Notes under the pieces: model-generated | The model's database searches: none | What the model was told of the DNA's origin: nothing | Seen by the model: only the letters and a program-made list of their open reading frames with translations | Made by a program: the position numbers and the translations under genes | Shown: positions 1-64,000 of the stretch, piece after piece | Layout: the number at the start of each line of letters is the position of its first letter | Numbering within the stretch: the first letter of the stretch is position 1 | Source: Asanoa ishikariensis | Lineage (GTDB): Bacteria > Actinomycetota > Actinomycetes > Mycobacteriales > Micromonosporaceae | DNA: 64,000 bases | Assembly (NCBI RefSeq): GCF_900107455.1 | Contig: NZ_FNQB01000004.1 | Coordinates: forward strand, 382,193 to 446,192 | Reading direction: 5' to 3'

Positions 1-1109
1 TTCGAGCCGATGTTCAACACGTTGAAGCCGTTGCTGAGCGTGAACAGGATCAACGTGCCGATCACCGACTTCACGACGACGCCGGAGCCGCCGAACAGCG
101 ACGTCCCGCCCAGCACCGCGGCCGCGATGACGGTGAGCTCGCCGCCGGTGAGCACGGTCGGGTCGACCGAGTTGAACCGGCCCGCGTAGAGCACGCCGAC
201 GACCGCGGCGAGCACGCCGTTGAGCACGAACGCGCCCATCTTGTAGCGGTCGACGTTGATGCCGGACAGGCGCGCGGCCTCGGCGTTGCCGCCGACGGCG
301 TAGAGGTTGCGGCCGATCACGGTGAACCGCAGGACAAGGCTGGCGACCAGGGCCAGACCGAGCATGATCCACACGGGTACGGCCTGCTCCAGCAGGTTCG
401 GCCGGAAGCCGGCGATGACCAGGATCAGCAGGCCGCCGAGCCACAGCGGCCAGGTCGCGGTGAGCTTCTCGCGCACGGCGCCCGAGCTGTCCGCGCCCGA
501 GCTGGCCGCGCTGGTCCGGGCCGGGCCGGAGCGGACCGCGAGGACCACCGCGAGGGCGATCAGGGCGCCTCCGAGAACCAGAGCGACAGCGACCGGCAGT
601 TCCCAACGCCCGGTCGAGAAGGACAGCAGCGCGGTGTTGTGCGCCGTGATGCTCTTGCCGTCGAGGATCGCCTGCACGACGCCGCGGACCGCGGTCAGCG
701 TGCCGAGCGTGACGATGAAGGCGTTGACCCCGACCTTCTGCACCAGCAGCGCGTTGACCAGCCCGACCAGAGCGCCGCAGGCGATCGCGGCCAGCACGGC
801 GAGGAAGGTGCCGTTGCCGTCGATGAGCTTGAGCGCGACCGTTCCGGCGAGCGCCGCGGTCGATGCGACCGACAGGTCGAAGTTGCCGGAGATGAGCACC
901 ACCGTCATGAAGATCGCGAGGATCCCGATGAGGGCGGACTGCTCGAGGATGTTGCTCAGGTTGACGCTGCTGAGATAGCTCGGCCGGCCCTGCACCGACG
1001 AAGTGATTGTGAGCACCGCTAACAAAGCGATGAAGGCGTAGACCACGCCGGCGGCACGGGGGGCCAGTGCCTTCCGCCAGGCCGGTGGCTTCGCTGCCGG
1101 GTTGGTCAT
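1..1109 (-). CDS. Sugar ABC transporter permease (RbsC/XylH type), 3' end cut by window edge
   Basis: Membrane subunit of a sugar ABC importer. Reading the minus strand from an ATG at 1109 gives MTNPAAKPPAWRKAL followed by repeated hydrophobic helices, with family-typical stretches such as LISGNFDLSV, NAFIVTLGT and VIGRNLYAVGGN. A Ser/Ala-rich hydrophilic linker (near residues 190-213) lies between membrane blocks, so the protein is of the longer XylH-like kind rather than the roughly 320-residue RbsC kind. At least 369 residues are visible and the stop lies outside the window. The start overlaps the stop of the upstream ATPase gene as ATGA, so the two are probably translationally coupled. 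It is the fourth gene of the operon that begins with the lyase at 5092. Confidence 0.93.
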   Translation of the reverse strand, partial: MTNPAAKPPAWRKALAPRAAGVVYAFIALLAVLTITSSVQGRPSYLSSVNLSNILEQSALIGILAIFMTVVLISGNFDLSVASTAALAGTVALKLIDGNGTFLAVLAAIACGALVGLVNALLVQKVGVNAFIVTLGTLTAVRGVVQAILDGKSITAHNTALLSFSTGRWELPVAVALVLGGALIALAVVLAVRSGPARTSAASSGADSSGAVREKLTATWPLWLGGLLILVIAGFRPNLLEQAVPVWIMLGLALVASLVLRFTVIGRNLYAVGGNAEAARLSGINVDRYKMGAFVLNGVLAAVVGVLYAGRFNSVDPTVLTGGELTVIAAAVLGGTSLFGGSGVVVKSVIGTLILFTLSNGFNVLNIGS

Positions 1110-2659
1110 GAGGTTGCTGCCTTTCGGCTGGAGATTTGGTCGCCATGCCTGGCGAAGCCGCTGGCGATCGCGGTGACTTCGTGGACGTCCGTCTCGGCCG
1201 AGACCAGGTCGGCGACCAGCGCCCCACGTCGCAGGACGAGGATCCGGTCGCAGGAGCCGATCAGCTCCTCGAACTCGGACGTGACGATCAGGACGGCCGC
1301 GCCCCGCTGGGCGAGGCGGCGGATGAGGTGCAGGATGTCGGACTTGGCGCCGACGTCGACGCCGGCGGTGGGCTCGTCGAGCAGGAAGATCGAGGCGTTC
1401 CCGTACAGCCACTTGGCGAAGACGACCTTCTGGGCGTTGCCGCCGCTGAGGTCCCCGACCTTCGAGTCGATCGTCTGGGTCTTGATGCCGAGGTCCTCGA
1501 CGGCCTGGCGGGCCTGTGCGCGTTCGCGTCCGGTGTGCGGGAACATCCGCCGCCACGACAGCCGCGGCAGGTCCGGCAGCGAGATGTTGCGCCAGATCTC
1601 CCAGTCGGCGAGGAAGCCCTGGCGGGCACGGTCCTCGGGCACGAGGGCCATGCCCCGGCGCACGGCGACCTGCGGGCCGCGCGGCCGGTCGCGCCCGTTG
1701 ACCGTGACCGAGCCGGTCACCGCCCGGTCGGCGCCATAGATCGCCTGGAGCAGCTCGGTGCGGCCGCTGCCGAGCAGGCCGGCGATGCCGACCACCTCGC
1801 CGGCCCGCACGCTGAAGCTCAGCGGGCCGAACGCCGCGCCCGAGGCCAGGTCGTCGACGGCCAGCACGACCTCCCCGAGGTCCCGCGCCGGGGAGGGGGC
1901 GTCGGCCTCGAACGCGGCCAGCCGCTCGCCGACGATCGCGGTGATCAGGGCCGCCTCGTCGGTCGACGCGGTCGGCGCGTCGAGGACCACCAGGCCGTCC
2001 CGGAGCACCGTGAGGTGGTCGGTCAGGTCCAGCACCTCGTCGAGGAAGTGCGAGACGTAGATGAAGGTCGTGCCGGTGTCGCGCAGCCGGCGCACCGACG
2101 CGAACAGGATCTCGCGCTCGCTCGGTGACAGTGCGGCGGTCGGCTCGTCGAGGAGCACGAGGGCCGGGCCGCGGGCGAGCGCCTGGAGGATGGCGACCAT
2201 CTGGCGGGCGCCGATCGACAGGTCGCCCACGAGGTCGTCGCCGTCGAGCGGATAGCCCACCCGGTCGCACAGCTCGGCCAGCTCCCGGGTCCGCCGGGTC
2301 CGGTCCCACCGGACGCTGCCCGTGTGCCCGAGGAAGACGTTGTCGAGGACGCTGAGACTGGGTACGAGCGGCATGTGCTGATAGACGGCGGCGAGCCCGT
2401 CGGCCAGCGCCTGGGATGGCGACGACCAATGCGCCGGCTCACCGCGCCAGGCGATCTCGCCGTCGGAGACGGTCTGCGCGCCCGACAGGATCTTGATGAG
2501 GGTGGACTTGCCGGCGCCATTGGCACCGATCAGCCCGTGAACGGTGCCCGGGCGGACCCGCATGCTGACACCGCGGAGGGCGTGCGTACCGGTCCGGTAG
2601 ACCTTGTGGACATCTCGGACATCGAGAATTGGCGGGGTTCCGCCCGGGTCACTGCTCAT
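1106..2659 (-). CDS. Sugar ABC transporter ATP-binding protein (RbsA/XylG type)
   Basis: Double-cassette ATPase of 517 residues that powers sugar import. The first cassette has Walker A GANGAGKST (residues 45-53), the signature-like LSIGARQMV and Walker B followed by LLDEPTAALSP. The second cassette has the degenerate P-loop GLLGSGRTEL usual for this family, the signature LSGGNAQKVVFAKWL and LLDEPTAGVDVG. Length is normal for RbsA. It lies 24 bp after the binding-protein gene and overlaps the permease gene by 4 bp. The substrate cannot be told from the sequence; the RbsA/XylG/MglA group imports pentoses, galactose and related sugars. Confidence 0.95.
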   Translation of the reverse strand: MSSDPGGTPPILDVRDVHKVYRTGTHALRGVSMRVRPGTVHGLIGANGAGKSTLIKILSGAQTVSDGEIAWRGEPAHWSSPSQALADGLAAVYQHMPLVPSLSVLDNVFLGHTGSVRWDRTRRTRELAELCDRVGYPLDGDDLVGDLSIGARQMVAILQALARGPALVLLDEPTAALSPSEREILFASVRRLRDTGTTFIYVSHFLDEVLDLTDHLTVLRDGLVVLDAPTASTDEAALITAIVGERLAAFEADAPSPARDLGEVVLAVDDLASGAAFGPLSFSVRAGEVVGIAGLLGSGRTELLQAIYGADRAVTGSVTVNGRDRPRGPQVAVRRGMALVPEDRARQGFLADWEIWRNISLPDLPRLSWRRMFPHTGRERAQARQAVEDLGIKTQTIDSKVGDLSGGNAQKVVFAKWLYGNASIFLLDEPTAGVDVGAKSDILHLIRRLAQRGAAVLIVTSEFEELIGSCDRILVLRRGALVADLVSAETDVHEVTAIASGFARHGDQISSRKAATS

Positions 2660-2683
2660 GAGATCACCTGATGTTTTGGCCGG

Positions 2684-3673
2684 TCACCACTGCGGAACGC
2701 ACGAGTCGACGTTGTCCTTCGTGACGCCGGGCGTCTCGTAGAAGTTCGTCTTGGGCGCGCCGGTAAGCTTGCCGGTCAGCGCGTCGTACATCTGCTGGAC
2801 GGCCTGGCCACCCTCGTCGAAGGGCTTGTAGCAGACCGTGCCGTACATCGTGCCGTCCTTGATCGCGTCGATGCCGACCTGGGCGCCGCCGATGCCGATC
2901 ACCTTCGCGGTGGAGTTCGCCGCCTTGATGGCCGCGCCGCAGCCGACGGCCATGTCGTCGGAGATCGCGTAGAAGAGCGCGACGTCCTGGTTCGCGGCCA
3001 GGATGTTCTGGCAGGCCGCCTGGCCGTCCTGCTTGGTCCAGTTGCCCGGCTGGGTGGCGACGACGGTGAAGCCGCCCTTGGTCTCCAGCGCCTCGGTGAA
3101 CTCGCTGACCCGGGTCGTGTTCTCCTGGAAGCCGGCGGCGCCGGTGATCACGGCGACCTTGCCGCCGTTGGGCACGGCCTTGACCGCCATCTCGCCCGCG
3201 GTCGCGCCGGAACCGACCTCGTCCTCAGTGACGATGAACTTGAGCTTCGAGTACGGGTCCTCGGGCTTACGGTCGGCGCCCACATAACCGTGCGTGGTGC
3301 CCACCGCGATCCCGGCGGCGTCGGCCTGGTCGACCAGCGCCTGCGCCGGCCCGGGGGAGAGCGGCACGAGGATGATGCCGTCGACCTTCTGGGCGATCAG
3401 GTCCTGCACCTGGCTGGCCTGCTTGGCCTGGTCGCCCTGCGAGTCCAGGGTGACCAGCTTGACGCCGAGCTCGGCGGCTTTCTTCTTCGCGCCCTCGGAG
3501 ATCGCGGCGGGGAACGTCACCGACTCCTGCTGGTTGGCCAGGCCGATGGTGAGCTGCTTCTGCTGCTGCGCTGCCGGGGCGTCGTCGCCGGTGCTTTCGG
3601 TGTTGCACGCCGCTGCGGTCAGGGCCAGGGCCAGACCCACACAGATGGCGCCGGCTCTGCGGACAGTTCTCAT
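2684..3673 (-). CDS. Sugar ABC transporter substrate-binding lipoprotein (RbsB type)
   Basis: Extracytoplasmic sugar-binding protein of 329 residues. The N-terminus is a lipoprotein signal peptide (positively charged start, hydrophobic run, cleavage before Cys in LTAAACN). The mature part has type 1 periplasmic-binding features: LTIGLANQQESV at the start, DGIILVPLSP and GGKVAVITGAAG. It lies 84 bp after the lyase gene and just before the ATPase gene, the usual binding protein-ATPase-permease order for this transporter class. The ligand is unknown. A lyase rather than a sugar kinase in first place hints at a sugar-acid or other carboxylated ligand, but that is inference. Confidence 0.94.
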   Translation of the reverse strand: MRTVRRAGAICVGLALALTAAACNTESTGDDAPAAQQQKQLTIGLANQQESVTFPAAISEGAKKKAAELGVKLVTLDSQGDQAKQASQVQDLIAQKVDGIILVPLSPGPAQALVDQADAAGIAVGTTHGYVGADRKPEDPYSKLKFIVTEDEVGSGATAGEMAVKAVPNGGKVAVITGAAGFQENTTRVSEFTEALETKGGFTVVATQPGNWTKQDGQAACQNILAANQDVALFYAISDDMAVGCGAAIKAANSTAKVIGIGGAQVGIDAIKDGTMYGTVCYKPFDEGGQAVQQMYDALTGKLTGAPKTNFYETPGVTKDNVDSCVPQW

Positions 3674-3757
3674 GAAATTCTCTCCTGGGGTACGCGGAGA
3701 TCCGCTGGTGCTGGACGACGTGGTGCCGGATCTCCAGGGGATAGGGGTGTTCGGCGG

Positions 3758-5092
3758 TTACGCGCGCGTTCGCCAGGTGCGGAGGGCGGCCGCGCAGAGG
3801 TCAGTGGCGTTGCCGAGGTAGGTGTCGGGCTCGGGCAGGACGGTGGCGATCCGGTCCCAAAGCTCGGGCGACACGCTGCGTCGCAGGGCCTCGGACAGGG
3901 GCAGGTCGTCAGCCCGGGAGAGCAGGACGGCCTCGTAGACGCTCTCGTGGGCGACGTCGCGCCCGAGATGGTCGGCAAGCGTGATCATGTACGCCTCGGC
4001 CATGATCCGGCCGCCGTCGCGCGCGAGGTTGGCGCGCATCCGGTCGGGGAAGACCAGCAGGTGCTCGGCGGCCTCGCGGGCGATGTCCAGAGCCGAGGCG
4101 GCGGCGATCAGGCAGTCGGGGACGGCCCGCCACTCAATCTGCCACTCGCCGGCCGCGCGTTCGTGACCCGCCTCCAGCGCCCGCAGCATCGCGTTGGCCG
4201 AGCTCTGCGCGACGACGCCGAACCCGATGATCGCCTCGGCGGAGATGGGGTTGGACTTCTGCGGCATCGTCGACGACGCGCCGCGGTACTTCCCGGTCGC
4301 CTCGGACACCTCGCCCACCTCGGTCCGGGACAGGTCGACGACCTCCCGCGCGAACCGCACGCAGGTGCCCGCGACCAGCGCCGCCGCGTTGGTCAGCTCG
4401 GCCACCCGGTCACGGGCGACGTGCCACGGCAGCGCGGCGTCGGCGAGCCCGAGCCGCGCGGCGAGCGCCGCCCGCACGGCCGGGCCCTTCTCGCCCAACG
4501 CCGCCGACGTGCCGCCGGCGCCGTAGGAGGAGACGACTGCCGCCCGGTGGCGAGCGTCGTTGAGTCGCTGGGTGTCGCGGCCGAGCTGGTCGAGGTAGAC
4601 GGCCAGCTTGAGGCCGAAGGTGGTCGGCACGGCCTGCTGGGCGTGCGTGCGGCCGGGCATGACCGACCCCGCGTGCGCCTGCACGAGCGCGGCGACCGCG
4701 TCGCCGAACTGGCCGACCAACGCGACCAGCCGGTCTGCGGCGTCGCGAAGCTGGAGGGCCAGCGCGCAGTCCATGATGTCCTGCGTGGTCGCGCCGTAGT
4801 GCACCCACGCGGCGTCGTCGTCGGAGAGCGCGGCGACGATCTGCTTCACCAGCGGCAGGATCGGGTAGCCGACGTTGCGGGTTTCCTTCCAGAGCCGCTG
4901 CCGGTCGATGACGTCGAGCCGGCAGGCGGCGGCGATCCGCTCGCCCCGGGCCTGGTCGATGGCCCCGGCATCCGCCAGCGCACGAGCGAACGCGGCCTCG
5001 ACCACGAGCCAGTCAGAGACCGCGCGCTCCTCGGAGAAGACCGCGCCCATGACGCCGTCTTCTCCGAGTTTGCCGAGCAGATCGAAGGCCAT
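3758..5092 (-). CDS. Fumarase/aspartase-superfamily lyase (PcaB / adenylosuccinate lyase-like)
   Basis: A 444-residue member of the superfamily that eliminates fumarate or opens and closes carboxylated lactones. It carries the superfamily signature GASSTMPQKSNP (G-S-S-x-M-P-x-K-x-N loop) and the upstream motif GRTHAQQAVPTTFGLKLA, which resembles 3-carboxy-cis,cis-muconate cycloisomerase (PcaB) and adenylosuccinate lyase. The start at 5092 has a good ribosome site (AGGAG about 6 bases upstream). It is the first gene of the sugar ABC operon and lies directly behind two LacI-type operator candidates, so it probably acts on the imported compound. No other purine or protocatechuate genes adjoin it, so the exact reaction is left open. 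Confidence 0.85.
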   Translation of the reverse strand: MAFDLLGKLGEDGVMGAVFSEERAVSDWLVVEAAFARALADAGAIDQARGERIAAACRLDVIDRQRLWKETRNVGYPILPLVKQIVAALSDDDAAWVHYGATTQDIMDCALALQLRDAADRLVALVGQFGDAVAALVQAHAGSVMPGRTHAQQAVPTTFGLKLAVYLDQLGRDTQRLNDARHRAAVVSSYGAGGTSAALGEKGPAVRAALAARLGLADAALPWHVARDRVAELTNAAALVAGTCVRFAREVVDLSRTEVGEVSEATGKYRGASSTMPQKSNPISAEAIIGFGVVAQSSANAMLRALEAGHERAAGEWQIEWRAVPDCLIAAASALDIAREAAEHLLVFPDRMRANLARDGGRIMAEAYMITLADHLGRDVAHESVYEAVLLSRADDLPLSEALRRSVSPELWDRIATVLPEPDTYLGNATDLCAAALRTWRTRA

Positions 5093-5110
5093 TCACAGCT
5101 CCTAGCTGCG

Positions 5111-5127
5111 GGCGTGCAACGCACGCC
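5111..5127. other. Short hairpin in the leader of the lyase-sugar ABC operon
   Basis: GGCGTGC and GCACGCC flank a 3-base AAC, giving a 7-bp GC-rich stem. It lies between the operator candidates and the lyase ribosome site. It may mark the 5' untranslated region, but no regulatory role can be assigned. Confidence 0.4.
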
Positions 5128-5135
5128 CGCGACGC

Positions 5136-5188
5136 TCAAACGATTGAACGTAAGCTACGGCCGCGTCCGCATCGAGTCAAGCGTTTGA
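5136..5188. promoter_or_regulatory. Paired LacI-type operators of the sugar ABC operon
   Basis: Two palindromes with a central CG are visible: TCAAACGATTGA at 5136-5147 and TCAAGCGTTTGA at 5177-5188. Their centres are 41 bp apart, close to four helical turns, so bound dimers would lie on the same face. Even palindromes centred on CpG are typical of LacI-family operators. They lie 44-96 bp upstream of the lyase start codon. No LacI gene is in the window; it may lie beyond the left edge, next to the rest of the operon. Confidence 0.65.
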
Positions 5189-5209
5189 ACGAACCGTGCG
5201 GCCTTCCGG

Positions 5210-5620
5210 CTACGCGTCCTTGAGCTCGCCCCAGCCGTGCCAGCGGTCGACCTCGAGGTGCGCGATCACGCGGGGACGCTCCCGGTCCGCGTACGGTCGG
5301 CCCGTGTAATGCGTGGCCAGGCGGTCGATCCCGGCCAGGCCCTCGTCGTCGGCGATGGAGACGACCCGGCCTTGCAGACTCACGTGCGTGTACCAGTCAT
5401 CGCGGGCCAAGACGGTCAGCGAGACCCGGGGATCGGCGTGCAGGTGCTTGAGCCGCGCCCGCTTCGCGTCCAGTCCCAGCAGCACGCGGCCGTCGTCCTC
5501 GAGCAGGTACCAGGTGGCCACGGTGACCGGACGTCCGTCCGCGGCCACTGTCGCCATGACCGCGGGGTTCGGCTGTCGCAGAAGTTCGACGACCCGCTCC
5601 GGCATTGGTGTGTTTGGCAT
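5210..5620 (-). CDS. Pyridoxamine 5'-phosphate oxidase-fold (F420/FMN-binding) protein
   Basis: A 136-residue split-barrel protein of the PPOX class. The order of blocks (VVELLRQPNPAVMATVAADG, PVTVATWYLLEDDGRVLLG, KRARLKHLHADPRVSLTVL, VSLQGRVVSI) matches the small actinobacterial PPOX proteins, several of which reduce substrates with F420H2. ATG at 5620 is preferred; a TTG two codons upstream and an ATG at 5605 are alternatives, and no strong ribosome site decides. It is monocistronic, with no metabolic neighbours to suggest a substrate. Confidence 0.85.
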   Translation of the reverse strand: MPNTPMPERVVELLRQPNPAVMATVAADGRPVTVATWYLLEDDGRVLLGLDAKRARLKHLHADPRVSLTVLARDDWYTHVSLQGRVVSIADDEGLAGIDRLATHYTGRPYADRERPRVIAHLEVDRWHGWGELKDA

Positions 5621-5745
5621 GGTCAAAGCCTAGAACTCAAGATCCGCCACGACTTTTTCAGGTCGCTTGACGGCAACCCGACAGCCGGGGCGCACCACGC
5701 GCGTCACGGCCGGCGCCACCCTGGTCCGGGCCGGAGAATGCCCAG

Positions 5746-6162
5746 GTGAAACGACGTCTTACTCTCCTCGCGGCCGCGCTCATGCTCGCCGCGGCCGCGT
5801 GCTCGGCCAACGACCCCCCGGCGAAGCCCGCCGAAACGCCGCCGGCCGCCGTCCAGATCCCGCCGCGAGCCGACGGCGCGCCGAGTGCACGGGACGTGGT
5901 CGACGCGTTCGCCGCGGCCGGCCTGCCGGTGCCTTCGCCCCGGGACAATTCGAGCAACTGCGCCAGCGGCGGGTTGCGTTGCTCCGAGCTCGTCACCACG
6001 GACGCGATCTCCGTGTACGTGTTCCCCGACGAGACGAGCGCGGAGGAGTTCGCGGGCCCGGACACCCATCGAGTCGGTGTCGTGGTGCTGAGCTACGCCG
6101 CGGCGCGCACGCCGGAGGAGGACCGGCCGGCGTACGAGAGCACCCTGACCAGCCTGCTCTGA
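5746..6162 (+). CDS. Small lipoprotein of unknown function
   Basis: A 138-residue protein with a GTG start preceded by GGAG 9 bases upstream. The N-terminus MKRRLTLLAAALMLAAAACS is a clear lipoprotein signal peptide, followed by a proline-rich linker (about residues 24-42) and a small domain with two further cysteines (SSNCASGGLRCSEL) that could form a disulfide. It converges tail to tail with the sigma-factor operon, leaving only 2 bp. No family was recognised. Confidence 0.8.
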   Translation: MKRRLTLLAAALMLAAAACSANDPPAKPAETPPAAVQIPPRADGAPSARDVVDAFAAAGLPVPSPRDNSSNCASGGLRCSELVTTDAISVYVFPDETSAEEFAGPDTHRVGVVVLSYAAARTPEEDRPAYESTLTSLL

Positions 6163-6164
6163 CC

Positions 6165-6908
6165 TCAGTCGTCGGGCTCCACGACGAACCACCAGTCGCC
6201 GATGATGTGCACCTCCAGCCTGGTGCCGAGGTTCGTCTGCGTCCGCTTCTCCACCGGGGTGTCGTGCGGGGTGTCGGGCACGTAGGAGTAGTACCAGTTC
6301 CACCGCCAGGAGTTGTCGCGCAGGTGGAACGACGTGCCGGCACCCCAGCCGCCCTTGTCGATCCGGTCGACGTTGACCCCGGAGCGCTCGATCGCTTTCG
6401 TCACCCGGCCGAACGCCGCCTCGCTCGCGGCGTCGAACGGCAGCTCGGGGTCGGTGGCATTCGCGCAGTCCGAGTGCCTGTCCCGATATGCCCCCTGCGA
6501 CCAGGTGAACACCCGGCAGCCCGGGCGGCCCCACGCCCCTGGATCGTCGATGTAGAGCGTGAGCCCAAGGTCGTTGGTCGCCGACAGCACGAGCCCCAGG
6601 CTGGAAGCGTCGTCGAGCATCCGGTCGGCCGGGTAGATCGGAGGGTCACCCTCGTCCGGGAGCGACCCGATGTCGTAGCCGAACGGCGCTGCGAGAGTGC
6701 CAGGCAGGTTGAGCCCGCCGACCGTCGTGAGCCCGACCAGAGCGGCGATCACCACGGCCACGCCGCCGGCGAGCGCGCGCCGGACCCGGCTGCGGCGCAG
6801 CGCGCGTCGGGCGGAGGCGAGCGTCAGCCCGGCGTCGGGGCCGGTCTCCGGGTAGCCGGGTTCGCCTGCCCGCAACCGGGCGACGACATCGTCCTCGGGC
6901 ACGTTCAT
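6165..6908 (-). CDS. Membrane-anchored protein coupled to the SigE-family sigma factor
   Basis: A 247-residue protein with one membrane segment (about residues 45-66: GGVAVVIAALVGLTTVGG) separating a short basic cytoplasmic part from a roughly 180-residue outside domain with two cysteines. Its start overlaps the sigma-factor stop as ATGA. By position it would be the partner or anti-sigma protein, but the HxxxCxxC zinc motif of ZAS anti-sigma factors is absent, so that role is inferred from context only. The outer domain is not recognised. Confidence 0.82.
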   Translation of the reverse strand: MNVPEDDVVARLRAGEPGYPETGPDAGLTLASARRALRRSRVRRALAGGVAVVIAALVGLTTVGGLNLPGTLAAPFGYDIGSLPDEGDPPIYPADRMLDDASSLGLVLSATNDLGLTLYIDDPGAWGRPGCRVFTWSQGAYRDRHSDCANATDPELPFDAASEAAFGRVTKAIERSGVNVDRIDKGGWGAGTSFHLRDNSWRWNWYYSYVPDTPHDTPVEKRTQTNLGTRLEVHIIGDWWFVVEPDD

Positions 6909-7426
6909 CGCAGATCCCCTTCCGCGAAGATCTCACGTAGTCGCGCGATCCCCCGCGCGTTGTGGGACTTGACCGTGCCGACCGAGATCTCCAGTTCGCG
7001 GGCGACGTCGGCCTCGGTGAGGTCGAGCAGGTGCCGCATGACCACGACCCGCCGCTGCGTCAGCGGCAGCCTGGCCAGGGCCTGGACCACGGCGTTGCGG
7101 ACGACGACGGCGCCCATGTGGTCGGGTCCGGCGCGATCGGGCAGCGCACTCGGGTCGAGGAGCACCTCGCGGCGGGTCCGCCGCCAACCGTCGATGCGCA
7201 GGTTGACCAGAATCCGCCGGGCGTACGCCTGCGGATCGCCGTCGCGTGCCACCCGCCAGGAGCGGTAGGTGCGCTCGTAGGTGGCCTGGACCAGCTCCTC
7301 CGCCCGGACCGGGTCACCGCAGAGCAGCACGGCGGTGCGCAGCAGGTAGCGACCGGACGCGGCCACGAAGTCGACGAACTCGTGGTCACGCGCGCGTTCG
7401 CTGTCCCTGCTCACATCAGCCACCAC
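6905..7426 (-). CDS. RNA polymerase sigma factor, ECF SigE family
   Basis: A 173-residue sigma-70 family factor. Region 2 is seen in FVDFVAASGRYLLRTAVLLC through QAYARRILVNLRIDGWRR, and region 4 in ALARLPLTQRRVVVMRHLLD plus the helix-turn-helix LTEADVARELEISVGTVKSH. The arrangement matches the SigE family common in actinomycetes. GTG at 7426 is given as start; GTG at 7414 is also possible. It is followed by a coupled membrane protein gene, a usual setting for sigma factors that answer envelope signals. Confidence 0.9.
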   Translation of the reverse strand: MVADVSRDSERARDHEFVDFVAASGRYLLRTAVLLCGDPVRAEELVQATYERTYRSWRVARDGDPQAYARRILVNLRIDGWRRTRREVLLDPSALPDRAGPDHMGAVVVRNAVVQALARLPLTQRRVVVMRHLLDLTEADVARELEISVGTVKSHNARGIARLREIFAEGDLR

Positions 7427-7467
7427 GCAGCAGCATCGCGGAACGTTGTCACCGGATCACATCAGAA

Positions 7468-7911
7468 TCAGCCGCCGGGGCAGCCGCGTCCACCGCTGAT
7501 CGGGATGCACCGGGTGACGGCGGGTGCGGGCTCCTGATCGGCCGGGGTCCGGCCGATCAACGGCGCGGTGGCCGCGGCCGGGGCGATCGAGACGGCGACG
7601 TAGATCAGCGCCGTGCCGCCGAGCGTCCAGGCGAACTGCCGGATCCATGGGCGGCTGCGCAGGAGCAGGGCGAGCAGCAGCCCGGCCGCGGGAAGGGCGA
7701 GGTTTAGCGCCAGCGCGGTGACCAGGATCGTGTCGGTGGTGGCGCCGAACGCCCGCGCCTGCGCGTGGGTCGCGAGATGGGGCGTCGACGTGCGGCGGAT
7801 GAACCCCACGATCAGCAGGAACGGCACGCCGTAGAGCCAGGCGAGCAGCAGGGCACCGAGGCACCCGGCCCATCCATGCGCACGAACCTGCCACGGCTCC
7901 GGGCCGCGCAC
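7468..7911 (-). CDS. Small membrane protein, three predicted helices
   Basis: A 147-residue protein with three hydrophobic segments (WAGCLGALLLAWLYGVPFLL, ILVTALALNLALPAAGLLLA and FAWTLGGTALIYVAVSIAP) and a short outside tail with two cysteines. The GTG start at 7911 has GGGAG 5 bases upstream. It begins 14 bp after the beta-propeller gene stop, so the two form an operon. No family was recognised. Confidence 0.75.
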   Translation of the reverse strand: MRGPEPWQVRAHGWAGCLGALLLAWLYGVPFLLIVGFIRRTSTPHLATHAQARAFGATTDTILVTALALNLALPAAGLLLALLLRSRPWIRQFAWTLGGTALIYVAVSIAPAAATAPLIGRTPADQEPAPAVTRCIPISGGRGCPGG

Positions 7912-7925
7912 ATCCGCTCCCGTAC

Positions 7926-9167
7926 TCAGGCGCGGTTTCGGCGCCGGAAGACGAGGATGACCGCGGTCAGCCCCACGACAAGGACGGCGGCGCCGGTCAC
8001 GAGCGCACGCAGGATCGGGCCGAGGCCCTCCGGAGGATGTCCGGTCCGCACCTGACCGGAGCTGATCACGTTGTCGGCCACGTCGATCGACAGCGCCTCC
8101 TGCGCCGGCGCCGCCAGCAGGGTGGTCTGCTCGGCGTTTCCGGGCGCGATGGCCACGACCTGCACGGCGGGGACCCGCTCGTAGTCGGTCAGCGCCAGCG
8201 CCGCCCCAGGCCGCGGGCCGAATCCGGCGACGGAGGTTCCCGGCTCCGGAGCGAGTGTGGCCACCACGGCCGCGCCGGACGGAGACCAACCCAGGAGTCG
8301 GACCGCGACGAGGTCGGTCAGCTCGGGAAGCGTCGACCGGGCCACACCGGTCGCCGCGTCGACCACCGTCAACTGCCAGCGCGACGGATAGGCGTCCCCC
8401 GCGCAGCAACCGTGTTGCCGCAGCAGGGCCAGGCCCTGACCGTCCGGAGTCCAGGCGCCCTTGCCCGAGAGCCGGTCGCCCGTGGTGAACCGGCTGACCG
8501 TCTGGCCACCGACGGTGGCGACGGTGACGGTCCGTCCGGACTGGTACGCCATCCGCGCACCGTCGCGCGCGAACGCCACGGTGTAGCCGTCGTGAACGTC
8601 GCCGGGGTCCAGGTCGGCGAGCCGCTGCGAGCTGCCGGACGACACATCGACGAGGTGAAGGACGGCGGTCGGGGTGCCCCGGGTGTACGCGATGACCGCC
8701 AGCGAGCGCCCGTCCGGCGACCAGGCCTGCGGCACGACGACGGCGCCGTCGATCGGCGGAAGCTCGGTCGAGTCGCCGGTGGTCAGGTCGGTGACTCGAC
8801 CTATGGTGGCGAGCCGGCCGCCGTCGGGGGAGAGCACCGCCTGCTCGCCGGCGTGGTGCAGGTCCGCGAGGTTCTCCGTGATCCGGTAGTCGTCGCGACC
8901 CGCCCCGACCAGCGCGAGCACACCTTTGCTGCCGGTGTACCACCAGGTCGGTCCGCCGATGACCACACTGGCCGGACCGGTGGGCGAGGACGACACCGAA
9001 TCCGTGCCCCAGTGCGGTGCGCCGACCCGGTCCGGCAGGGACGGCGACCCGGCGGCCGGCAGCGGGGCCGCCGTCGCCGGCGACAATCCGAGCGGAACCA
9101 GGACGGCCAGCAGAGCCACCACGGCGAGCGACCACCACCGCCGACGAGTCACACGGTCAACCGTCAC
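7926..9167 (-). CDS. Membrane-anchored WD40/TolB-like beta-propeller protein
   Basis: About 413 residues from a GTG at 9167 that gives a basic start followed by a hydrophobic signal segment ending ATAAPLPAAG. The centre shows repeated propeller blades with motifs such as AVLSPDGGRLATIG, AWSPDGRSLAVIAYTRG and AWTPDGQGLALLRQ. The C-terminus has a membrane helix (ALVTGAAVLVVGLTAVILVF) and a basic tail RRRNRA, so the propeller is probably held outside the cell by a C-terminal anchor. The coding frame stays open to 9341 with rarer starts; 9167 gives the best signal peptide. The ligand is unknown. Confidence 0.82.
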   Translation of the reverse strand: MTVDRVTRRRWWSLAVVALLAVLVPLGLSPATAAPLPAAGSPSLPDRVGAPHWGTDSVSSSPTGPASVVIGGPTWWYTGSKGVLALVGAGRDDYRITENLADLHHAGEQAVLSPDGGRLATIGRVTDLTTGDSTELPPIDGAVVVPQAWSPDGRSLAVIAYTRGTPTAVLHLVDVSSGSSQRLADLDPGDVHDGYTVAFARDGARMAYQSGRTVTVATVGGQTVSRFTTGDRLSGKGAWTPDGQGLALLRQHGCCAGDAYPSRWQLTVVDAATGVARSTLPELTDLVAVRLLGWSPSGAAVVATLAPEPGTSVAGFGPRPGAALALTDYERVPAVQVVAIAPGNAEQTTLLAAPAQEALSIDVADNVISSGQVRTGHPPEGLGPILRALVTGAAVLVVGLTAVILVFRRRNRA

Positions 9168-9328
9168 GCCCGCCCACCTTCGTCTCCGGGAGAAAGGATG
9201 ATCTTCGTCCATCCGTGCGGCCGGCCCAACGGCCCGTTCGGCCAGATCGCGCACCCGACCACCGGAAGCCGCCGGCCCCATGGGTCCATGCACACTCGCT
9301 GATGTGGAGCCTGACGAGAACCTATTGT

Positions 9329-9341
9329 TCTTCGTATACAA
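9329..9341. promoter_or_regulatory. Candidate GntR operator upstream of the GntR gene
   Basis: The 13-mer TCTTCGTATACAA, centred on GTATAC, lies 34 bp upstream of the GntR start. The same 13-mer occurs in reverse orientation at 17844-17856, in front of the peptide ABC operon. A GTATAC core is common in operators of the FCD subgroup of GntR regulators. The match suggests autoregulation plus control of the transporter operon. Confidence 0.65.
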
Positions 9342-9374
9342 TTGTCGCTTGACGTCATTGTGAAAGGCGGTCGG

Positions 9375-10043
9375 GTGGACACGGACCTACCGGCCAAGAT
9401 CGGCGCTCAGCACCTGCCGTTGCGGGACCAGGTGCTCGCCGCTCTTCGGAAGGGAATCATCAGCGGCGACTATCCCCCGGGCGAGCGGCTGACCGAGGAC
9501 CGGTTGGCGGAGGACTTCGGCGTCTCCCGCAACCCGGTCCGCGAGGCCCTGCGCGTCGCGGAGGCCGAGGGCTTCGTGGTGATCCTTCCGCGCAGGGGAG
9601 CGGTCGTCGCCTCCCCGAGCAGTGCGACGATCCACGACATCTTCGCGGTACGCGAGCGCCTCGAACCCCTGGCCGCCCGGCTCGCGGCGGAGCGCGCTGC
9701 CCCTAGCGACGTGACGTCGCTGCGCGCGGTGCTGGAGCAGGCCCGCCTGGCGACCGAGAACCAGAACCTGCGCCGCGTCGCGGAACTGAACAGCGCCCTG
9801 CACCTGCAGATCCTCGAGATAAGCGGGAATCCGTGGCTGGCCTCGATCGCCAAGGCGCTGTACCTGCACGTGCAGTGGGTCTTCCAACTCACTGCCGAGG
9901 TGCGCGCTCCGCACTCGTGGGACGAACACATCAAGTTGGTCGACGCCATCGAGTCTGGCGACGGAGACCTGGCTGAGTCGGTCGCGCTCGCCCACGTGGG
10001 TGCGGCCTCTGCCGCCGCTCGCGAAACTACCGAGGGCGCGTAA
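9375..10043 (+). CDS. GntR-family transcriptional regulator (FCD subgroup)
   Basis: About 222 residues from a GTG at 9375 with AAAGG 7 bases upstream. The N-terminal winged helix holds the GntR pattern LPLRDQVLAALRKGIISGDY, PPGERLTEDRLAEDFGVSRN and PVREALRVAEAEGFV. The C-terminal all-helical FCD ligand domain includes FAVRERLEPLAARLA, the metal/ligand histidine block ELNSALHLQI and HIKLVDAIESGD. It is convergent with the ggt end of the peptide ABC operon and shares a 13-bp promoter motif with that operon, which makes the operon its likely target. FCD ligands are usually small carboxylic acids; gamma-glutamyl compounds are a guess from context. Confidence 0.92.
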   Translation: MDTDLPAKIGAQHLPLRDQVLAALRKGIISGDYPPGERLTEDRLAEDFGVSRNPVREALRVAEAEGFVVILPRRGAVVASPSSATIHDIFAVRERLEPLAARLAAERAAPSDVTSLRAVLEQARLATENQNLRRVAELNSALHLQILEISGNPWLASIAKALYLHVQWVFQLTAEVRAPHSWDEHIKLVDAIESGDGDLAESVALAHVGAASAAARETTEGA

Positions 10044-10109
10044 TTGCCGTCCCACGACCGGTCGCCGGTCCCGTCCCTTGGATTTCTGCCCGTCGCTGGT
10101 TGCCGTCTG

Positions 10110-10193
10110 GGGCGGGGGAGGATGTTGTGGGTGCCGACAGGCCGCAGAGAGCGCGACCTCTATTGTCGGCACCCACAACATCCTCCCCCGCCC
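10110..10193. terminator. Perfect 30-bp inverted repeat, probable terminator of gntR
   Basis: Bases 10110-10139 and 10164-10193 are exact reverse complements over 30 bp, with a 24-base loop. The arm includes GGCGGGGGAGG and GTGGGTGCCGACA. It starts 67 bp after the gntR stop in a convergent region. No T-run follows, but T-less strong hairpins commonly act as terminators in high-GC actinobacteria. A perfect stem this long could also be the end of a decayed element. Confidence 0.6.
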
Positions 10194-10417
10194 TGAATCA
10201 CTTCGGCCTCGGTCGACTCCGGTGCCGGGCCGTGGGACACAGTCCAGTGGTTGGTCTTCGCTTCGCGACTGCCGCGGTGGTCGAGGTTGGGGGTCGGAGG
10301 CGGCAACGGGGATCTCGCCGAGTCCGTCGCCGTTTCGCATGTGGCGCGGCGTCCGCGTCCGGGCTCGGACCCGTCGAGGCTGTCGTAAGAGCGGCGCACG
10401 GATGTAGGTGTGTGTCC

Positions 10418-10480
10418 AAGGAGCCGACGTGTTCTCGCATGTATTTACGTGTAAGAAGATGTGCGCCCCTGGGAGATGCC
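10418..10480. repeat. Dispersed hairpin repeat, copy 1
   Basis: Bases 10418-10435 (AAGGAGCCGACGTGTTCT) are identical to 40723-40740, and similarity continues to ...GATGCC at 10480. The stretch folds into an imperfect hairpin (arms about 10420-10442 and 10447-10469) with several mismatches. This copy lies 106 bp past the ggt stop, between convergent genes, as does the second copy. It may be a bidirectional terminator or a mobile structured repeat. Confidence 0.65.
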
Positions 10481-10585
10481 ACCCCCCGTGGGGACGGAGA
10501 GGGTGCCCAGGTGATCCCGGGCCACCGACCAACGCCTGGAGTCCGTGTCGGGTTGCGGGCATTGTGCGGGCTGGGCTGTTTGGTG

Positions 10586-12358
10586 TTAGCGGCCTACTGC
10601 GTAGCCCTGCATGCCGCGTGGGTTCGCGCCTGCGGCCAACACGCCGGACGTGGGATTTCTGGTCACCGCGCACATCCGGCCGAGGCTCCAGGGGTCTGAC
10701 ACTCGCACCTGGTGCCCGAGTGCGGTGAGTTCTGCGCGGACCTTTTCCGGTACGCGGTCTTCCACTACCAGCACGCCGGGCTCGGTCTCTCGCGGGTGGA
10801 ACGAGGACGGGAAGCTGGTGGTGTGCCACGTCGGGGCGTCGATGGCCTCCTGCAACGCTTGGCCGCCGGCCAGGTGGCGTAGTAGGAACAGCAACTGCCA
10901 CTGGTCCTGTTGGTCGCCGCCTGGCGTACCGCAGGCCAGTATCGGCTCCTCGTCGCGGTAGACCATGGTTGGGCTCAGGGTTGTTCGTGGGCGTCGGCCC
11001 GGGGCCAGCGACGACGGCAGTCCCTCGTCCAACCAGAACATCTGCAACCGGCTGCCCAGTGGGAAACCCAGCTCGGGAATGGTCGGTGAGCTTTGCAGCC
11101 AACCTCCGCTGGGAGTTGCCGAGATCATGTTGCCCCAGCGGTCCACTATGTCGACGTGGCAGGTGTCGCCGCGGGTTACCCCGTTGGGCCGCACTGTTGG
11201 TTCGCCGGTGGTCGGGTCGGGCGTGGCACCACCACTGCCGCCCTGGGAGACGTGACGGGGGAGGCGGGGAGCTGCGCCGCCCGGGGAGCCGGGGCGCAGG
11301 TTCGTGGCGGCCCGGGCGCCGATCAGGGCCGCGCGTTCTGTCGCGTACTCGCGGGACAGCAAGGTCTTCAGCGGTACGTCGCCTGTGTCGCCGTACCAGG
11401 CCTCGCGATCCGCGAACGCCAGTTTGAGTGCCTCGGCCTGCGCGTGGATGCCGCGGGTGGTCGACGGGTCGTATGCCCCGGCGTCGTCAAGGGCGTCCAG
11501 GATGGACAAAGTTTGGAGCAGTACCGGTCCCTGGCCCCATGGCGCGGTTTTTGCTACGACGTGGCCGTTCCAGGCCAGCGTGACCGGGTCTTCCCAGGAG
11601 GCGGACCAGGTGGCCAGGTCGGCGCCGGTCAGTACGCCGGCGTGCTCGCGACCGCTGGAGTCCCGGATCGGTTGGCGGGCGAAACGGTCGATCGCGTCGG
11701 CCACGAATCCTTCGCGCCAGGTGTGGCGGGCGGCCTCGATCTGGGTCTGCCGGTCTGAGCCGGCCCCTTCCGCGGTGCGGACCAGGCGGGCCAGCGTGCC
11801 ACCGTACGCCGGGTTGGTGAACAGGCCGTCCAACGGTCGCAGCCAGAGCTCAGCGGAGGTCGGCCAGTGCTGTTCGAAGAGCGACCGCACCGCCGCGACC
11901 GTGTCGCCGACGCGGGCGACCAGTGGGTGTCCGGCGGTCGCGTACTCGATCGCGGGTGTCAGCACTTCCCGCAACGACAGCGTGCCGTGGTCGCGCAGCA
12001 GCAGCAACCAGGCGTCGACGGCGCCCGGCACCGTGGCGGCGAGCAGGCCCGAGCCGGGGATGAGGTCCAGCCCGAGCGAACGGAAATGCTCGATGGTGGC
12101 GCCGGCGGGCGCCGTGCCCTGTCCACACAGGACGCGTGGCCGGGGGTCCGCGGCGGTCGCGACGATCGCGGGGACCTCGCCGCCCGGGCCGTTCAGGTGC
12201 GGCTCGACGACGTGCAGCACGAAGCCCGCGGTCACGGCCGCGTCGAAGGCGTTGCCGCCCAACTCGAGCATCCGCATCGCCGACTGGCTGGCCAGCCAGT
12301 GGGTCGACGACACCATTCCGAACGTACCCTGCAAGGTGGGCCTGGTCGTGAACGTCAT
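10586..12358 (-). CDS. ggt: Gamma-glutamyltransferase family hydrolase
   Basis: A 590-residue Ntn-hydrolase that cleaves gamma-glutamyl bonds. The family start [20 protein letters not shown] and [11 protein letters not shown] are present, and the autoprocessing site is [14 protein letters not shown] with the nucleophile Thr at about residue 399; the second half forms the small subunit after cleavage. No signal peptide is visible, so the enzyme should be cytoplasmic, unlike E. coli GGT. It overlaps the last ATPase gene by 4 bp and ends the peptide transporter operon, which implies that imported gamma-glutamyl peptides are split inside the cell, much as E. coli gsiABCD is linked to the Ntn-hydrolase gene iaaA. 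Confidence 0.9.
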
Positions 12359-13335
12359 TCTGGAACCCCCGCGCGCACATCAGGGCGTGTCCCGTCCGCC
12401 TGCACGAGGTGACACGCCGCCTCTCCATTGCCGATCTTCACGTGTGGCGGCACATCGGTCGCGCACTTGTCGAAGGCGAGGGGACACCGCGTCCGGAACC
12501 GGCAGCCGGACGGCGGGTCGAGCGCGGACGGCAGGTCGTCGCCGAGCAGCACCGGTGTGCGGGCCCGTTGGCGCACCGGGTCCGCGACCGGTGCGGCCGC
12601 GAGCAGGGCCTGGGTGTACGGGTGGGCCGGGCTGGAGAAGATCTGCGACCGGGTGCCCTTCTCCATGAGCTGGCCGAGGTACATGACGGCGATCTCGTCC
12701 GCCAGGTACTCCACCGCGGAGAGGTTGTGCGTGATGAACAGGCAGGCGAACCCGATGTCCCGCTGGAGGTCCGCGAGGAGGTTGAGCACCGACGCCTGCA
12801 CCGACACGTCGAGCGCGCTGATCGGCTCGTCGGCGATGAGCAGGGACGGCTTGGAGATCAGCGCCCGGGCGATGCTCACGCGTTGCCGCTGACCGCCGGA
12901 GAGCTCGTGGGGATAGCGGCGAGCCACCTCCGCGCGCAGGCCCACCTGGCCGAGCGACTCGGCCACCCGCTTCTGCCGTTCGGCCCGGGACATCCGCGCG
13001 GACGACAGCCGCAGCGGCTCGGCCACCACGTCACCGACGAGCATGCGCGGGTCCAAGGAGCCGGCCGGGTCCTGGAAGACGATGGACACCGTGCTGCGGT
13101 GCGGTCGAAGCTGGCGCCGCGTCAGGTGGGTCACGTCCACGCCGCCGATCCGGACCGACCCGCTGGTCGGCTTCAGCAGCCGCACGACGCACCGGCCCAC
13201 GGTCGACTTGCCGGAGCCGCTCTCGCCGACCAGAGCCGTCACGCCACCGCGCGGGATCGTCAGCGAGACTGCGTCGACCGCGCGTACCGGTCCGAAGTGC
13301 ATCACCAGGTCTTCGATTTCGAGCGCGTTCGTCAC
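12355..13335 (-). CDS. Peptide ABC transporter ATP-binding protein (DppF/OppF type)
   Basis: A 326-residue ATPase with Walker [10 protein letters not shown], signature [15 protein letters not shown], Walker [14 protein letters not shown] and switch His in LFITHNLS. The C-terminal oligopeptide/dipeptide transporter extension ([17 protein letters not shown], then the Cys-rich [15 protein letters not shown]) is present and usually binds an iron-sulfur cluster. The GTG start at 13335 overlaps the upstream ATPase stop (GTGA), and its own stop overlaps ggt. It pairs with the DppD-type ATPase. Confidence 0.93.
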
Positions 13336-14318
13336 GTCGCCTCCACGGGATGCCAGCACGCGACGAGGTGGTCCGCCACGCCAAGGGCAGCAAGCGGCGG
13401 TGCCGAGCCGCGGCAGGTGTCGTCGGCCGCCGGGCAGCGGTCGGCGAACGTGCAGGCGTCCGGCTGGGTGGTCAGGACGGGCACGAGGCCGGGGATCTCC
13501 TGCAACCGGTCGGTGCCGGCGTGCCGTCCGGGTGTGGGGGAGGCGTTCAGCAGCCCGTTGGTGTACCGGTGGTGCGGGTGCGCGAACAACTCGGTCACCG
13601 GTGCGCGCTCCACGACGCGGCCGGCGTACATGACCACGACCCGGTCCGCGATGTCGGCGATCACGCCGAGGTCGTGGGTGATGATGAGGATGCTCGTGCC
13701 GAGCCGGTCCCGCAGGTCCCGCAGCACCTCGAGGATGCCGGCCTGCACGGTGACGTCGAGCGCGGTCGTCGGCTCGTCGGCGACCAGCACCGTCGGGTTG
13801 CACGCCACCGCCATCGCGATCATCACGCGTTGGCGCATGCCGCCGGAGAGCTGGTGCGGATAGTTGTCGACCCGCGTCGCCGCCGACGGGATGCCGACCA
13901 GCGACAGCAGCTCGATCGCCCGCGCCCTGGCCTGTTTGCGGGAGATTCGCTCGTGCACCTGGAGCACCTCGCCGATCTGCCGCCCGACGGTGAGCACCGG
14001 GTTCAGCGAGGTCATCGGCTCCTGGAAGATATAGGCGATCTCCTTACCGCGTACGCGCCGGAGCGAGGTCTCGGGGGCGCCGATGAGCTCCGTCCCACGG
14101 AGCCGGACCGAGCCCGTGACGCGGGCGCTGCGCGGCAGCAGACCGGCCAGGCTCATCGCCGTCACGCTCTTCCCGCAGCCAGACTCGCCGACGACGCCGA
14201 CGATCTCGCCGGGTGCCAGGTCCAGGCTCACGTGGTCGACCGCGGAGACGTTGCCACTCTCGGTCACGAACGACACCGACAGGTCGGCGACCTCGAGGAT
14301 CCGCGCACCGGCCGTCAT
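13332..14318 (-). CDS. Peptide ABC transporter ATP-binding protein (DppD/OppD type)
   Basis: A 328-residue ATPase: Walker [27 protein letters not shown], signature [19 protein letters not shown], Walker [16 protein letters not shown] and [10 protein letters not shown]. The C-terminal DppD extension ([30 protein letters not shown]) is complete. The ATG at 14318 overlaps the permease stop by 4 bp. With the DppF-type subunit it forms the heterodimeric engine of the importer. Confidence 0.93.
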
Positions 14319-15196
14319 CGATCGCCCTTCGGGTCGAGGGCGTCGCGGAGGGCGTCGCCGAACACGTTGAACGTCAACGCCAGGATCATGATGACCAGGC
14401 CAGGCAGCGTCGCCGCCCACGGTGCCCGGGCCGCGAACTGTTGCGCTGTCGCCAGCATCGTGCCCAGGCTCGGGTCCGGTGGTTGGATGCCCAGGCCGAG
14501 GAACGACAGCACCGCCTCACCGAGGATCGCGGCCGGCAGCGCCACGGTGGCCTGCACCAGGATGACCGAGGTCGCGTTGGGCAGGATGTGTCGAGACAGG
14601 ACCCACAGGTCGCTGGCGCCGTCGACCACCGCCGCGGCGACGAAGTCCAACGACTTGAGGCGCAGGGTGTCGGAGCGGATGACCCGGATGACGCCGGGAA
14701 TCTGGGCGATGCCGATCGCCACGGCCGCGTTGCCGAGGCTGGCACCCCGGATGGCCGCCAACCCCACCGCGAGGATGAGGAACGGAAACGCCAGCAGCAG
14801 GTCGGTGAACCGGCCGATGACCGCGTCGAAGGCCCGGAAGTAGCCGGCGGCCAGACCGAGCGGCACACCGATGACGAGCGCGGTGAGCACCGCGAGCAAC
14901 CCCACCTCGAGCGACGCCCGGGCGCCGAACATGATGCGGGACAACACGTCCCGGCCCAGGTCGTCGGTGCCGAGGAAGTGCCCGGGCGTGCCCGGTGGCG
15001 AGAAGATGTTGCCGAAGTCCGTGTCCTCGACCGAGTGCGGCGCGATCCACGGCGCCAGCAACGCGACCAGCACTGCGATCGCGAGGATCACGAAGCTGAT
15101 GACGGCGAGCGGGTTGCGCCGCAGCCGCCGGAAAACCCGGGTGCGCCGGGTCAGGCTGGGGCTGGTCTCGGCCTCCGGCACGGTCAAAATCGTCAT
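14315..15196 (-). CDS. Peptide ABC transporter permease (DppC type)
   Basis: A 293-residue inner-membrane permease. The N-terminal OppC/DppC block (RRLRRNPLAVISFVILAI), the GTDDLGRDVLSRIMFGARAS motif and the EAA-loop region (ASDLWVLSRHILPNATSVIL) are all present, with about six membrane helices. It overlaps both neighbours by 4 bp. It pairs with the DppB-type permease to form the channel. Confidence 0.93.
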   Translation of the reverse strand: MTILTVPEAETSPSLTRRTRVFRRLRRNPLAVISFVILAIAVLVALLAPWIAPHSVEDTDFGNIFSPPGTPGHFLGTDDLGRDVLSRIMFGARASLEVGLLAVLTALVIGVPLGLAAGYFRAFDAVIGRFTDLLLAFPFLILAVGLAAIRGASLGNAAVAIGIAQIPGVIRVIRSDTLRLKSLDFVAAAVVDGASDLWVLSRHILPNATSVILVQATVALPAAILGEAVLSFLGLGIQPPDPSLGTMLATAQQFAARAPWAATLPGLVIMILALTFNVFGDALRDALDPKGDR

Positions 15197-16149
15197 GCCG
15201 CGTCACCCGCCACTCGGATACGTGGGTCGATGAGCGAGTACACCAGGTCCACCAGGAAGTTGATCACAATGTACGCCGTAGCGGTCAGCAGCACGACCGC
15301 CTGGATCACCGGGTAGTCCCGTTGGAACACCGCGTCGATCGTCATCTTGCCGAAGCCGGGCAGCCCGAAGATCTGCTCGGTCACGACCGCCCCCGAGATG
15401 AGGCCGCCGAGCTGGAGGCCGACGATCGTGACGACCACGATGAGACTGTTGCGCAGGGCGTGCCGGCCGATCACGGCCCGCGGCGACAGGCCTTTGGCTT
15501 TGGCGGTGCGCACATAGTCCGCCGAGAGCGAGTCGAGCATCGCCGACCGGGTCTGCCGCATGATGATCGCCGCCAGGCCGGTGCCGAGGATCAGGGCGGG
15601 CAGGATGATGTGGTGCAGGTTGCCCACAGGGTCCTCGAAGAAGGGGACGAAGCCGGAGGCCGGAAACAGCCCCGTCGCCACCGACAGGTAGAGGATCGCG
15701 AGCAGTCCGAGCCAGAAGTGCGGCACCGAAAGGCCGACGAGGGCCAGGAAGTTGGCCACCCACTCGGCCGGGCGGCCGCGGCGCACTGCCGCGACCACCC
15801 CCGCGCCGACTCCCAGCGCGGTCGCGATGAGGATCGCCAGGAACGACAGCTCGATCGTGACCGGCAGCGCGGTGCGGAGCATGTCCGACACCGGTATGCC
15901 CGTGCGGATCGAGCTGCCGAAGTCGCCCTGCAGGGCCCGTTCCACGTAGTGTCCGAACTGGACCGTCAGGGGACGGTCCAGCCCGTACTCCGCGCGGATG
16001 GCCGCCAATGCCTCCGGCGAGCGGTCCTCGCCGGCCAGCGCGAGCGCGGGGTCCCCCGGAAGCGCACGGATTCCGAGGAACACCACCACCGACGCCAACA
16101 CCAGGGTCAACGCGGAGTGCCACGCACGGGTCAGCAGGTACCTGGCCAT
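15193..16149 (-). CDS. Peptide ABC transporter permease (DppB type)
   Basis: A 318-residue permease starting MARYLLTRAWHSALTLVLAS. It has the DppB/GsiC hallmarks: FLGIRALPGDPALALAGE, the long outside loop after helix 1, LAIRAEYGLDRPLTVQFGHY-like spacing, and the EAA loop AKGLSPRAVIGRHALRNSL. The gene begins 10 bp after the binding-protein gene and overlaps the DppC gene by 4 bp. Confidence 0.93.
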   Translation of the reverse strand: MARYLLTRAWHSALTLVLASVVVFLGIRALPGDPALALAGEDRSPEALAAIRAEYGLDRPLTVQFGHYVERALQGDFGSSIRTGIPVSDMLRTALPVTIELSFLAILIATALGVGAGVVAAVRRGRPAEWVANFLALVGLSVPHFWLGLLAILYLSVATGLFPASGFVPFFEDPVGNLHHIILPALILGTGLAAIIMRQTRSAMLDSLSADYVRTAKAKGLSPRAVIGRHALRNSLIVVVTIVGLQLGGLISGAVVTEQIFGLPGFGKMTIDAVFQRDYPVIQAVVLLTATAYIVINFLVDLVYSLIDPRIRVAGDAA

Positions 16150-16159
16150 CAGGGGGAAC

Positions 16160-17806
16160 CTACTTGGCGAAGCCGGCGAAGGCCGCCCGGATGACGCCGT
16201 CGGGATAGACCTGGACGCCCTTCACCTTGTTGGAGAACGCCGTCAGGTTGGCCTGCCGGTAGAGGTAGACGAGCGGGTTGTCCTCCTGGAGCAGGGTCAC
16301 CGCCTGCCCGTACAACTTCTTGCGCTCGTCGACGTTGCTCGACTGGCGAGCCTGGTCGAGCACGGCGTCCAATGCGGGGTTGCTGCTGCCGGCGACGTTC
16401 TGGCTGCCACCGGTGCCCACGAAGTTCACCATGTTGGCGTCCGGGTCGATGCGGCCGCTCCAACCGAGCTGGAGGATCTCGAAGTTGCCGCGGTCCTGCT
16501 CGTCGAGGAGCGACGAGTACTCGACCGGGCTGATCTCGATGTTGAAGCCGCCGTCCTTGACCATCGACTGGAGAGCCTGCGCGAGGCGCAGCGTGTCGGG
16601 GGTGTTCGAGGCCAACATCTTGATGGTGTACGGGACCTGCACGCCGGCTTCCTGGAGCAACTGCTTGGACTTGGCCGGGTCGTGCGCACGGCACTTCTGG
16701 GCCTCGTCGGACGAGAACACGCTCGCGGGTGAGATCGGGCTGCAGGCCGGGGTCGAGATCCCGTTGAACACGGCGTCGACCAGGGCCTTGCGGTCGATCG
16801 CGTACTCGAACGCCTGCCGTACCTTCGGGTCCTTCGCGATCGGACGGTCGATGGGCTTGGGCGGGGTGCCGATTCCGTCGACGTTGCCGACGTTGATGGT
16901 GATGCCCTGGTAGCCCAGCGACTGCGACTGGAGCACCGTCAGCGACGACTCCTTGCGCAGACTGTCGACGTCCTGCGTGGAGACGCTGTCCGCGACCTCG
17001 GCGTCGCCGGCCCGGAGGTTGGCCGAGCGGATGCTCGCGTCGGTCAGGATGCGCCACGAGATGGCGTCGAGGTGCACCTTGTCGGCGGCGTAGTAGTTCG
17101 AGTCGCGTACGACGTCGATCGAGCTCTGCGGCACCCGCTTGTCGAACTTGAACGGGCCCACGCAGACCGGCGCCGAGGCGAAGTTGGTGCCCAGGCTCTG
17201 GAGCGCCGCGGGACTCATGATCATGCCGGCGCGGTCGGCCAACGCGCCCAGCAACGGCGCGAACGGGTTCCTGAGGTGGATGGTGACGGTCTGCGCGTCG
17301 GTCGCGTCGACCTTGTCGATAGGACCTAGCTCGCTCTTGCGCGCCGACTCCGGCAGGGTCAGGTGCCGGTCGAGGGTGGTCTTCACGGCTGCCGCGTTGA
17401 ACTCGGTGCCGTCGGCGAACTTCACGCCCTGCCGCACCTTGATGGTGACGGTCTTGCCGTCAGGGCTGACGGTCGGCAGGTCGGTGGCGAGTTGCGGCAC
17501 CACCTGTGCCTTCTCGTTGACGTCGTACAGCTTCTCGCACATGGCCTGGAAGACGTAGCGCGAGTAGAGGCTCCGGGACAGGGAGGGGTCCAGCCGATCA
17601 GGCTCGGCCGACAGGGCGACCGTCAGCTTGCCGCCCTGCTTGACTTCGTCCGGGTTGGCCGGCGATCCGAAGGAATCCTGGGTCTGCGAAGGCTTCTGCT
17701 CGTCCGATCCGCCGTCTGGGGACACGGGTGAGCAGGCCGTGAGCGCACAAACGACCGCAACCGCACCGACGGCGGCCCGACCGATCGCACGCGAGATGTT
17801 CGTCAT
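16160..17806 (-). CDS. Peptide ABC transporter substrate-binding lipoprotein (DppA/GsiB type)
   Basis: A 548-residue family 5 solute-binding protein. ATG at 17806 has AGGAG 8 bases upstream and gives a lipoprotein signal peptide with cleavage before Cys in ALTACS. The mature protein has GGKLTVALSAEPDRLDPSLS, the ATDLPTVSPDGKTVTIKVRQG block and a VRQAFEYAIDRKALVDAVF block typical of family 5. It is the first gene of the transporter operon; the operator candidate at 17844-17856 lies 38 bp upstream. The terminal ggt gene points to gamma-glutamyl peptides such as glutathione as ligands, but this is inferred. Confidence 0.93.
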   Translation of the reverse strand: MTNISRAIGRAAVGAVAVVCALTACSPVSPDGGSDEQKPSQTQDSFGSPANPDEVKQGGKLTVALSAEPDRLDPSLSRSLYSRYVFQAMCEKLYDVNEKAQVVPQLATDLPTVSPDGKTVTIKVRQGVKFADGTEFNAAAVKTTLDRHLTLPESARKSELGPIDKVDATDAQTVTIHLRNPFAPLLGALADRAGMIMSPAALQSLGTNFASAPVCVGPFKFDKRVPQSSIDVVRDSNYYAADKVHLDAISWRILTDASIRSANLRAGDAEVADSVSTQDVDSLRKESSLTVLQSQSLGYQGITINVGNVDGIGTPPKPIDRPIAKDPKVRQAFEYAIDRKALVDAVFNGISTPACSPISPASVFSSDEAQKCRAHDPAKSKQLLQEAGVQVPYTIKMLASNTPDTLRLAQALQSMVKDGGFNIEISPVEYSSLLDEQDRGNFEILQLGWSGRIDPDANMVNFVGTGGSQNVAGSSNPALDAVLDQARQSSNVDERKKLYGQAVTLLQEDNPLVYLYRQANLTAFSNKVKGVQVYPDGVIRAAFAGFAK

Positions 17807-17843
17807 GTACGGGCTCCTATATCGACGATTGTCGGAGCGTATG

Positions 17844-17856
17844 TTGTATACGAAGA
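17844..17856. promoter_or_regulatory. Candidate GntR operator of the peptide ABC-ggt operon
   Basis: TTGTATACGAAGA is the exact reverse complement of the 13-mer at 9329-9341 in front of gntR. It lies 38 bp upstream of the binding-protein start, where a repressor would block transcription. It indicates one small regulon: gntR plus this operon. Confidence 0.68.
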
Positions 17857-17915
17857 TCGCGCAAGACACGGCTCGGATCACGGATCGACAGGTGTGAGAC
17901 GGCTTCGTGGTGACG

Positions 17916-18575
17916 TCACCGACGGGGGTTCGTCAGTGTCGCCAGGTTGTGTTCGGCGAGCTGGTGGCCGGCGGCGGCGGCCTCGCGGTACCACCGTTTC
18001 GCCTCGTCGGTGTCGCCCCGCCGGGCCGCGAGCAGGCCCAACCGGTTCATGGCCTCGGGATGGTGGTCGGCCAAGGCACGGCGAAACCAGTGCTCCGCCT
18101 CCTGGTCCCGGCCCTGGTCGTGGAACAGCAGCCCGAGCCGACATGCTGCGCGGGGATTGCCCGCGTCCACCGCCACCCGCTGCCAGCGCTCGGCCTCGGC
18201 GAAGTCGCCGCGATGGCGCAGCAGTTCACCTAGCTCGCTGGCCGGCATGAGCTGGCCCGCGTCGACGGCGATCCGCAGCCAATGCTCGGCCTCCTCGTCG
18301 CGGGCCAGGTCGACCAGCAGCGAACCCAGGTTGCCCGCGGCGCGCGCGTTCCCGGCCGTCGCGGCGGCCTGATGCAGCTCGACGGCTTTCGCGACGAGCC
18401 CGTGCTCCCAGGCGATGATGCCGAGCTCGGTCATCGCGTCGGTATGGCCGGCCGCGGCTGCGATCGAAAGATGGCGGTACGCCTTGACGAAATCGCCCTG
18501 CCTTCGCCAATGTGACCCGATCCGGTACGCGTCGTCGGTCGCGTCCGTGTCGGTCTCTTCAGCGAGCGGGGACAC
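17916..18575 (-). CDS. TPR/Sel1-repeat protein in the RiPP cluster
   Basis: A 219-residue protein built of about five repeats of roughly 36 residues with the pattern A-x2-LG-x-L-x5-G-x3-EAE-x-W-x-R-x-A (for example ASELGELLRHRGDFAEAERW and AACRLGLLFHDQGRDQEAEH). The GTG start overlaps the end of the HExxH gene by 17 bp, so it is co-transcribed. The repeats suggest protein or peptide binding; in this operon it may dock the precursor or the enzymes, which is inference. Confidence 0.85.
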   Translation of the reverse strand: MSPLAEETDTDATDDAYRIGSHWRRQGDFVKAYRHLSIAAAAGHTDAMTELGIIAWEHGLVAKAVELHQAAATAGNARAAGNLGSLLVDLARDEEAEHWLRIAVDAGQLMPASELGELLRHRGDFAEAERWQRVAVDAGNPRAACRLGLLFHDQGRDQEAEHWFRRALADHHPEAMNRLGLLAARRGDTDEAKRWYREAAAAGHQLAEHNLATLTNPRR

Positions 18576-20352
18576 GGACCGCGCTCCGCACGCCCAGCCA
18601 CCTCGCCAGTTCCACCGGACCGGCCGAACGCACCGCGCGGTGCAAGGCGCGCACGACCTCAGGACGGCTGGTCAACACCCGCGCCCCGTCCTCGTCACCG
18701 TTGCGGCGGCAGGCCAACGCCAGCCCCGCCCACTGCTCCGCCCGGTCCGGGTGCTCGACGAGCTGACGTTCATAACGGTCGATGGCGACCGCCCAGTCGC
18801 CGGCCACGTACGCGATGTCGGCCGGAGTCGCCTCGGCCGGCCGTTCCGCCCGCCCGTCGACGATCCGCCGGAACAGAGCCGGGTCGCGTAGCTGGATCTG
18901 CCGCGCTCTGACCCGGCCGCGTTCGCCGCTGAACTGGGTCCGTGCCACAGGACGGATCGTGTCGCCCACGGCATCGAGGTCCAGGCGCCGATCGTCGGCG
19001 TGGTGCCAGGCGGCGGCTAGCGCGTCGATCTCGGCCGCATCGGGGTGCAGGTTGAGCAGTCGCCACCGGAGCCAGTGGTCGGTCACGTCGTCGGCGGCGC
19101 TCGTCGCGTCGTCCGGCAGGTCCGGGTTCGGCCAGGACGCGACCTTGGCGCTCATCGCGCGGACGAAGCGCACGCCCTCGTCGGTCAGTAGGTCGGACTG
19201 CGTCAGGGTGTGCAGGGCGACCTCGACCTCACCGCGGGTACGCAGGAACTCGAACCGGGACTCCCGGTCGTCGCCGTTCTCCTGCCGGCGCCGCCAGAAG
19301 TCGCCGACGCCCATGAACGAGTAGGCGCCGTGCAGGATGCCGACCAGCGGGCGGGGATCGTCGCGCCACGGCGAGTACAGCAGCTCATTGCCCGAGGCCC
19401 GATGCAGCGGAATCAGTTCCAGCACCGCGTTCAGCATCGAGTGGAACAGCTCGTGGACGAGCGTGGTGGCGAACTTCTCCTCGTCGGCCGGGCGGGTGAG
19501 GAAGACGGCGCCGAACGCGTCGTTCGAGGTTATGCTCGCGCTCGCCAGGGCGGGCAGGTCAGCGAGCGGGATGAGCGAGCGCAGCGACTCGCCGGCCAGG
19601 CCGGCATGACGCGGATGCGACGAGACCAGCAGCGCCCAGGACCGCTCCAGCAGGTCCTGCCATCGGGCAAGCTCCGCGGTGGAGGCCCGCACGGCCAACG
19701 GTTCCAGGGTGTCGCGGTGCGGACTGAGGTCGTCGAGATCCGCGACGATGGTGCGTCCGTCGGCACTCGCGTGGAGCCGGCGCAGACCCCGCCAGCCGGG
19801 AGCGTCGCCGCTCGGGTCGGGCGGGATCGCCACCGTGCGGTCGCCCATGCGGACAACCGTGCCGGCCGGCTCGATCCGGATCGTCGCCGGATCGAACGCG
19901 TTCTCGTCCGCCAGGTGGGCCACCCCGAGCGTGGGCAGCATGACCTCACCCCGGCGCAGGGGCACGGTGACCTCTGCGGGGTGCCCCGCGCGGATCGCCG
20001 CGGCGGCGGCGACGGCGGCGATTTGTCCCACCACGACTCCGAGCGGCACGTCGTCCGCATCGGTCGTGGTGTGCAGCCGCCGCAGGCAGTGCGACAGCCA
20101 GGCACCGACCTGCGGATGGCCCAGCACCATCGTCACCGCCGTCGCGTCCGTCCGCTGCACCGCCGTGAGCAGCGCGATGTGCTGCCGCACCTCCGGGTGG
20201 GCGACGGCGGTGTCGTCGGCCAGTGCCCGTAGCTGCAGGAACCGCTTGGTCAGTTGGCCGTTCCGGAGGAGCCGGTACGTCTCGGGACGCGCGGCTCCGG
20301 CGGCGAGCGAGTCGAAGTCAGCACCGGAGAGGCCCAACGAGGTCAGCTTCAT
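18559..20352 (-). CDS. HExxH-motif peptide-modifying enzyme (aKG-HExxH peptide beta-hydroxylase-like)
   Basis: A 597-residue protein with HELFH (residues 300-304) inside TTLVHELFHSMLNAVLEL. The family of large actinobacterial 'HEXXH motif' proteins encoded beside FxsB-type radical SAM genes has the same layout and has been reclassified as alpha-ketoglutarate-dependent peptide beta-hydroxylases rather than proteases. The start ATG at 20352 overlaps the radical SAM stop as ATGA. The last 150 residues look TPR-like (AIDRYERQLVEHPDRAEQW). It should modify the precursor peptide together with the radical SAM enzyme. Family assignment is from motif and context; a metalloprotease role is the alternative. 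Confidence 0.8.
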   Translation of the reverse strand: MKLTSLGLSGADFDSLAAGAARPETYRLLRNGQLTKRFLQLRALADDTAVAHPEVRQHIALLTAVQRTDATAVTMVLGHPQVGAWLSHCLRRLHTTTDADDVPLGVVVGQIAAVAAAAAIRAGHPAEVTVPLRRGEVMLPTLGVAHLADENAFDPATIRIEPAGTVVRMGDRTVAIPPDPSGDAPGWRGLRRLHASADGRTIVADLDDLSPHRDTLEPLAVRASTAELARWQDLLERSWALLVSSHPRHAGLAGESLRSLIPLADLPALASASITSNDAFGAVFLTRPADEEKFATTLVHELFHSMLNAVLELIPLHRASGNELLYSPWRDDPRPLVGILHGAYSFMGVGDFWRRRQENGDDRESRFEFLRTRGEVEVALHTLTQSDLLTDEGVRFVRAMSAKVASWPNPDLPDDATSAADDVTDHWLRWRLLNLHPDAAEIDALAAAWHHADDRRLDLDAVGDTIRPVARTQFSGERGRVRARQIQLRDPALFRRIVDGRAERPAEATPADIAYVAGDWAVAIDRYERQLVEHPDRAEQWAGLALACRRNGDEDGARVLTSRPEVVRALHRAVRSAGPVELARWLGVRSAVRVPAR

Positions 20353-21560
20353 GCGGGACGCTCCACAAGGTCGCGCAGGTCGGTCGTGACGCGGTCGTTG
20401 ATGTGCGTGATCAGGGTGAACAGGTCCGGGCAGTACACGGACGGGTTCAGGAACCCGCTCCCGGCGCGGTACCGGTGTGGGAAGTAGCCGGCGCCACAGA
20501 CGTCGCGTACCGCGCATCGCTGACAGGTGTCGCACAGGGCCGACATGCCGACCTGGCGGGACACCGTCATGGGATGGTTCAGGGCGTCGTCGAAGGTGTG
20601 ACGGAAGACGTCCAGCCCCGTCTCCGGCGCCCCCGGGAACGTCGCCTTCAAGGTGTCCACCTGTTGGATCGAACCGTCCGTGTCGACCACCACGAGCGCG
20701 CGCGGCTCGAGCCCGATCGTCTCCACCTGGCCATGGCCACCAAGGAGGAGGTACAGCATGGAGTTGAGGAAGCGGATCCGGGTCTCCTGTCGGGGAGCGC
20801 CGTACCAGCGGTCGAACACGGCGATCAACCAGTCCGCGTACGGTGTGGCGGCCGGATCGGCGGTGCGGCCCGGCGGCGGCGCGTCCCAGGTGCCGTGTGG
20901 AAGCAGGAAGTCCACCAGCGGCGGCTCGAACGACAGCAGCGTCTCGTAGGTCTCGACCGGGGGGTTTTCCAGGTCGATCGTGCACAGGAGGTGGGAGAAG
21001 AGCCGGCGGTAGCGATCCTGGCGTAGCCGCTCGATCCCGCGGACCACAGCGTCGTAGCTCTCCCGGCCGCTGGCGTCACGGCGGTGCCGGTTTCCGCTGC
21101 GGTTCCCGTCCAGGCTGATGCTCACCATGACATCCAGGTCCAGCAGGCGATCCAGCACCCGGTCGGTCAGCAGGGTGCCGTTCGTCTGCATCCGGAACGT
21201 CAGGTCGACCCCGGCGGGCGTCGCGTGCCGGATGGCGTCCACCGCGTGCGCGATGCCGTCCGGGCCGGCCAGCAGCGGCTCCCCACCGTGCAGGACGATG
21301 TTGACGGCGCCCAGGTCGTGTGCGGCGGCGTGCTCGCCAATGCGGCGGGCCGTCTGCTCGACGGTCGCTGTCGACATGCCGCGTGGGCGGTCCCGCCAAG
21401 ACCGGTCCGCCATCTCGTAGATGTAGCAGTAGTCGCACGACAGGTTGCACCAGCCGTGCAGCTTGAGAATGAACTGCTGGAACGGGTACGGCTGCCAGAT
21501 CCGCGCCGCGCGTACCGAGGCCATCCACGAGTCGGTCGGCCACTGGACCGGAACTGTCAT
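20349..21560 (-). CDS. Radical SAM/SPASM peptide-modifying enzyme (FxsB-like)
   Basis: A 403-residue radical SAM enzyme. The [4Fe-4S] motif is CNLSCDYC (Cys38, Cys42, Cys45) preceded by the family-typical PFQQFILKLHGWC and followed by YIYEMADRSW. INIVLHGGEPLL-type and RMQTNGTLL motifs mark the SAM-binding barrel. A C-terminal SPASM-like cysteine set is in CDTCQRCAVRDVCGAGYFPH and a later Cys-Pro. These features match FxsB, which forms three-residue cyclophane cross-links in FxSxx-COOH peptides. ATG at 21560 has GGAGG 4-5 bases upstream. The candidate precursor lies directly upstream. The exact cross-link cannot be predicted. Confidence 0.88.
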   Translation of the reverse strand: MTVPVQWPTDSWMASVRAARIWQPYPFQQFILKLHGWCNLSCDYCYIYEMADRSWRDRPRGMSTATVEQTARRIGEHAAAHDLGAVNIVLHGGEPLLAGPDGIAHAVDAIRHATPAGVDLTFRMQTNGTLLTDRVLDRLLDLDVMVSISLDGNRSGNRHRRDASGRESYDAVVRGIERLRQDRYRRLFSHLLCTIDLENPPVETYETLLSFEPPLVDFLLPHGTWDAPPPGRTADPAATPYADWLIAVFDRWYGAPRQETRIRFLNSMLYLLLGGHGQVETIGLEPRALVVVDTDGSIQQVDTLKATFPGAPETGLDVFRHTFDDALNHPMTVSRQVGMSALCDTCQRCAVRDVCGAGYFPHRYRAGSGFLNPSVYCPDLFTLITHINDRVTTDLRDLVERPA

Positions 21561-21581
21561 CTGCCCTCCACGATGGAATGG

Positions 21582-21605
21582 TGGGCCGCGGAGAGCCACG
21601 GCCCA
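21582..21605. terminator. Hairpin between precursor and radical SAM gene (attenuator candidate)
   Basis: TGGGCCG at 21582-21588 pairs with CGGCCCA at 21599-21605, and two further G-C pairs close an AGAG loop. It lies in the 65-bp gap after the precursor stop. A hairpin here is typical of RiPP operons, where partial termination keeps precursor mRNA more abundant than enzyme mRNA. Confidence 0.5.
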
Positions 21606-21625
21606 GCCGCTCGGCGGTTGGTCCG

Positions 21626-21898
21626 TCAGCTTCCGTGGGCAGCGAAGCCGAGGGTTGCCGTCCGGCCCATGTTTCGGGCGGCCTGGACCGCGGTGGCGAG
21701 GACCGAGTCATCCGACGTCATCAGCTCGACGAGGTCGGCCTGCTCGATGACGGGCAACGCGGATGCGAAACTGGCCACCTTGGCGGCCACCTCGGTGGGC
21801 GCGAGTTGCTCACCCGCGATGGTGACTCCGGCGACCGCGGCGGTGACGGCCAGTGCGGCACCACCGACGGCGACTGGCTTCTCGATGTGCGACCTCAT
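21626..21898 (-). CDS. Candidate RiPP precursor peptide
   Basis: A 90-residue open frame with a strong ribosome site (GAGGAGG, 6 bases before ATG at 21898), co-oriented with and just upstream of the FxsB-like gene. It has a hydrophobic stretch (about residues 8-30, KPVAVGGAALAVTAAVAGVT and following), an acidic/helical middle (VIEQADLVELMTSDDSV) and a C-terminus TLGFAAHGS. FxsA precursors end in FxSxx; this one does not, though FAS occurs inside at 44-46, so it is a variant core or a different class. Its small size, position and ribosome site support a precursor, but no product is known. Confidence 0.65.
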   Translation of the reverse strand: MRSHIEKPVAVGGAALAVTAAVAGVTIAGEQLAPTEVAAKVASFASALPVIEQADLVELMTSDDSVLATAVQAARNMGRTATLGFAAHGS

Positions 21899-22007
21899 GG
21901 AGAACCTCCTCATAGTCCTGTGCGTACGGGACATCGTGAAGTCGATGATCGCCGCCCAGGGTTGTGAGGCCGTTGTGAAGCCGTTGTCGCCCGCCAGCTC
22001 GAAGGAA

Positions 22008-23360
22008 CTATGAGACTCCGTGGTGGATCTGGACGCCGGCCTCTGCCATCGCCTTGATGATCTGGGCGGACTCGCCGAAACCGATGAGGAGCACGCCGTC
22101 GGGCTTGGTGGTCTTGATCTGGCTGGCGCCGGTGCTGAAGTCGATGTCCGGCGCACCGGGCGTCGGCGGCTCGTACTCCATCGTCTCGACCTTGTCGGTC
22201 GGGAACCCGGCCTTCTCCAACTCGGAGATGACGTTCTCCTGGAGGCCGGTGCCGTACGAGTCGTCGCGCGCCACGATCGCGAGCTTGTGCGGGCCGTCGC
22301 GGAGGATGACGTCGGCCAGCGCGCGGCCTTGCAGGATGTCGGACGGCGAGGTGCGGAAGAACAGGCCCTTGTCGTCGATCGTGCTGAGCCCGGCGTCGGT
22401 GTTGCAGGGTGAGAAGAGGATCAGGCCGGCCTTGACCACGTCGGGCAGCACCTCGCGGGAGATGCTCGACGCGCCGGCCCCGATGATCACGCTGACCTTG
22501 GCGGCGACGTGCTTGGCCACGGTCTCCTTCGCGACGTCCGGGTTGGTGCCGTCGTCGCCGGGCACCCACTGCACGTCCTTGGCGAACACACCGCCGGCCG
22601 CGTTGACCTCCTGGATGGCGAGCGCCGCGCCGGCCTCCATCGGCGGGTTGGCCAGGGCCAGGTCGCCGGTCTCCGGCAACAGCCCGCCGATCTTCAGCGC
22701 CTGCACGTCGCGCGCCGGCACCGCTCGCGGCGGCTTCTTCGTGGAAGTGGTCGACTCGTCGCCCGCGCCGACGTACTCCGTCTTGCTGTCGTCGAGCTTG
22801 TCCTCGGGTCCGAAGTGGAGCGTCGCGTAGCTCGCGGTGGACGGCTCGCCCGCGTCGGTGAACCCGCCGCGGGTCAGCGAGATCCCGCGGTAGTTGAGGT
22901 CGGTGCCCGCACGCGCGAGCGCCAGGCAGTCGGCCACGGCCGTGCACTCGGTGCCGCCGGTGGTGATCGAGTTGATCTGGCGGGCGATCGTGCGCGGGTC
23001 GTTGCTGCCGGCCTGTTCCGCGGCGAGCGTGCTGATCACCACGGCGTCGTAGGTCTCGCCCGCGAACAGGTAGTCGGTCAGGCCGGGGTGCACCGCGTTG
23101 AGCCGCGACTTGAAGTCCTCGGACAGCGGGGTGAGCGGGGTGGTCCCCTTCATCCCGGCCAGCAGTCCGGCCTGGTTCGAGAACTCGTCACCGAACGTGT
23201 TGATCATATTTCCGTCGGTGCCGTACAGCCGCGTGAGGCCGGCGGTCGTGCCGCTGTCGGCGCCCTGCGGCGGCGTTCCCTGCTGGCAGGCGGCGACGGT
23301 CAAGAGCAGCGTGGCGGACATGGCGGTGGCCAGCCCGCGCGCTCCGGTGGAGACGTGCAT
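22008..23360 (-). CDS. Branched-chain amino acid-type ABC binding protein with circularly permuted halves
   Basis: A 450-residue lipoprotein (signal peptide with cleavage before Cys25 in TVAACQQ). Its family is LivK-like type 1 binding proteins, but the order is swapped. Residues 42-200 (from LYGTDGNMINTFGD, through ETYDAVVISTLAAEQAGS to GGFTDAGEPSTASYATLHFG) are what normally ends such proteins. After a polar linker (201-221, DESTTSTKKPPRAVPARD) residues 222-445 (LKIGGLLPETGDLA, AGAALAIQEVNAAGGV, GLFFRTSPSDILQGRALADV, VLLIGFGESAQIIKAM) are what normally begins them. The end AEAGVQIHHGVS would join directly to LTRLYGTDGN in the normal order. No permease or ATPase lies nearby. The frame is uninterrupted, so it is probably a working protein. 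Confidence 0.9.
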   Translation of the reverse strand: MHVSTGARGLATAMSATLLLTVAACQQGTPPQGADSGTTAGLTRLYGTDGNMINTFGDEFSNQAGLLAGMKGTTPLTPLSEDFKSRLNAVHPGLTDYLFAGETYDAVVISTLAAEQAGSNDPRTIARQINSITTGGTECTAVADCLALARAGTDLNYRGISLTRGGFTDAGEPSTASYATLHFGPEDKLDDSKTEYVGAGDESTTSTKKPPRAVPARDVQALKIGGLLPETGDLALANPPMEAGAALAIQEVNAAGGVFAKDVQWVPGDDGTNPDVAKETVAKHVAAKVSVIIGAGASSISREVLPDVVKAGLILFSPCNTDAGLSTIDDKGLFFRTSPSDILQGRALADVILRDGPHKLAIVARDDSYGTGLQENVISELEKAGFPTDKVETMEYEPPTPGAPDIDFSTGASQIKTTKPDGVLLIGFGESAQIIKAMAEAGVQIHHGVS

Positions 23361-23535
23361 GGGGTTGTGTGTCCTTCCTCCCCCAGGTCAGAACCGGGAA
23401 AGCCTGCCACATTCAATATGTTGCATGCCGTTCGCGGAGGTACTGCCGCGTAACAAGGACCCGCAGGTCAGAGCGCGTACGCTTGCCCGCGGTTCGGGAC
23501 GGTGCACCGCGTGATCGGGACGGAGGCGGACGGAG

Positions 23536-24426
23536 ATGCCGAAAGCTGGCGCCAGGGCGGCGCTCCTGCTGTTCCTGGTCGGCTGCATCAGCCTGGCCTT
23601 GGGCGCCTGTTCCAGCGTCAAGGCCGCGCCGACGGACCGCCAGGCGGCCGTGACGCCGTCGTTGGCCCCGTCTCCGTCGAAGTCGCCGGCCGCGCACACC
23701 CCCTCGCCGAGCCCCACGGTCATCCGGGTCGGGAACGCCACTCCCGCACCACGCTGGCTGGGAACGCGCGTCCTCACCACGGGCGTGGCAAAGCCCACAC
23801 CGCCCGAGCTCCGCAACCGTTCGATCATCACGGTCGACGACCTGCCACCGCCGGCGGACGGCCGCTTCCACGCGACGAACCGCGCCGTCCCGGCCGACGT
23901 CCTGGCCAGGTCCACCTGGACCAAGGGCTGCCCGGTGGCCGCGACCGACCTGCGCTACCTGACGGTCGGCTTCCGGGGCTTCGACGGCCGCGCCCACACC
24001 GGCGAACTGCTGGTCAACGCCAAGGCGGCCAACGACCTGATCAAGGTGTTCCGCCAGCTCTTCGCCGCGAACTTCCCGATCGAGCGCATGCACATCTCCA
24101 GCGCCGCCGACCTGAACGCGCCGTCGACCGGTGACGGCAACACCACGGAGGCGTTCGCCTGCCGGCCGGTACGGGGTCAGAGCGCGTGGTCGCAGCACTC
24201 GTACGGGCTCGCCGTGGACGTCAACCCGTTCCAGAACCCGTACCAGAAGGGCAAGGTCGTGCTGCCGGAGCTGGCCACCTCGTACCTAGACCGGGCCAAG
24301 TCCCGGCCCGGCATGGTGGCCCACAGCAACGCGGCGGTGAAGGCGTTCGCCTCGGTCGGCTGGCAGTGGGGCGGCGACTACCGCTCGCTCAAGGACTACA
24401 TGCACTTCTCCGCGAACGGCGGCTGA
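23536..24426 (+). CDS. M15-family peptidoglycan peptidase, lipoprotein
   Basis: A 296-residue zinc peptidase of the VanY/L-alanyl-D-glutamate peptidase type. The N-terminus is a lipoprotein signal peptide (LFLVGCISLALGACSS), followed by a long Pro/Thr/Ser-rich spacer (to about residue 95). The catalytic domain has WSQHSYGLAVDVNPFQNPY (zinc His and Asp) and WGGDYRSLKDYMHFS (second zinc His). It probably trims cell-wall stem peptides outside the membrane. It converges with the DedA-PAP2 operon, leaving 6 bp. Confidence 0.9.
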   Translation: MPKAGARAALLLFLVGCISLALGACSSVKAAPTDRQAAVTPSLAPSPSKSPAAHTPSPSPTVIRVGNATPAPRWLGTRVLTTGVAKPTPPELRNRSIITVDDLPPPADGRFHATNRAVPADVLARSTWTKGCPVAATDLRYLTVGFRGFDGRAHTGELLVNAKAANDLIKVFRQLFAANFPIERMHISSAADLNAPSTGDGNTTEAFACRPVRGQSAWSQHSYGLAVDVNPFQNPYQKGKVVLPELATSYLDRAKSRPGMVAHSNAAVKAFASVGWQWGGDYRSLKDYMHFSANGG

Positions 24427-24432
24427 ACCCGG

Positions 24433-25044
24433 TCAACCGACGCGTGAACGGCGGCGGGACCGGGCGAGCGAGACGGCGACCGGCGCGAGCGACAGCGCGA
24501 CGATGCCGACGAGGATGAGCTCGATGTGGTTGTGGACGAACGCGACCTGGCCGAGGAAATAGCCGACCACGGTCACGCCGCAGCCCCACAGGACCCCGCC
24601 GAGCACGTTGAACAGGACGAAGGTCCGGTACGGCATCCGGCTCGCGCCGGCCACGATCGGCGTGAAGGTGCGGACCACCGGGATGAACCGCGCCAGCACG
24701 ATCGACCGGCCGCCGTGTCGCTGGAAGAAGGCTTCAGCCCGGTCGAGATTCTCGCGCTTGAACAGGCGAGAGTCCGGGCGGCGGAAGATCCGGGGTCCGG
24801 CACGCCTGCCGAACAGGTAGCCGACCTGGTCGCCCGCGATCGCGGCGACGGCGATCAGGACACAGGCCAGCCAGAGCGACAGGTGCAGGTAGCGGCCGTC
24901 GGCGATCAGCAAACCGACGGTGAACAGCAGCGAGTCGCCGGGCAGGAAGAAGCCGATCAACAGGCCGGACTCGGCGAACACCGCGCCGAGGACGCCGGCG
25001 ACGCCCAGTGTCGAGATCAGCCACTCGGGGTTCAGCACGTTCAT
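24433..25044 (-). CDS. DedA-family membrane protein
   Basis: A 203-residue polytopic protein. Family motifs are GLLIGFFLPGDSLLFTVGLL, AAIAGDQVGYLFGRRAG and the amphipathic loop FFQRHGGRSIVLARFIPVVR followed by TFTPIVAGASRMPYRTFVLF, containing the conserved F/Y-x-R-x3-P-x-R. DedA proteins of the UptA type return undecaprenyl phosphate across the membrane. It overlaps the PAP2 gene by 4 bp (ATGA), which fits a joint role in recycling the cell-wall lipid carrier. Confidence 0.92.
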   Translation of the reverse strand: MNVLNPEWLISTLGVAGVLGAVFAESGLLIGFFLPGDSLLFTVGLLIADGRYLHLSLWLACVLIAVAAIAGDQVGYLFGRRAGPRIFRRPDSRLFKRENLDRAEAFFQRHGGRSIVLARFIPVVRTFTPIVAGASRMPYRTFVLFNVLGGVLWGCGVTVVGYFLGQVAFVHNHIELILVGIVALSLAPVAVSLARSRRRSRVG

Positions 25045-25562
25045 CGCGGGACCCTCCGCCCAAGTCGGGTGCCGGCAGCGACGACTCCGACGGCGGCCAC
25101 GGCCACCAGGAAGCTGGCCAGCACATCGGCCGGATAGTGCACGCCGACCCAGATGCGAGCGAGTCCGACCAGCGCCGCACCGACGAGCAGCACCGCGCCC
25201 CAGGTCCGGTCCAGGAACCAGCCGATGGCCAGCGCCAGCGCGAACGCCGCGGTCGCGTGGTCACTCGGCAAGGACGTGCCGGGGGCGTGCGCGATCAGTT
25301 GGTGCACCTGGTGCGACTGGAACGGACGTTGCTCGAGGCCGAAGCCGGACAGGACGGCGCCCAGAAGAAAGGCGACGACCAGCACGGCACCGACCTGACC
25401 CACCTGCTGGTATTCGCGCCGGCGCAGCGCCAACCACGCCCGGGCGGCGCCGGCCGCGAACAGGAGCACGATCAGCCAGATCGCGGCAAACTCGATGGGG
25501 TCGTCAACGGCGTCGACGCGGCCGGCCATCGAGTTGATCGCCTGGAAGAGCGTGTAGTTCAC
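25041..25562 (-). CDS. PAP2-family phosphatase (undecaprenyl pyrophosphate phosphatase candidate)
   Basis: About 173 residues from a GTG at 25562 (AGGAG 10 bases upstream). The three PAP2 motifs are present in order: RP in LEQRPFQSHQ, PSDH in TSLPSDHATAAF, and R-x6-H-x3-D in ARIWVGVHYPADVLAS. Five or six membrane helices surround them. Such proteins (PgpB/BcrC type) remove a phosphate from undecaprenyl pyrophosphate or phosphatidylglycerol phosphate outside the membrane. A BlaI-type operator overlaps its ribosome site, and DedA follows in the same operon. The frame stays open further upstream, but that part lacks family similarity. Confidence 0.9.
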   Translation of the reverse strand: MNYTLFQAINSMAGRVDAVDDPIEFAAIWLIVLLFAAGAARAWLALRRREYQQVGQVGAVLVVAFLLGAVLSGFGLEQRPFQSHQVHQLIAHAPGTSLPSDHATAAFALALAIGWFLDRTWGAVLLVGAALVGLARIWVGVHYPADVLASFLVAVAAVGVVAAGTRLGRRVPR

Positions 25563-25570
25563 ACCAGCAA

Positions 25571-25593
25571 AGCTCCTACAAGTTGTAGGTGCT
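25571..25593. promoter_or_regulatory. BlaI/MecI-type operator in front of PAP2-dedA
   Basis: CCTACAAGTTGTAGG (25575-25589) is a perfect 7+1+7 palindrome, extended by AGC/GCT outer arms to 25571-25593. It contains the TACA/TGTA core of BlaI/MecI operators. It covers the ribosome site of the PAP2 gene, so binding would block the operon. A second site with the same arms lies in front of blaI. Confidence 0.75.
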
Positions 25594-25594
25594 G

Positions 25595-26326
25595 TCAACT
25601 CCGCCGCGCGACGTAGACGACGTCCGTCGACACCGCCGCGTGCGGCACGAGCCGCGTCGCCGTGTCCAGCGCACGAGCCAACGGCCGGGACCAGCCATGG
25701 CGGTACGCGCCCGCGGGCGCCACTCCGAAGCCGAATCGGTCGATGACGGTGAAGCCGTGTCGTTCGAGGAGGTTTCCGACGTCCCGATGCGACAGCTCGG
25801 CGAACCACCGCTCGCCGCGGTGCCGGCGTCGGCCCAGCGCGCGCAGCGACCCGCTCGGCCCGTGGTTCTCGACCAGCACGAAGCCGCTCGCGCGGTGGGG
25901 CAGCGCCCGCACCGCGAAATCGAGTGCCGCGGCGCGACCCTCGGGCGGTGCGTTGAGGAGGAACCGGAACAGGGTCACGAGCGCCGGTGTGCCCGTCGCC
26001 GCCGGCGTAGCGGGGACGCCGTCCTCGACCAGATGGAACTCCGCGGCGGGCAGGCGTGCCCTGGCGCGGGAAAGCATCGTCACCGAGGTGTCGTAGCCGT
26101 GCGCGGACGCCGTCAGGCCTTCGAACATCGCCAGCGACCGACCCGAGCCACAGGCGAAGTCGTGCTGGGTCGGTCGCGCGTCCCCGAACGCCTCGCGAAC
26201 CCACCTCCGTAGGCGCGATCGCTGGCGTCGGTCGACGCCGGCCGCCCAGCCTCCCGCCGCGAACACCTCCTTGTCGTAGCGGGCCGCCGCGGCGGCGTCG
26301 TGGAACACGTTCGCGTAGTCGCGCAT
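25595..26326 (-). CDS. SAM-dependent methyltransferase (class I)
   Basis: A 243-residue protein. Motif I is HDFACGSGRSLAMFEG, followed by YDTSVTMLSRAR (acidic ribose-binding position), ALVTLFRFLLNAPPEGRAAALD and a post-motif AVRALPHRASGFVLVENHG. ATG at 26326 has AAAGG 9 bases upstream. It lies between the two BlaI-type operators, divergent from blaI, and ends 2 bp before the operator of the PAP2 gene. The substrate is unknown. Confidence 0.82.
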   Translation of the reverse strand: MRDYANVFHDAAAAARYDKEVFAAGGWAAGVDRRQRSRLRRWVREAFGDARPTQHDFACGSGRSLAMFEGLTASAHGYDTSVTMLSRARARLPAAEFHLVEDGVPATPAATGTPALVTLFRFLLNAPPEGRAAALDFAVRALPHRASGFVLVENHGPSGSLRALGRRRHRGERWFAELSHRDVGNLLERHGFTVIDRFGFGVAPAGAYRHGWSRPLARALDTATRLVPHAAVSTDVVYVARRS

Positions 26327-26352
26327 GGTTAGCACCCTTTCGACAGCTTCCT

Positions 26353-26367
26353 CCTACAACGTGTAGG
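26353..26367. promoter_or_regulatory. BlaI/MecI-type operator between methyltransferase and blaI
   Basis: CCTACAACGTGTAGG has 6-bp arms CCTACA/TGTAGG around three bases. The arms are identical to those of the site at 25575-25589. It lies 27 bp upstream of the methyltransferase start and 65 bp upstream of blaI, so one repressor could control both directions and itself. Confidence 0.78.
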
Positions 26368-26431
26368 TGCTAGGTTCGTTACGGACAGGCCCACCAACCG
26401 TTGGGCACACCGTGACGACAGAGGTGGATCG

Positions 26432-26809
26432 ATGGCGGTGACCGCAGGCGCGGGCCGGCGACCCCATGGCTCGCTCGAAGCGGAGGTGCTGGCCACGCTC
26501 GCCGCCGCGTCCGAGCCGATGAGTGCCTCCGACGTCCAGCGGGCACTGCCGCACGATCTGGCGTACAACACGGTCCAGACGATCCTGATCAGGCTCCTCG
26601 AGAAGGACGCCGTGCAGCGCCGGCCGGAGGGGCGCGGCCACGTCTACTGGCTCCGGCACACCGAGGCCGCCGAGGCGGCGCGCACGATGCGGTCGACCCT
26701 CGTGGGCCGGCCGGACCGCGCCGCCGTGCTCCAGCAGTTCGCCGCCGGCCTCGACGACGCCGACGCCGAGGTGCTGCGCGCGTTGCTCGCCGAGCCGGAG
26801 TCGCCGTGA
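26432..26809 (+). CDS. BlaI/MecI-family transcriptional repressor
   Basis: A 125-residue winged-helix repressor: SLEAEVLATLAAASEPMSAS, DVQRALPHDLAYNTVQTILI and RLLEKDAVQRRPEGRGHVYW match BlaI/MecI/CopY, and the C-terminal dimer helices (AAVLQQFAAGLDDADAEVLR) follow. In known systems the repressor is inactivated by proteolysis triggered by its M56 partner. The next gene is that partner, overlapping by GTGA. Two matching operators nearby suggest autoregulation and control of the PAP2-dedA and methyltransferase genes. Confidence 0.94.
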   Translation: MAVTAGAGRRPHGSLEAEVLATLAAASEPMSASDVQRALPHDLAYNTVQTILIRLLEKDAVQRRPEGRGHVYWLRHTEAAEAARTMRSTLVGRPDRAAVLQQFAAGLDDADAEVLRALLAEPESP

Positions 26810-27678
26810 CCTTCGCCGTTTACCTGCCCGCCGTGCTGTCGCTGCTGCTCGTCGCGGTGTCGAAAGCCGCAGCCCGGCATACGTCACCCGCGGCGGTGGC
26901 CCGAGGGCTGACGTTGGCCGCCGCCGGGGCGGCAGCCGCGTACACCTTCTGCCTCGGTCTGCTGGCGCTGACCCTGCTCGATGACCTTCCGCCGTTGGCG
27001 GCCTTCGACCGCGTGCCCGGCCTGCCGAAGCCGGTGCCCGGACCGATCGCGCTGGTCGCCGCCGCCCTGGTCGCCTGGGGTGCCCTACGGCTCTTCCGAG
27101 ATGTGCGAACCCGACGCGACACCTACCGCCGGCTCCGGAAAGCCGGCGCGCCAGGCCCGGCCGGCCTGGTCGTCGCCGACTGGGAGGCGCCACACGCCGT
27201 CGCCGTGCCCGGCCGGCCAGGGCACGTGCTGATCACGACCGGGCTGCTCCGCGGCCTCGACGGGCGGGAACGCGAGGTGGTGCTGGCCCACGAGCACGCC
27301 CACCTGCGGCACGGCCACCACCGCCTGATCGCGCTCGCCGCCGGTGCCGCCGCGGTCAACCCGCTGCTGGTGCCGTTGCGAGAGGCGGTGGCCCATCACT
27401 GCGAGCGCTGGGCCGACGAAGAGGCCGTGCGGAGGGTCGGCGATCGCGGCCTCGTCGCGCGGTGCGTTGCCAAGGCCGCTCTGGCGACCAGGCCGGTGCT
27501 CGCGCTCGGTGGGTCGAGCGTGGTCGGGCGTGTGCGCGCGCTGCGGAGTCCCGAGCCGAGCGGCCGTTGGACCCGGTTGGCCGGTCCGGCCGCGATCCTC
27601 GTCGTCATCGCGGCCGTCACGGCGACCGCGGCGGTGGAGTTCGCCGCCGTTGCCGTCGCGTGGCTCAACGTCGTGTGA
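26806..27678 (+). CDS. M56-family membrane zinc metallopeptidase (BlaR1/MecR1-like, no sensor domain)
   Basis: A 290-residue protein with about four membrane helices and the zinc motif HEHAH (residues 162-166) in [18 protein letters not shown], followed by [17 protein letters not shown] with the third ligand. Staphylococcal BlaR1/MecR1 add a C-terminal penicillin-binding sensor; here the protein ends after a final membrane helix. So it can serve as the antirepressor protease of BlaI but must sense its signal in another way. Start GTG overlaps blaI. Confidence 0.93.
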
Positions 27679-27711
27679 CTCCCAGCGCCACCGGACGAAT
27701 CCGGGCCGGCC

Positions 27712-28112
27712 ACGGCCAGGGTGACGCTCACCTGGCCGGCCACCGCGTGCCGGGTGAGCTGACCGCGCTGCTGGGCCGGTCCGGATCCGGGAAGACCACT
27801 CTGCTGCGGATCATCGCCGGCTTCGAACGGCCCGACACCGGTGCCGTCGTCCTCGGTGACCGACCGGTGGTCGGCGTTCCACCGGAGCGCCGCCGGATCG
27901 GCTATGTCACCCGGGACGGCAACCTCTTCCCGCACCTCACCGTCACGGGCAACATCACCTTCGGGCTGCCCTGGCGGTCCGGCAGGAGGGCCCGCCGAGT
28001 GCGGCCCGATCCACCTCACGGCCCGCTGGCCCACCGACCTGCTGCCGGAGGAACGAGCCGCCATCCGCGTGCGCGTGCGTGGCGCCGCCGTGTCACATCA
28101 GGTCTGGAGGAG
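27712..28112 (+). pseudogene. Remnant of an ABC transporter ATP-binding gene (FbpC/PotA-like)
   Basis: Translating 27744-27990 gives [20 protein letters not shown] (Walker A at 27774-27800), then [20 protein letters not shown] and [18 protein letters not shown], clearly the N-terminal third of an iron- or polyamine-type ATPase. The ABC signature, Walker B and switch His are missing. From about 27998 another frame reads [20 protein letters not shown], resembling the C-terminal TOBE region. The first codons also seem out of frame (VTLTW at 27721). So the gene lost its middle and picked up frameshifts. No permease or binding-protein partner remains. Confidence 0.8.
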
Positions 28113-28123
28113 ACCGCTGGGAC

Positions 28124-30688
28124 TCAGCCGGGCGGTTCGTGCGCGCTGGCCACCGCTTCCGGGCGGGTGAGTCGGCCGCCCTTCGCGAAGACCGCGTCGA
28201 AGGCCGCCCCACCCAGCGCCTCCCGCAGCAGCCCCGTCAGCACGGCCTCCCGCTGGCGCAGCGACGGATACACCCGCAGCCCGGCCCGCCGCCGCAACCC
28301 GTCGGCCGCGCCGGCCAGCAACGCCGCCCGCTCGGGATTGCCTTCCGCGAACACCAACTGCGCGAACGTCGCCAGGCACAACGTCACGAGCTGCGTGCTG
28401 TAGGCCGCAAGGCTCAGCTCGAGCCCGTCGTCCAGCAGCATGCGCGCGTTCTGCTTCTCACCGCGCACCAGGGCGAGGCCGGCCAGCAGAACCTGGGCCG
28501 TCGCCGCCAGCCAGGCGTTGTCGAGCCGCATCGCCCAGTCGTACGCGTCGCGCAGGTGGCCCAGCGCCTCGTCCTGACGGCCGGTGCTCGTCTCCAGCGA
28601 ACCCGCGGTGAGCGCCGACGACGCCGTACCCAATGGCTCGTCCTGGGGTTGGAACTCCGCCAGCGCGGCCAACGCCTCCCGCAGCGCGCCCTCGATGTCG
28701 CCCATCATCGTCGACGTCCATGCCATCGACAGCAGGGTCGCGGCATGCAGGTACGGGTCCTCGATCTGCGGCAGCAGCGGCGCGAGCTGGGCGCGGTGGG
28801 CCAGGGCCGCCTGGTCGTCGCCCACCTCCCGGGCCGTCACCGTGGCGGTCCACAGCAGCTCCGCCCGCGCCTGGGGATCCAGCGACTCGGCGGTCGGCAG
28901 GAGCTGGTCCACCCAGGCGCGGGCGTCGGCCAGGTGGTCGCGCTGCGACCAGAACGGCCACAGGACCCGGTAGAGGTGGGGGAGTGGACGTTGGTCGTGG
29001 GCCAGGTGCCAGCGCACCGCGGCGGCCAGGTTGCCGGCGTCGGCCTGGAGCCGCTCGACCCAGTCCCGTTGCCCGACACCGCGCAGCGGGCGGTCGGCGC
29101 TCATGGCTAACGCCGCGTACGTCTGCGCGTGCCGGCGCTGGATGTCGGCGGCGTCGGGGCGGGCCATCAGCCGCTCGGCGACGAACATGCGCACGGTCTG
29201 GAGCATCCGGCAGCGCGTGCCGACGTCGGCGTGGTCGAGCTGCACCAGGCTGTGCCGGACCAGCGCGTCGGTCAGGTCGAGCGCCTCGTCCTCGCTGATG
29301 CCGGCCACCTCGGCCGAGGCCGCGATGGTCCAGCCGTCCACGAAGACGGCAGTGCTCTCCAGCAGCGAACGCTCGGCGGCGTCGAGCAGGTCCACACTCC
29401 ACTCGACGGCGGCCCGCAGGGTGCGCTGCCGCTCGGGCAGGTCCATCGCGCCCGTTCCCAGCGCGTCCAGCGAGGTTTGCAGGCGTTCCAGCAGGGCAGC
29501 GGGACTGAGCAGCCGGGTACGCGCGGCGGCGAGCTCGATCGCCAGCGGCAGGCCCTCCAGCCGGCGGCAGATCTCGGCCACCGCCACCGCGTTGTGCGGG
29601 GTGAGGGCGAAGTCGTAGCGCACCGCCCGCGCCCGGTCGACGAACAGCCGCACGGCCGGCGATTCGGCCAGCTCCTCGATCGGCATGGCGGCGGGGTCGG
29701 CGGGCAGCTCCAGCGGCGGCACCGCGTACTCGCGTTCGGCCCGCAGCTCCAGCACGGTCCGGCTGGTCGCGACGATCGTCAGGCCGGGGCACCGGGTGAG
29801 CAGGTCGCCGAGGTCGGCGGCCGCGCCGACCACCTGCTCCAGGTTGTCGAGGACCAGCAACCAGCGTTCGTCGCCGAGCTGGCCCGCCAGGGCGGTCGTC
29901 GGTGACGCCGCGCCCGCGAGGTCCGCGCCGACCTGCCGCGCGATGCCGGCCACCACCTGGTCCGGCTCGGTCACGTCGGCCAGCGGCACGAACACGACGC
30001 CCGCGCTGAAATGGTCGCGGAGCCGTTCGGCGGCCGCGACCGCCAGCCGGGTCTTGCCTACCCCGCCCGGACCGGTCAACGTCAGCAGCCGCACGTCCGG
30101 CCCTTCGAGCAGGCCGGCCACCTCGTCGATGGCCAGTTCGCGCCCCACCAGCGACGTCCGCCCCACCGGCAACGGCTGCGCGCCGCCGCGGGCGCCCGGG
30201 GTGGTCTTGGCAGCGGCGAACCGCTCGCTCAGCAGGACCGCGAGGTCGATGCTGACCAACCGGTTGAGCTCGTCAGAGGTACGGAATTGGCGGAAGGTGA
30301 CCAGCGCCTCGTCGCCGATGCGGGTGATCAGCTCGGCGAGCCGGGGGTCGCGGTCCGGCGCGGGGACCTTGACGTAGACGAGCCGCGGCATGTCCCTGGC
30401 GAGCTCGAACTCGTCCTCCAGCCCCGAGACGTCCATCTCGGGCCCCATCCATCCGTACTGCTCCCAGTAGAGGCCGACGAAGATGTCACTCTGCGCCAGA
30501 TAGGCCTGGTAGACCGCTCTGGGCGGATGCGGGCGCGCGCCCTGCTCGAACATGACCGGGATGAGCCGCAGCGCCTCGATCGCCCGGCCCACGACCACGC
30601 GCTCGGCGGCCAGTTCGCTCAGCGTCGAGCTGACGAAGACCCGTACACGCTGATCCGGGGTGCGGATCACTGAGTCGGACTGCCCCAC
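28124..30688 (-). CDS. DUF4062 - NB-ARC (STAND) ATPase with helical repeats
   Basis: About 854 residues. Residues 10-130 form a DUF4062 domain ([49 protein letters not shown]). A STAND ATPase follows: Walker [15 protein letters not shown], Walker [13 protein letters not shown], sensor [15 protein letters not shown] and [18 protein letters not shown]. The last 400 residues are a helical TPR-like region. GTG at 30688 is taken as the start because it precedes the DUF4062 domain; GTG at 30670 is also possible and neither has a clear ribosome site. No DNA-binding domain exists, so it is not an AfsR-type activator. DUF4062-NACHT layouts occur in animal NWD1/TEP1. It may be a sensor or conflict protein. 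Confidence 0.85.
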
Positions 30689-30704
30689 CGACCCAGTCTC
30701 GTGC

Positions 30705-30720
30705 CTTACCGGAAGGTAAG
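30705..30720. promoter_or_regulatory. Palindrome between divergent STAND and lipoprotein genes
   Basis: CTTACC, GGAA, GGTAAG form a 6-bp inverted repeat with a 4-base spacer, 17 bp upstream of the STAND start and 80 bp upstream of the lipoprotein start. It could be an operator. No regulator was linked to it. Confidence 0.35.
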
Positions 30721-30799
30721 AGCGGCCTTTCCGTACAGTCCGGTAACCGTCACCTCGGGACCATGTCTTCGGACATCGACCGGACGCCATATTGGGCGC

Positions 30800-31693
30800 A
30801 TGAGGAGTTCGCGGATACTGGTCGCCGCCACAGCGACCGCGTTGGCCCTGGCGGGCTGCGTTCCACGGTCGTCGCAGAGCGAGCGGGAGACGGAGCCCGA
30901 CGCTCCCGCGCCGGCGGCGGTCACCGAGATCCAGATCAACAAGTCCTACTGGTACGCGGGTTTCAAGGTCACGTTGAACACCGCGCGGGTCGTCGCGTCG
31001 TCCTCGGGCGGGGGCAAGTCGGTGACGATCGAGGGCGTCTTCCAGAACCTCAGCCCTGAGAACGAGGGCTCGCCGACCGAGGAGGCGTTGCTGACCGTCG
31101 GCGACCGCACCTATGCCGAGCTGGACAACCCGTTGCTGGACCTGCCCGAGGTCCCGGCGCAACGCAGCCAGCCCGGCACGTACGCCTTCGCGGTCGACGA
31201 GCACTTCGTCCTCCCCGAGGCGGTGCTCATCGTCGGTCAGCCGACGAACCGGCAGGCGACCGTGCCGTTCAGCGGCCCTGACGGGTTGGTCGCGCTGGAG
31301 CCCGTGCCGGTGCCGGTCACGGGGAAGGTCCAGCGGACGAAAGCCGGCAGCGTGTTCATGAGCGTGTCCGGGGTGGAGGTGCGGTCCGACGAGCCGCTTC
31401 TGCACCAGCAGGCCCCGACCGGCCAGGAGTTCCTGCGGCTGGCCTTCTCGGCCACGAACAACACCGCCGCCGGCTTCGCCTGGGTGTTCGACCGAGACCT
31501 GCAGCTCAAGCTGCCCGATGGCACCTCGGTCGGCACCGACAACAACTGCAGCCGGGCCCAGATCTACCCGCCCCCGTACGCCACGGCCGACGGTGGACTC
31601 GCCTGCTTCCTGGTCCCCGCCCCGGCGAACGGCACGTATTCGCTCAGTTGGGACCGGTACGAGAAGGGCGCGCTGCGCGTACCCGTGGATTGA
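30800..31693 (+). CDS. Lipoprotein of unknown function next to the kinase
   Basis: A 297-residue protein. ATG at 30800 starts a lipoprotein signal peptide (RILVAATATALALAGCVPRS). The mature part looks like two beta-rich domains: the first with YWYAGFKVTLNTARVV and VTIEGVFQNLSPENEG, the second with EFLRLAFSATNNTAAGFAWV, resembling Telomeric-repeat-factor-like/DUF4352 immunoglobulin-type folds that bind on the cell surface. It lies 19 bp before the kinase gene and is probably co-transcribed with it, so it could be an outside ligand-binding partner of the kinase; that link is inference. Confidence 0.82.
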   Translation: MRSSRILVAATATALALAGCVPRSSQSERETEPDAPAPAAVTEIQINKSYWYAGFKVTLNTARVVASSSGGGKSVTIEGVFQNLSPENEGSPTEEALLTVGDRTYAELDNPLLDLPEVPAQRSQPGTYAFAVDEHFVLPEAVLIVGQPTNRQATVPFSGPDGLVALEPVPVPVTGKVQRTKAGSVFMSVSGVEVRSDEPLLHQQAPTGQEFLRLAFSATNNTAAGFAWVFDRDLQLKLPDGTSVGTDNNCSRAQIYPPPYATADGGLACFLVPAPANGTYSLSWDRYEKGALRVPVD

Positions 31694-31712
31694 CGATCGT
31701 TAGAATGCGTCG

Positions 31713-33206
31713 ATGACGCTGGACGCCGGTGGCGCGACGCAGCGGACCGGCGCGCCGGCGCCGGTCCTGCAGCCGGGCGACCCGCGCCGGGTGGGCGGGG
31801 TCCGGCTGCTCGGGCGCCTCGGCGAGGGCGGCATGGGTGTCGCGTTCCTCGGCCGGCTCGACGACGGCCGCCTGGTGTGCGTCAAGCTGATCAGGGCGGA
31901 GTACGCCCGGGACGCCCGCTTTCGGGCCCGCTTCGCCGCCGAGGCCTCGGCCGCCCGTCGCGTGGCGCGCTTCTGCACCGCCCAGGTTCTCGACGCCGGT
32001 GTGGACGGCGACCTCGCCTACCTCGTCACCGACTACATCGAGGGGCCGACGCTCACGGCGGCCGTGCGGCAGGACGGCGCCATGCGTGGGTCCACACTGG
32101 ACAGTCTGGCGATCGGGATCGCTGCCGCGCTCAATGGCATCCACGCCGCGAGCGTCGTCCACCGGGATCTGAAGCCGAGCAACGTCCTGCTGTCGCGGGT
32201 CGGCCCGAAGGTCATCGACTTCGGCATCGCCCGCGCGCCGGACGCGGAGGAAAGCCTGACCGAGTCCGGACACGTCGTCGGCACGCCGGCCTACATGGCG
32301 CCCGAGCAGTTCCGTGGTGTGGTCACCACCGCCACCGACGTCTTCAGTTGGGGCGCGGTGGTCGCCTTCGCGGCGAACGGTCGGCCGCCGTTCGGTTCCG
32401 GTGCTCCGTTGGAGCTGATGCACCGCGTCGTGTCGGATCCGCCCGCGTTCGGCGCGCTGGAGCGGCCGCTGCGCGACCTCGTCGCCCAGGCCCTCGACAA
32501 GGAACCGGCGCGGCGGCCGACCGCTCGGGCGCTCCTGCTCGCGCTCATCGGCGACGCCGGCGACCCGATCGACGCGAGCTCACGGATCCTCTCGACACAG
32601 TGGACACCGCCGACGCGGGTCGATGACAGCGGCGTGGCCGGGCCGCTGCTCGATCGCCCTCTGGTCGAGCGGGGGCCGTCCCGTCGGCGTCTGCTGGTGG
32701 GGTTGGTCGCGGCGGGGCTGGTCGCCGCCGTCGCCGTCACCGTGGCCCTGTCGGTGCGGGACGACAACGGCGACAAGAATCGCGGCCGGTCCAGCGGTCC
32801 GTCGGTCTCGGCGTCGAACGCGCCCACCGGCTCGCCGCCCGCAGGCTCCGCGCCCACGGGGTCCTCGCCCACCGGCTCCGCGCCCACGGGCTCCGACCCG
32901 GTTGCCGAGCCCACGGAGATCGAGCTCGGCGCACGGCTCCCGGCGCAGGGTTTGGTCGCACTCGGGGTGGGCGAGCGGCGCGCTTACCGCCTCCACGTCG
33001 ACACCGCCGTCGACGTGTACGTCACGGGCGAAAGCTGCTCCGACCTCGTTCCCTGGGGTCTCTTCAACTCAGAGCGCGGCATCGTCAGCTCCGGCACCCT
33101 CTGCGGGCAGCGCGGCCCCTACGCGCTGACCCCGGGCGACTACGAGCTTCGCGTCGGAGGCGACGGCGTCGGTGGCAAGTTCGCCGTGCGGTTGACCAGC
33201 CGATGA
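31713..33206 (+). CDS. Hanks-type Ser/Thr protein kinase, membrane-anchored
   Basis: A 497-residue kinase. Glycine loop LGEGGMG (36-42), catalytic Lys58 in VCVKLI, HRDLKPSN (150-157), DFG (169-171) and APE (196-198) are all intact, with GTPAYMAPEQF marking the activation segment. A membrane helix (about 327-347) is followed by a PTGS-type low-complexity linker (371-395) and a roughly 100-residue outside domain with two cysteines, probably the sensor. It is co-transcribed with an FHA-HTH protein overlapping by ATGA, so that protein is the likely phosphorylation target. Confidence 0.95.
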   Translation: MTLDAGGATQRTGAPAPVLQPGDPRRVGGVRLLGRLGEGGMGVAFLGRLDDGRLVCVKLIRAEYARDARFRARFAAEASAARRVARFCTAQVLDAGVDGDLAYLVTDYIEGPTLTAAVRQDGAMRGSTLDSLAIGIAAALNGIHAASVVHRDLKPSNVLLSRVGPKVIDFGIARAPDAEESLTESGHVVGTPAYMAPEQFRGVVTTATDVFSWGAVVAFAANGRPPFGSGAPLELMHRVVSDPPAFGALERPLRDLVAQALDKEPARRPTARALLLALIGDAGDPIDASSRILSTQWTPPTRVDDSGVAGPLLDRPLVERGPSRRRLLVGLVAAGLVAAVAVTVALSVRDDNGDKNRGRSSGPSVSASNAPTGSPPAGSAPTGSSPTGSAPTGSDPVAEPTEIELGARLPAQGLVALGVGERRAYRLHVDTAVDVYVTGESCSDLVPWGLFNSERGIVSSGTLCGQRGPYALTPGDYELRVGGDGVGGKFAVRLTSR

Positions 33207-33790
33207 GCGCCTGGCTGGAGGTGTGGGGCACCGCCGGCGCCTCGATGGTCCCGCTCGACGGTGACCGGATCACCCTCGGCAGCGCCGATTCCAACGACCT
33301 GGCCGTGCCCACTGACCGCCGCCTCTCCAGGCTGCACGCGGTGTTCGAGCGGTACCCGGCCGGCTGGTCAGTGCGCGACCTCGGCTCCCGCAACGGCACC
33401 TTCGTCAACGGCCAGCGCGTCTGGCACGAGCGCGTACTCGCCGACGGTGACGAGATCCGCGCCGGCGGTTCCCGGTTCGTGCTGCGCTCCGGCCGCGTGC
33501 CAAAAGCGCAGGCCACCGAGGCGGGTGCACCGGCGCCGGAGCTGACCAACCGCGAACGGGACGTCCTCGTGCAGCTCTGTCGACCGTTGCTGGCCGGCGC
33601 GATGTTCACCGAACCCGCCTCCAGCCGGGAGATCGCCGCCGCGCTGGTCGTCACCGAGGCGGCGGTGAAGCAGCACCTGCTGCGCCTCTACGACAAGTTC
33701 GGCATCGTCGTTGACGGGGAGAAGCGGCGCGTACGCCTGGCGAACGAGGCGATGGCCCGCAACGCCATCACCCGCGCCGATCTCTCTTGA
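33203..33790 (+). CDS. FHA domain - helix-turn-helix protein
   Basis: A 195-residue protein. The FHA domain (about 1-95) has the phosphothreonine-binding residues in SRLHAVF (42-48) and DLGSRNGTFVNG (59-70). The C-terminal half (about 113-190) resembles a transcription regulator output: LTNRERDVLVQL, then SSREIAAALVVTEAAVKQHL and LRLYDKFGI, a LuxR-like helix-turn-helix. It overlaps the kinase gene by 4 bp. It likely binds the phosphorylated kinase and acts on transcription. Confidence 0.88.
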   Translation: MSAWLEVWGTAGASMVPLDGDRITLGSADSNDLAVPTDRRLSRLHAVFERYPAGWSVRDLGSRNGTFVNGQRVWHERVLADGDEIRAGGSRFVLRSGRVPKAQATEAGAPAPELTNRERDVLVQLCRPLLAGAMFTEPASSREIAAALVVTEAAVKQHLLRLYDKFGIVVDGEKRRVRLANEAMARNAITRADLS

Positions 33791-33831
33791 CCGGTGCCCA
33801 CGGGATTTCGGGGCTCTGCGACGATCAGCCG

Positions 33832-34932
33832 GTGGAGGACAACACACGGCAGCGGCGGACGGCCGCGCTCCGGGGCTGTGACCGCATTCTTTCCGGCATC
33901 CGGCCCCCGACGATGCGGGAACACCTGGCGGTCCTGGACGAAACCGGCCTGCTGGACGACGAGCCCGACTTCTACGGCGGCGGGCCGATGGCCACGCTCG
34001 AGGAACGGGTGGCCGAGCTCCTGGGCACCGAGGCCGCCGTGTTCTTCCCGACCGGCACGATGGCCCAGCAGGTCGCGCTGCGCTACGGCGCCGACCACAG
34101 TGGTCGCGATGCTGTCGCGCTGCACCCGCTCGGTCACCTGGAGAAGCACGAGCGGCACGCGTACAACCAGCTCACCGGCCTGCGCGCCGTCTGGCCCACG
34201 ACCGAGCCGCGCAACCCCACCGCCGACGAGATCGCCGCGCTGGCCGAGCCGGTCGGCACCGTCCTGCTCGAGCTGCCGATGCGCGACGCCGGCTTCGTGC
34301 TGCCGTCGTGGGACGAGCTCGTCGCCGTGGCCGCCGCGACCGGGGCCGCCGGTGCGCGGCTGCACCTCGACGGCGCCCGCCTCTGGGAGTCGACCGTTCA
34401 CCTCGAGCACCCGCTGCACGAGATCGCCGGCCTGGCCGACAGCACGTACGTCTCGTTCTACAAGACGATCGGCGCGATCAGCGGCGCGGCGCTGGCGGGC
34501 AGTGCTGACCTCGCCACGTACGCCCGCGTCTGGCGACACCGTTACGGCGGCATGGCTTTCCAGCAGTGGCCGGCCGTGCTGACCGCCCTCGCCGGTCTGC
34601 GGCGCGAGCTGCCGCTCATCCCCGGCTACGTGGCGCACGCGCGGACCGTCGCCGCCGCCCTGGCCGCGTTGCCCGGCGCGCGGGTCTATCCGGAGCCACC
34701 ACACACCCAGCGGTTCCGCCTCTGGCTGCCCGGCACGGCCGAAGCGCTCAACGAGGCCGCGGTGACCCTGGCCGAGGAGGAGAAGATCTGGTTCGCCGCC
34801 GGCTGGCAGGACGCGGACGTGCCGGGGCTGGCGATGACCGAGATCACGGTCGCCGCACCCGGGCTCGACTGGACCGCCGACGACATCATCGAGGTCGGCG
34901 GCCGCTTCCTCGCCCGGGTCAGCCCTTCGTAG
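33832..34932 (+). CDS. Threonine aldolase / beta-eliminating lyase family PLP enzyme
   Basis: About 366 residues from GTG at 33832 (the frame is open to 33787 but the extension lacks similarity). Fold-type I PLP features: EERVAELLGTEAAVFFPTGT, LHLDGARLWES (Asp contacting the PLP nitrogen) and SFYKTIGAISGAAL with the Schiff-base Lys. These match low-specificity L-threonine aldolases, which split threonine or allo-threonine to glycine and acetaldehyde. It follows the FHA gene closely but shows no functional link to it. Substrate preference cannot be told. Confidence 0.88.
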   Translation: MEDNTRQRRTAALRGCDRILSGIRPPTMREHLAVLDETGLLDDEPDFYGGGPMATLEERVAELLGTEAAVFFPTGTMAQQVALRYGADHSGRDAVALHPLGHLEKHERHAYNQLTGLRAVWPTTEPRNPTADEIAALAEPVGTVLLELPMRDAGFVLPSWDELVAVAAATGAAGARLHLDGARLWESTVHLEHPLHEIAGLADSTYVSFYKTIGAISGAALAGSADLATYARVWRHRYGGMAFQQWPAVLTALAGLRRELPLIPGYVAHARTVAAALAALPGARVYPEPPHTQRFRLWLPGTAEALNEAAVTLAEEEKIWFAAGWQDADVPGLAMTEITVAAPGLDWTADDIIEVGGRFLARVSPS

Positions 34933-35101
34933 GCTGTTCGACGGCGGGCAACGTACTCAGGTCGAGGTTGAGCAGTTTGAGCAGGCCGTCGTTGCGGCGC
35001 GAGTCGACGATGTCCGGAAGCGTCCGGTCCACCCAGTCGGCCCGGTCGTCCTGACCCCGGGCGCGCAGTGCGTCGATGATGTCGCGCTTGTGGATCTGCA
35101 T
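34919..35101 (-). CDS. Small conserved-looking protein (60 aa)
   Basis: A 60-residue protein, MQIHKRDIIDALRARGQDDR onward, charged and helical with WVDRTLPDIVDSRRNDGLLK in the middle. The ribosome site is excellent (GAGGAG 6 bases before ATG). Its end overlaps the tail of the threonine aldolase gene by 14 bp. It lies 39 bp after the next small gene on the same strand. Function unknown. Confidence 0.72.
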   Translation of the reverse strand: MQIHKRDIIDALRARGQDDRADWVDRTLPDIVDSRRNDGLLKLLNLDLSTLPAVEQPTKG

Positions 35102-35140
35102 GGTCTGCTCCTCGGTGCGGAGTCGTGCGCGGATCCTGAG

Positions 35141-35350
35141 TCAGTTGGACCCGGACTGTTCCTGTCGCGAGGGTGCTATGGAAACGCGGACCCCACCGTG
35201 GATTTCCGTGACGATGAAACGCTCGCCGCCGCCCGTATCAGGCAGCATCGCGTCGTAGATCTCACCGTTGGTCACTTCAACGGTACCGCCGATGCGACCC
35301 AGGAGAACAATCAGCACGGCTCGTAAGTTGGTGTCGCTGAGGTATGCCAC
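35141..35350 (-). CDS. Small conserved-looking protein (69 aa)
   Basis: A 69-residue protein with GTG start and AGGAG 7 bases upstream. Sequence blocks: LSDTNLRAVLIVLLGRIGG, VEVTNGEIYDAMLPDTGGG, ERFIVTEIHGGVRVSIA; a compact alpha-beta protein. It is the first of a two-gene unit with the 60-residue protein downstream. Function unknown. Confidence 0.72.
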   Translation of the reverse strand: MAYLSDTNLRAVLIVLLGRIGGTVEVTNGEIYDAMLPDTGGGERFIVTEIHGGVRVSIAPSRQEQSGSN

Positions 35351-35485
35351 GGGACGCTCCTAGGGCTGGAGGGGCAGAAGCTGCGGCCCCCGGGAGCGCG
35401 GAGCAAGGCTTAGGCTCATCGTACGCCTGTTCGGCGCAGGTTGACCCCGGCCAGCGCGGGGGTGCGCCGGCCGGGGGATCGTCCG

Positions 35486-36532
35486 TCAGCTCTCGCGGCG
35501 CAGGCGTTCGGCGAGCCAGGCGACCGCCTGCGGATAGCGGTAGTCGATGCCGCCGTGCGCCGCCGGGAACAGCTCGAAGGCGATCTTTTCCGACGGGACG
35601 CCGACCCGCTCCAGGCCGTCCTTGAACGCCTCGGCACCCAGGTCGAGGAACCACTCGTCGCGGGTGCCGGCGTCGATCCAGACCGCGCGCAGCGAGCGAA
35701 GCTCGTCGGCGTACTTGTCGACCATGCGGATCGGGTCCCAGTCCAGCCAGCGCTGCCACAGCTCCGGGATGATCTCGCCGGAGCGCGGGTCGACCGGCAG
35801 CCGAGGTGTGCCGTCCGGGTCGGGGGAGAACGCCGCCGCACAGCCCAGGGTCAGGATCAGCACCATGTCCTCCTCCTTGGTGAAGGAGACCCGGCCCTGG
35901 AAGTCCTTCCACCACTTGAGGATGTCGTGGTCGTAGGCCCGCAGCGCCCGCACGGCCTTGGCGAACTCGTTGAGATAGCAGTACTCGTAGAGCGCGTCCC
36001 CGGCGTGCGTGGCCAGCGCCCCGAACAGGTCCGGACGCAGCATCGGCGTGATCATCGCACCGAAGCCACCGGACGACTTGCCACTGATCGCGCGCGACTC
36101 GCGGTCCGCGATGGTGCGGTAGTGGGCGTCCACCCAGGGCACGACCTCGTCACAGAGGTACGAGTGGTAGTTCCCGGTGCCGACCGAGTCGACGAACTGG
36201 GAGCCGCCGTACGCGGTCCACGCGTCGACGTAGACCAGGATGCAGCCGGGTGCCTGCCCACCGGCGAAGACCTGGTCCGCGGTCTCGACGAACGGCTGCC
36301 GGAACGGGGTCCGGTTGCCCCACATGGCCACCTGACCGGTGTAACCCTGGATCACATAGATGCTGGGATACCGCTCGGTCGACTCCTCGTACCCGGGAGG
36401 GGTGTAAACCCACAGCGGCCGAACGTGCGGGTCACCGAGCGGGTTGCCCCGCAACAGCTCCGACTCGATCGTCTCCTGATGGAGTGTCCCCGCAAGCTCA
36501 CCGAACGTGACTGAAGAACTGGGCTGGCTCAT
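35486..36532 (-). CDS. Esterase, alpha/beta hydrolase (FrmB/esterase D-like)
   Basis: A 348-residue hydrolase of the putative esterase family (PF00756 type). The nucleophile elbow is GKSSGG (Ser153), the acid is probably in DAGTRDEW and the His in FPAAHGGIDY. No signal peptide is visible, so it is cytoplasmic. Substrates of this family range from S-formylglutathione and siderophore esters to acyl sugars; none is indicated here. It lies 18 bp after the MFS gene on the same strand and may be part of that operon. Confidence 0.87.
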   Translation of the reverse strand: MSQPSSSVTFGELAGTLHQETIESELLRGNPLGDPHVRPLWVYTPPGYEESTERYPSIYVIQGYTGQVAMWGNRTPFRQPFVETADQVFAGGQAPGCILVYVDAWTAYGGSQFVDSVGTGNYHSYLCDEVVPWVDAHYRTIADRESRAISGKSSGGFGAMITPMLRPDLFGALATHAGDALYEYCYLNEFAKAVRALRAYDHDILKWWKDFQGRVSFTKEEDMVLILTLGCAAAFSPDPDGTPRLPVDPRSGEIIPELWQRWLDWDPIRMVDKYADELRSLRAVWIDAGTRDEWFLDLGAEAFKDGLERVGVPSEKIAFELFPAAHGGIDYRYPQAVAWLAERLRRES

Positions 36533-36550
36533 GCCTTCTACTAGTAGCAG

Positions 36551-37753
36551 CTAGGCCCGGTTCACCAGGACTCGGGCGAGGACGAACGTGACCAGGCCCG
36601 CGACCACCACCGTGAGCAGGCCTACGCGCAGGCTGGCCTGGTCGGCGACGAGACCGACCAGTGGTGGCGAGAGCAGGGAGCCGCCGCGCAGGAGCCAGCT
36701 CACGATGGTCAGGCCCGTACCCGGTGGGAGCCCTGGCAGTTCGTCGGCCGTGTGCATGGCCGCCGGGATCAGGGTCGCGACGCCGAGCCCGGCGAGGGCG
36801 AAGCCGGCCAGTGTGGTGCCGACCGACGGCATCGCCAGCGCCGCGCCCATGCCGAGTGCGGCCAGCGCCCCGCCGGTGCGGACGACGGTGCGCTGCCCGA
36901 AGCGGTCGACGAGACGGTCACCGGCGAGCCGGCCGACCGTCATGGCGACCTGGAGGGAGACGACGGCCAGGCCGGCGACGGCGGCGCTGGTGTGCAGGTC
37001 GCCGCTCAGGTAGATCGCGCCCCAGGACGCCCCGGCGTCCTCGACGAGTGCGCCGCACGCGGCGAGCACGCCGAGCACGGCCAGCATCTTGACCGCGACG
37101 CCGGTGTAGGACCGTCCACCGTGGACAGGGGTCGGGTCGCGGTGCTCGTCGGGACCCGGCAGCAGGAACCGGTAGGCGACCAGGGCGACGGCGCTGAACA
37201 ACGCCGCCGAGATGCTCAGGTGCGCGGCCAGCGGCAGGTGCAAACCGGCGGCCGCCGCACCCATCAGGCCGCCCAGCACCGCGCCGATGCTCCACAGCCC
37301 GTGAAGCGAGTTCACGATGGATCGTTTGTAACGGCGTTGCACACGCAGGCCGTGCGCGTTCTGCGCGACGTCGACGATCGCGTCGAGGGCGCCGACGACG
37401 AAGAGCACGGCGGCGAGGGTGAGCCAGTTCGGCGCCACGGCGACGGCGAGCGTCACGATGGTGGTGATCACGATGCCGTAGGCGGCCACCCGCGAGGACC
37501 GGAACCGGCGGATGGCGGCACCGGCGAGCAGCCCGGCGAGCAGGGCACCGATCGGGTACGCCGCCAGCGCGGTGCCGAGGACCGTGTTGCTCAGGCCCAG
37601 GTCGGCCTTGAGCTCGGGGTAGCGCGGCACGACGTTGAAGAACACGGCGCCGTTGGTGAGGAACAGCGCGGCCACGGCGGCGCGGGCGTGGCGGTCCTGC
37701 CGGGTGGGTGCGCCGGGCAGGGTGGGGCGGGCGGTGACAGCGGACATCGACAT
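36551..37753 (-). CDS. Major facilitator superfamily transporter
   Basis: A 400-residue protein with about 12 membrane helices. It starts RHARAAVAALFLTNGAVFFN and has the motif A-like loop GAAIRRFRSSRVAAYG between helices 2 and 3, and GDRLVDRFGQRTVVRTGG between helices 8 and 9. It resembles small-molecule exporters of the YfcJ/ fucose-permease-like group. It follows a TetR gene by 20 bp, which suggests regulated efflux. Confidence 0.88.
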   Translation of the reverse strand: MSMSAVTARPTLPGAPTRQDRHARAAVAALFLTNGAVFFNVVPRYPELKADLGLSNTVLGTALAAYPIGALLAGLLAGAAIRRFRSSRVAAYGIVITTIVTLAVAVAPNWLTLAAVLFVVGALDAIVDVAQNAHGLRVQRRYKRSIVNSLHGLWSIGAVLGGLMGAAAAGLHLPLAAHLSISAALFSAVALVAYRFLLPGPDEHRDPTPVHGGRSYTGVAVKMLAVLGVLAACGALVEDAGASWGAIYLSGDLHTSAAVAGLAVVSLQVAMTVGRLAGDRLVDRFGQRTVVRTGGALAALGMGAALAMPSVGTTLAGFALAGLGVATLIPAAMHTADELPGLPPGTGLTIVSWLLRGGSLLSPPLVGLVADQASLRVGLLTVVVAGLVTFVLARVLVNRA

Positions 37754-37773
37754 CCGATCGGGGTGCGGCGGGC

Positions 37774-38328
37774 TCAGCGCAGGAGGCGGTGGATGGCGTG
37801 CCGGATCTGCTCGGGCGTCATCGGGTCGGTGGACAGGGCGCTGTGCAGCACGAGCCCCTCGATGAGGGCGTCGAGCTCGCGGGCGGTGGTGGCGTCGAAG
37901 TGGCGTTCCAGCGCCCGGCGGCTGCGCCCCATCCAGGCCTGGGTCACGGCCTTGAGAGCGGGGTTGCGCGCGGCCGCCACGTATAGCTCGACGGTGAGCA
38001 CCAGGTCGTGCGCGGAGCCGAGCAGGTCGTCGGCGACCAGCGAGATGACGGCCTCGACCGCCGCGTCCCGATCCGGTGCGGCGCCGAGCCGCTCGTCGAA
38101 GACGTCGGCCACCGACGACGCGTGCCGGGTGAACGCCTCGGCGAGCACCTCGTCCAGCGACGCGAAGTGATAGGTCATCGAGCCCAGCGGCACGTCCGCG
38201 GCACGGGCGATCTCGCGGTGCGTCGTGCCGGCGACGCCGCGCTCGGCGATGACGGCGATCGCGGCGTCCACCAAGCGGTCGCGCCGCCCGGGATCGTGCC
38301 GCCGCGGCCTTCGTGCGGTGCCGTTCAC
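37774..38328 (-). CDS. TetR-family transcriptional regulator
   Basis: About 184 residues from GTG at 38328, which overlaps the acetyltransferase stop (GTGA). The N-terminal helix-turn-helix is RLVDAAIAVIAERGVAGTTH, REIARAADVPLGSMTYHFAS, LDEVLAEAFTRH. The C-terminal ligand domain is typical TetR_C. It lies between an acetyltransferase and an MFS gene in one operon, so it probably controls this operon through the palindromes upstream at 38913-38940. Confidence 0.92.
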   Translation of the reverse strand: MNGTARRPRRHDPGRRDRLVDAAIAVIAERGVAGTTHREIARAADVPLGSMTYHFASLDEVLAEAFTRHASSVADVFDERLGAAPDRDAAVEAVISLVADDLLGSAHDLVLTVELYVAAARNPALKAVTQAWMGRSRRALERHFDATTARELDALIEGLVLHSALSTDPMTPEQIRHAIHRLLR

Positions 38329-38903
38329 GTCGGGATCGTCCGGATCACGCGGGCGGGGTTGCCCACCGCGACCACGTTGGCCGGCAGGTCGCGGGTGACC
38401 ACGGTGCCGGCGCCGACCACGGTGTTCGCGCCGATCGTGACTCCGGCCAGCACGATGGCGCCGCTGCCGAGCCACACGTTGTCGCCGATCGTGATCGGCT
38501 GGGCGGCCTCCCACTTGGCCCGGCGCAGCTCCGGGTCCACCGGGTGCGTCGGCGTCAGCAACTGCACGTTCGTGCCGATCTGCACGTCGTCGCCGATGGT
38601 GATCGGCGCGACGTCCAACGCGACGAGGCCGAAGTTGGCGAACGACCGCGCACCGATCCGGATGTGGCTGCCGTAGTCCACCCGCAGCGGCGGCCGGACC
38701 ACCGTGTCGGCGCCGACCGCACCCAGTAGCTCGGCGAGCAACCGCCCGCGCGCTCCAGGATCCCGGGCCGAGGTCGCGTTGTACGCGTCCATCAGGTCCA
38801 TCGCCCGCAGGTTGTGCTCGGCCAGTTCTGGGTCGTCGGCGATGTAGAGGTCACCGGCGAGCATCCGCTCCCGCATGGACCGGCCGTCGTTCTCGAGCGC
38901 CAT
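38325..38903 (-). CDS. Maltose/galactoside O-acetyltransferase-type hexapeptide enzyme
   Basis: A 192-residue left-handed beta-helix acetyltransferase. The N-terminal maltose acetyltransferase block (RERMLAGDLYIADDPELAEH, RLLAELLGAVGADTVVRPPL) is followed by hexapeptide repeats (SHIRIGARSFANFGLVALDV, TIGDDVQIGTNVQLLTPTHP) and the catalytic His in LLTPTHPVDPELR. It transfers acetyl from acetyl-CoA to a sugar or related hydroxyl. It is first in the operon with TetR and MFS genes, perhaps to modify compounds for export. Confidence 0.92.
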   Translation of the reverse strand: MALENDGRSMRERMLAGDLYIADDPELAEHNLRAMDLMDAYNATSARDPGARGRLLAELLGAVGADTVVRPPLRVDYGSHIRIGARSFANFGLVALDVAPITIGDDVQIGTNVQLLTPTHPVDPELRRAKWEAAQPITIGDNVWLGSGAIVLAGVTIGANTVVGAGTVVTRDLPANVVAVGNPARVIRTIPT

Positions 38904-38912
38904 GCGTACGAG

Positions 38913-38931
38913 CGTACATATGATGTGTACG
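38913..38931. promoter_or_regulatory. Palindrome upstream of the acetyltransferase-TetR-MFS operon
   Basis: CGTACA and TGTACG flank seven bases (CGTACATATGATGTGTACG), 10 bp upstream of the acetyltransferase start. A second short palindrome ATGTACAT follows at 38933-38940. Both would suit the operon's TetR regulator and lie between it and the divergent cupin gene. Confidence 0.5.
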
Positions 38932-38967
38932 GATGTACATAGCGGTCGGGTGGGCTAACGTGCGTCA

Positions 38968-39303
38968 ATGGCCACCCACATCCAGAACCACGACCTGCCA
39001 GGCAACGCGACCTCTCGGACGTTCCTCGGGCGCGACCACGGCGGAGTGCCGGTCTCGTTCTTCATCCAGGCAAGCCCCACGGGCCACGGCCCGGAGCCGC
39101 ACACCCACCCGTACGCGGAGGTGTTCGTCCTGCACGAGGGTTCGGGAACGTTCCTGGCCGGCGAGGAGACGATCGAGGCCGAGGCGGGCTCGGTCGTCGT
39201 GGTGCCCGCCGGGGAGGTCCACGGCTTCAAGGCGTCGTCCACCGGCCCGCTGCGAATGACCTGCATCCACACGAGCGACGCCATGACGACGCAGTGGGTC
39301 TAG
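38968..39303 (+). CDS. Cupin-domain protein
   Basis: A 111-residue single-domain cupin. Motif 1 is PHTHPYAEVFVLHEGSGTF (metal His/His/Glu) and motif 2 is VVVPAGEVHGFKASS. Small cupins of this type bind a metal and may be isomerases, oxygenases or sensors; none can be chosen. It is divergent from the acetyltransferase operon and ends 4 bp into the converging TetR gene. Confidence 0.88.
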   Translation: MATHIQNHDLPGNATSRTFLGRDHGGVPVSFFIQASPTGHGPEPHTHPYAEVFVLHEGSGTFLAGEETIEAEAGSVVVVPAGEVHGFKASSTGPLRMTCIHTSDAMTTQWV

Positions 39304-39869
39304 ACGAGCTCTGACCGGTTGAAGGCGGCCGCGAGGTGGGCGATGCCGTACTCGAAGGCGTCGTCGACCGAGCCCCCGAGCTTGAAGGCGCCGGCCAGTT
39401 CCATGCTGACGAAGCCGTTCGCCCAGGCGGTGATCGTGCGCGCGGCCGACAGGGCGTGTTCCGGCCCGGCCAGTTTCTCGGCGATCCGGAGCAGGGGAGC
39501 GACGGCGCTGGCGAACGCGTCCTGCCGCGGCTGGCCCGCGTCCGGCCCCCAGCCGAAGATCAACCGGTAGCCGGCCGGGCGTTCGTGCGCGAACGCCCGG
39601 AACGCCCGGGCCAGTGAAGCCAGGTCGGCCCGGGCGTCGGCGTTGCCGTCCAGGGCCTGGAGCCGCGCCCCGAGGTCGAGGATCGTGGCCTCGGTGACCA
39701 GGCCGATCAGGTCGTCGCGGCTGCGCACCCGCTTGTAGAGCGACGGTGCGCGCACGCCGACCCGGTCGGCGACCGCCTGCATGGTCAGCCGGGCGAGTCC
39801 CTCCGACTCCAGGATCTCGCGGGCGGCCGCGACGATCTGATCAAGGGACGTCCGTTCAGGCGTCGGCAT
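39300..39869 (-). CDS. TetR-family transcriptional regulator
   Basis: A 189-residue regulator from ATG at 39869 (TTGGAG 7 bases upstream). The DNA-binding part is LDQIVAAAREILESEGLARL, TMQAVADRVGVRAPSLYKRV, RSRDDLIGLVTEA, followed by a WHG-type C-terminal domain (ANGFVSMELAGAFKLGG). It is divergent from a metallo-hydrolase gene, and a large nested palindrome at 39893-39937 lies between them. Confidence 0.92.
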   Translation of the reverse strand: MPTPERTSLDQIVAAAREILESEGLARLTMQAVADRVGVRAPSLYKRVRSRDDLIGLVTEATILDLGARLQALDGNADARADLASLARAFRAFAHERPAGYRLIFGWGPDAGQPRQDAFASAVAPLLRIAEKLAGPEHALSAARTITAWANGFVSMELAGAFKLGGSVDDAFEYGIAHLAAAFNRSELV

Positions 39870-39892
39870 CGGCGATCTCCAAGATCTTTCGT

Positions 39893-39937
39893 GATAGCTA
39901 TTGCTCGTAGCCATGATGGCTATGTATCGTAGCTATC
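39893..39937. promoter_or_regulatory. Nested 45-bp palindrome, TetR operator region
   Basis: Inner arms TAGCCAT and ATGGCTA flank the base at 39915. Outer arms GATAGCTA (39893-39900) and TAGCTATC (39930-39937) are symmetric about the same base, with 7-base spacers on each side. The outer arms are related to the inner ones (TAGCTA versus TAGCCAT). The array lies between the divergent TetR and MBL-fold genes and would suit cooperative binding of two dimers controlling both. Confidence 0.75.
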
Positions 39938-39974
39938 GTAAACGACGTACCCGATCATCTGGAAGGGGTGGACC

Positions 39975-40697
39975 GTGAAGCTCGGTTCTCACCTGCACCG
40001 CATTGGCAACGACATCGTGGCGGTCTACCTGATCGACACCGACGAGGGCGTGACGGTCATCGACGCCGGGCTCGCCGGGCAGTGGAACGAGCTGACCGCC
40101 GAGCTCGCGACCATGGGTCGGTCACTCGCCGACGTCCGCGGCGTCATCCTCACCCACGGTGACACCGACCACATCGGCTTCGCCGAGCGGCTCCGCCGTG
40201 AGCGCGGCGTCCCGGTCTACGTGCACGGAGCCGACGCCGCCCGCGCCCGTGGCGAGTTCAAGTCCAAGGCGAGCTGGGGCAGCTTCAAGATCGGCGCGCT
40301 GTCGAAGTTCCTCTGGTACGCGAGCACGCACGGCGGCCTCCGCACCACCTACCTGACCGAGGTGGTCGAGGTCCAGGACGGTCAGGTGCTCGACCTGCCC
40401 GGCGCGCCGCGGATCATCGGGCTGCCGGGTCACTCGCCGGGCAGCATCGCGGTCTACTCGCCGGTCGCCGACGCGGTCTTCGTCGGGGACGGGCTCACCA
40501 CCCGCCACGTGCTCACCGGCCAGAACGGACCGCAGCCGGCCCCGTTCACCGACGACCCGCAGGAGGCCGCCGCGTCGCTGAGCCACCTGGAGGGCCTCGA
40601 CGCGACCTGGGTGCTCCCGGGCCACGGCACGCCCTGGAACGGCGGCGTCAGGGAAGCGATGCGCCAGGTCAAGGCAGCCGCCGCGGCACGCGGTTAG
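39975..40697 (+). CDS. Metallo-beta-lactamase-fold hydrolase
   Basis: A 240-residue protein from GTG at 39975 preceded by GGAAGGGG. The fold's zinc motif is THGDTDH (LTHGDTDHIGFAERL), with further ligands in GLPGHSPGSIAV, VFVGDGL and LPGHGTPW. These are typical of glyoxalase II-like or lactonase-like hydrolases. It is divergent from a TetR gene and shares a palindromic operator region with it, so it is probably induced by that regulator's ligand. The substrate is unknown. Confidence 0.9.
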   Translation: MKLGSHLHRIGNDIVAVYLIDTDEGVTVIDAGLAGQWNELTAELATMGRSLADVRGVILTHGDTDHIGFAERLRRERGVPVYVHGADAARARGEFKSKASWGSFKIGALSKFLWYASTHGGLRTTYLTEVVEVQDGQVLDLPGAPRIIGLPGHSPGSIAVYSPVADAVFVGDGLTTRHVLTGQNGPQPAPFTDDPQEAAASLSHLEGLDATWVLPGHGTPWNGGVREAMRQVKAAAAARG

Positions 40698-40722
40698 TGC
40701 CCTGTCTCGTGGATCATGCTCG

Positions 40723-40788
40723 AAGGAGCCGACGTGTTCTCCCATATGCGTACATGGAAGAGCATGTGGGCTCCCGGGCGATGATGCC
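40723..40788. repeat. Dispersed hairpin repeat, copy 2
   Basis: Arms at 40725-40745 and 40754-40774 form a 21-bp stem with two mismatches and two G-T pairs around an 8-base loop; the outer six pairs are GGAGCC/GGCTCC. The first 18 bases (40723-40740) match the copy at 10418-10435 exactly. One C-A mismatch (40741/40758) is kept at the same place in both copies. It lies between the convergent MBL-fold and membrane protein genes, as copy 1 lies between convergent genes. Confidence 0.7.
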
Positions 40789-40838
40789 AACCTCGCGCGC
40801 CGCCACTCGGGCGACGATCCGCAGGGCGGCGCTCTGGG

Positions 40839-41462
40839 TCAGGCGGCCGGGAGGTCGAAGCCGGAGGCGACGTTCAGTGTCGTGGCGAAGGTCAGGTACA
40901 TGAGCCACAGGCCGACCAGGATGTGTACGGCGCCCAGCGCCCGCTCGCCCAGGTTCGCCGACTCGCGCCCGTCCGCGTCCACCCGAACGCCGATCTTGAA
41001 GCTCGCGAAGAACTCGCAGATGTACACCGCGGTCAGTCCGCCGAAGAGCACACCAAGGGGCCAGGCGCCCGCGTCGAAGAACACCACCACGCCCAGCACC
41101 GAGACGATGATGAACGGGATCGCCATATAGCCGTTGGGCCTAGGGTCGTTGCCCCGCGCCCGGTTCCAGCCCAGCGCGAACCAGTGGATCCCGTACGCGC
41201 TGAACGCCAGCGCCGCCATGTACTGGCCCGGGTTCGTGGTGAAGACCGGGAACCAGGTCAACCCGATGAACAGCAGGATGCCGACCAGGAACTGGCAGAA
41301 CCCGGGCATCAGGATGCCCCAGACGCCAGTGGCCCGATCGTCCTCCCGGCTGCGCCGTGGGTAGCGGAACAGCTCCTGCGGACCCCAGATCAGGTAGCCG
41401 GTGCCGAGCCCGAAGAACCCAAGCACCACGGGCGCGAACAGCGAGGCGGGAAACAGGGACAC
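40839..41462 (-). CDS. Six-helix membrane protein (GPR1/FUN34/YaaH-like, tentative)
   Basis: A 207-residue protein with six hydrophobic helices, e.g. LFAPVVLGFFGLGTGYLIWG, ILMPGFCQFLVGILLFIGLT and YMAIPFIIVSVLGVVVFF. The layout of helices and the FSAYGIHWFALG stretch recall the acetate/succinate transporter family, but the family signature NPAPLGL is not seen. It is divergent from the aromatic operon, so an uptake role for the aromatic substrate or a side product is possible; this is inference. Confidence 0.7.
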   Translation of the reverse strand: MSLFPASLFAPVVLGFFGLGTGYLIWGPQELFRYPRRSREDDRATGVWGILMPGFCQFLVGILLFIGLTWFPVFTTNPGQYMAALAFSAYGIHWFALGWNRARGNDPRPNGYMAIPFIIVSVLGVVVFFDAGAWPLGVLFGGLTAVYICEFFASFKIGVRVDADGRESANLGERALGAVHILVGLWLMYLTFATTLNVASGFDLPAA

Positions 41463-41475
41463 TCAGGCAGTATCC

Positions 41476-41498
41476 GGCAAATCGCTCCGGCGATTGCC
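41476..41498. promoter_or_regulatory. Inverted repeat upstream of the aromatic cleavage operon
   Basis: AATCGC and GCGATT flank TCCG, and outer GGC/GCC extend the symmetry with one bulged A. It lies 78 bp upstream of the aldolase start and 13 bp upstream of the divergent membrane gene. It may be an operator; no regulator gene is adjacent. Confidence 0.35.
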
Positions 41499-41575
41499 CT
41501 CTTTGGACTGATCGAGGTGGACATTGACTGCGATCTTGGTGGTCGTTACCGTCGATCCGTCAGGGAGGAGCCGGC

Positions 41576-42271
41576 ATGGCAGCCCATTACGTCGTGCGCC
41601 ACGTCGACCGCGCCGATCCGGCCGTCATCGCCGCGCTGGGCGACGCGGGCGTCGCCACGGTCCACGAGGCGGCCGGGCGGGTCGGGCTGCTCGGACCCGC
41701 GATCCAGGCCCGCCAGGCCGGCGTCACCATCGCCGGCTCGGCGATCACGGTTTCCTGCCACCCCGGCGACAACCTGATGATCCACGCCGCGGTCGAGGTC
41801 TGCCAGGCCGGCGACATCCTGGTCGTCACGACGACGTCGCCGTCGACCGACGGCATGTTCGGCGATCTGCTGGCCACGTCGCTGACGGCCCGCGGGGTGC
41901 TCGGGTTGGTGATCGACGCGGGCGTACGCGACCTCGCGAGCCTGCGCGCCATGGGCTTCCCGGTCTGGTCGGCCGCAGTCCACGCCCAGGGCACCGTGAA
42001 GGCCAGCCCCGGCTCGGTCAACGTGCCCGTCGTGGCCGCCGGTCGGCTCGTCCGGCCCGGCGACGTCGTGGTCGCCGACGACGACGGTGTGGTCGTCCTG
42101 CCCGCCCCGGCGGGTGAAGCCGTGGCCGAGGCCGCCGCCAAGCGGATCAGCAACGAGGAGGCCAAGCGCGCCACGCTCGCCGCCGGCACGCTCGGAGTCG
42201 ACCTCTACGGCCTGCGCCCTCTGTTGCACGACCTGGGCGTGGAATACGTCGACCGGCTGCCGGACCGATGA
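41576..42271 (+). CDS. RraA-like 4-carboxy-4-hydroxy-2-oxoadipate aldolase candidate (LigK/GalC type)
   Basis: A 231-residue class II aldolase of the RraA/HMG-aldolase fold. GDNLMIHAAVEVCQAGDILV and ARGVLGLVIDAGVRDLASLR (substrate Arg and metal Asp) are present, and the C-terminal extension after residue 160 fits CHA aldolase rather than RNase E inhibitor RraA. In the 4-oxalomesaconate pathway it cleaves the hydrated acid to pyruvate and oxaloacetate. The start has GGAGGAG upstream. It is the first gene of a five-gene operon with tautomerase and hydratase genes, which supports this role. Confidence 0.85.
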   Translation: MAAHYVVRHVDRADPAVIAALGDAGVATVHEAAGRVGLLGPAIQARQAGVTIAGSAITVSCHPGDNLMIHAAVEVCQAGDILVVTTTSPSTDGMFGDLLATSLTARGVLGLVIDAGVRDLASLRAMGFPVWSAAVHAQGTVKASPGSVNVPVVAAGRLVRPGDVVVADDDGVVVLPAPAGEAVAEAAAKRISNEEAKRATLAAGTLGVDLYGLRPLLHDLGVEYVDRLPDR

Positions 42272-43311
42272 GCACCGACGGCGTCCGCTGTATGCAACTA
42301 CGCGGCGGAAGCTCCAAGGGCGCGTACTTCCTCGCGGCAGACCTCCCCGACGACCCGCGGGAGCGCGCCGACCTGCTCCTGCGGATCATGGGTTCGCCCG
42401 ACGAGCGGCAGGTCGACGGCATCGGCGGCGGACACCCGTTGACCAGCAAGGTCGCCGTGGTCAGCCGCTCGACGGACGCCGCCGCCGACGTCGACTACCT
42501 GTTCCTCCAGGTGGTGCCGGACCGGTCGGTCGTCACCGACGCGCAGACCTGCGGCAACCTGCTAGCCGGCGTGGGACCCTTCGCCATCGAGCGGGGCCTC
42601 GTCCCGGCGGCAGGAGAGACGACCGAGGTGCGCATCCGGATCATGAACCCCACGGTGGCGTACGCCCGAGAAAGGGTACGCACGCCGGGCGGCCGGGTGA
42701 CCTACGCCGGTGACACCACGATGGCCGGCACACCGTTCCCGGCCGCGCCGATCGAAATCGAGTTCCCGGGCAGCGACCGGACGGTGTTCCCGACAGGCAA
42801 CCTCGTCGACCGGTTCGCGGGCCTCGAGGTCACCTGCGTCGACGCCGGCATGCCGGTCGTCCTGGTGCGCGCCGGCGCCCTCGGCCTCGACGGCACCGAG
42901 ACACCGGCCGCGCTGGAGGCCGACGCCGCGCTCAGGACCAAAGTGGAGACGCTGCGCCGCGAGGCCGGCCCCGCGATGGGCCTCGGCGACGTCACCGACA
43001 GCACGGTCCCGAAGATCACCATCGTCTCGCCGCCCAGGCACGGCGGCACGGTCACCACCCGGACCTTCATCCCGCACCGGGTCCACCCGGCGATCGGCGT
43101 CCTGGGTGCGGTCTCGGTGGCCGCCGGGGTGACCTCGCCGGGGCCGCCACGACTGGTGCGGATCGAGCACCCGACCGGCACGTTCGACGTGACCGTCGAC
43201 CTCGAAGGCGAAGGACCGCTGACCCGGCTGCGGTCCAGCGCTGTCGTGCGCACCGCCCGCAAGCTGTCTGACGGCCTGGTCTGGCCCCGCGATGGAGAGG
43301 CAACCACATGA
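42268..43311 (+). CDS. 4-Oxalomesaconate tautomerase-like (GalD/LigU, PrpF family)
   Basis: A 347-residue PrpF-family isomerase. It starts with the family hallmark CMQLRGGSSKGAYFLAADLP and has IGGGHPLTSKVAVVS, the catalytic Cys in TDAQTCGNLLAGVGPFAIE and FIPHRVHPAIGVLGAVSVAA. GalD/LigU shift the double bond or keto-enol form of 4-oxalomesaconate before hydration. It overlaps the aldolase and dioxygenase genes by 4 bp each (ATGA). Confidence 0.88.
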   Translation: MSTDGVRCMQLRGGSSKGAYFLAADLPDDPRERADLLLRIMGSPDERQVDGIGGGHPLTSKVAVVSRSTDAAADVDYLFLQVVPDRSVVTDAQTCGNLLAGVGPFAIERGLVPAAGETTEVRIRIMNPTVAYARERVRTPGGRVTYAGDTTMAGTPFPAAPIEIEFPGSDRTVFPTGNLVDRFAGLEVTCVDAGMPVVLVRAGALGLDGTETPAALEADAALRTKVETLRREAGPAMGLGDVTDSTVPKITIVSPPRHGGTVTTRTFIPHRVHPAIGVLGAVSVAAGVTSPGPPRLVRIEHPTGTFDVTVDLEGEGPLTRLRSSAVVRTARKLSDGLVWPRDGEATT

Positions 43312-44279
43312 CCGATGACCCGGACCGGCGCCGCGACCTCGCCCATGTCGGCCCGGTCGAGCTGTACACGCCCGTACTCGAAAAATCCCGCGACTTCTTC
43401 GTCAACCAGATGGGCCTGCGCGAGGTCCACCGCGACGCCACCTCCGTCTACCTGCACACCTGGGACGACTACCAGTCCTGGACGCTGCGGCTGATCCAGC
43501 GCGACACCGCCGGCGTCGGCCGCACCTACCTCCGTGCGGCCAGTCCGCAGGCGCTCGATCGCCTGAAAGACGCGGCGAAGGCCGCCGGCCTGCACCGAGG
43601 CGTGGTCACCGACGCGCGAGATCTGGGCGAGGTGCACCTGATCGCCGACCCCGACGGGCACGAGCTCGGCCTCTACTGGGACGTGGATTGGTACGCGGCG
43701 GACGACACCGACCGGCCCGCGCTGAAGAACCAGGCCGCGGCCTATCCCGGCCGGGGAGCCAACCTGCGCCGGCTCGACCACGTCAACTACCTCACCGCCG
43801 ACGTTCCGCGGACCGCCGCGTTCCTGCGCGACACCCTCGGCGCGCGCTGCACCGAGCAGATCGTCAAGGATGACGGCAGCCCGCAGGCGATCTGGTACTC
43901 GCTGGGCAACAAGAGCTACGACCTCGTCTACACCGAGGACTGGACCGGCACCCGGGGCCGCCTGCACCACCTGGCGTTCGCCACCGACACCCGCGAGGAG
44001 ATCCTGCGGGCCGCCGACGTCTGCCTCGACGCCGGCGTGCACATCGAGACCGGGCCACACAAGCACGCCATCCAGCAGACCTTCTTCCTGTACGTGTGGG
44101 AGCCCGGCGGCAACCGCATCGAGCTGTGCAACGCCGGCGCGCGGCTGATCCTCGCCCCCGACTGGAAGACCATCAGTTGGACCCGCGAGGAACGCGCCAA
44201 GGGCCAGGCCTGGGGCCTGAAGACCATCGAGTCCTTCCACACCCACGGCACCCCGGTCGTCCCGATCCAGAATGGATAG
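43308..44279 (+). CDS. Type I (VOC) extradiol ring-cleavage dioxygenase
   Basis: A 323-residue two-domain vicinal oxygen chelate protein of the catechol 2,3-dioxygenase class. Fe(II) ligands are His158 (RRLDHVNYL), His221 (GRLHHLAFA) and Glu272 (GGNRIELC). His/Tyr residues of the active site are in ETGPHKHAIQQTFFLYVWEP. Known 4-oxalomesaconate routes use LigAB/GalA-type (type II) dioxygenases, so a VOC enzyme here is unusual. It cleaves a catechol-like ring next to the hydroxyls; the ring substrate is unknown. It overlaps both neighbours. Confidence 0.9.
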   Translation: MTDDPDRRRDLAHVGPVELYTPVLEKSRDFFVNQMGLREVHRDATSVYLHTWDDYQSWTLRLIQRDTAGVGRTYLRAASPQALDRLKDAAKAAGLHRGVVTDARDLGEVHLIADPDGHELGLYWDVDWYAADDTDRPALKNQAAAYPGRGANLRRLDHVNYLTADVPRTAAFLRDTLGARCTEQIVKDDGSPQAIWYSLGNKSYDLVYTEDWTGTRGRLHHLAFATDTREEILRAADVCLDAGVHIETGPHKHAIQQTFFLYVWEPGGNRIELCNAGARLILAPDWKTISWTREERAKGQAWGLKTIESFHTHGTPVVPIQNG

Positions 44280-45039
44280 TCAACTGAGGGTCGCCGTGCT
44301 CGGGCTGGGCGAGGCCGGCAGTGAGCTCGCCCGGGACCTCGTCGCCAAAGGCGTCGACGTGCGCGGCTTCGACCCACTCGTCGCACCACCGTCCGGTGTG
44401 GAGGGCCGGAACGACGACGCCGACGCCGTCCGCGACGCCGACCTCGTGCTGAGCGTCAACAGCGCGCACGACGCCCTGCCGGCCCTGGAGAGCTCGCTAA
44501 CCGCCCTAGCGCCAGGCACCATCTGGGCCGATCTCAACACCGCCGCACCCGCGGTGAAAGCAGCGTTGGCCGCACGGGCGACCGGCATCGAGGTCGTCGA
44601 CGTCGCGCTGATGGCGCCCGTGCCCGGCAACGGCCTGCGCACCCCGATGCTCGTCGCCGGGCGGGCCGCCGAACGCTATGCCGACCTCCTCACCCCGCTC
44701 GGCGCCGACGTCACCGTCCAACCCGGACCGGCGGGCGCCGCGATCGCCCGCAAGCTCCTGCGCAGCGTCTTCTACAAGGGCCTGGCCGCCGCCGTGGTCG
44801 AGGCCCTCACCGCCGCCGAAGCGGCCGGCTGCGCCGATTGGCTCCGCGGCAACATCAGCGCGGAGCTGGCCGGCTTCGACTCGCGCACGATCGACCGCCT
44901 GGTCGACGGCACCCACCGGCACGCGAGAAGACGGGCCGACGAGATGGCCGCGGCGGCCGAACAGTTGCGCGCACTGGGTGTCGAGCCCCGGATCACGAAC
45001 GCCGCCCGCGACCTGCTCCGGAGCCTCAATGATCATTGA
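44272..45039 (+). CDS. 6-Phosphogluconate/3-hydroxyisobutyrate dehydrogenase-like oxidoreductase
   Basis: A 255-residue NAD(P)-binding protein. The Rossmann motif is VAVLGLGEAGSELARDL (GxGxxG), then DLVLSVNSAHDA and IWADLNTAAPAV in place of the usual DxSTxxP loop, and RKLLRSVFYKGLAAAVVEAL holding the catalytic Lys. The C-terminal part is DUF1932-like. In this operon it could oxidise an aldehyde or hydroxy acid made after ring cleavage, the step done by LigC in the protocatechuate 4,5-route. It overlaps the dioxygenase gene by 8 bp and the hydratase by 11 bp. Confidence 0.83.
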   Translation: MDSQLRVAVLGLGEAGSELARDLVAKGVDVRGFDPLVAPPSGVEGRNDDADAVRDADLVLSVNSAHDALPALESSLTALAPGTIWADLNTAAPAVKAALAARATGIEVVDVALMAPVPGNGLRTPMLVAGRAAERYADLLTPLGADVTVQPGPAGAAIARKLLRSVFYKGLAAAVVEALTAAEAAGCADWLRGNISAELAGFDSRTIDRLVDGTHRHARRRADEMAAAAEQLRALGVEPRITNAARDLLRSLNDH

Positions 45040-46009
45040 CTGTCATGGTCACTACACGACGGCACCGACCGCCCACACGGCCTGGCGCGACGCGGGGCAA
45101 CCCCCGCCGTACCCGGAGATCTCCGACGACGAGCTAAGCGAGTCGATCGAAGGCAACCAGCTCAGGCTGATGGCCGAACGCGGCATCGACCGCACGCTGT
45201 TCTCACCGCGCGCGTCGGCGATGGGCCACCATGTCGGCGACGAGACGGTCAGCGGAGCCTGGGCCAGGGCCTGCAACGACCTGATCGCCCGCGTGGTCCA
45301 GCTCTACCCCGACAGTTTCGCGGGCGTCTGCCAGCTTCCGCAGTCACCCGGCGTGCCGATCGCCCACTCGGTGGCGGAGCTCCGGCGCTGTGTCGAGGAG
45401 CTCGGGTTCGTGGGCTGCAACCTCAACCCCGACCCCAGCGGTGGCCACTGGACCGCACCGCCGCTGACCGACCGGAGCTGGTACCCCTTCTACGAGGCCA
45501 TGGCCGAGCTCGACGTGCCGGCCATGGTGCACGTGTCGGCGGTCACCAACCCCAGCTTCCACGCCACCGGGTCGCACTACCTCAACGCCGACACGACCGC
45601 CTTCATGCAGCTACTGCAGGCGGACCTGTTCACCGACTTCCCGACGCTGCGCCTGGTGATCCCGCACGGCGGGGGAGCGGTGCCGTACCACTGGGGTCGG
45701 TTCCGTGGCCTGGCCGACATGCTGGGTCGGCCACCGATCGAGGAAGCCTTGCTGGGCAACGTGTTCTTCGACACCTGCGTCTACCACCAGCCGGGCATCG
45801 ACCTGCTCTTCGGCGTGGTCCCGGTGGACAACATCCTGTTCGGGTCGGAGGTGCTCGGTGCGGTGCGTGGCATCGATCCACGCACCGGCCACCACTTCGA
45901 CGACACCCGCCGCTACGTCGACGCGCTGCACCTGGACGCCGACGACCGGTCAAAGGTGTACGAGCGCAACGCGTACCGCGTCTACCCGCGGCTCAGTCGA
46001 CGACCTTGA
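45029..46009 (+). CDS. 4-Oxalomesaconate hydratase-like amidohydrolase (LigJ type)
   Basis: A 326-residue amidohydrolase-2 protein. It starts MIIDCHGHY (metal HxH, His6 and His8), with ERGIDRTLFSPRASAMGHHV, GFVGCNLNPDPSGGHWTAPP, VPAMVHVSA, LRLVIPHGGGAVPYHWGRF and FGSEVLGAVRG, all typical of LigJ. LigJ adds water to 4-oxalomesaconate to make 4-carboxy-4-hydroxy-2-oxoadipate, the substrate of the aldolase that begins the operon. Its 3' end overlaps the converging DUF427 gene by 17 bp. Confidence 0.9.
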   Translation: MIIDCHGHYTTAPTAHTAWRDAGQPPPYPEISDDELSESIEGNQLRLMAERGIDRTLFSPRASAMGHHVGDETVSGAWARACNDLIARVVQLYPDSFAGVCQLPQSPGVPIAHSVAELRRCVEELGFVGCNLNPDPSGGHWTAPPLTDRSWYPFYEAMAELDVPAMVHVSAVTNPSFHATGSHYLNADTTAFMQLLQADLFTDFPTLRLVIPHGGGAVPYHWGRFRGLADMLGRPPIEEALLGNVFFDTCVYHQPGIDLLFGVVPVDNILFGSEVLGAVRGIDPRTGHHFDDTRRYVDALHLDADDRSKVYERNAYRVYPRLSRRP

Positions 46010-46277
46010 CGTCCTTCCAGAAGGCCACCCGGTCGCGGACCATCTCGGCGTCCGGCTTCGGCTCGGGGTAGTACCAGACGGCGTCGGCGCTGGACTGGCC
46101 GTCGTGCTGGAGGGAGTAGTACGAGGCCGTGCCCTTCCAGGGGCAGATGGTGTGCGTGGCGGATTCCTTGATCAGGTCGTCCCGCAGCGCCGCGCGGGGG
46201 AAGTAGTGGTTGCCCTCGACCACGACGGTGTCGTCGGACTCGGCTATGACCAGGTCGTTCCAGATCGCTTTCGGCAT
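45993..46277 (-). CDS. DUF427 protein
   Basis: A 94-residue protein (ATG at 46277) of the DUF427 family: AIWNDLVIAESDDTVVVEGN, HYFPRAALRDDLIKESATHT, CPWKGTASYYS and the final VAFWKDVKVVD are the family blocks. Its biochemical role is unknown. It converges with the aromatic operon. Confidence 0.9.
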   Translation of the reverse strand: MPKAIWNDLVIAESDDTVVVEGNHYFPRAALRDDLIKESATHTICPWKGTASYYSLQHDGQSSADAVWYYPEPKPDAEMVRDRVAFWKDVKVVD

Positions 46278-46287
46278 GAGACCCAAC

Positions 46288-47001
46288 CTATGTCGGGCGT
46301 CGCACGGTCGCCAGGCGAGCGGCGGCCGTCACGTCCTCGGCGCGCGGACGGCGCAGCAACAGCACCGCGAAGGCCAGCAGCCACAGGCTCCAGAGGACAT
46401 AGCCGGCGAAGTTGGCCAGGTCGACGAGCGGCAGGTCCAGCGGCGAGAGCACACCGGCCAGGACGAGGACCGCCGACACCGCGCCGAGGACCGAGAACCA
46501 ACGTCCGGCGAGGGTACGACCGAGAGCGGCCAGCACCAGCAGCGTCCACGCGGCGGTCAGCAGGTAGCCGAGGGTCTCCCCGATGATGTTGCCGAGGACC
46601 AGGTGGGCGGTGGCGAACGAGTCGCGGGCGCCGGCGGCGACGGCCGGGTCGGCGCTGGTCGCGTCGGCGGCGTACCCGGGCACCAGCAGCGGCCAGCGGG
46701 CCAAGCCGATCACCTGCACCACCGCGGCGGCGATGCCGACCGGCACCGCGACCCGCATGAGTCGACTGGTGGAGAGCCGCCCGACACCGACGGCGATCGG
46801 CGCGAACAGCGCGGCCGACAGGGCCAGCACGGTGAACCAGCCGGTGACCGCACCCTGGTGGGCGCGGAACGACGCGAGTACCGCGTCGACCGGCTCCTTG
46901 AGCACGTCCGGGTAGTTGAAGACACTGCCCAGTGCCGTGAACGCCACGTTGGTCAGCACGGCGGCGGCGATCAGCAGCGCTGCGGTGAGCTTGCGGTTCA
47001 T
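46288..47001 (-). CDS. Six-helix membrane protein (DUF4386-like, tentative)
   Basis: A 237-residue protein with about six hydrophobic segments, beginning LTAALLIAAAVLTNVAFTAL and including GAVTGWFTVLALSAALFAPI and HLVLGNIIGETLGYLLTAAW. The layout resembles DUF4386 proteins. It overlaps the next gene upstream by ATGA and is divergent from the SARP gene as a pair. Function unknown. Confidence 0.75.
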   Translation of the reverse strand: MNRKLTAALLIAAAVLTNVAFTALGSVFNYPDVLKEPVDAVLASFRAHQGAVTGWFTVLALSAALFAPIAVGVGRLSTSRLMRVAVPVGIAAAVVQVIGLARWPLLVPGYAADATSADPAVAAGARDSFATAHLVLGNIIGETLGYLLTAAWTLLVLAALGRTLAGRWFSVLGAVSAVLVLAGVLSPLDLPLVDLANFAGYVLWSLWLLAFAVLLLRRPRAEDVTAAARLATVRRPT

Positions 47002-47327
47002 GAGTCCTCCCGGTGGTGGTGTGCGCCCGCGATCCAGGCGACGAGGATGTTGTCGGGGTGGTCGGCGAGGTGGTCCCGGGCCAGGGTGTGCACCCGGTCG
47101 TGGTCGCCGTCGAGATGCGCGGCCGCGATGGCCACGAGTTGACGGTCGCGGGTGCTCGCCGCCCGCCGCGCGGCCCGCGCGAGCAGGCCCGGCGTGGCGG
47201 GGGCGGCCAACACGGCCGCGACCAACAGGACCGGCTCCTGGCTGGTCCGGGCCTGTTCGACGAGGCGGGCGGCCGCCGCGGCGTCGCCGCCGATGAACTG
47301 CCGGATCAGCCGGTCGGTGTCGGTCAT
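46998..47327 (-). CDS. Small helical-repeat protein
   Basis: A 109-residue protein (ATG at 47327), Ala-rich and helical (LIRQFIGGDAAAAARLVEQA, DRQLVAIAAAHLDGDHDRVH, ARDHLADHPDNILVAWIAGA), like a TPR half-repeat set. It overlaps the membrane protein gene by 4 bp and lies 65 bp from the divergent SARP gene, which may regulate the pair. Function unknown. Confidence 0.7.
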   Translation of the reverse strand: MTDTDRLIRQFIGGDAAAAARLVEQARTSQEPVLLVAAVLAAPATPGLLARAARRAASTRDRQLVAIAAAHLDGDHDRVHTLARDHLADHPDNILVAWIAGAHHHREDS

Positions 47328-47392
47328 GCCTCGAAGGATCGACGCGGGCGCTGACGCCGCGCTGATGCCCGGCTGACGCCTATGCTCGACCC

Positions 47393-50269
47393 GTGCTGAC
47401 CGTGGCGGTCTTGGGTCCGGTCGAGGTGCGACGCGATGGTGTCCCGCTGGCGATACCGGCCGGCAAGACCACCGAGGTGCTGGTTCGGCTCGCCCTCGAC
47501 GCCGGTGAGCTCGTGCGGACCGAGCGGTTGATCGAGGATCTGTGGGGCGGCGGCGCCCGCAACACGGTGCAGTCGAAGGTGTCCGCGCTCCGCCGTGCGC
47601 TGGGCGATCCCGCGCTGGTCCAGGGCGGCCCGGCCGGCTACACGCTGGCGATCGGCCGCGGCCAGGTCGACGCGCTGGAGGTGCTCCGGCTGGCGGAGGT
47701 CGACGGCGACACCGCCACGGCATTGGCGATGTTCCGCGGCGATCTCCTCCTGCCCGGCGCGGGCGACGGCGCCTGGGTCGCACCGCACCGCACCCGGCTG
47801 CGGGAGGCACGGCTGCGCCTGACCGAGGACAGCCTCGCCGCCCGGATCGACCTCGGCGCCGCCGGTGAGCTGGTCGGCGACCTGGAAGGGCTGGTCGAGG
47901 CCCATCCCCTCCGCGAGCGCCTGTGGGCGCTGCTGATCACCGCCCTTTACCGGTCCGGCCGGCAGGCCGACGCCCTCACCGCGTACCGCCGGGTCCAGCG
48001 GCGCCTCGCCGACGAGTTGGGCGTCGACCCGGGCCGGGAGCTACGCGATCTGGAGCAGCGGGTCCTGCGCCAGGACCACGGCCTGGACGCGCCAGCCCCG
48101 GGAAACCTGCCGGGGGTCTCGGCGTCGCTGGTCGGCCGCGACGCGGAGCTCACCGCCCTCACCCGCGCGACGCGCGACCATCGGCTGGTGACCGTGGTCG
48201 GCCCGGCCGGGGTCGGCAAGACCCGCCTCGCCGTCGAGGTGGCGCGGTCCGCCCGGCCGGCGGGCGGCGCGTGGCTGGTCCGCCTGGACGGCGTGCGCCC
48301 CGGAGCGCCCCTGTGGCCCGCGGTGGGCGAGGCGTTCGGCGTGAGCGCGGCGACGCGGGCCATGGTCCTGGACCGGCTGCGCGGCATCGACCTGCTGCTC
48401 GTGCTCGACAACTGCGAGCACCTGCTGGACGAGGTCGCGGACCTGGTCAGCACGGCACTGAGCGCGGCGCCCGGGCTGCGGGTCCTCGCCACGAGCCAGG
48501 TTCCGTCCGGTGTGGATGGTGAGGTCGGCTTCCCGCTGGAGCCGTTGACGCTCGCCGACTCGATCACGTTGTTCACCGAGCGCGCCACACAGCAGCGCCG
48601 GTCACTCGTGGTCGACGCGGACACGCGACGGTCCATCGCGCAGGTGTGCCGGGCACTCGACGGCCTCCCGCTGGCCATCGAGCTCGCCGGTGCCCGCGCC
48701 AAGGCGCTGTCGATCGACGAGATCGCCCGGCGCCTCGACGACCGGTTCGCGTTGCTGGTCGACCCGACCAGCCGCCGCCCGGAACGCCGGCGCACCCTTC
48801 GCGCCGCCATCGCCTGGAGCTACGACCTGCTGTTCCCCGACGACCAGCGCGGTCTCTGGGCCTTCGCGTGCTTCGCCGGGGGTGCGCCGCTAACCGCGTT
48901 CGAGCACGTCCTCGCCGCCCTCGACGTGCCGGCCACCGCCGCCGTCGACATCGTCGACCGGCTCGTCGACCGCTCACTCGTCGCGGTCGACGGCGACGCG
49001 ACGCGGTACCGGCTGCTGGACAGCGTCCACGCGTACAGCCTGGAGCGCCTGCGTGCGGCCGGTCTGGCCGACGTGGCCCAGGCCGCCCACGCCACGTGGC
49101 TGGCCGAGGCGGCCGACCGGGCCGCCACCGGCGCGCGGGGCGCGGACCAGGCCACCCACCTGGCGACGGTACGGGCGGAGGGCGCCAACACCGACGCCGC
49201 GCTCTCCTGGACCGCCGACCACGACCCGTTGCTGGGCCTGCGGATCGCCAACGGGTTCGGCTGGGCCTGGTCCGTCCTCGGCGCCGGACCGGACGGTGCC
49301 CGGCGCGTCCGCGCGGCCCTCTCCGCAGCCGACTCCCGCGCCTCCGAACAGGACCGGGCGACGGCGCTGCTGCTGGCCGGCTTCCTGGAGGCCTCGGGCG
49401 GCGACCTCGACCGGGCAACGGCGGACCTGGAGGAGGCCGGCGGCAACGGCCTCTACCTCGCGTTCGTCCGCAGCCAGCAGGGTCGGGCACCGGAGGCGCT
49501 CGCCCTGCTGGCCGACTGCCGGTCGGCGTTCCACCGCGACGGTCAGGTCTGGGAGGAGGGCGTGAGCTGGTTGCTGGAAGCCTGGGCCGGGATCGCCCTG
49601 GGCGACGTCGCACAGGGCCGGGCCGCCTGCGCCGAGGCGCTGCGCCTGCTCGAACCGGTCGGCGACCAGTGGGCGCTCAGCCACGCCGAAGCCCTGCTGG
49701 GTGAGCTCGCCCAGGCCGAACAGCGGTTCGGTGCGGCCGCCGCGCACCTGCGCCGAGCCGCCGACGCGACACACGCGCTCGGGTTCGCGGCCGCAGAGGC
49801 ACACCACCTGGCCAACCTCGGCCGCGTCCAGCACCGCGACGGCGACCGGGAAGGGGCCGTCGCCACCCTCCGGCTGGCCCGCGACACCGCGCGTGCCACC
49901 GGCGACCCGCGCACGGCCGCCCTCGCGGGCGTACGCCTCGGTTGGGTCCTGCGCGCGCTCGGCCGCGGCGACCAGGCCCGCACCGCCGTCGAGCCCGCGT
50001 GCCGGTGGTACGCCGCCGCCGGTGGGGGAGACGCGGCCCTGCTCGCTGACTACCTGCTGGCCGCCCTCGACGCGGACGACGGTGCGCCGGACGCCGGCCG
50101 GCGCCTCGACGACGTGCTGGCCGCCGCTCGCCGCGACCACGCCGTCGACGTCGAGGTGCTGGCCCTCGACACCCTGGCCCGGCTGCGCGCCGACGAGGGA
50201 CTGCGCGCCGCCGCCGACGCCGTCCTGCCGGCGGCGCGGCACCTCATCTCGGATCGGGACCGGGACTGA
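47393..50269 (+). CDS. SARP/AfsR-type transcriptional regulator with NB-ARC and TPR domains
   Basis: A 958-residue regulator. Residues 1-90 are an OmpR-like winged helix (LTVAVLGPVEVRRDGVPLAI, LIEDLWGGGARNTVQSKVSA), 95-245 the bacterial transcriptional activation domain (LRERLWALLITALYRSGRQA, DALTAYRRVQRRLADELGVD). The STAND ATPase follows with Walker [21 protein letters not shown] (about 265), LLLVLDNCEHLLDEVADL and [17 protein letters not shown]. The rest is TPR-like. No secondary-metabolite enzymes adjoin it; the closest possible targets are the divergent pair to its left. Confidence 0.93.
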   Translation: MLTVAVLGPVEVRRDGVPLAIPAGKTTEVLVRLALDAGELVRTERLIEDLWGGGARNTVQSKVSALRRALGDPALVQGGPAGYTLAIGRGQVDALEVLRLAEVDGDTATALAMFRGDLLLPGAGDGAWVAPHRTRLREARLRLTEDSLAARIDLGAAGELVGDLEGLVEAHPLRERLWALLITALYRSGRQADALTAYRRVQRRLADELGVDPGRELRDLEQRVLRQDHGLDAPAPGNLPGVSASLVGRDAELTALTRATRDHRLVTVVGPAGVGKTRLAVEVARSARPAGGAWLVRLDGVRPGAPLWPAVGEAFGVSAATRAMVLDRLRGIDLLLVLDNCEHLLDEVADLVSTALSAAPGLRVLATSQVPSGVDGEVGFPLEPLTLADSITLFTERATQQRRSLVVDADTRRSIAQVCRALDGLPLAIELAGARAKALSIDEIARRLDDRFALLVDPTSRRPERRRTLRAAIAWSYDLLFPDDQRGLWAFACFAGGAPLTAFEHVLAALDVPATAAVDIVDRLVDRSLVAVDGDATRYRLLDSVHAYSLERLRAAGLADVAQAAHATWLAEAADRAATGARGADQATHLATVRAEGANTDAALSWTADHDPLLGLRIANGFGWAWSVLGAGPDGARRVRAALSAADSRASEQDRATALLLAGFLEASGGDLDRATADLEEAGGNGLYLAFVRSQQGRAPEALALLADCRSAFHRDGQVWEEGVSWLLEAWAGIALGDVAQGRAACAEALRLLEPVGDQWALSHAEALLGELAQAEQRFGAAAAHLRRAADATHALGFAAAEAHHLANLGRVQHRDGDREGAVATLRLARDTARATGDPRTAALAGVRLGWVLRALGRGDQARTAVEPACRWYAAAGGGDAALLADYLLAALDADDGAPDAGRRLDDVLAAARRDHAVDVEVLALDTLARLRADEGLRAAADAVLPAARHLISDRDRD

Positions 50270-51125
50270 GCCGCCCGTAGGAGACCAGGGTCCGCAGGCT
50301 GCCCAGGGTGACGATGCCGCGCCACTCGCCGAGCGCGGCCTGGCCCGGCGGCTCCCAGGTGACCGGCCAGCCGCCGTCGTCCTGCTGGTCGCGCTCCAGA
50401 CGGTCGAGGTGGGCCTGGATGACGTCCTCGCCGAACAGACCGCGCCAGGGGCTGTCCGCGGACGGAGCGACGCTGAGCGGCGAAAGCCCATAGGCGTCGT
50501 CGTCCGGGTCCAGGCGGAACCACGACGCCTTGGTGAGTGCGTCACGCACCCGGTCCGCCGCCGCGATGGCCCGGCCCCGCTCCGGCGTGTGCTCCAGGAA
50601 GCCCAGGACCTCGCTGAGCGCGTGCGCGTCGGCGGGCAGGTCCACAGTGTCCAGTGTGGTCCAGACGTAGGCCGACGCGGTGGCGGTCCACGGGTGCTCG
50701 ACGCCGAGCTCGTACAACAGACCGACGATGCCCGCGGTGGGGTTGAGGCCGGGCTCGTAGGTCCAGTCCGACCAGTGCTCGGCCCTCGGGTAGTCCTCGA
50801 TCACCGGGAAGGCCAGCGGCACGGCGCCACCGACAGTCACCGTCGCGAGGTAGTCGCACGCGTCGCGAACCAGTGCCGGGTCGACGGTCCGCGCCGTGAC
50901 CATGGCCTGGAGCGCGCACTCGACGTCGATGGGCAGGCTGGCCGGGCAGCGCTTGTCGGGCTCGAGCCCGTGGCCGAACCCGCCGTCGTCGTTGCGGTAG
51001 CCGCGCAGGGCGTCGAGCACGCCCGTGCCGGGCGCGGCCTCGAAGCAGGTGGCGAACAGCCGCCGCTCCAGGAGCCGGCCCGCGCACCGGATGAAGTCGC
51101 GCCCGTCGACGAATCGCTTTTCCAT
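50244..51125 (-). CDS. Prenyltransferase/squalene-cyclase-like alpha-toroid protein
   Basis: A 293-residue protein (ATG at 51125) with QW-like repeats: YRNDDGGFGHGLEPDKRCPA, GLLYELGVEHPWT and QQDDGGWPVTWEPPGQAALG. The DxDD motif of squalene-hopene cyclases is absent and the length is half that of cyclases, so it is a single alpha-toroid, perhaps binding rather than cyclising. Its end overlaps the SARP gene tail by 26 bp, convergent. Function unknown. Confidence 0.8.
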   Translation of the reverse strand: MEKRFVDGRDFIRCAGRLLERRLFATCFEAAPGTGVLDALRGYRNDDGGFGHGLEPDKRCPASLPIDVECALQAMVTARTVDPALVRDACDYLATVTVGGAVPLAFPVIEDYPRAEHWSDWTYEPGLNPTAGIVGLLYELGVEHPWTATASAYVWTTLDTVDLPADAHALSEVLGFLEHTPERGRAIAAADRVRDALTKASWFRLDPDDDAYGLSPLSVAPSADSPWRGLFGEDVIQAHLDRLERDQQDDGGWPVTWEPPGQAALGEWRGIVTLGSLRTLVSYGRLSPGPDPR

Positions 51126-51177
51126 TCCCGAGACCGTACGCGCGGGCGCCGGGCATGGCTTGAAGGAATCGGACCCG

Positions 51178-51621
51178 TCAGCGGTTGCGGGCTTCGATCG
51201 CCTTGATGGTGCTCGCGAGCCCCTTGGCGAACATGCCGGTGCCGACGACGCCGAGCAGGGCCCCGATGGCCTTGCCCTTGAAGTTCTTGCCCTCGCGCAC
51301 CACGACCACGTCCACATCGGTCGTGCCGTCGGGCTGCGGCGTCAGGTTGTAGGTGTGGCCCGACCGACCGCCCCAGGTGTTGGAGTCCGTCGTCGTGAGG
51401 ACGACGTGGTTGATGTCGGACCAGTCGTAGTTCAGGCGTTCCCAGATGCCACCGGAGCCCTCGGTGACATCAGCGTGATCAGTGCTGCGCTCGTGCACCT
51501 TGAGGTATCCGTCGTCACTGCGGCCGAAGAGCTCTGACCGCCCTGGACCGAAGTCGGTGAGCCCGGCGACGAACTGCTCAGGCGTCGCGGTGGTGGTCTG
51601 GTGAAGCCGAATGGTGGCCAT
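51178..51621 (-). CDS. SRPBCC/polyketide cyclase-like protein
   Basis: A 147-residue START-like fold protein (ATG at 51621): MATIRLHQTTTATPEQFVAG, WERLNYDWSDINHVVLTTTD, GHTYNLTPQPDGTTDVDVVV, ending in a short hydrophobic segment ALLGVVGTGMFAKGLA that may touch the membrane. Such folds bind hydrophobic ligands. It lies 9 bp upstream of the aroA stop on the same strand (after aroA in transcription), so it could be the last gene of a tetR-aroA operon. Confidence 0.83.
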   Translation of the reverse strand: MATIRLHQTTTATPEQFVAGLTDFGPGRSELFGRSDDGYLKVHERSTDHADVTEGSGGIWERLNYDWSDINHVVLTTTDSNTWGGRSGHTYNLTPQPDGTTDVDVVVVREGKNFKGKAIGALLGVVGTGMFAKGLASTIKAIEARNR

Positions 51622-51630
51622 GCCCAAACC

Positions 51631-52890
51631 CTAGAACAGGAGTCGGTCCAGATCCTCGAAGAATTCGGGGTACGTCTTGGTGACGCAGCCGGGGCCGGCG
51701 ATCTCGATGCCGGGCACGCGCAGGCCCAGCAGCGACAGGCTCATCGCCATCCGGTGGTCGTCGTACGTCGCGAACCGGGTCGGTCGGGGCTGACCGGGGC
51801 GGATCGTGAAACCGTCGTCGTCCTCGGTGGCGTCGATGCCTGCCCTGCGCAGTTCGGTGACGATCGCCGCGAGCCGGTCGGTCTCCTTGCGGCGGATGAA
51901 GCCGATGCCGCGCACCCGGGTCGGCGAGTCGGCGAAGACGGCGACCGCGGCCAACGTCTGCGCAGTGTCGGAGATGTCGGCCATGTCGACGTCGACGCCG
52001 GTCAGCGGGCCGTCGACGCTGACCGTCAGCGAGTCGGCCGTGCGCAACACGTGTGCGCCCATCTCGGCGAGGACGTCGGCGAAGCGGACGTCGCCCTGCA
52101 GGCTCCCGGTGCCGAGCCCCTGGACGGTCACCGTGCCGCCGGCCACCGCGGCCGCGGCCAGCAAGTAGGAGGCGGCACTCGCGTCCGGCTCGACGGCGTA
52201 GTCGGTCGCCCGGTAGGAACCGGGCGCCACCCGCAGCCCGTCGACCGTGACACCGAACGCGGCCATCACGGCCTTCGTCATCTCGACGTACGGCACGGAA
52301 ACCAGGGGAGAGGTGACCTCCACCGCCAGGCCGTCGGTCATCAGCGGGCCGGCCAGCAGCAGCCCGGAGAGGAACTGGCTGGAGATGTGGCCGCTGACCT
52401 GAACCGGGCCGCCAGGCAACGGACCCCGCACGGTCGCGGGCAGGAAGTCCTCCGCCGAGACCTCGCCGCCGAGGTCGCGCAACGCGTCCAGCACCGGCCC
52501 GAACGGCCGGGCGCGCAACTGCGGTGCGCCGTCGACCACCGTGCGACCAGGCCGCGCCGCCGCGACCGGCAGGACGAACCGGGCCGTGGTGCCCGACTGG
52601 CGGGCGTCGACGACGGCGTCCGACGTGCCGGCGCGCAGGTCGATCCCCGTCACGGTGACGCGGGCGGCCGCCGGATCAGCGTCCACAGTGGCGCCGAGCG
52701 CGGCGATCGCACCCAGCATCGCGCGGGTGTCGTCGGCGAACAGGACGCCGCTCAGCGTCGAGGTGCCTGGCGCGAGGGCGGCGCAGAGCAGCGCTCGGTT
52801 GGTGATGCTCTTCGAACCCGGCGGGCGCACGACAGCGTCGAGCGGCCCGCGCGACGGGGAAACGGCCAGGACGTCCGGGAAGTCACGCAC
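51631..52890 (-). CDS. aroA: 3-Phosphoshikimate 1-carboxyvinyltransferase (EPSP synthase)
   Basis: A 419-residue shikimate pathway enzyme that joins shikimate-3-phosphate with PEP. Seen: RPPGSKSITNRALLCAALAP (conserved Lys-Ser), LFADDTRAMLGAI, ARQSGTTARFVLPVAAARPG in the place of the GNAGTAMR loop, ISSQFLSGLLLAGPL, IRRKETDRLAAIVTELRRAG and TYDDHRMAMSLSLLGLRVPG. All catalytic landmarks are intact. GTG at 52890 is preferred because 52932 would overlap the upstream TetR gene by 31 bp. No other shikimate gene is near; only a TetR gene precedes it. Confidence 0.95.
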   Translation of the reverse strand: MRDFPDVLAVSPSRGPLDAVVRPPGSKSITNRALLCAALAPGTSTLSGVLFADDTRAMLGAIAALGATVDADPAAARVTVTGIDLRAGTSDAVVDARQSGTTARFVLPVAAARPGRTVVDGAPQLRARPFGPVLDALRDLGGEVSAEDFLPATVRGPLPGGPVQVSGHISSQFLSGLLLAGPLMTDGLAVEVTSPLVSVPYVEMTKAVMAAFGVTVDGLRVAPGSYRATDYAVEPDASAASYLLAAAAVAGGTVTVQGLGTGSLQGDVRFADVLAEMGAHVLRTADSLTVSVDGPLTGVDVDMADISDTAQTLAAVAVFADSPTRVRGIGFIRRKETDRLAAIVTELRRAGIDATEDDDGFTIRPGQPRPTRFATYDDHRMAMSLSLLGLRVPGIEIAGPGCVTKTYPEFFEDLDRLLF

Positions 52891-52901
52891 GAGGGTGGAT
52901 T

Positions 52902-53519
52902 CTAGGCGGGGCGCCGGTAGACCCCGTACCACCAGGTCTGGGCCAGCTCACGGGCGAATGCCGCGTCGTCGGTGGGTGGCGCGGTGGTGACCTGGTCGAA
53001 GATGGCCCGCTCGCCGCCCTGGACGATCACCCGCGCGGCGCTGACCAGGTTGACGTCGGCGGGGGTGCGACCCGCGGCCTGCTCGGCGCGCAGCGCCGCG
53101 ATCGTCCGGTCGGTGAACTGCGCGAGGCCCTGGCTCCAGAAGTCGCGCACGGTCAGGTCGTAGGTGGCGACCTCGCCGACCGCTCGCAGGACGGCGGCGT
53201 GTTCCCGGTAGACACCCAGGATCCGCAGGAAGTCCTCGGCGAGCTTGTCGAGGCCGTCGGTCGGCTCCCAGGCCGAGGCGACGTCGAAGGACGTGGCGAG
53301 CATGTCGGTGGCCAGCCGCAGGAGCAGGTCGGTCTTGTCCCGGAAGTGGGCGTAGAAGGTCGAGCGGGCGACGCCGGCCTCGACGGAGATCTGTTGCACA
53401 CCGAGATCGGTGAAGCTCGCGCCGCCGGTCAGGATCCGGCGCGTCGCGGCCAGGATCTCGTCCTCGGCCGAGACGGGCCGCGAAACCTTCGGTGCGCGTC
53501 GCCGGGTGATCGAGGCCAT
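52902..53519 (-). CDS. TetR-family transcriptional regulator
   Basis: A 205-residue regulator: SAEDEILAATRRILTGGASF, TDLGVQQISVEAGVARSTFY and AHFRDKTDLLLRLATDM are the DNA-binding part, followed by a TetR C-terminal domain. It lies 12 bp before aroA and is divergent from an aldo-keto reductase gene. Two strong palindromes at 53561-53610 in the divergent gap are its likely operators. Confidence 0.92.
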   Translation of the reverse strand: MASITRRRAPKVSRPVSAEDEILAATRRILTGGASFTDLGVQQISVEAGVARSTFYAHFRDKTDLLLRLATDMLATSFDVASAWEPTDGLDKLAEDFLRILGVYREHAAVLRAVGEVATYDLTVRDFWSQGLAQFTDRTIAALRAEQAAGRTPADVNLVSAARVIVQGGERAIFDQVTTAPPTDDAAFARELAQTWWYGVYRRPA

Positions 53520-53560
53520 GGTGGGAATCCTATGGGCTGGGCCGGATGTCGATCATCACA

Positions 53561-53610
53561 CTACACCGTGTCCGGACGCCGTGTAGCGTTGCGCCGGACA
53601 TAGTGTCCGG
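53561..53610. promoter_or_regulatory. Two palindromes, candidate TetR operators
   Basis: Site 1 (53561-53586): outer arms CTACAC/GTGTAG and a core GTCCGGAC share one centre. Site 2 (53594-53610): CCGGACA, TAG, TGTCCGG. Both carry the TGTCCGG half-site and their centres are 28.5 bp apart. They lie between the divergent TetR and aldo-keto reductase genes, 30 bp upstream of the reductase start. Confidence 0.72.
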
Positions 53611-53639
53611 ACGAGCTGACCGCGTAAAAGGGGTAAACG

Positions 53640-54680
53640 GTGAAATACCGTCTGTTGGGACGCACGGGGGTATGGGTTTCCGAGATCTCCCTAGGGGCGA
53701 TCACCTTCGGTGGCGCGGACCACCCGATCTACAAGAACCTGGGCGCCCTTGGGCAGGACGGCGTCGATCGGCTGGTCGGCATGGCGCTCGACGCCGGGGT
53801 CAACTTCATCGACACCGCCGACATCTACGCCGACGGCGAGAGCGAGCAGTTGCTCGGCCAGGCGATCAAGGGCCGCCGGCGCGACGTGCTGATCGGCACC
53901 AAGCTGCTCGCCGCGGTCGGGCCGGGGCCGAACGACCAGGGCCTCACCCGGATGCACATCATGCGGTCCGTGGAGGACAGCCTGCGCCGGCTGGGCACCG
54001 ACTACATCGACCTCTACCAGCTCCACAACTATGACCATGTGACGCCGATGGAGGAGACGCTCAGCGCGCTCGACGACGCCGTGCGCCAGGGCAAGATCCG
54101 CTACATCGGCTGTTCGAACTTCTTCGCCTGGCAGATCAGCAAGGCGCTGGGCATCTCCGCGCTGCACGACCAGGCCCGGCTCGTCTCCAACCAGACGCAC
54201 TACTCGCTGGTCTCCCGAGACGCCGAGCGCGACCTGGTGCCGATGGCCGAGGACGAGGGCGTGAGCCTGACGGTCTGGGCGCCGCTCGCCGGCGGGTTCC
54301 TCTCGGGCAAGCACGACCGCGGCGGCGTGAGCACCGAGCAGGACTCCCGCCGGGTCCAGGCCGGCGGCGACTTCGTGCCGTTCGACGAGGAGGCCGGCTT
54401 CAAGATCCTCGACGTGGTCCGGGCCGTCGCGGCGCGGCACGAGGTGAGCCCCGCCCGGGTATCGCTCGCCTGGCTGCTCGCCCAGCGGGCGGTCACCAGT
54501 GTCGTGGTGGGTGCCCGCAAGCCCGAGCAGCTCGCCGACAACCTGGCCGCCTCCGACCTGACCCTCACCGAGCAGGATCTCGCGGAGCTCGACGAGGTCA
54601 GCCGGCCGCCGGTCGCGTACCCGAACTGGATCCAGGCGGCCTTCAACCCGATGCGGATCCCCGCGGCCAACCTGGCCTAG
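53640..54680 (+). CDS. Aldo/keto reductase
   Basis: A 346-residue TIM-barrel reductase of the voltage-gated K-channel beta/YghZ-like group. GTG at 53640 has AAGGGG 6 bases upstream. Catalytic features: FIDTADIYADGESEQLLGQA (Asp and Tyr), VLIGTKLL (Lys) and YIDLYQLHNYD (His). NADPH-binding SVVVGARKPEQLADNLAASD is at the C-terminus. It reduces aldehydes or ketones and is probably de-repressed by the divergent TetR regulator. Confidence 0.93.
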   Translation: MKYRLLGRTGVWVSEISLGAITFGGADHPIYKNLGALGQDGVDRLVGMALDAGVNFIDTADIYADGESEQLLGQAIKGRRRDVLIGTKLLAAVGPGPNDQGLTRMHIMRSVEDSLRRLGTDYIDLYQLHNYDHVTPMEETLSALDDAVRQGKIRYIGCSNFFAWQISKALGISALHDQARLVSNQTHYSLVSRDAERDLVPMAEDEGVSLTVWAPLAGGFLSGKHDRGGVSTEQDSRRVQAGGDFVPFDEEAGFKILDVVRAVAARHEVSPARVSLAWLLAQRAVTSVVVGARKPEQLADNLAASDLTLTEQDLAELDEVSRPPVAYPNWIQAAFNPMRIPAANLA

Positions 54681-57067
54681 GCGGCGTACGCCTCGAGCTC
54701 GTAGATGCGGGCGGCCTGGTCGGACGTGCTGGTCGGCGAGATCACGTTGAGCCGGAGGTAGCGCGCCGCGACCGGGCCGAACGTGCTGGTCGTGACGTTG
54801 GCCGTGTTGCCGCGGACCTGCGCGGCGGTGGTCCAGGTGGTGCCGTCGCCGCTGGTCTGGATGTCGAAGTCCCGGGTGTTGAACCCGGCGCTCTCGCCGC
54901 CGGCGCCGGCATGGCGGACGACGACGCGGCCGACGGCGGTGCTGGACTGCAGGTCGACCCGCAGCCACTTGGTGGCGCCGACGGAGCACCATTTGTCGGC
55001 GTTGCCGCCGTTGGTCGTCCCGTTGACGGCCTTCTCGGGTCCTTCGTTGGTGGCGCACCGGCTGTCGGCGGTGGCGGGTTTGTTCAGGGCGAGGTTCGTC
55101 GCCGGCGGGGTGGTGCCGGTGAGGGCGAAGTCGTCGATGTCGAACAGCCCGCCGCCGCTGCCGGTGAAGACCAGGAACAGCGACCCCGACCCGGCGGTCA
55201 GGCTCGTGCTGACGTCGGCGTAGGTGCCGTAGCCGCCGGTGTTGGGCACCGCGACCGAACCGAGCAGCGGCCCGGTGGCCGAGCCGGAGCGCACCTGGAT
55301 CGTGCCGCCCGTGCCGCCGGACGCGATCCGGGCGGTGAAGCCGGTCCGGCCGGCCACGGAGACGCCGGAGAAGCCGATCCAGTCCCCGGCGTCGATGTAG
55401 CCGACGCGGTTGCCGCCGTGCGCCGCCGCGTCGGCGACGATCTGCACACCCGACTGCGACGTGTACGACTCCGCCTCGACGCGGCCGCCGGTCGGTGGCG
55501 CCGTCGCCCACGGCACCTGCGGCGAGCGGTAGAACGAGATGCCCTGGGTCGTCCACCGTGGACCCTGCGCACCCAGGCGCACCTTGAACGTGTCCCAGTT
55601 GCGGGCCGACTGGGGCGACCAGGCGAGCTCCGCGATGGCGGGCATGCGCGGGAACGCCATGAACTCGATGTGCGCGAGCTGGGTGAGCGTCTCGCTCCAC
55701 ATCGGAGCCTCGACGCCAAGGATCGCGCTCGCGGGCACGCCGGGCACCAGGGTCGCCGGATCCCAGTTGTACGCGGTCTGCACCTCGATCAGCCCGGCCC
55801 AGCTGAGCCCGAGCGGCGTCTCGTTGGTGTACTTCATGTCCAGGTAGGCCTTGTTGGCCGGCGACATGACGACCTTGTCGCCCTTGGCGACCGCCGCGCT
55901 CAGGTCGGGGTCGGAGGTCGTGGTGCCCCAGAACTGCGCGATCCGACCGGGCGTGTGGTCGGCCTGGCCGAGCTGGTGCCAGCCCATGACGGTCTTGCCG
56001 GCGGCACCGGCGTACGGCTGGATCCGGTTCATGAACGTGCGGTAGTCGGCGTCGGAGGTGCTGTTCGCCTCGTCACCGCCGATGTGCAGGTACGGCCCGG
56101 GAGTGAGCGCGGCGAGCTCGTTCAGCACCTGCTGCACGAACGTGTAGGTGAGCTCCTTGCCGACGCACAGCGAGCTGAAGCCGACGGCGGTGCCCGTGTA
56201 GAGCGGCGGGGCGACGTTGTCGCAGTTGAGCTCGGCGTACGAGGCGAGGGCCGCGTTGGTGTGCCCCGGCATGTCGATCTCCGGCACGATCGTGATGTGC
56301 CGTGCGGCGGCGTAAGCCACCAGGTCGCTGTACTGCGCCTTGGTGTAGAAGCCGCCGGGACCGCCGCCGACCTGCGTGCTGCCGCCGACGCTGGTCAGCC
56401 GTGGCCAGGCGTCCACCACGATCCGCCAGCCCTGGTCGTCGGACAGGTGCAGGTGCAGGGTGTTCAGCTTGTACTGGCTGATGTGGTCGATGTAGCGCTT
56501 CACCACGTCGACGCCGAAGAAATGCCGAGAGACGTCGAGCATCGCGCCCCGGTACGCGTACCGGGGGCGGTCGACGATCCGGCCGCCGGCGACCTCCCAC
56601 GGTCCGGGTTGGACGGTCCGCGCCTCGATGGCGCCCGGGAAGAGCTGCCGCAGGGTCTGCACGCCGTAGAAGAGCCCGGCCGCGGTCTGCGCGCGGATGG
56701 TGAGCACGCTCGCGGTCACGTCGAGCTGGTAGCCCTCGGCCCCGACGCTCGAGTCGGCCCCGGACAGCAGCAGCGCGATGCCGCTCGACGGGGTGCCGCT
56801 CACGGTCGTGACGGGCAGCGCGTAGCCGGTGGAGGGGCGCAGGATCCCGGCGAGGTAGGTGCCGACGGCCGCCGAGCCCGCGTCGGTCTGGATCGCCGCG
56901 CCGGCCGGCAACGTGTAGGTGACACCGGTCGCCGGCTGCACGGTCACCGGCACGGGCACGACGCTCTGCAAGCTCACGACGGCCGCGCTGGCTGGTGTGG
57001 CACCGGCGACGAGCCCGGCGGCGGCGAGGATGGTGACGGCCGCGAGGGCCAGGGCGCGACGGTGCAC
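54677..57067 (-). CDS. Secreted beta-N-acetylhexosaminidase (GH20) with CBM6 and F5/8C domains
   Basis: A 796-residue exported enzyme. A signal peptide (residues 1-28, ending ATPASAA) is followed by a GH20b domain (30-160) and the GH20 barrel with RGAMLDVSRHFF, HLHLSDDQGWRI and the catalytic pair Asp332-Glu333 in HIGGDEANS. A CBM6-like domain (about 528-655, VEAESYTSQSGVQI, YIDAGDWIGFSGV) and a C-terminal F5/8-type C domain (about 662-796, LALNKPATADS, RYLRLNVISPTSTSDQAARI) bind polysaccharide. It releases N-acetylglucosamine from chitin or glycans. Its stop overlaps the reductase gene end by 4 bp, convergent. Confidence 0.94.
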   Translation of the reverse strand: MHRRALALAAVTILAAAGLVAGATPASAAVVSLQSVVPVPVTVQPATGVTYTLPAGAAIQTDAGSAAVGTYLAGILRPSTGYALPVTTVSGTPSSGIALLLSGADSSVGAEGYQLDVTASVLTIRAQTAAGLFYGVQTLRQLFPGAIEARTVQPGPWEVAGGRIVDRPRYAYRGAMLDVSRHFFGVDVVKRYIDHISQYKLNTLHLHLSDDQGWRIVVDAWPRLTSVGGSTQVGGGPGGFYTKAQYSDLVAYAAARHITIVPEIDMPGHTNAALASYAELNCDNVAPPLYTGTAVGFSSLCVGKELTYTFVQQVLNELAALTPGPYLHIGGDEANSTSDADYRTFMNRIQPYAGAAGKTVMGWHQLGQADHTPGRIAQFWGTTTSDPDLSAAVAKGDKVVMSPANKAYLDMKYTNETPLGLSWAGLIEVQTAYNWDPATLVPGVPASAILGVEAPMWSETLTQLAHIEFMAFPRMPAIAELAWSPQSARNWDTFKVRLGAQGPRWTTQGISFYRSPQVPWATAPPTGGRVEAESYTSQSGVQIVADAAAHGGNRVGYIDAGDWIGFSGVSVAGRTGFTARIASGGTGGTIQVRSGSATGPLLGSVAVPNTGGYGTYADVSTSLTAGSGSLFLVFTGSGGGLFDIDDFALTGTTPPATNLALNKPATADSRCATNEGPEKAVNGTTNGGNADKWCSVGATKWLRVDLQSSTAVGRVVVRHAGAGGESAGFNTRDFDIQTSGDGTTWTTAAQVRGNTANVTTSTFGPVAARYLRLNVISPTSTSDQAARIYELEAYAA

Positions 57068-57137
57068 GACGTCCTCCAGCGAAACGGTAAAGTTTCCTGC
57101 GAGTTCGACGGCAGGCTATGTCTCGCCGGCGGTGGTG

Positions 57138-58013
57138 TCAACGGCTCACGGTCGTCTCCCGCTCCACGCGCGAGAGCTTCTCGGGGTTCCGGACGATGTA
57201 GAGACCGGTGACCAGGCCGTCGTCGATCCGCACCGCGACGACGTTGTCGATCTCCCCGTCGATCCGGATGATCAGCGCGGGCCAGCCGTTGATCTGCGCC
57301 GGCTCGACGGCAACGAGGCCCGCGACGCGGGGCAGGCCGGCGGCCAGCACGCGGGACACCTTGGCGGCGCCGACAACCGGCTTCGGGATGGCCTGGCGGA
57401 CTCCGCCGCCATCGCCCAGCAGCACGACGTCCGGCGCGAGCACGTCGACCAGGCTCTGCAGGTCGCCGGTCTCGACCGCCCGCTGGAACGCCTCGACGGC
57501 ACCGCGGGCCTGGTCGGCGGAGACGCCACCGCGCGGGCGGCGCGCGGCGACGTGGGCCCGGGCGCGGTGTGCGATCTGGCGCACCGTGGCCGGCTCCTTC
57601 TCGACGGCCTCGGCGATCTCCTCGTATTCCAGGGCGAACACCTCACGCAGCACGAAGACCGCCCGCTCGGTCGGCGTGAGCGTCTCCAGCACCAGCAGCA
57701 TCGCCATCGAGACGCTCTCGGCGAGCTCGACGTCGTCGGCCACGTCGGGCGCGGTCAGCAGCGGCTCGGGCAACCACTGACCGACGTAGGTCTCCTTGCG
57801 CCGGCTCAGCGTGCGCAGCCGGTTCAGGGCTTGGCGGGTGGTGATCTGCACCAGGTACGCGCGCTGGTCCCGCACCGTGTCGAGATCGACGTCCACCCAG
57901 CGCAACCACGTCTCCTGCAGCACGTCCTCCGCGTCGACGGCCGAGCCCAACAGCTCGTAGGCGACGGTGAAAAGCAGGTTGCGGTGGGCGACGAATGTCT
58001 CGGTGGCGGGCAT
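57138..58013 (-). CDS. ECF41-type sigma factor with SnoaL-like C-terminal extension
   Basis: A 291-residue sigma factor from ATG at 58013. Region 2 (FVAHRNLLFTVAYELLGSAV, ETWLRWVDVD) and region 4 (LETLTPTERAVFVLREVFAL, YEEIAEAVEKEPATVRQIAH) are followed by a roughly 100-residue NTF2/SnoaL-like domain. The three ECF41 landmarks are present: WLPEPL between the regions, DGGG near LLGDGGGVRQAI, and NPEKL near the end. In ECF41 the C-terminal domain controls activity instead of an anti-sigma factor. The divergent AhpD-like gene is the typical ECF41 target. Confidence 0.94.
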   Translation of the reverse strand: MPATETFVAHRNLLFTVAYELLGSAVDAEDVLQETWLRWVDVDLDTVRDQRAYLVQITTRQALNRLRTLSRRKETYVGQWLPEPLLTAPDVADDVELAESVSMAMLLVLETLTPTERAVFVLREVFALEYEEIAEAVEKEPATVRQIAHRARAHVAARRPRGGVSADQARGAVEAFQRAVETGDLQSLVDVLAPDVVLLGDGGGVRQAIPKPVVGAAKVSRVLAAGLPRVAGLVAVEPAQINGWPALIIRIDGEIDNVVAVRIDDGLVTGLYIVRNPEKLSRVERETTVSR

Positions 58014-58051
58014 GGGTGACTCCTGTTCGCCTTTGACCCTGACATCCACCA

Positions 58052-58078
58052 GACACCGGGCACCGCGGTTCCGTGACA
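58052..58078 (-). promoter_or_regulatory. Candidate ECF41 promoter of the sigma-factor gene
   Basis: On the minus strand TGTCACG (58078-58072), a 16-base spacer and TGTC (58055-58052) resemble the ECF41 promoter TGTCACA-N16-CGTC with one mismatch in each box. It lies 39 bp upstream of the sigma start codon and would allow autoregulation. Confidence 0.45.
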
Positions 58079-58113
58079 GTGAGCCGGCTATGGCGTGGGT
58101 CACCTCGTCACCC

Positions 58114-58140
58114 TGTCACAGGGTGCGGGCGGCCGGCATC
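58114..58140 (+). promoter_or_regulatory. Candidate ECF41 promoter of the AhpD-like gene
   Basis: TGTCACA at 58114-58120 matches the ECF41 -35 box exactly. It is followed by exactly 16 bases and CATC (58137-58140), one mismatch from the CGTC -10 box. It is 43 bp upstream of the AhpD-like start codon, beside the ECF41 sigma gene. Confidence 0.7.
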
Positions 58141-58182
58141 TCATGAGCGTCCGGTACGCGAGACACCAGCGAGGAGAACGTC

Positions 58183-58668
58183 ATGGACGCCCGCTTCAAC
58201 CTGTTCGAGAGCCCGACCGCCGCCAAGTTCGCCAAGCGGGTCTTCGGCGCCGCTTCGGTCCTGCACCAGTCGACGCTGCCGCTGGCCACCGCCGAGCTGG
58301 TGCAGCTTCGGGTCAGCCAGATCAACGGCTGCGCGATGTGCGTCGACATCCACACCAAGGAGGCCACGGCGGCGGGCGAGACCTCGGTGCGGCTCAACCT
58401 GGTCGCCGTCTGGCGCGAGGCCACCGTGTTCACGGAGGCGGAGCGGGCGGCGCTGGCGTTGGCCGAGGAGGGCGCCCGGCTCGCCGACGCGCACGAGGGC
58501 GTGTCCGACGAGACCTGGGCGCAGGTGCGCAAGCACTTCGACGACGACCAGATCGGTGCGCTGATCTGCGTGGTCGCCATGATCAATATGGCCAACCGGA
58601 TCAACGTCATCATGCGGACCCCGGCCGGCTCGTACGAGGCCGGGATGGCCGCCAAGTTGCTCGACTGA
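58183..58668 (+). CDS. Carboxymuconolactone decarboxylase/AhpD-like protein (ECF41 target)
   Basis: A 161-residue alkylhydroperoxidase-like helical protein with the redox motif CAMCVDIH in QLRVSQINGCAMCVDIHTKE, as in AhpD. Upstream GAGGAGAACGTC fits a ribosome site. ECF41 sigma factors are nearly always paired with a carboxymuconolactone decarboxylase, oxidoreductase or epimerase gene under an ECF41 promoter, which is what is seen here. It probably acts in peroxide or thiol redox chemistry. Confidence 0.93.
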   Translation: MDARFNLFESPTAAKFAKRVFGAASVLHQSTLPLATAELVQLRVSQINGCAMCVDIHTKEATAAGETSVRLNLVAVWREATVFTEAERAALALAEEGARLADAHEGVSDETWAQVRKHFDDDQIGALICVVAMINMANRINVIMRTPAGSYEAGMAAKLLD

Positions 58669-58707
58669 ACCCGGGTCGGCCCGGCCCACCGCGGGCCGGG
58701 CCGGCTC

Positions 58708-60213
58708 CTACTTCTTTGGTTTGCCCTCCACGGCCTTCGTCTCGCCGCCGTTGGCCCGCTCGCCGAGCCGGGCCAGCAGCGCCGGCAGGTCGACACCCGT
58801 GAGGTCCGAGCCGAGCTGGAGGCCCTGCGCGACGTTGCCGGCGACGGACTTCGCCAGTGCCGACGCGCCGTCGGTGGAGATGACGGTCATCTTGTCGATC
58901 GCGCTCATCGGGCGGCTGGCCGCCTCGACCACCTCCGGAAGCACCCGCACGAGCAGGTCGAGGACGGCGGCCTCGCCGTACGTGGCGAACGCGTCGGCCT
59001 TGCGGGCCATCGCCTCGGCCTCGGCGTTGCCCTTGGCCAGGATGGCCGCCGCCTCGGCGGAACCCTCGCGCTCGATCGCGTCCGCGATGGCCGTGCGCCG
59101 GCGCTGCTCGGCCTCGCCCTCCTTGGCGCCCTCGATCGCGTTGGCCTCCGCCAGCGCGGCCCGCCGCGCCCGCTCACCCTCACCGGTCAGCCGCGCCTGC
59201 TCCGCCTGCGCCTGGGCCGCGGCGATGGTCGCCTGGCGCTCGGCGTCGGCCTTGAAGACGGCCGCGTTGCGGGACGCCTCGGCCTCCTGCTCCAGCTTGT
59301 AGCGGGCCGCGTCGGCCGGCTTGCGCACCTCGGTGTCGAGCTGCCGCTGCTTGAGCTCGGCGTTGCGTTCGGCGACCTTCTGCTGCTCGGCGAGGATGGC
59401 CTGGTCGCGCTCGGCGGTCGCGAGCGGGCCGGCGGCCGCCGACCGGGCCCTGGCCGCGTCGATCTCCGCCTGGATGCCCGCCTTCTTCAGCGCGAGGTTG
59501 CGCTCCGCCTCGGCGATCGCCTCCTCGGCCAGCAGGCGCTCCTGCTCGGCGGACTGCCGCGCGCGGGCCTCCGCGATGGAGGCCTCCTTGAGCACCCGGG
59601 CGGCCTCGGGCCGACCGAGATCCTGCAGGTACGAGCCCTCGGCGACGATGTCCTGCAACTGGAACGTGTCGAGCACCAGACCCTGGTTGGTCATCGAGTG
59701 CTCGGCCTCCTCGGCCACCGCGGACGCGAAGGCGGCGCGGTCCCGGATGATCTCCTCGATGGTGAGCCGGCCGACGATCGAACGCAGCGAACCGGCCAGC
59801 ACCTCGCGGGTGAACTCGTCGATCTCGGCCTGCTGGCGCAGGAACCGTTGCCCGGCCGCGCGGATCGCGTCCTCGGTGCCGCCGACCTTGACGATCGCGA
59901 CGCCGTGCAGGGCGGCGCGGATGCCCAACTTGGTGACCGCGCCGGTGATCTCGACGTGGATGCGCCGGCTCGACAGGTCCAGCGACTGGAGCTTCTGCAC
60001 CACGGGCACGACGAAGACGGAGGCGCCCATGACGACCTTCTGGCCCGACAGGTCCGTCTGCCGGATGCCGGCGGACGACACGGTGGCCCGCCCCTTGCGG
60101 CCGGTCACGATGAAGGCCTCGTTGGGCCCGGCCACCTTGATGCGGGAGAGCACGAACATGACCAGGAGCAGCACCAGCAGCACGGCGCCGCCGAGCCCGA
60201 TGAGCAGTGGCAT
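58708..60213 (-). CDS. Flotillin-like SPFH-domain protein
   Basis: A 501-residue membrane-scaffold protein. One N-terminal membrane helix (LIGLGGAVLLVLLLVMFVLS) precedes the SPFH/band 7 domain (about 30-190: EAFIVTGRKGRATVSSAGIR, IHVEITGAVTKLGIRAALHG). A long Ala/Glu-rich coiled coil (about 200-400) follows and a C-terminal oligomerisation part. This is the layout of bacterial flotillin (YuaG/FloT), which organises membrane microdomains. It follows an NfeD-like gene by 12 bp, the usual partner. Confidence 0.95.
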   Translation of the reverse strand: MPLLIGLGGAVLLVLLLVMFVLSRIKVAGPNEAFIVTGRKGRATVSSAGIRQTDLSGQKVVMGASVFVVPVVQKLQSLDLSSRRIHVEITGAVTKLGIRAALHGVAIVKVGGTEDAIRAAGQRFLRQQAEIDEFTREVLAGSLRSIVGRLTIEEIIRDRAAFASAVAEEAEHSMTNQGLVLDTFQLQDIVAEGSYLQDLGRPEAARVLKEASIAEARARQSAEQERLLAEEAIAEAERNLALKKAGIQAEIDAARARSAAAGPLATAERDQAILAEQQKVAERNAELKQRQLDTEVRKPADAARYKLEQEAEASRNAAVFKADAERQATIAAAQAQAEQARLTGEGERARRAALAEANAIEGAKEGEAEQRRRTAIADAIEREGSAEAAAILAKGNAEAEAMARKADAFATYGEAAVLDLLVRVLPEVVEAASRPMSAIDKMTVISTDGASALAKSVAGNVAQGLQLGSDLTGVDLPALLARLGERANGGETKAVEGKPKK

Positions 60214-60225
60214 CTGACAAGCCCT

Positions 60226-60750
60226 TCAGGAGAGGGGGTGCACCGGCTCGACGACGACGCTCGTCTCGCTGGCGGCCTCGATGACGAAGATTTCGGCGCC
60301 CGCGGGCAGCGGCCGGTCGGCCTTGGCGTACAGCTTGATCGGTTGCCCGCCGAGGCGGACCCGCACTTCGCCGTATCCGGTCGCGCTGATCGGCGTGACC
60401 ACCACGCCGGTGGTGCCGACGAGGTCGGCCCGGGTGGGCGTGGCGTCCGTGTGCATGTTGCGGGCGGCCCGCGACAGGCGCACCGCGAGGTAGGCGGTGG
60501 GCAGTGCGGCGAGCACGCCCACGGCCCCGGCCACCGCCACCGTCTCGGGCGTGTGCCCACCGACCAGCTCGTTGGTGATCGCACCGGCGAACCCGAGCGC
60601 GCCCAGGAAGCCCGCCACCGCCTCGATGGAGAAGAAGTCGGGCAGTTCGAGGTGTCCGAAGTGGAGCAGCTCGCCGCCGAGCAGCGAGAGAGCCAGCACC
60701 AGCGCACCGGCGCCGCCGATGAGCAGGAAGACAACGGTGGCACCGTCCAT
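60226..60750 (-). CDS. NfeD-like membrane protein
   Basis: A 174-residue protein with three or four membrane helices (VVFLLIGGAGALVLALSLLG, VAGFLGALGFAGAITNEL, VAVAGAVGVLAALPTAYLAV) and a C-terminal OB-fold NfeD domain (DLVGTTGVVVTPISATGYGE, PAGAEIFVIEAASETSVVVE). Such proteins partner flotillins (YuaF with YuaG in Bacillus). The pair forms an operon with this gene first. Confidence 0.92.
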   Translation of the reverse strand: MDGATVVFLLIGGAGALVLALSLLGGELLHFGHLELPDFFSIEAVAGFLGALGFAGAITNELVGGHTPETVAVAGAVGVLAALPTAYLAVRLSRAARNMHTDATPTRADLVGTTGVVVTPISATGYGEVRVRLGGQPIKLYAKADRPLPAGAEIFVIEAASETSVVVEPVHPLS

Positions 60751-60822
60751 CCGACACCGCCCTCCCCGCGTCCTGAGTGCAGGGTAGCTACCACCCGCCA
60801 GCGGCGGGATCCGCGCAAAGGG

Positions 60823-61587
60823 TCAGATCCGTGGCCCGAGGAACAGGCCGCCGCTCGCGTCGACCACCTGGCCGGTGATCCAGCGGGCCGCGTCGGAGGC
60901 GAGGAACGCGACGACCTCGGCGACGTCGTCGGGCCCGCCCAACCGGTCCAGTGCCGTGGTGCCGGCGATCAGCCCGGCCAGGCCCGGCGTCTCGAACACG
61001 GCCGCGTTGGTCACGGTCCGGGTCGCGCCGGGCGCGACCGCGTTGACGGTGATGCCGCGGACTCCGAGCTCGTTGGCCAGGGTCCGGCTCATCGTCTCGA
61101 CCGCGCCCTTCGTCATGGCGAAGGACGTCTGGGCGGAGTTGGCCATCCGGGTCGCCACCGACGAGATGGTGATGATGCGGCCGCCGTCGCGGAACAACGG
61201 CAGGGCGCGCTCAATGATGAAGTACGGCGCGCGCACGTTGACCGCGAAGAGGTGGTCGAACTGCGCGCGGGTGGTGGTGCCGATCGGGCCGGCGGGCGCG
61301 GCCGCCGCGTTGTTGACGAGGATGTCGAGCGGGCGTCCGGCCAGGCCGGCCTCGACGCCCGCGAAGAGCCTCTCGACGTCGCCGTCCACCCCGAGCTCGG
61401 CACCGACCGTGAACGCGGTGCCGCCGGCGCGCACGATCTCGTCGACCGTCGCCGCCGCGCCGTCCTGGTCCGTGCCGAAATGGACGATGACCGCCGCACC
61501 CCGCGCCGCCAGCCGGGTCGCGATCGCCTGCCCGATGCCGCGCGATGCCCCGGTTACGAGGGCGGTCCTGCCGGTCAGATCAGTCAT
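60823..61587 (-). CDS. Short-chain dehydrogenase/reductase with Tyr-to-Phe at the catalytic position
   Basis: A 254-residue SDR from ATG at 61587 (GAGGC 8 bases upstream). Cofactor motif TGASRGIG (12-19), VNNAAAA (NNAG variant) and PGATRT are present. The active-site Ser (ITISS, 142-143) and Lys160 are kept, but the catalytic Tyr of YxxxK is Phe156 (codon TTC at 61122-61120) in SFAMTKGAVE. Related SDRs of the 3-oxoacyl-ACP-reductase-like group have Tyr here. It is divergent from a TetR gene with a strong palindrome between them. Confidence 0.9.
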   Translation of the reverse strand: MTDLTGRTALVTGASRGIGQAIATRLAARGAAVIVHFGTDQDGAAATVDEIVRAGGTAFTVGAELGVDGDVERLFAGVEAGLAGRPLDILVNNAAAAPAGPIGTTTRAQFDHLFAVNVRAPYFIIERALPLFRDGGRIITISSVATRMANSAQTSFAMTKGAVETMSRTLANELGVRGITVNAVAPGATRTVTNAAVFETPGLAGLIAGTTALDRLGGPDDVAEVVAFLASDAARWITGQVVDASGGLFLGPRI

Positions 61588-61606
61588 GGTCGCTGCCTCA
61601 TTTGTG

Positions 61607-61635
61607 TTAGTCACTACCAACTTGGTAGACGCTAA
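61607..61635. promoter_or_regulatory. TetR operator between SDR and TetR genes
   Basis: CTACCAACTTGGTAG (61614-61628) is a perfect 7+1+7 palindrome, and TTAG/CTAA outer arms extend the symmetry to 29 bp about base 61621. A further half-site TGGTAGT occurs at 61641-61647. It lies 19 bp upstream of the SDR start and 21 bp upstream of the TetR start, so it should control both. Confidence 0.78.
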
Positions 61636-61656
61636 CACACTGGTAGTCTCTAACGC

Positions 61657-62235
61657 GTGCCCGAGTCACCGCTGCGAGCGCAGCGCCGAGCCGAGACCCA
61701 GCGCGCGATCCAGGCGCACGCGGTGCGGCTGTTCAGCGAGCGCGGCTACGACGCCACGACCGTGACCGAGGTGGCGGAGGCCGCGGGCGTCTCGGCCATG
61801 ACCGTCTACCGGCACTTCCCGACCAAGGAAGACCTGGTCCTGGTGGACGAGCTAGGCCCGCTCGTCGCGGCCCGGGTGGCCGCGTCCGCCGGCGTGCGCC
61901 CGCCGGTGCGTCGGATCGGCCAGGCGCTCGTCGAGTCGGCCACGGCGGTGACCGGTGACCGTTTCCTCCTCGCCCGGCTTCAGCTCATGATCTCGACCCA
62001 GGCCTTACGGGCGCGGCATCTCGACAATCACTACGTCCTGCAGCAGGCCATTGTGGACGCTCTCGGCGCCGACGCCGGCGACCCGTTCGATGCCGAGGCG
62101 GCGGCCAGCGCCTGCCTTGCCGCGATGCACACCGCCCTGGTGCGGTGGGCCCAGGACGACGGCCGCAGCGACCTGGCCGGCCTGGTCGCCAAGGCGCTCG
62201 CCGCGGCCGTCGGCGACCCTGTCCGCGATCACTAG
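61657..62235 (+). CDS. TetR-family transcriptional regulator
   Basis: A 192-residue regulator from GTG at 61657: RAETQRAIQAHAVRLFSERG, YDATTVTEVAEAAGVSAMTV and YRHFPTKEDLVLVDE give a classic TetR DNA-binding domain, followed by a MftR/TetR_C-like domain. It is divergent from the SDR and shares the palindrome with it, the usual layout for a repressor and its reductase target. Confidence 0.93.
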   Translation: MPESPLRAQRRAETQRAIQAHAVRLFSERGYDATTVTEVAEAAGVSAMTVYRHFPTKEDLVLVDELGPLVAARVAASAGVRPPVRRIGQALVESATAVTGDRFLLARLQLMISTQALRARHLDNHYVLQQAIVDALGADAGDPFDAEAAASACLAAMHTALVRWAQDDGRSDLAGLVAKALAAAVGDPVRDH

Positions 62236-62245
62236 CTAGGGTGTC

Positions 62246-62776
62246 GTGGTGAACAGCCTGGTTACGCCCCGAATCCTGCTGCGCCGATGGCAGGAGGACG
62301 ACCTGGACGCCTTCGCCGAGGTCTGCTCCCAGCCGGAAGTGATGCGCTGGATCCGCGATGGCAGCGTTCTGGACAGGGAGGCCACCGCCGAGCGTCTGGC
62401 GGCCTTCGAGAGGCACTGGGAAGAGCACGGCTTCGGGCTCTATGCCCTCGTCGTGCGGGAGACCGGTGAGCTGGCCGGGTTCACCGGGTTGGCGGTGCCG
62501 ACGTTCCTTCCCGAGATCATGCCGGCCGTCGAGATCGGGTGGCGACTGGGGCGGCGACACTGGGGACTGGGGCTGGCCACCGAAGCGGCCCGAGCCGTGG
62601 TCCAGCACGCGCGCGACGACCTCGGCCTCGAGCGACTCGTCAGCATCCATCAGGTCGGCAACGAAGCCTCCGCCCGCGTGATGATCAAGATCGGCATGCA
62701 CCTCGAACGCGAGACGGTCGAGCCTTCCGCCGGGCGGCCGGTCCGGGTCTACGAGCTGGACCTCACCCGCGGTTGA
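62246..62776 (+). CDS. GNAT-family N-acetyltransferase (RimJ/RimL-like)
   Basis: A 176-residue acetyltransferase. It has LVTPRILLRRWQEDDLDAFA at the start, the acetyl-CoA motif WRLGRRHWGLGLATEAARAV (Q/RxxGxG/A) and ERLVSIHQVGNEASARVMIK before the end, as in RimJ/RimL-type enzymes. GTG at 62246 or 62249 is the start. It follows the TetR gene by 10 bp and converges with the peptidase gene, overlapping by 14 bp. The substrate is unknown. Confidence 0.9.
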   Translation: MVNSLVTPRILLRRWQEDDLDAFAEVCSQPEVMRWIRDGSVLDREATAERLAAFERHWEEHGFGLYALVVRETGELAGFTGLAVPTFLPEIMPAVEIGWRLGRRHWGLGLATEAARAVVQHARDDLGLERLVSIHQVGNEASARVMIKIGMHLERETVEPSAGRPVRVYELDLTRG

Positions 62777-63419
62777 AGAACTTCCACGATCCTTCGGAGA
62801 CCACCTCCACGGTGCCGTCGGTCACCTTGATGGCCGTGTCGTCGTCGATCGCGTACGCCGGGCCCGCGATGTCGTCCGCCCACCGCTCCGCGGCGGCCAT
62901 GCTCAACCGCGGGGTGTCGGGGAGATCGAGGTGCGGGAAGATCGAGAAGTCGACCATCCCGAGCATGCCGTCGTCGTCGGTGGGCGAGTCGACGAAGTGC
63001 CGCCCGACGCGCGGGGTCAGCACCAGGCTGCCGGCGCTTGATCCGACGTAGACCAGGTCGGCCAGTGACGGCAGGAGGTCGGCCAGCCCGGACTCCCGCA
63101 TCCAGCGGCGCAGATACACCGTCTCGCCGCCGTTCACCAGCAGGACGTCGGCGTCCCGGACCCACTGGACCCACCGTTCCCGGTCGATGCTGGGCAGCGC
63201 GGTGAGCTCCAGGACTCCCACTGACTTCCAGCCGAGACCGACCAACCTCGCGGGCGCCTGCCCGCTGACGAACCTCCACGGCCCGGTCGGGTCGTAGAAG
63301 TAGCCCGCGGTGGGAACGCAGAGCGCGTTGGACTCGGCGATCGGCTTGCCCAGCAGGTCGACGAGGGCGTCGTGGATGGCCCGGTTGTTGACGCCGGAGG
63401 AACACAGGAGAAGCCGCAT
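62763..63419 (-). CDS. Peptidase E-like S51 family protein
   Basis: A 218-residue protein (ATG at 63419) with the serine nucleophile elbow GSSAGS (Ser128) in DLVYVGSSAGSLVLTPRVGR, preceded by DVLLVNGGETVYLRRWMRES, the typical S51 blocks. The His/Asp partners fit FPHLDLPDTPRLS and YAIDDDTAIKV. Family members cleave Asp-X dipeptides or cyanophycin. It follows the M23 peptidase gene by 14 bp on the same strand. Confidence 0.9.
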   Translation of the reverse strand: MRLLLCSSGVNNRAIHDALVDLLGKPIAESNALCVPTAGYFYDPTGPWRFVSGQAPARLVGLGWKSVGVLELTALPSIDRERWVQWVRDADVLLVNGGETVYLRRWMRESGLADLLPSLADLVYVGSSAGSLVLTPRVGRHFVDSPTDDDGMLGMVDFSIFPHLDLPDTPRLSMAAAERWADDIAGPAYAIDDDTAIKVTDGTVEVVSEGSWKFFNRG

Positions 63420-63433
63420 GGGGCAACCTAACA

Positions 63434-64000
63434 TCAGCCCAGCGGCACCACCGGGGCCGTCGAGCGGGCGACGTAGAAGCACCCCGTGGTCGGCAAGCTG
63501 CTCGCGGCCGGCGGCGTCGCGCCGTCGTACAGAGCGAGCAGGAAGTTCTGCGGGCAGCGCCGCGTGGTGCCGGTCCTGATGCCGAAGTGCAGGTGCGGAC
63601 CGGTCGAGTTGCCGGTGTTGCCGGTCAGTCCGACCTGCTGGCCGGCGGTGACCGACGCGCCGTTCGAGACGGACCACGACGAGAAGTGGCAGTACGTGTA
63701 GATGGCGCCGTCGCTGCCGGTCAGGTTGATGCCGCGGCCGCACGAACTGTCGTCGATGACCACCACCGTGCCGGAGCGGACGGCGTACGCCGGTGTCCCG
63801 GTGCCGACCGGCAGGTCGATCGCGGGGTAGTCGTGGTGCGGGTCGTCGTACTCGCTGCGCGGCAGCGCGCCTCGGGCGAGCGGCAAGGTGATCGAGGGGG
63901 AACCGGTCGACGAGGTGATCCGGACCGCGTCGGCGACGACGTAGCCGGGCTGGCTGGTCCACCGGCTCACCCCGACCACGTTGTAGTCACCGGCGGCGAG
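63434..64000 (-). CDS. M23-family (LytM) peptidase domain protein, 5' end outside the window
   Basis: The frame is open to the right edge, so at least 188 residues of a longer protein are seen. The first visible part (AGDYNVVGVSRWTSQPGYVV) resembles a golvesin/Xly-type cell-wall-binding module. The LytM domain follows with HHDYPAIDLPVGTGTPAYAV (zinc His and Asp), VVVIDDSSCGRGINLTGSDG, YTYCHFSSWSVSNGASVTAG and the active-site HLHFGI. It probably cuts peptidoglycan cross-bridges outside the cell. Start and signal peptide lie beyond the window. Confidence 0.9.
   Translation of the reverse strand, partial: LAAGDYNVVGVSRWTSQPGYVVADAVRITSSTGSPSITLPLARGALPRSEYDDPHHDYPAIDLPVGTGTPAYAVRSGTVVVIDDSSCGRGINLTGSDGAIYTYCHFSSWSVSNGASVTAGQQVGLTGNTGNSTGPHLHFGIRTGTTRRCPQNFLLALYDGATPPAASSLPTTGCFYVARSTAPVVPLG

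Follow-up and report, generated by a model that had tools for sequence, protein, structure and literature searches.

A lipoprotein gene in the window (the whole 64 kb stretch of DNA that was analysed) encodes a natural circular permutation of a LivK-type binding protein; comparison with usual-order relatives confirmed that the two halves of the chain are swapped. The permuted form is widespread in two bacterial families. The product is very probably a naturally permuted LivK-type amino-acid-binding lipoprotein which, in the window's family (Micromonosporaceae), would act as a tethered binder uncoupled from an importer. The preliminary description had placed the gene at 22008..23360, which is right; it is read from the minus strand, the plus-strand translation of these positions being interrupted by stops. 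Coordinates of the gene, its parts and its neighbours are collected in Table 1.

Table 1. Window positions of the permuted gene, its parts and the neighbouring genes.
Feature	Positions	Strand	Remarks
Whole CDS, circularly permuted LivK-type binding protein	22008..23360	-	450 aa plus stop
Lipoprotein signal peptide, residues 1-24, and lipobox Cys25	23286..23360	-	Cys column in 60/61 permuted proteins
Variable N-terminal spacer, residues 26-43	23232..23285	-	alignment, dN/dS comparison
C-half, residues 44-198, the C-terminal part in usual order; starts at strand YGTDGN	22767..23231	-	BLAST, alignment
Linker, residues 199-221, from old C-terminus to old N-terminus	22698..22766	-	alignment
N-half, residues 222-450, the N-terminal part in usual order	22011..22697	-	Pfam, structure-database and BLAST matches
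Asp49, corresponding to Asp226 of 3ipc	23214..23216	-	weak second domain, 5.7 bits; 54/54 type A
Ser298, corresponding to position 79 of LivJ	22467..22469	-	aligned to 1z15; 61/61 permuted
Thr321, corresponding to position 102 of LivJ	22398..22400	-	aligned to 1z15; 61/61 permuted
Tyr369, corresponding to position 150 of LivJ	22254..22256	-	aligned to 1z15; 61/61 permuted
RiPP genes	18559-21898	-	FxsB, HExxH protein, precursor
Likely RiPP precursor, 90 aa	21626-21898	-	same strand as binding-protein gene
Opp-type operon with permeases and an SBP_bac_5 binding protein, beyond the RiPP genes	14315-17881	-	

The swap was read from BLAST comparisons with usual-order sister proteins, against which the window protein aligned as two crossed segments; with L077, query residues 204-443 fell on 90-321 and query residues 31-187 on 314-466. 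With each of L077-L083 and L043 the query N-half (200-222 to 442-443) aligned first and the C-half (31-45 to 187-195) directly after it, and identity between the usual-order relatives and the window protein was 31-45% over the N-half and 29-39% over the C-half. The preliminary description had proposed this permutation, with the C-terminal half first, the N-terminal half second, an intact lipoprotein signal peptide at the head and nothing lost. All of this is borne out: the boundaries are set here at residues 44-198 and 222-445, the lipobox Cys25 is present, both halves match the usual-order sisters so that nothing was evidently lost, and the alignment of the halves with the LivK family that it had suggested shows them in reverse sequence in the usual-order relatives.

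The best Peripla_BP_6 stretch in a Pfam search (PF13458, 131 bits) covered residues 222-444 (profile 2-216 of 343), and a second Peripla_BP_6 stretch also passed. By sequence, the closest solved relatives were of LivJ/LivK type (4gnr, 4n0q, 1z15) and matched over the N-half only; a sequence search of solved structures with the C-half alone gave chance-like matches, none credible, and the identity of this half is therefore taken from the usual-order relatives. The comparison set consisted of 61 permuted proteins (window included) and 33 usual-order proteins. Cys139 and Cys145 were present in every one of them (61/61 and 33/33), and the sole permuted protein lacking a cysteine at the lipobox column (1/61; L095) carries one two columns later.

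The same genome holds a paralogue of the permuted protein (76% identical), and two permuted copies were found in four of six genomes of the genus; the nearest named relative of the window's genome is Asanoa hainanensis (90%). When 200 Micromonosporaceae genomes were scored by best E-value per genome, 120 matched the permuted protein over its full length (E-value 1e-155 or better), 36 had weaker matches only (1e-44 to 1e-72) in the pattern of usual-order proteins, their order not being checked singly, and 44 had no match at 1e-30. Among the matches listed for f16, a second family of the same order, at least 66 genomes carried a permuted protein, as did one f13 genome. A sample of the phylum (396 genomes) yielded eight with a match at 1e-95, six of which belong to families f30, f43 and f84, in two classes outside that of the window. 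In one class, 5 of 218 genomes gave a full-length match of the type found there (type B, below), and in the other 2 of 66 did; the remaining matches listed in those two classes were partial, and the 19 fetched were all usual-order. A search of 299 Pseudomonadota genomes with the type B profile at 1e-42 matched none, a result that shows little, the search being without a positive control. Circular permutation had been described as rare in this fold: the order is real, but the protein is one member of a conserved family. A lone-gene oddity was ruled out by these relatives, the paralogue in the window's own genome included.

Permuted copies are found both with and without transporter genes. In f16, livFGMH adjoined the permuted gene in 11 of 15 copies, in the position held in f8 by a usual-order protein; the other four were L089, at a contig edge, and L096, L097 and L101, which are second, orphan copies. 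The f13 copy is adjoined by livF and livG, and by a contig edge. Liv genes lay beside six of the seven type B copies at the threshold used, and the seventh, L107, has the same neighbour clusters. In contrast, liv permease genes stood beside none of the 38 Micromonosporaceae permuted copies within the stretches fetched (4 to 20 kb, several ending at contig edges, so that "no liv genes" means none in that stretch), and the 64 kb window contains no livHMGF. The earlier claim that the protein has no transporter partner thus holds for the window copy and the 38 Micromonosporaceae copies, but not for those of f16 and type B. The cognate LivM was found at E<=1e-100 in all four f16 genomes tested and in 7 of 29 Micromonosporaceae genomes tested, these being the seven that gave a fetched usual-order copy. 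The best LivM match in the other 22 was 2.5e-33 or weaker, and Micromonosporaceae genomes tested that have the permuted form only lacked a cognate LivM. The window's genome gave nine LivM matches at 1e-12, 28-34% identical to the cognate LivM and all having another Peripla_BP_6 match no more than 3 kb away; this makes the window copy an orphan.

The liv-adjacent permuted copies of f16 would be expected to feed the importer. In the window's family the protein, uncoupled from the liv importer, would bind amino acids while tethered, its most likely role being that of a sensor or scavenger. Orphan copies might instead still transport, passing ligand in trans to other amino-acid (HAAT) importers, as the intact pocket residues and the number of LivM-type matches in the window's genome would allow; however, the low identity of these nine to the cognate LivM and their nearness to binding-protein genes of their own speak against it, and we consider such transport unlikely, though an alternative of some weight.

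Some neighbours of the orphan copies recur. Of the 38 Micromonosporaceae permuted loci, 22 had a K4 or K7 gene next upstream, and 20 had a K5 or K20 gene within the three genes that follow downstream. Pfam searches with one example per cluster identified K7 as a 4HBT thioesterase and K5 as a protein with FG-GAP-like repeats; K20 was DUF6802-like below the cut-off, and K4 had no match. The second permuted copy, L045 (G000:C2:368446), is preceded by genes for a 4HBT thioesterase and an unknown protein of 129 aa, and followed by those for a DUF6802-like protein (below the cut-off) and proteins with FG-GAP-like DxDxDG repeats; such neighbours occur in about half of the 38 loci, making this a conserved orphan locus. 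A thioesterase of cluster K7 neighbours the orphan gene in Micromonosporaceae and recurs beyond livH in several f16 loci (in L085, 6736-7137 after the start of the permuted gene), and this shared gene suggests that the orphan locus derived from a liv locus after loss of the transporter genes. At L038 and L039, the permuted gene is directly followed downstream by a pair of K1 genes (the ABC-ATPase cluster) and a large K28 gene; by the liv-neighbour test these are not livFGMH, and they are possibly another partner in that sub-clade.

A natural circular permutation is commonly regarded as a single ancient event. Two cut sites were found here. Type A proteins (f1, f16, f13) start at strand YGTDGN and end near GIGP or its equivalent; type B proteins (f30, f43, f84) carry the YGTDGN strand-helix unit at the C-terminus and start about 25 residues later, at LEGMKGT, the two sites being one strand-helix unit apart. 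By profile alignment the cut of the window protein falls at about residue 218-220 of 3ipc, which we take to be in the C lobe. A first tree was built from 64 rows (14 of 78 rows being dropped) and a second from halves that were aligned apart and then joined (55 rows, 345 columns), comprising 24 of the 61 permuted proteins, 27 of the 33 usual-order proteins and 4 outgroup rows; those left out included the long branches L043 and L083. In the second tree, type A (17 rows, 95/92) stood beside usual-order f8 proteins (100/99), type B1 (5 rows, 100/98) stood apart, with a weak attachment to usual-order L115 (91/35), and the two rows of type B2 stood beside usual-order L116 (99/95), which implies three changes of order. 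AU tests on this tree, of clades chosen after the first tree had been seen, rejected a single clade of A, B1 and B2 (p=4e-6) and a single clade of B1 and B2 (p=3e-4), which have a common cut site, and did not reject A with B1 (p=0.17); on the first tree, A together with all type B was rejected (p=0.0015). When the halves were analysed separately, B1 formed its own clade in both trees, B2 stood beside L116 in the N-half tree and grouped with L116, L117 and L119 in the C-half tree, and type A was one clade in the C-half tree and not in the N-half quick tree, where Micromonosporaceae rows branched first. The B2 gene also has another position, being divergent from livH instead of convergent with livF.

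These rejections, with A and B1 together left unrejected, indicate at least two origins of the permutation, and probably three. On balance we favour a history in which the liv binding protein of Actinomycetota was permuted on at least two occasions and probably on three, in every case within one strand-helix unit of lobe 2 and each time with the anchor moving from lobe 1 to lobe 2, after which one lineage was uncoupled from the transporter and became an orphan across most of its family. A likely route would be tandem duplication with subsequent loss of the outer parts; the ORFs of the fetched loci included no tandem or half-duplicated intermediate. A single ancient permutation, after which the cut site shifted and some lines reverted, would account for the closeness of the two cuts and for the unrejected clade of A and B1. 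It would require reversions to the usual order, however, and the two rejected clades of the second tree, the place of B2 among usual-order proteins in both half-trees and its position on the opposite side of the liv genes, adjoining livH, make a single origin improbable. Repeated permutation at one site would argue that the change was selected or structurally favoured.

Ser79, Thr102, Tyr150 and Glu226 of LivJ are presumably ligand-pocket residues, Glu226 being, we assume, the ammonium contact. The serine, threonine and tyrosine are kept in all permuted proteins (Table 1). The aspartate, aligned weakly to 3ipc (a leucine complex), is kept in all type A proteins and, at the C-terminus, in 7/7 of type B, as read from the C-termini. 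By these alignments the pocket would be drawn from both swapped halves, with one side now supplied by residue 49 and the rest by residues 298-369, and a putative amino-acid pocket appears to be conserved. Family and pocket point to amino acids rather than to glucose or galactose.

A structure prediction, proposed in the preliminary description, gave a best model (9 sequences) with mean pLDDT 80 and pTM 0.80, the other four of five reaching pLDDT 66-68; model confidence was below 50 at mature residues 175-186 (199-210 of the full chain, in the linker), and the spacer was also uncertain. Foldseek matches to this model were LivJ/LivK-type leucine-binding proteins, with only ~230 columns aligned in sequence order and a best TM-score of 0.47 by query, as the permutation predicts. 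The chain is thus predicted to fold into an ordinary two-lobed Venus flytrap, the old ends being joined by a flexible linker and the new ends lying in lobe 2; since the cut is in the C lobe, the lipid anchor would hold the protein by lobe 2 instead of lobe 1. A domain-swapped dimer, in which the halves pair between two chains and not within one, could use the linker of ~23 residues, predicted to be flexible, to form its contacts between chains; the fairly confident single-chain model and the roughly conserved linker length count against it, and we regard it as quite unlikely.

The permutation has a precedent in TpMglB-2 (Tp0684) of Treponema pallidum, a type I (cluster B) binding lipoprotein that is circularly permuted in nature. 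According to its report (PMC4990184), it is a relative of MglB with glucose as ligand, in which the N lobe is cut and three strands are moved to the end; proteins of this kind are proposed as "Type Ic / Cluster Bc" ligand-binding proteins, homologues of the same topology are noted in treponemes and Gram-positives, and membrane tethering is raised as a possible reason for the permutation. The window protein is likewise a permuted type I binding lipoprotein. It is new relative to TpMglB-2 in family (LivK rather than sugar-binding MglB), in the lobe that is cut (C lobe rather than N lobe), in the recurrence of the permutation and in being uncoupled in part from the transporter. No permuted LivK-type protein was found in the literature searched (open-licence PMC papers). 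With the LivJ/LivK-type proteins (Peripla_BP_6; 4n0q, 1z15, 3ipc, 1usg) it shares an N-half homologous by sequence and predicted fold, and the pocket residues; these proteins have the canonical order, whereas the window protein is swapped and has no adjacent transporter. Its nearest relatives, the usual-order Actinomycetota proteins (L077-L083, L102, L109-L113, L115-L133), are homologous over both halves and have the two conserved cysteines in common with it, and most stand beside livFGMH; they differ in keeping the canonical order.

Permuted and usual-order proteins that stand beside the same transporter genes are roughly 40-60% identical per half, so that the effects of moving the ends can be compared between near relatives; the influence of the moved ends and tether on binding, docking and transport is thereby testable. 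The permuted proteins are also natural scaffolds for amino-acid biosensors, in which permutation is usually engineered. Tools that depend on sequence order see such proteins only in part, as the extent of the best Pfam stretch illustrates.

The window gene adjoins an FxsB/HExxH cluster, which is a known kind of RiPP cluster and is not tied to the binding protein. It contains an FxsB-type cyclophane radical SAM/SPASM maturase (TIGR04269, 456 bits) and a protein with an aKG-HExxH-type peptide beta-hydroxylase domain (TIGR04267, 148 bits). The permuted protein might be part of this system, for example by binding its peptide product: the strand is shared, and the likely precursor begins 109 bases after the stop of the permuted gene. 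Against this, none of the 60 other permuted loci has a close FxsB or the precursor, and eight have only a distant, partial radical SAM match (30-38% identical), which makes such a role very unlikely. The neighbourhood noted in the preliminary description is therefore real as an adjacency but not conserved as a link, and the search it had proposed, for proteins of the same order next to radical SAM/HExxH genes, brought up neither a close FxsB nor a precursor at those loci. A RiPP partnership was accordingly rejected, the neighbourhood with FxsB not being conserved. In Asanoa hainanensis the opp operon directly follows the permuted gene, without RiPP genes, and its binding protein is 92% identical.

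When 36 distinct permuted loci were aligned, that of the window among them, the alignment ran unbroken from the signal peptide through linker 199-221 to the end, with linker length roughly conserved, and the assembly break within 22690-22770 that had been raised as a possible objection is thereby removed. Values of dN/dS, from the simple Nei-Gojobori method applied to G+C-rich genes, were 0.12-0.38 in both halves against four relatives, the paralogue among them, and indicate that purifying selection acts on both halves of the window protein. Given the identical order in independent genomes and dN/dS well under 1, the chance that the gene is an assembly artefact or pseudogene is negligible.

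In L077 and L112, LivH (cluster K6) has a signal-like start and ~100 residues that look extracellular by eye, followed by the permease part; such an N-terminal extension seems unusual for LivH.
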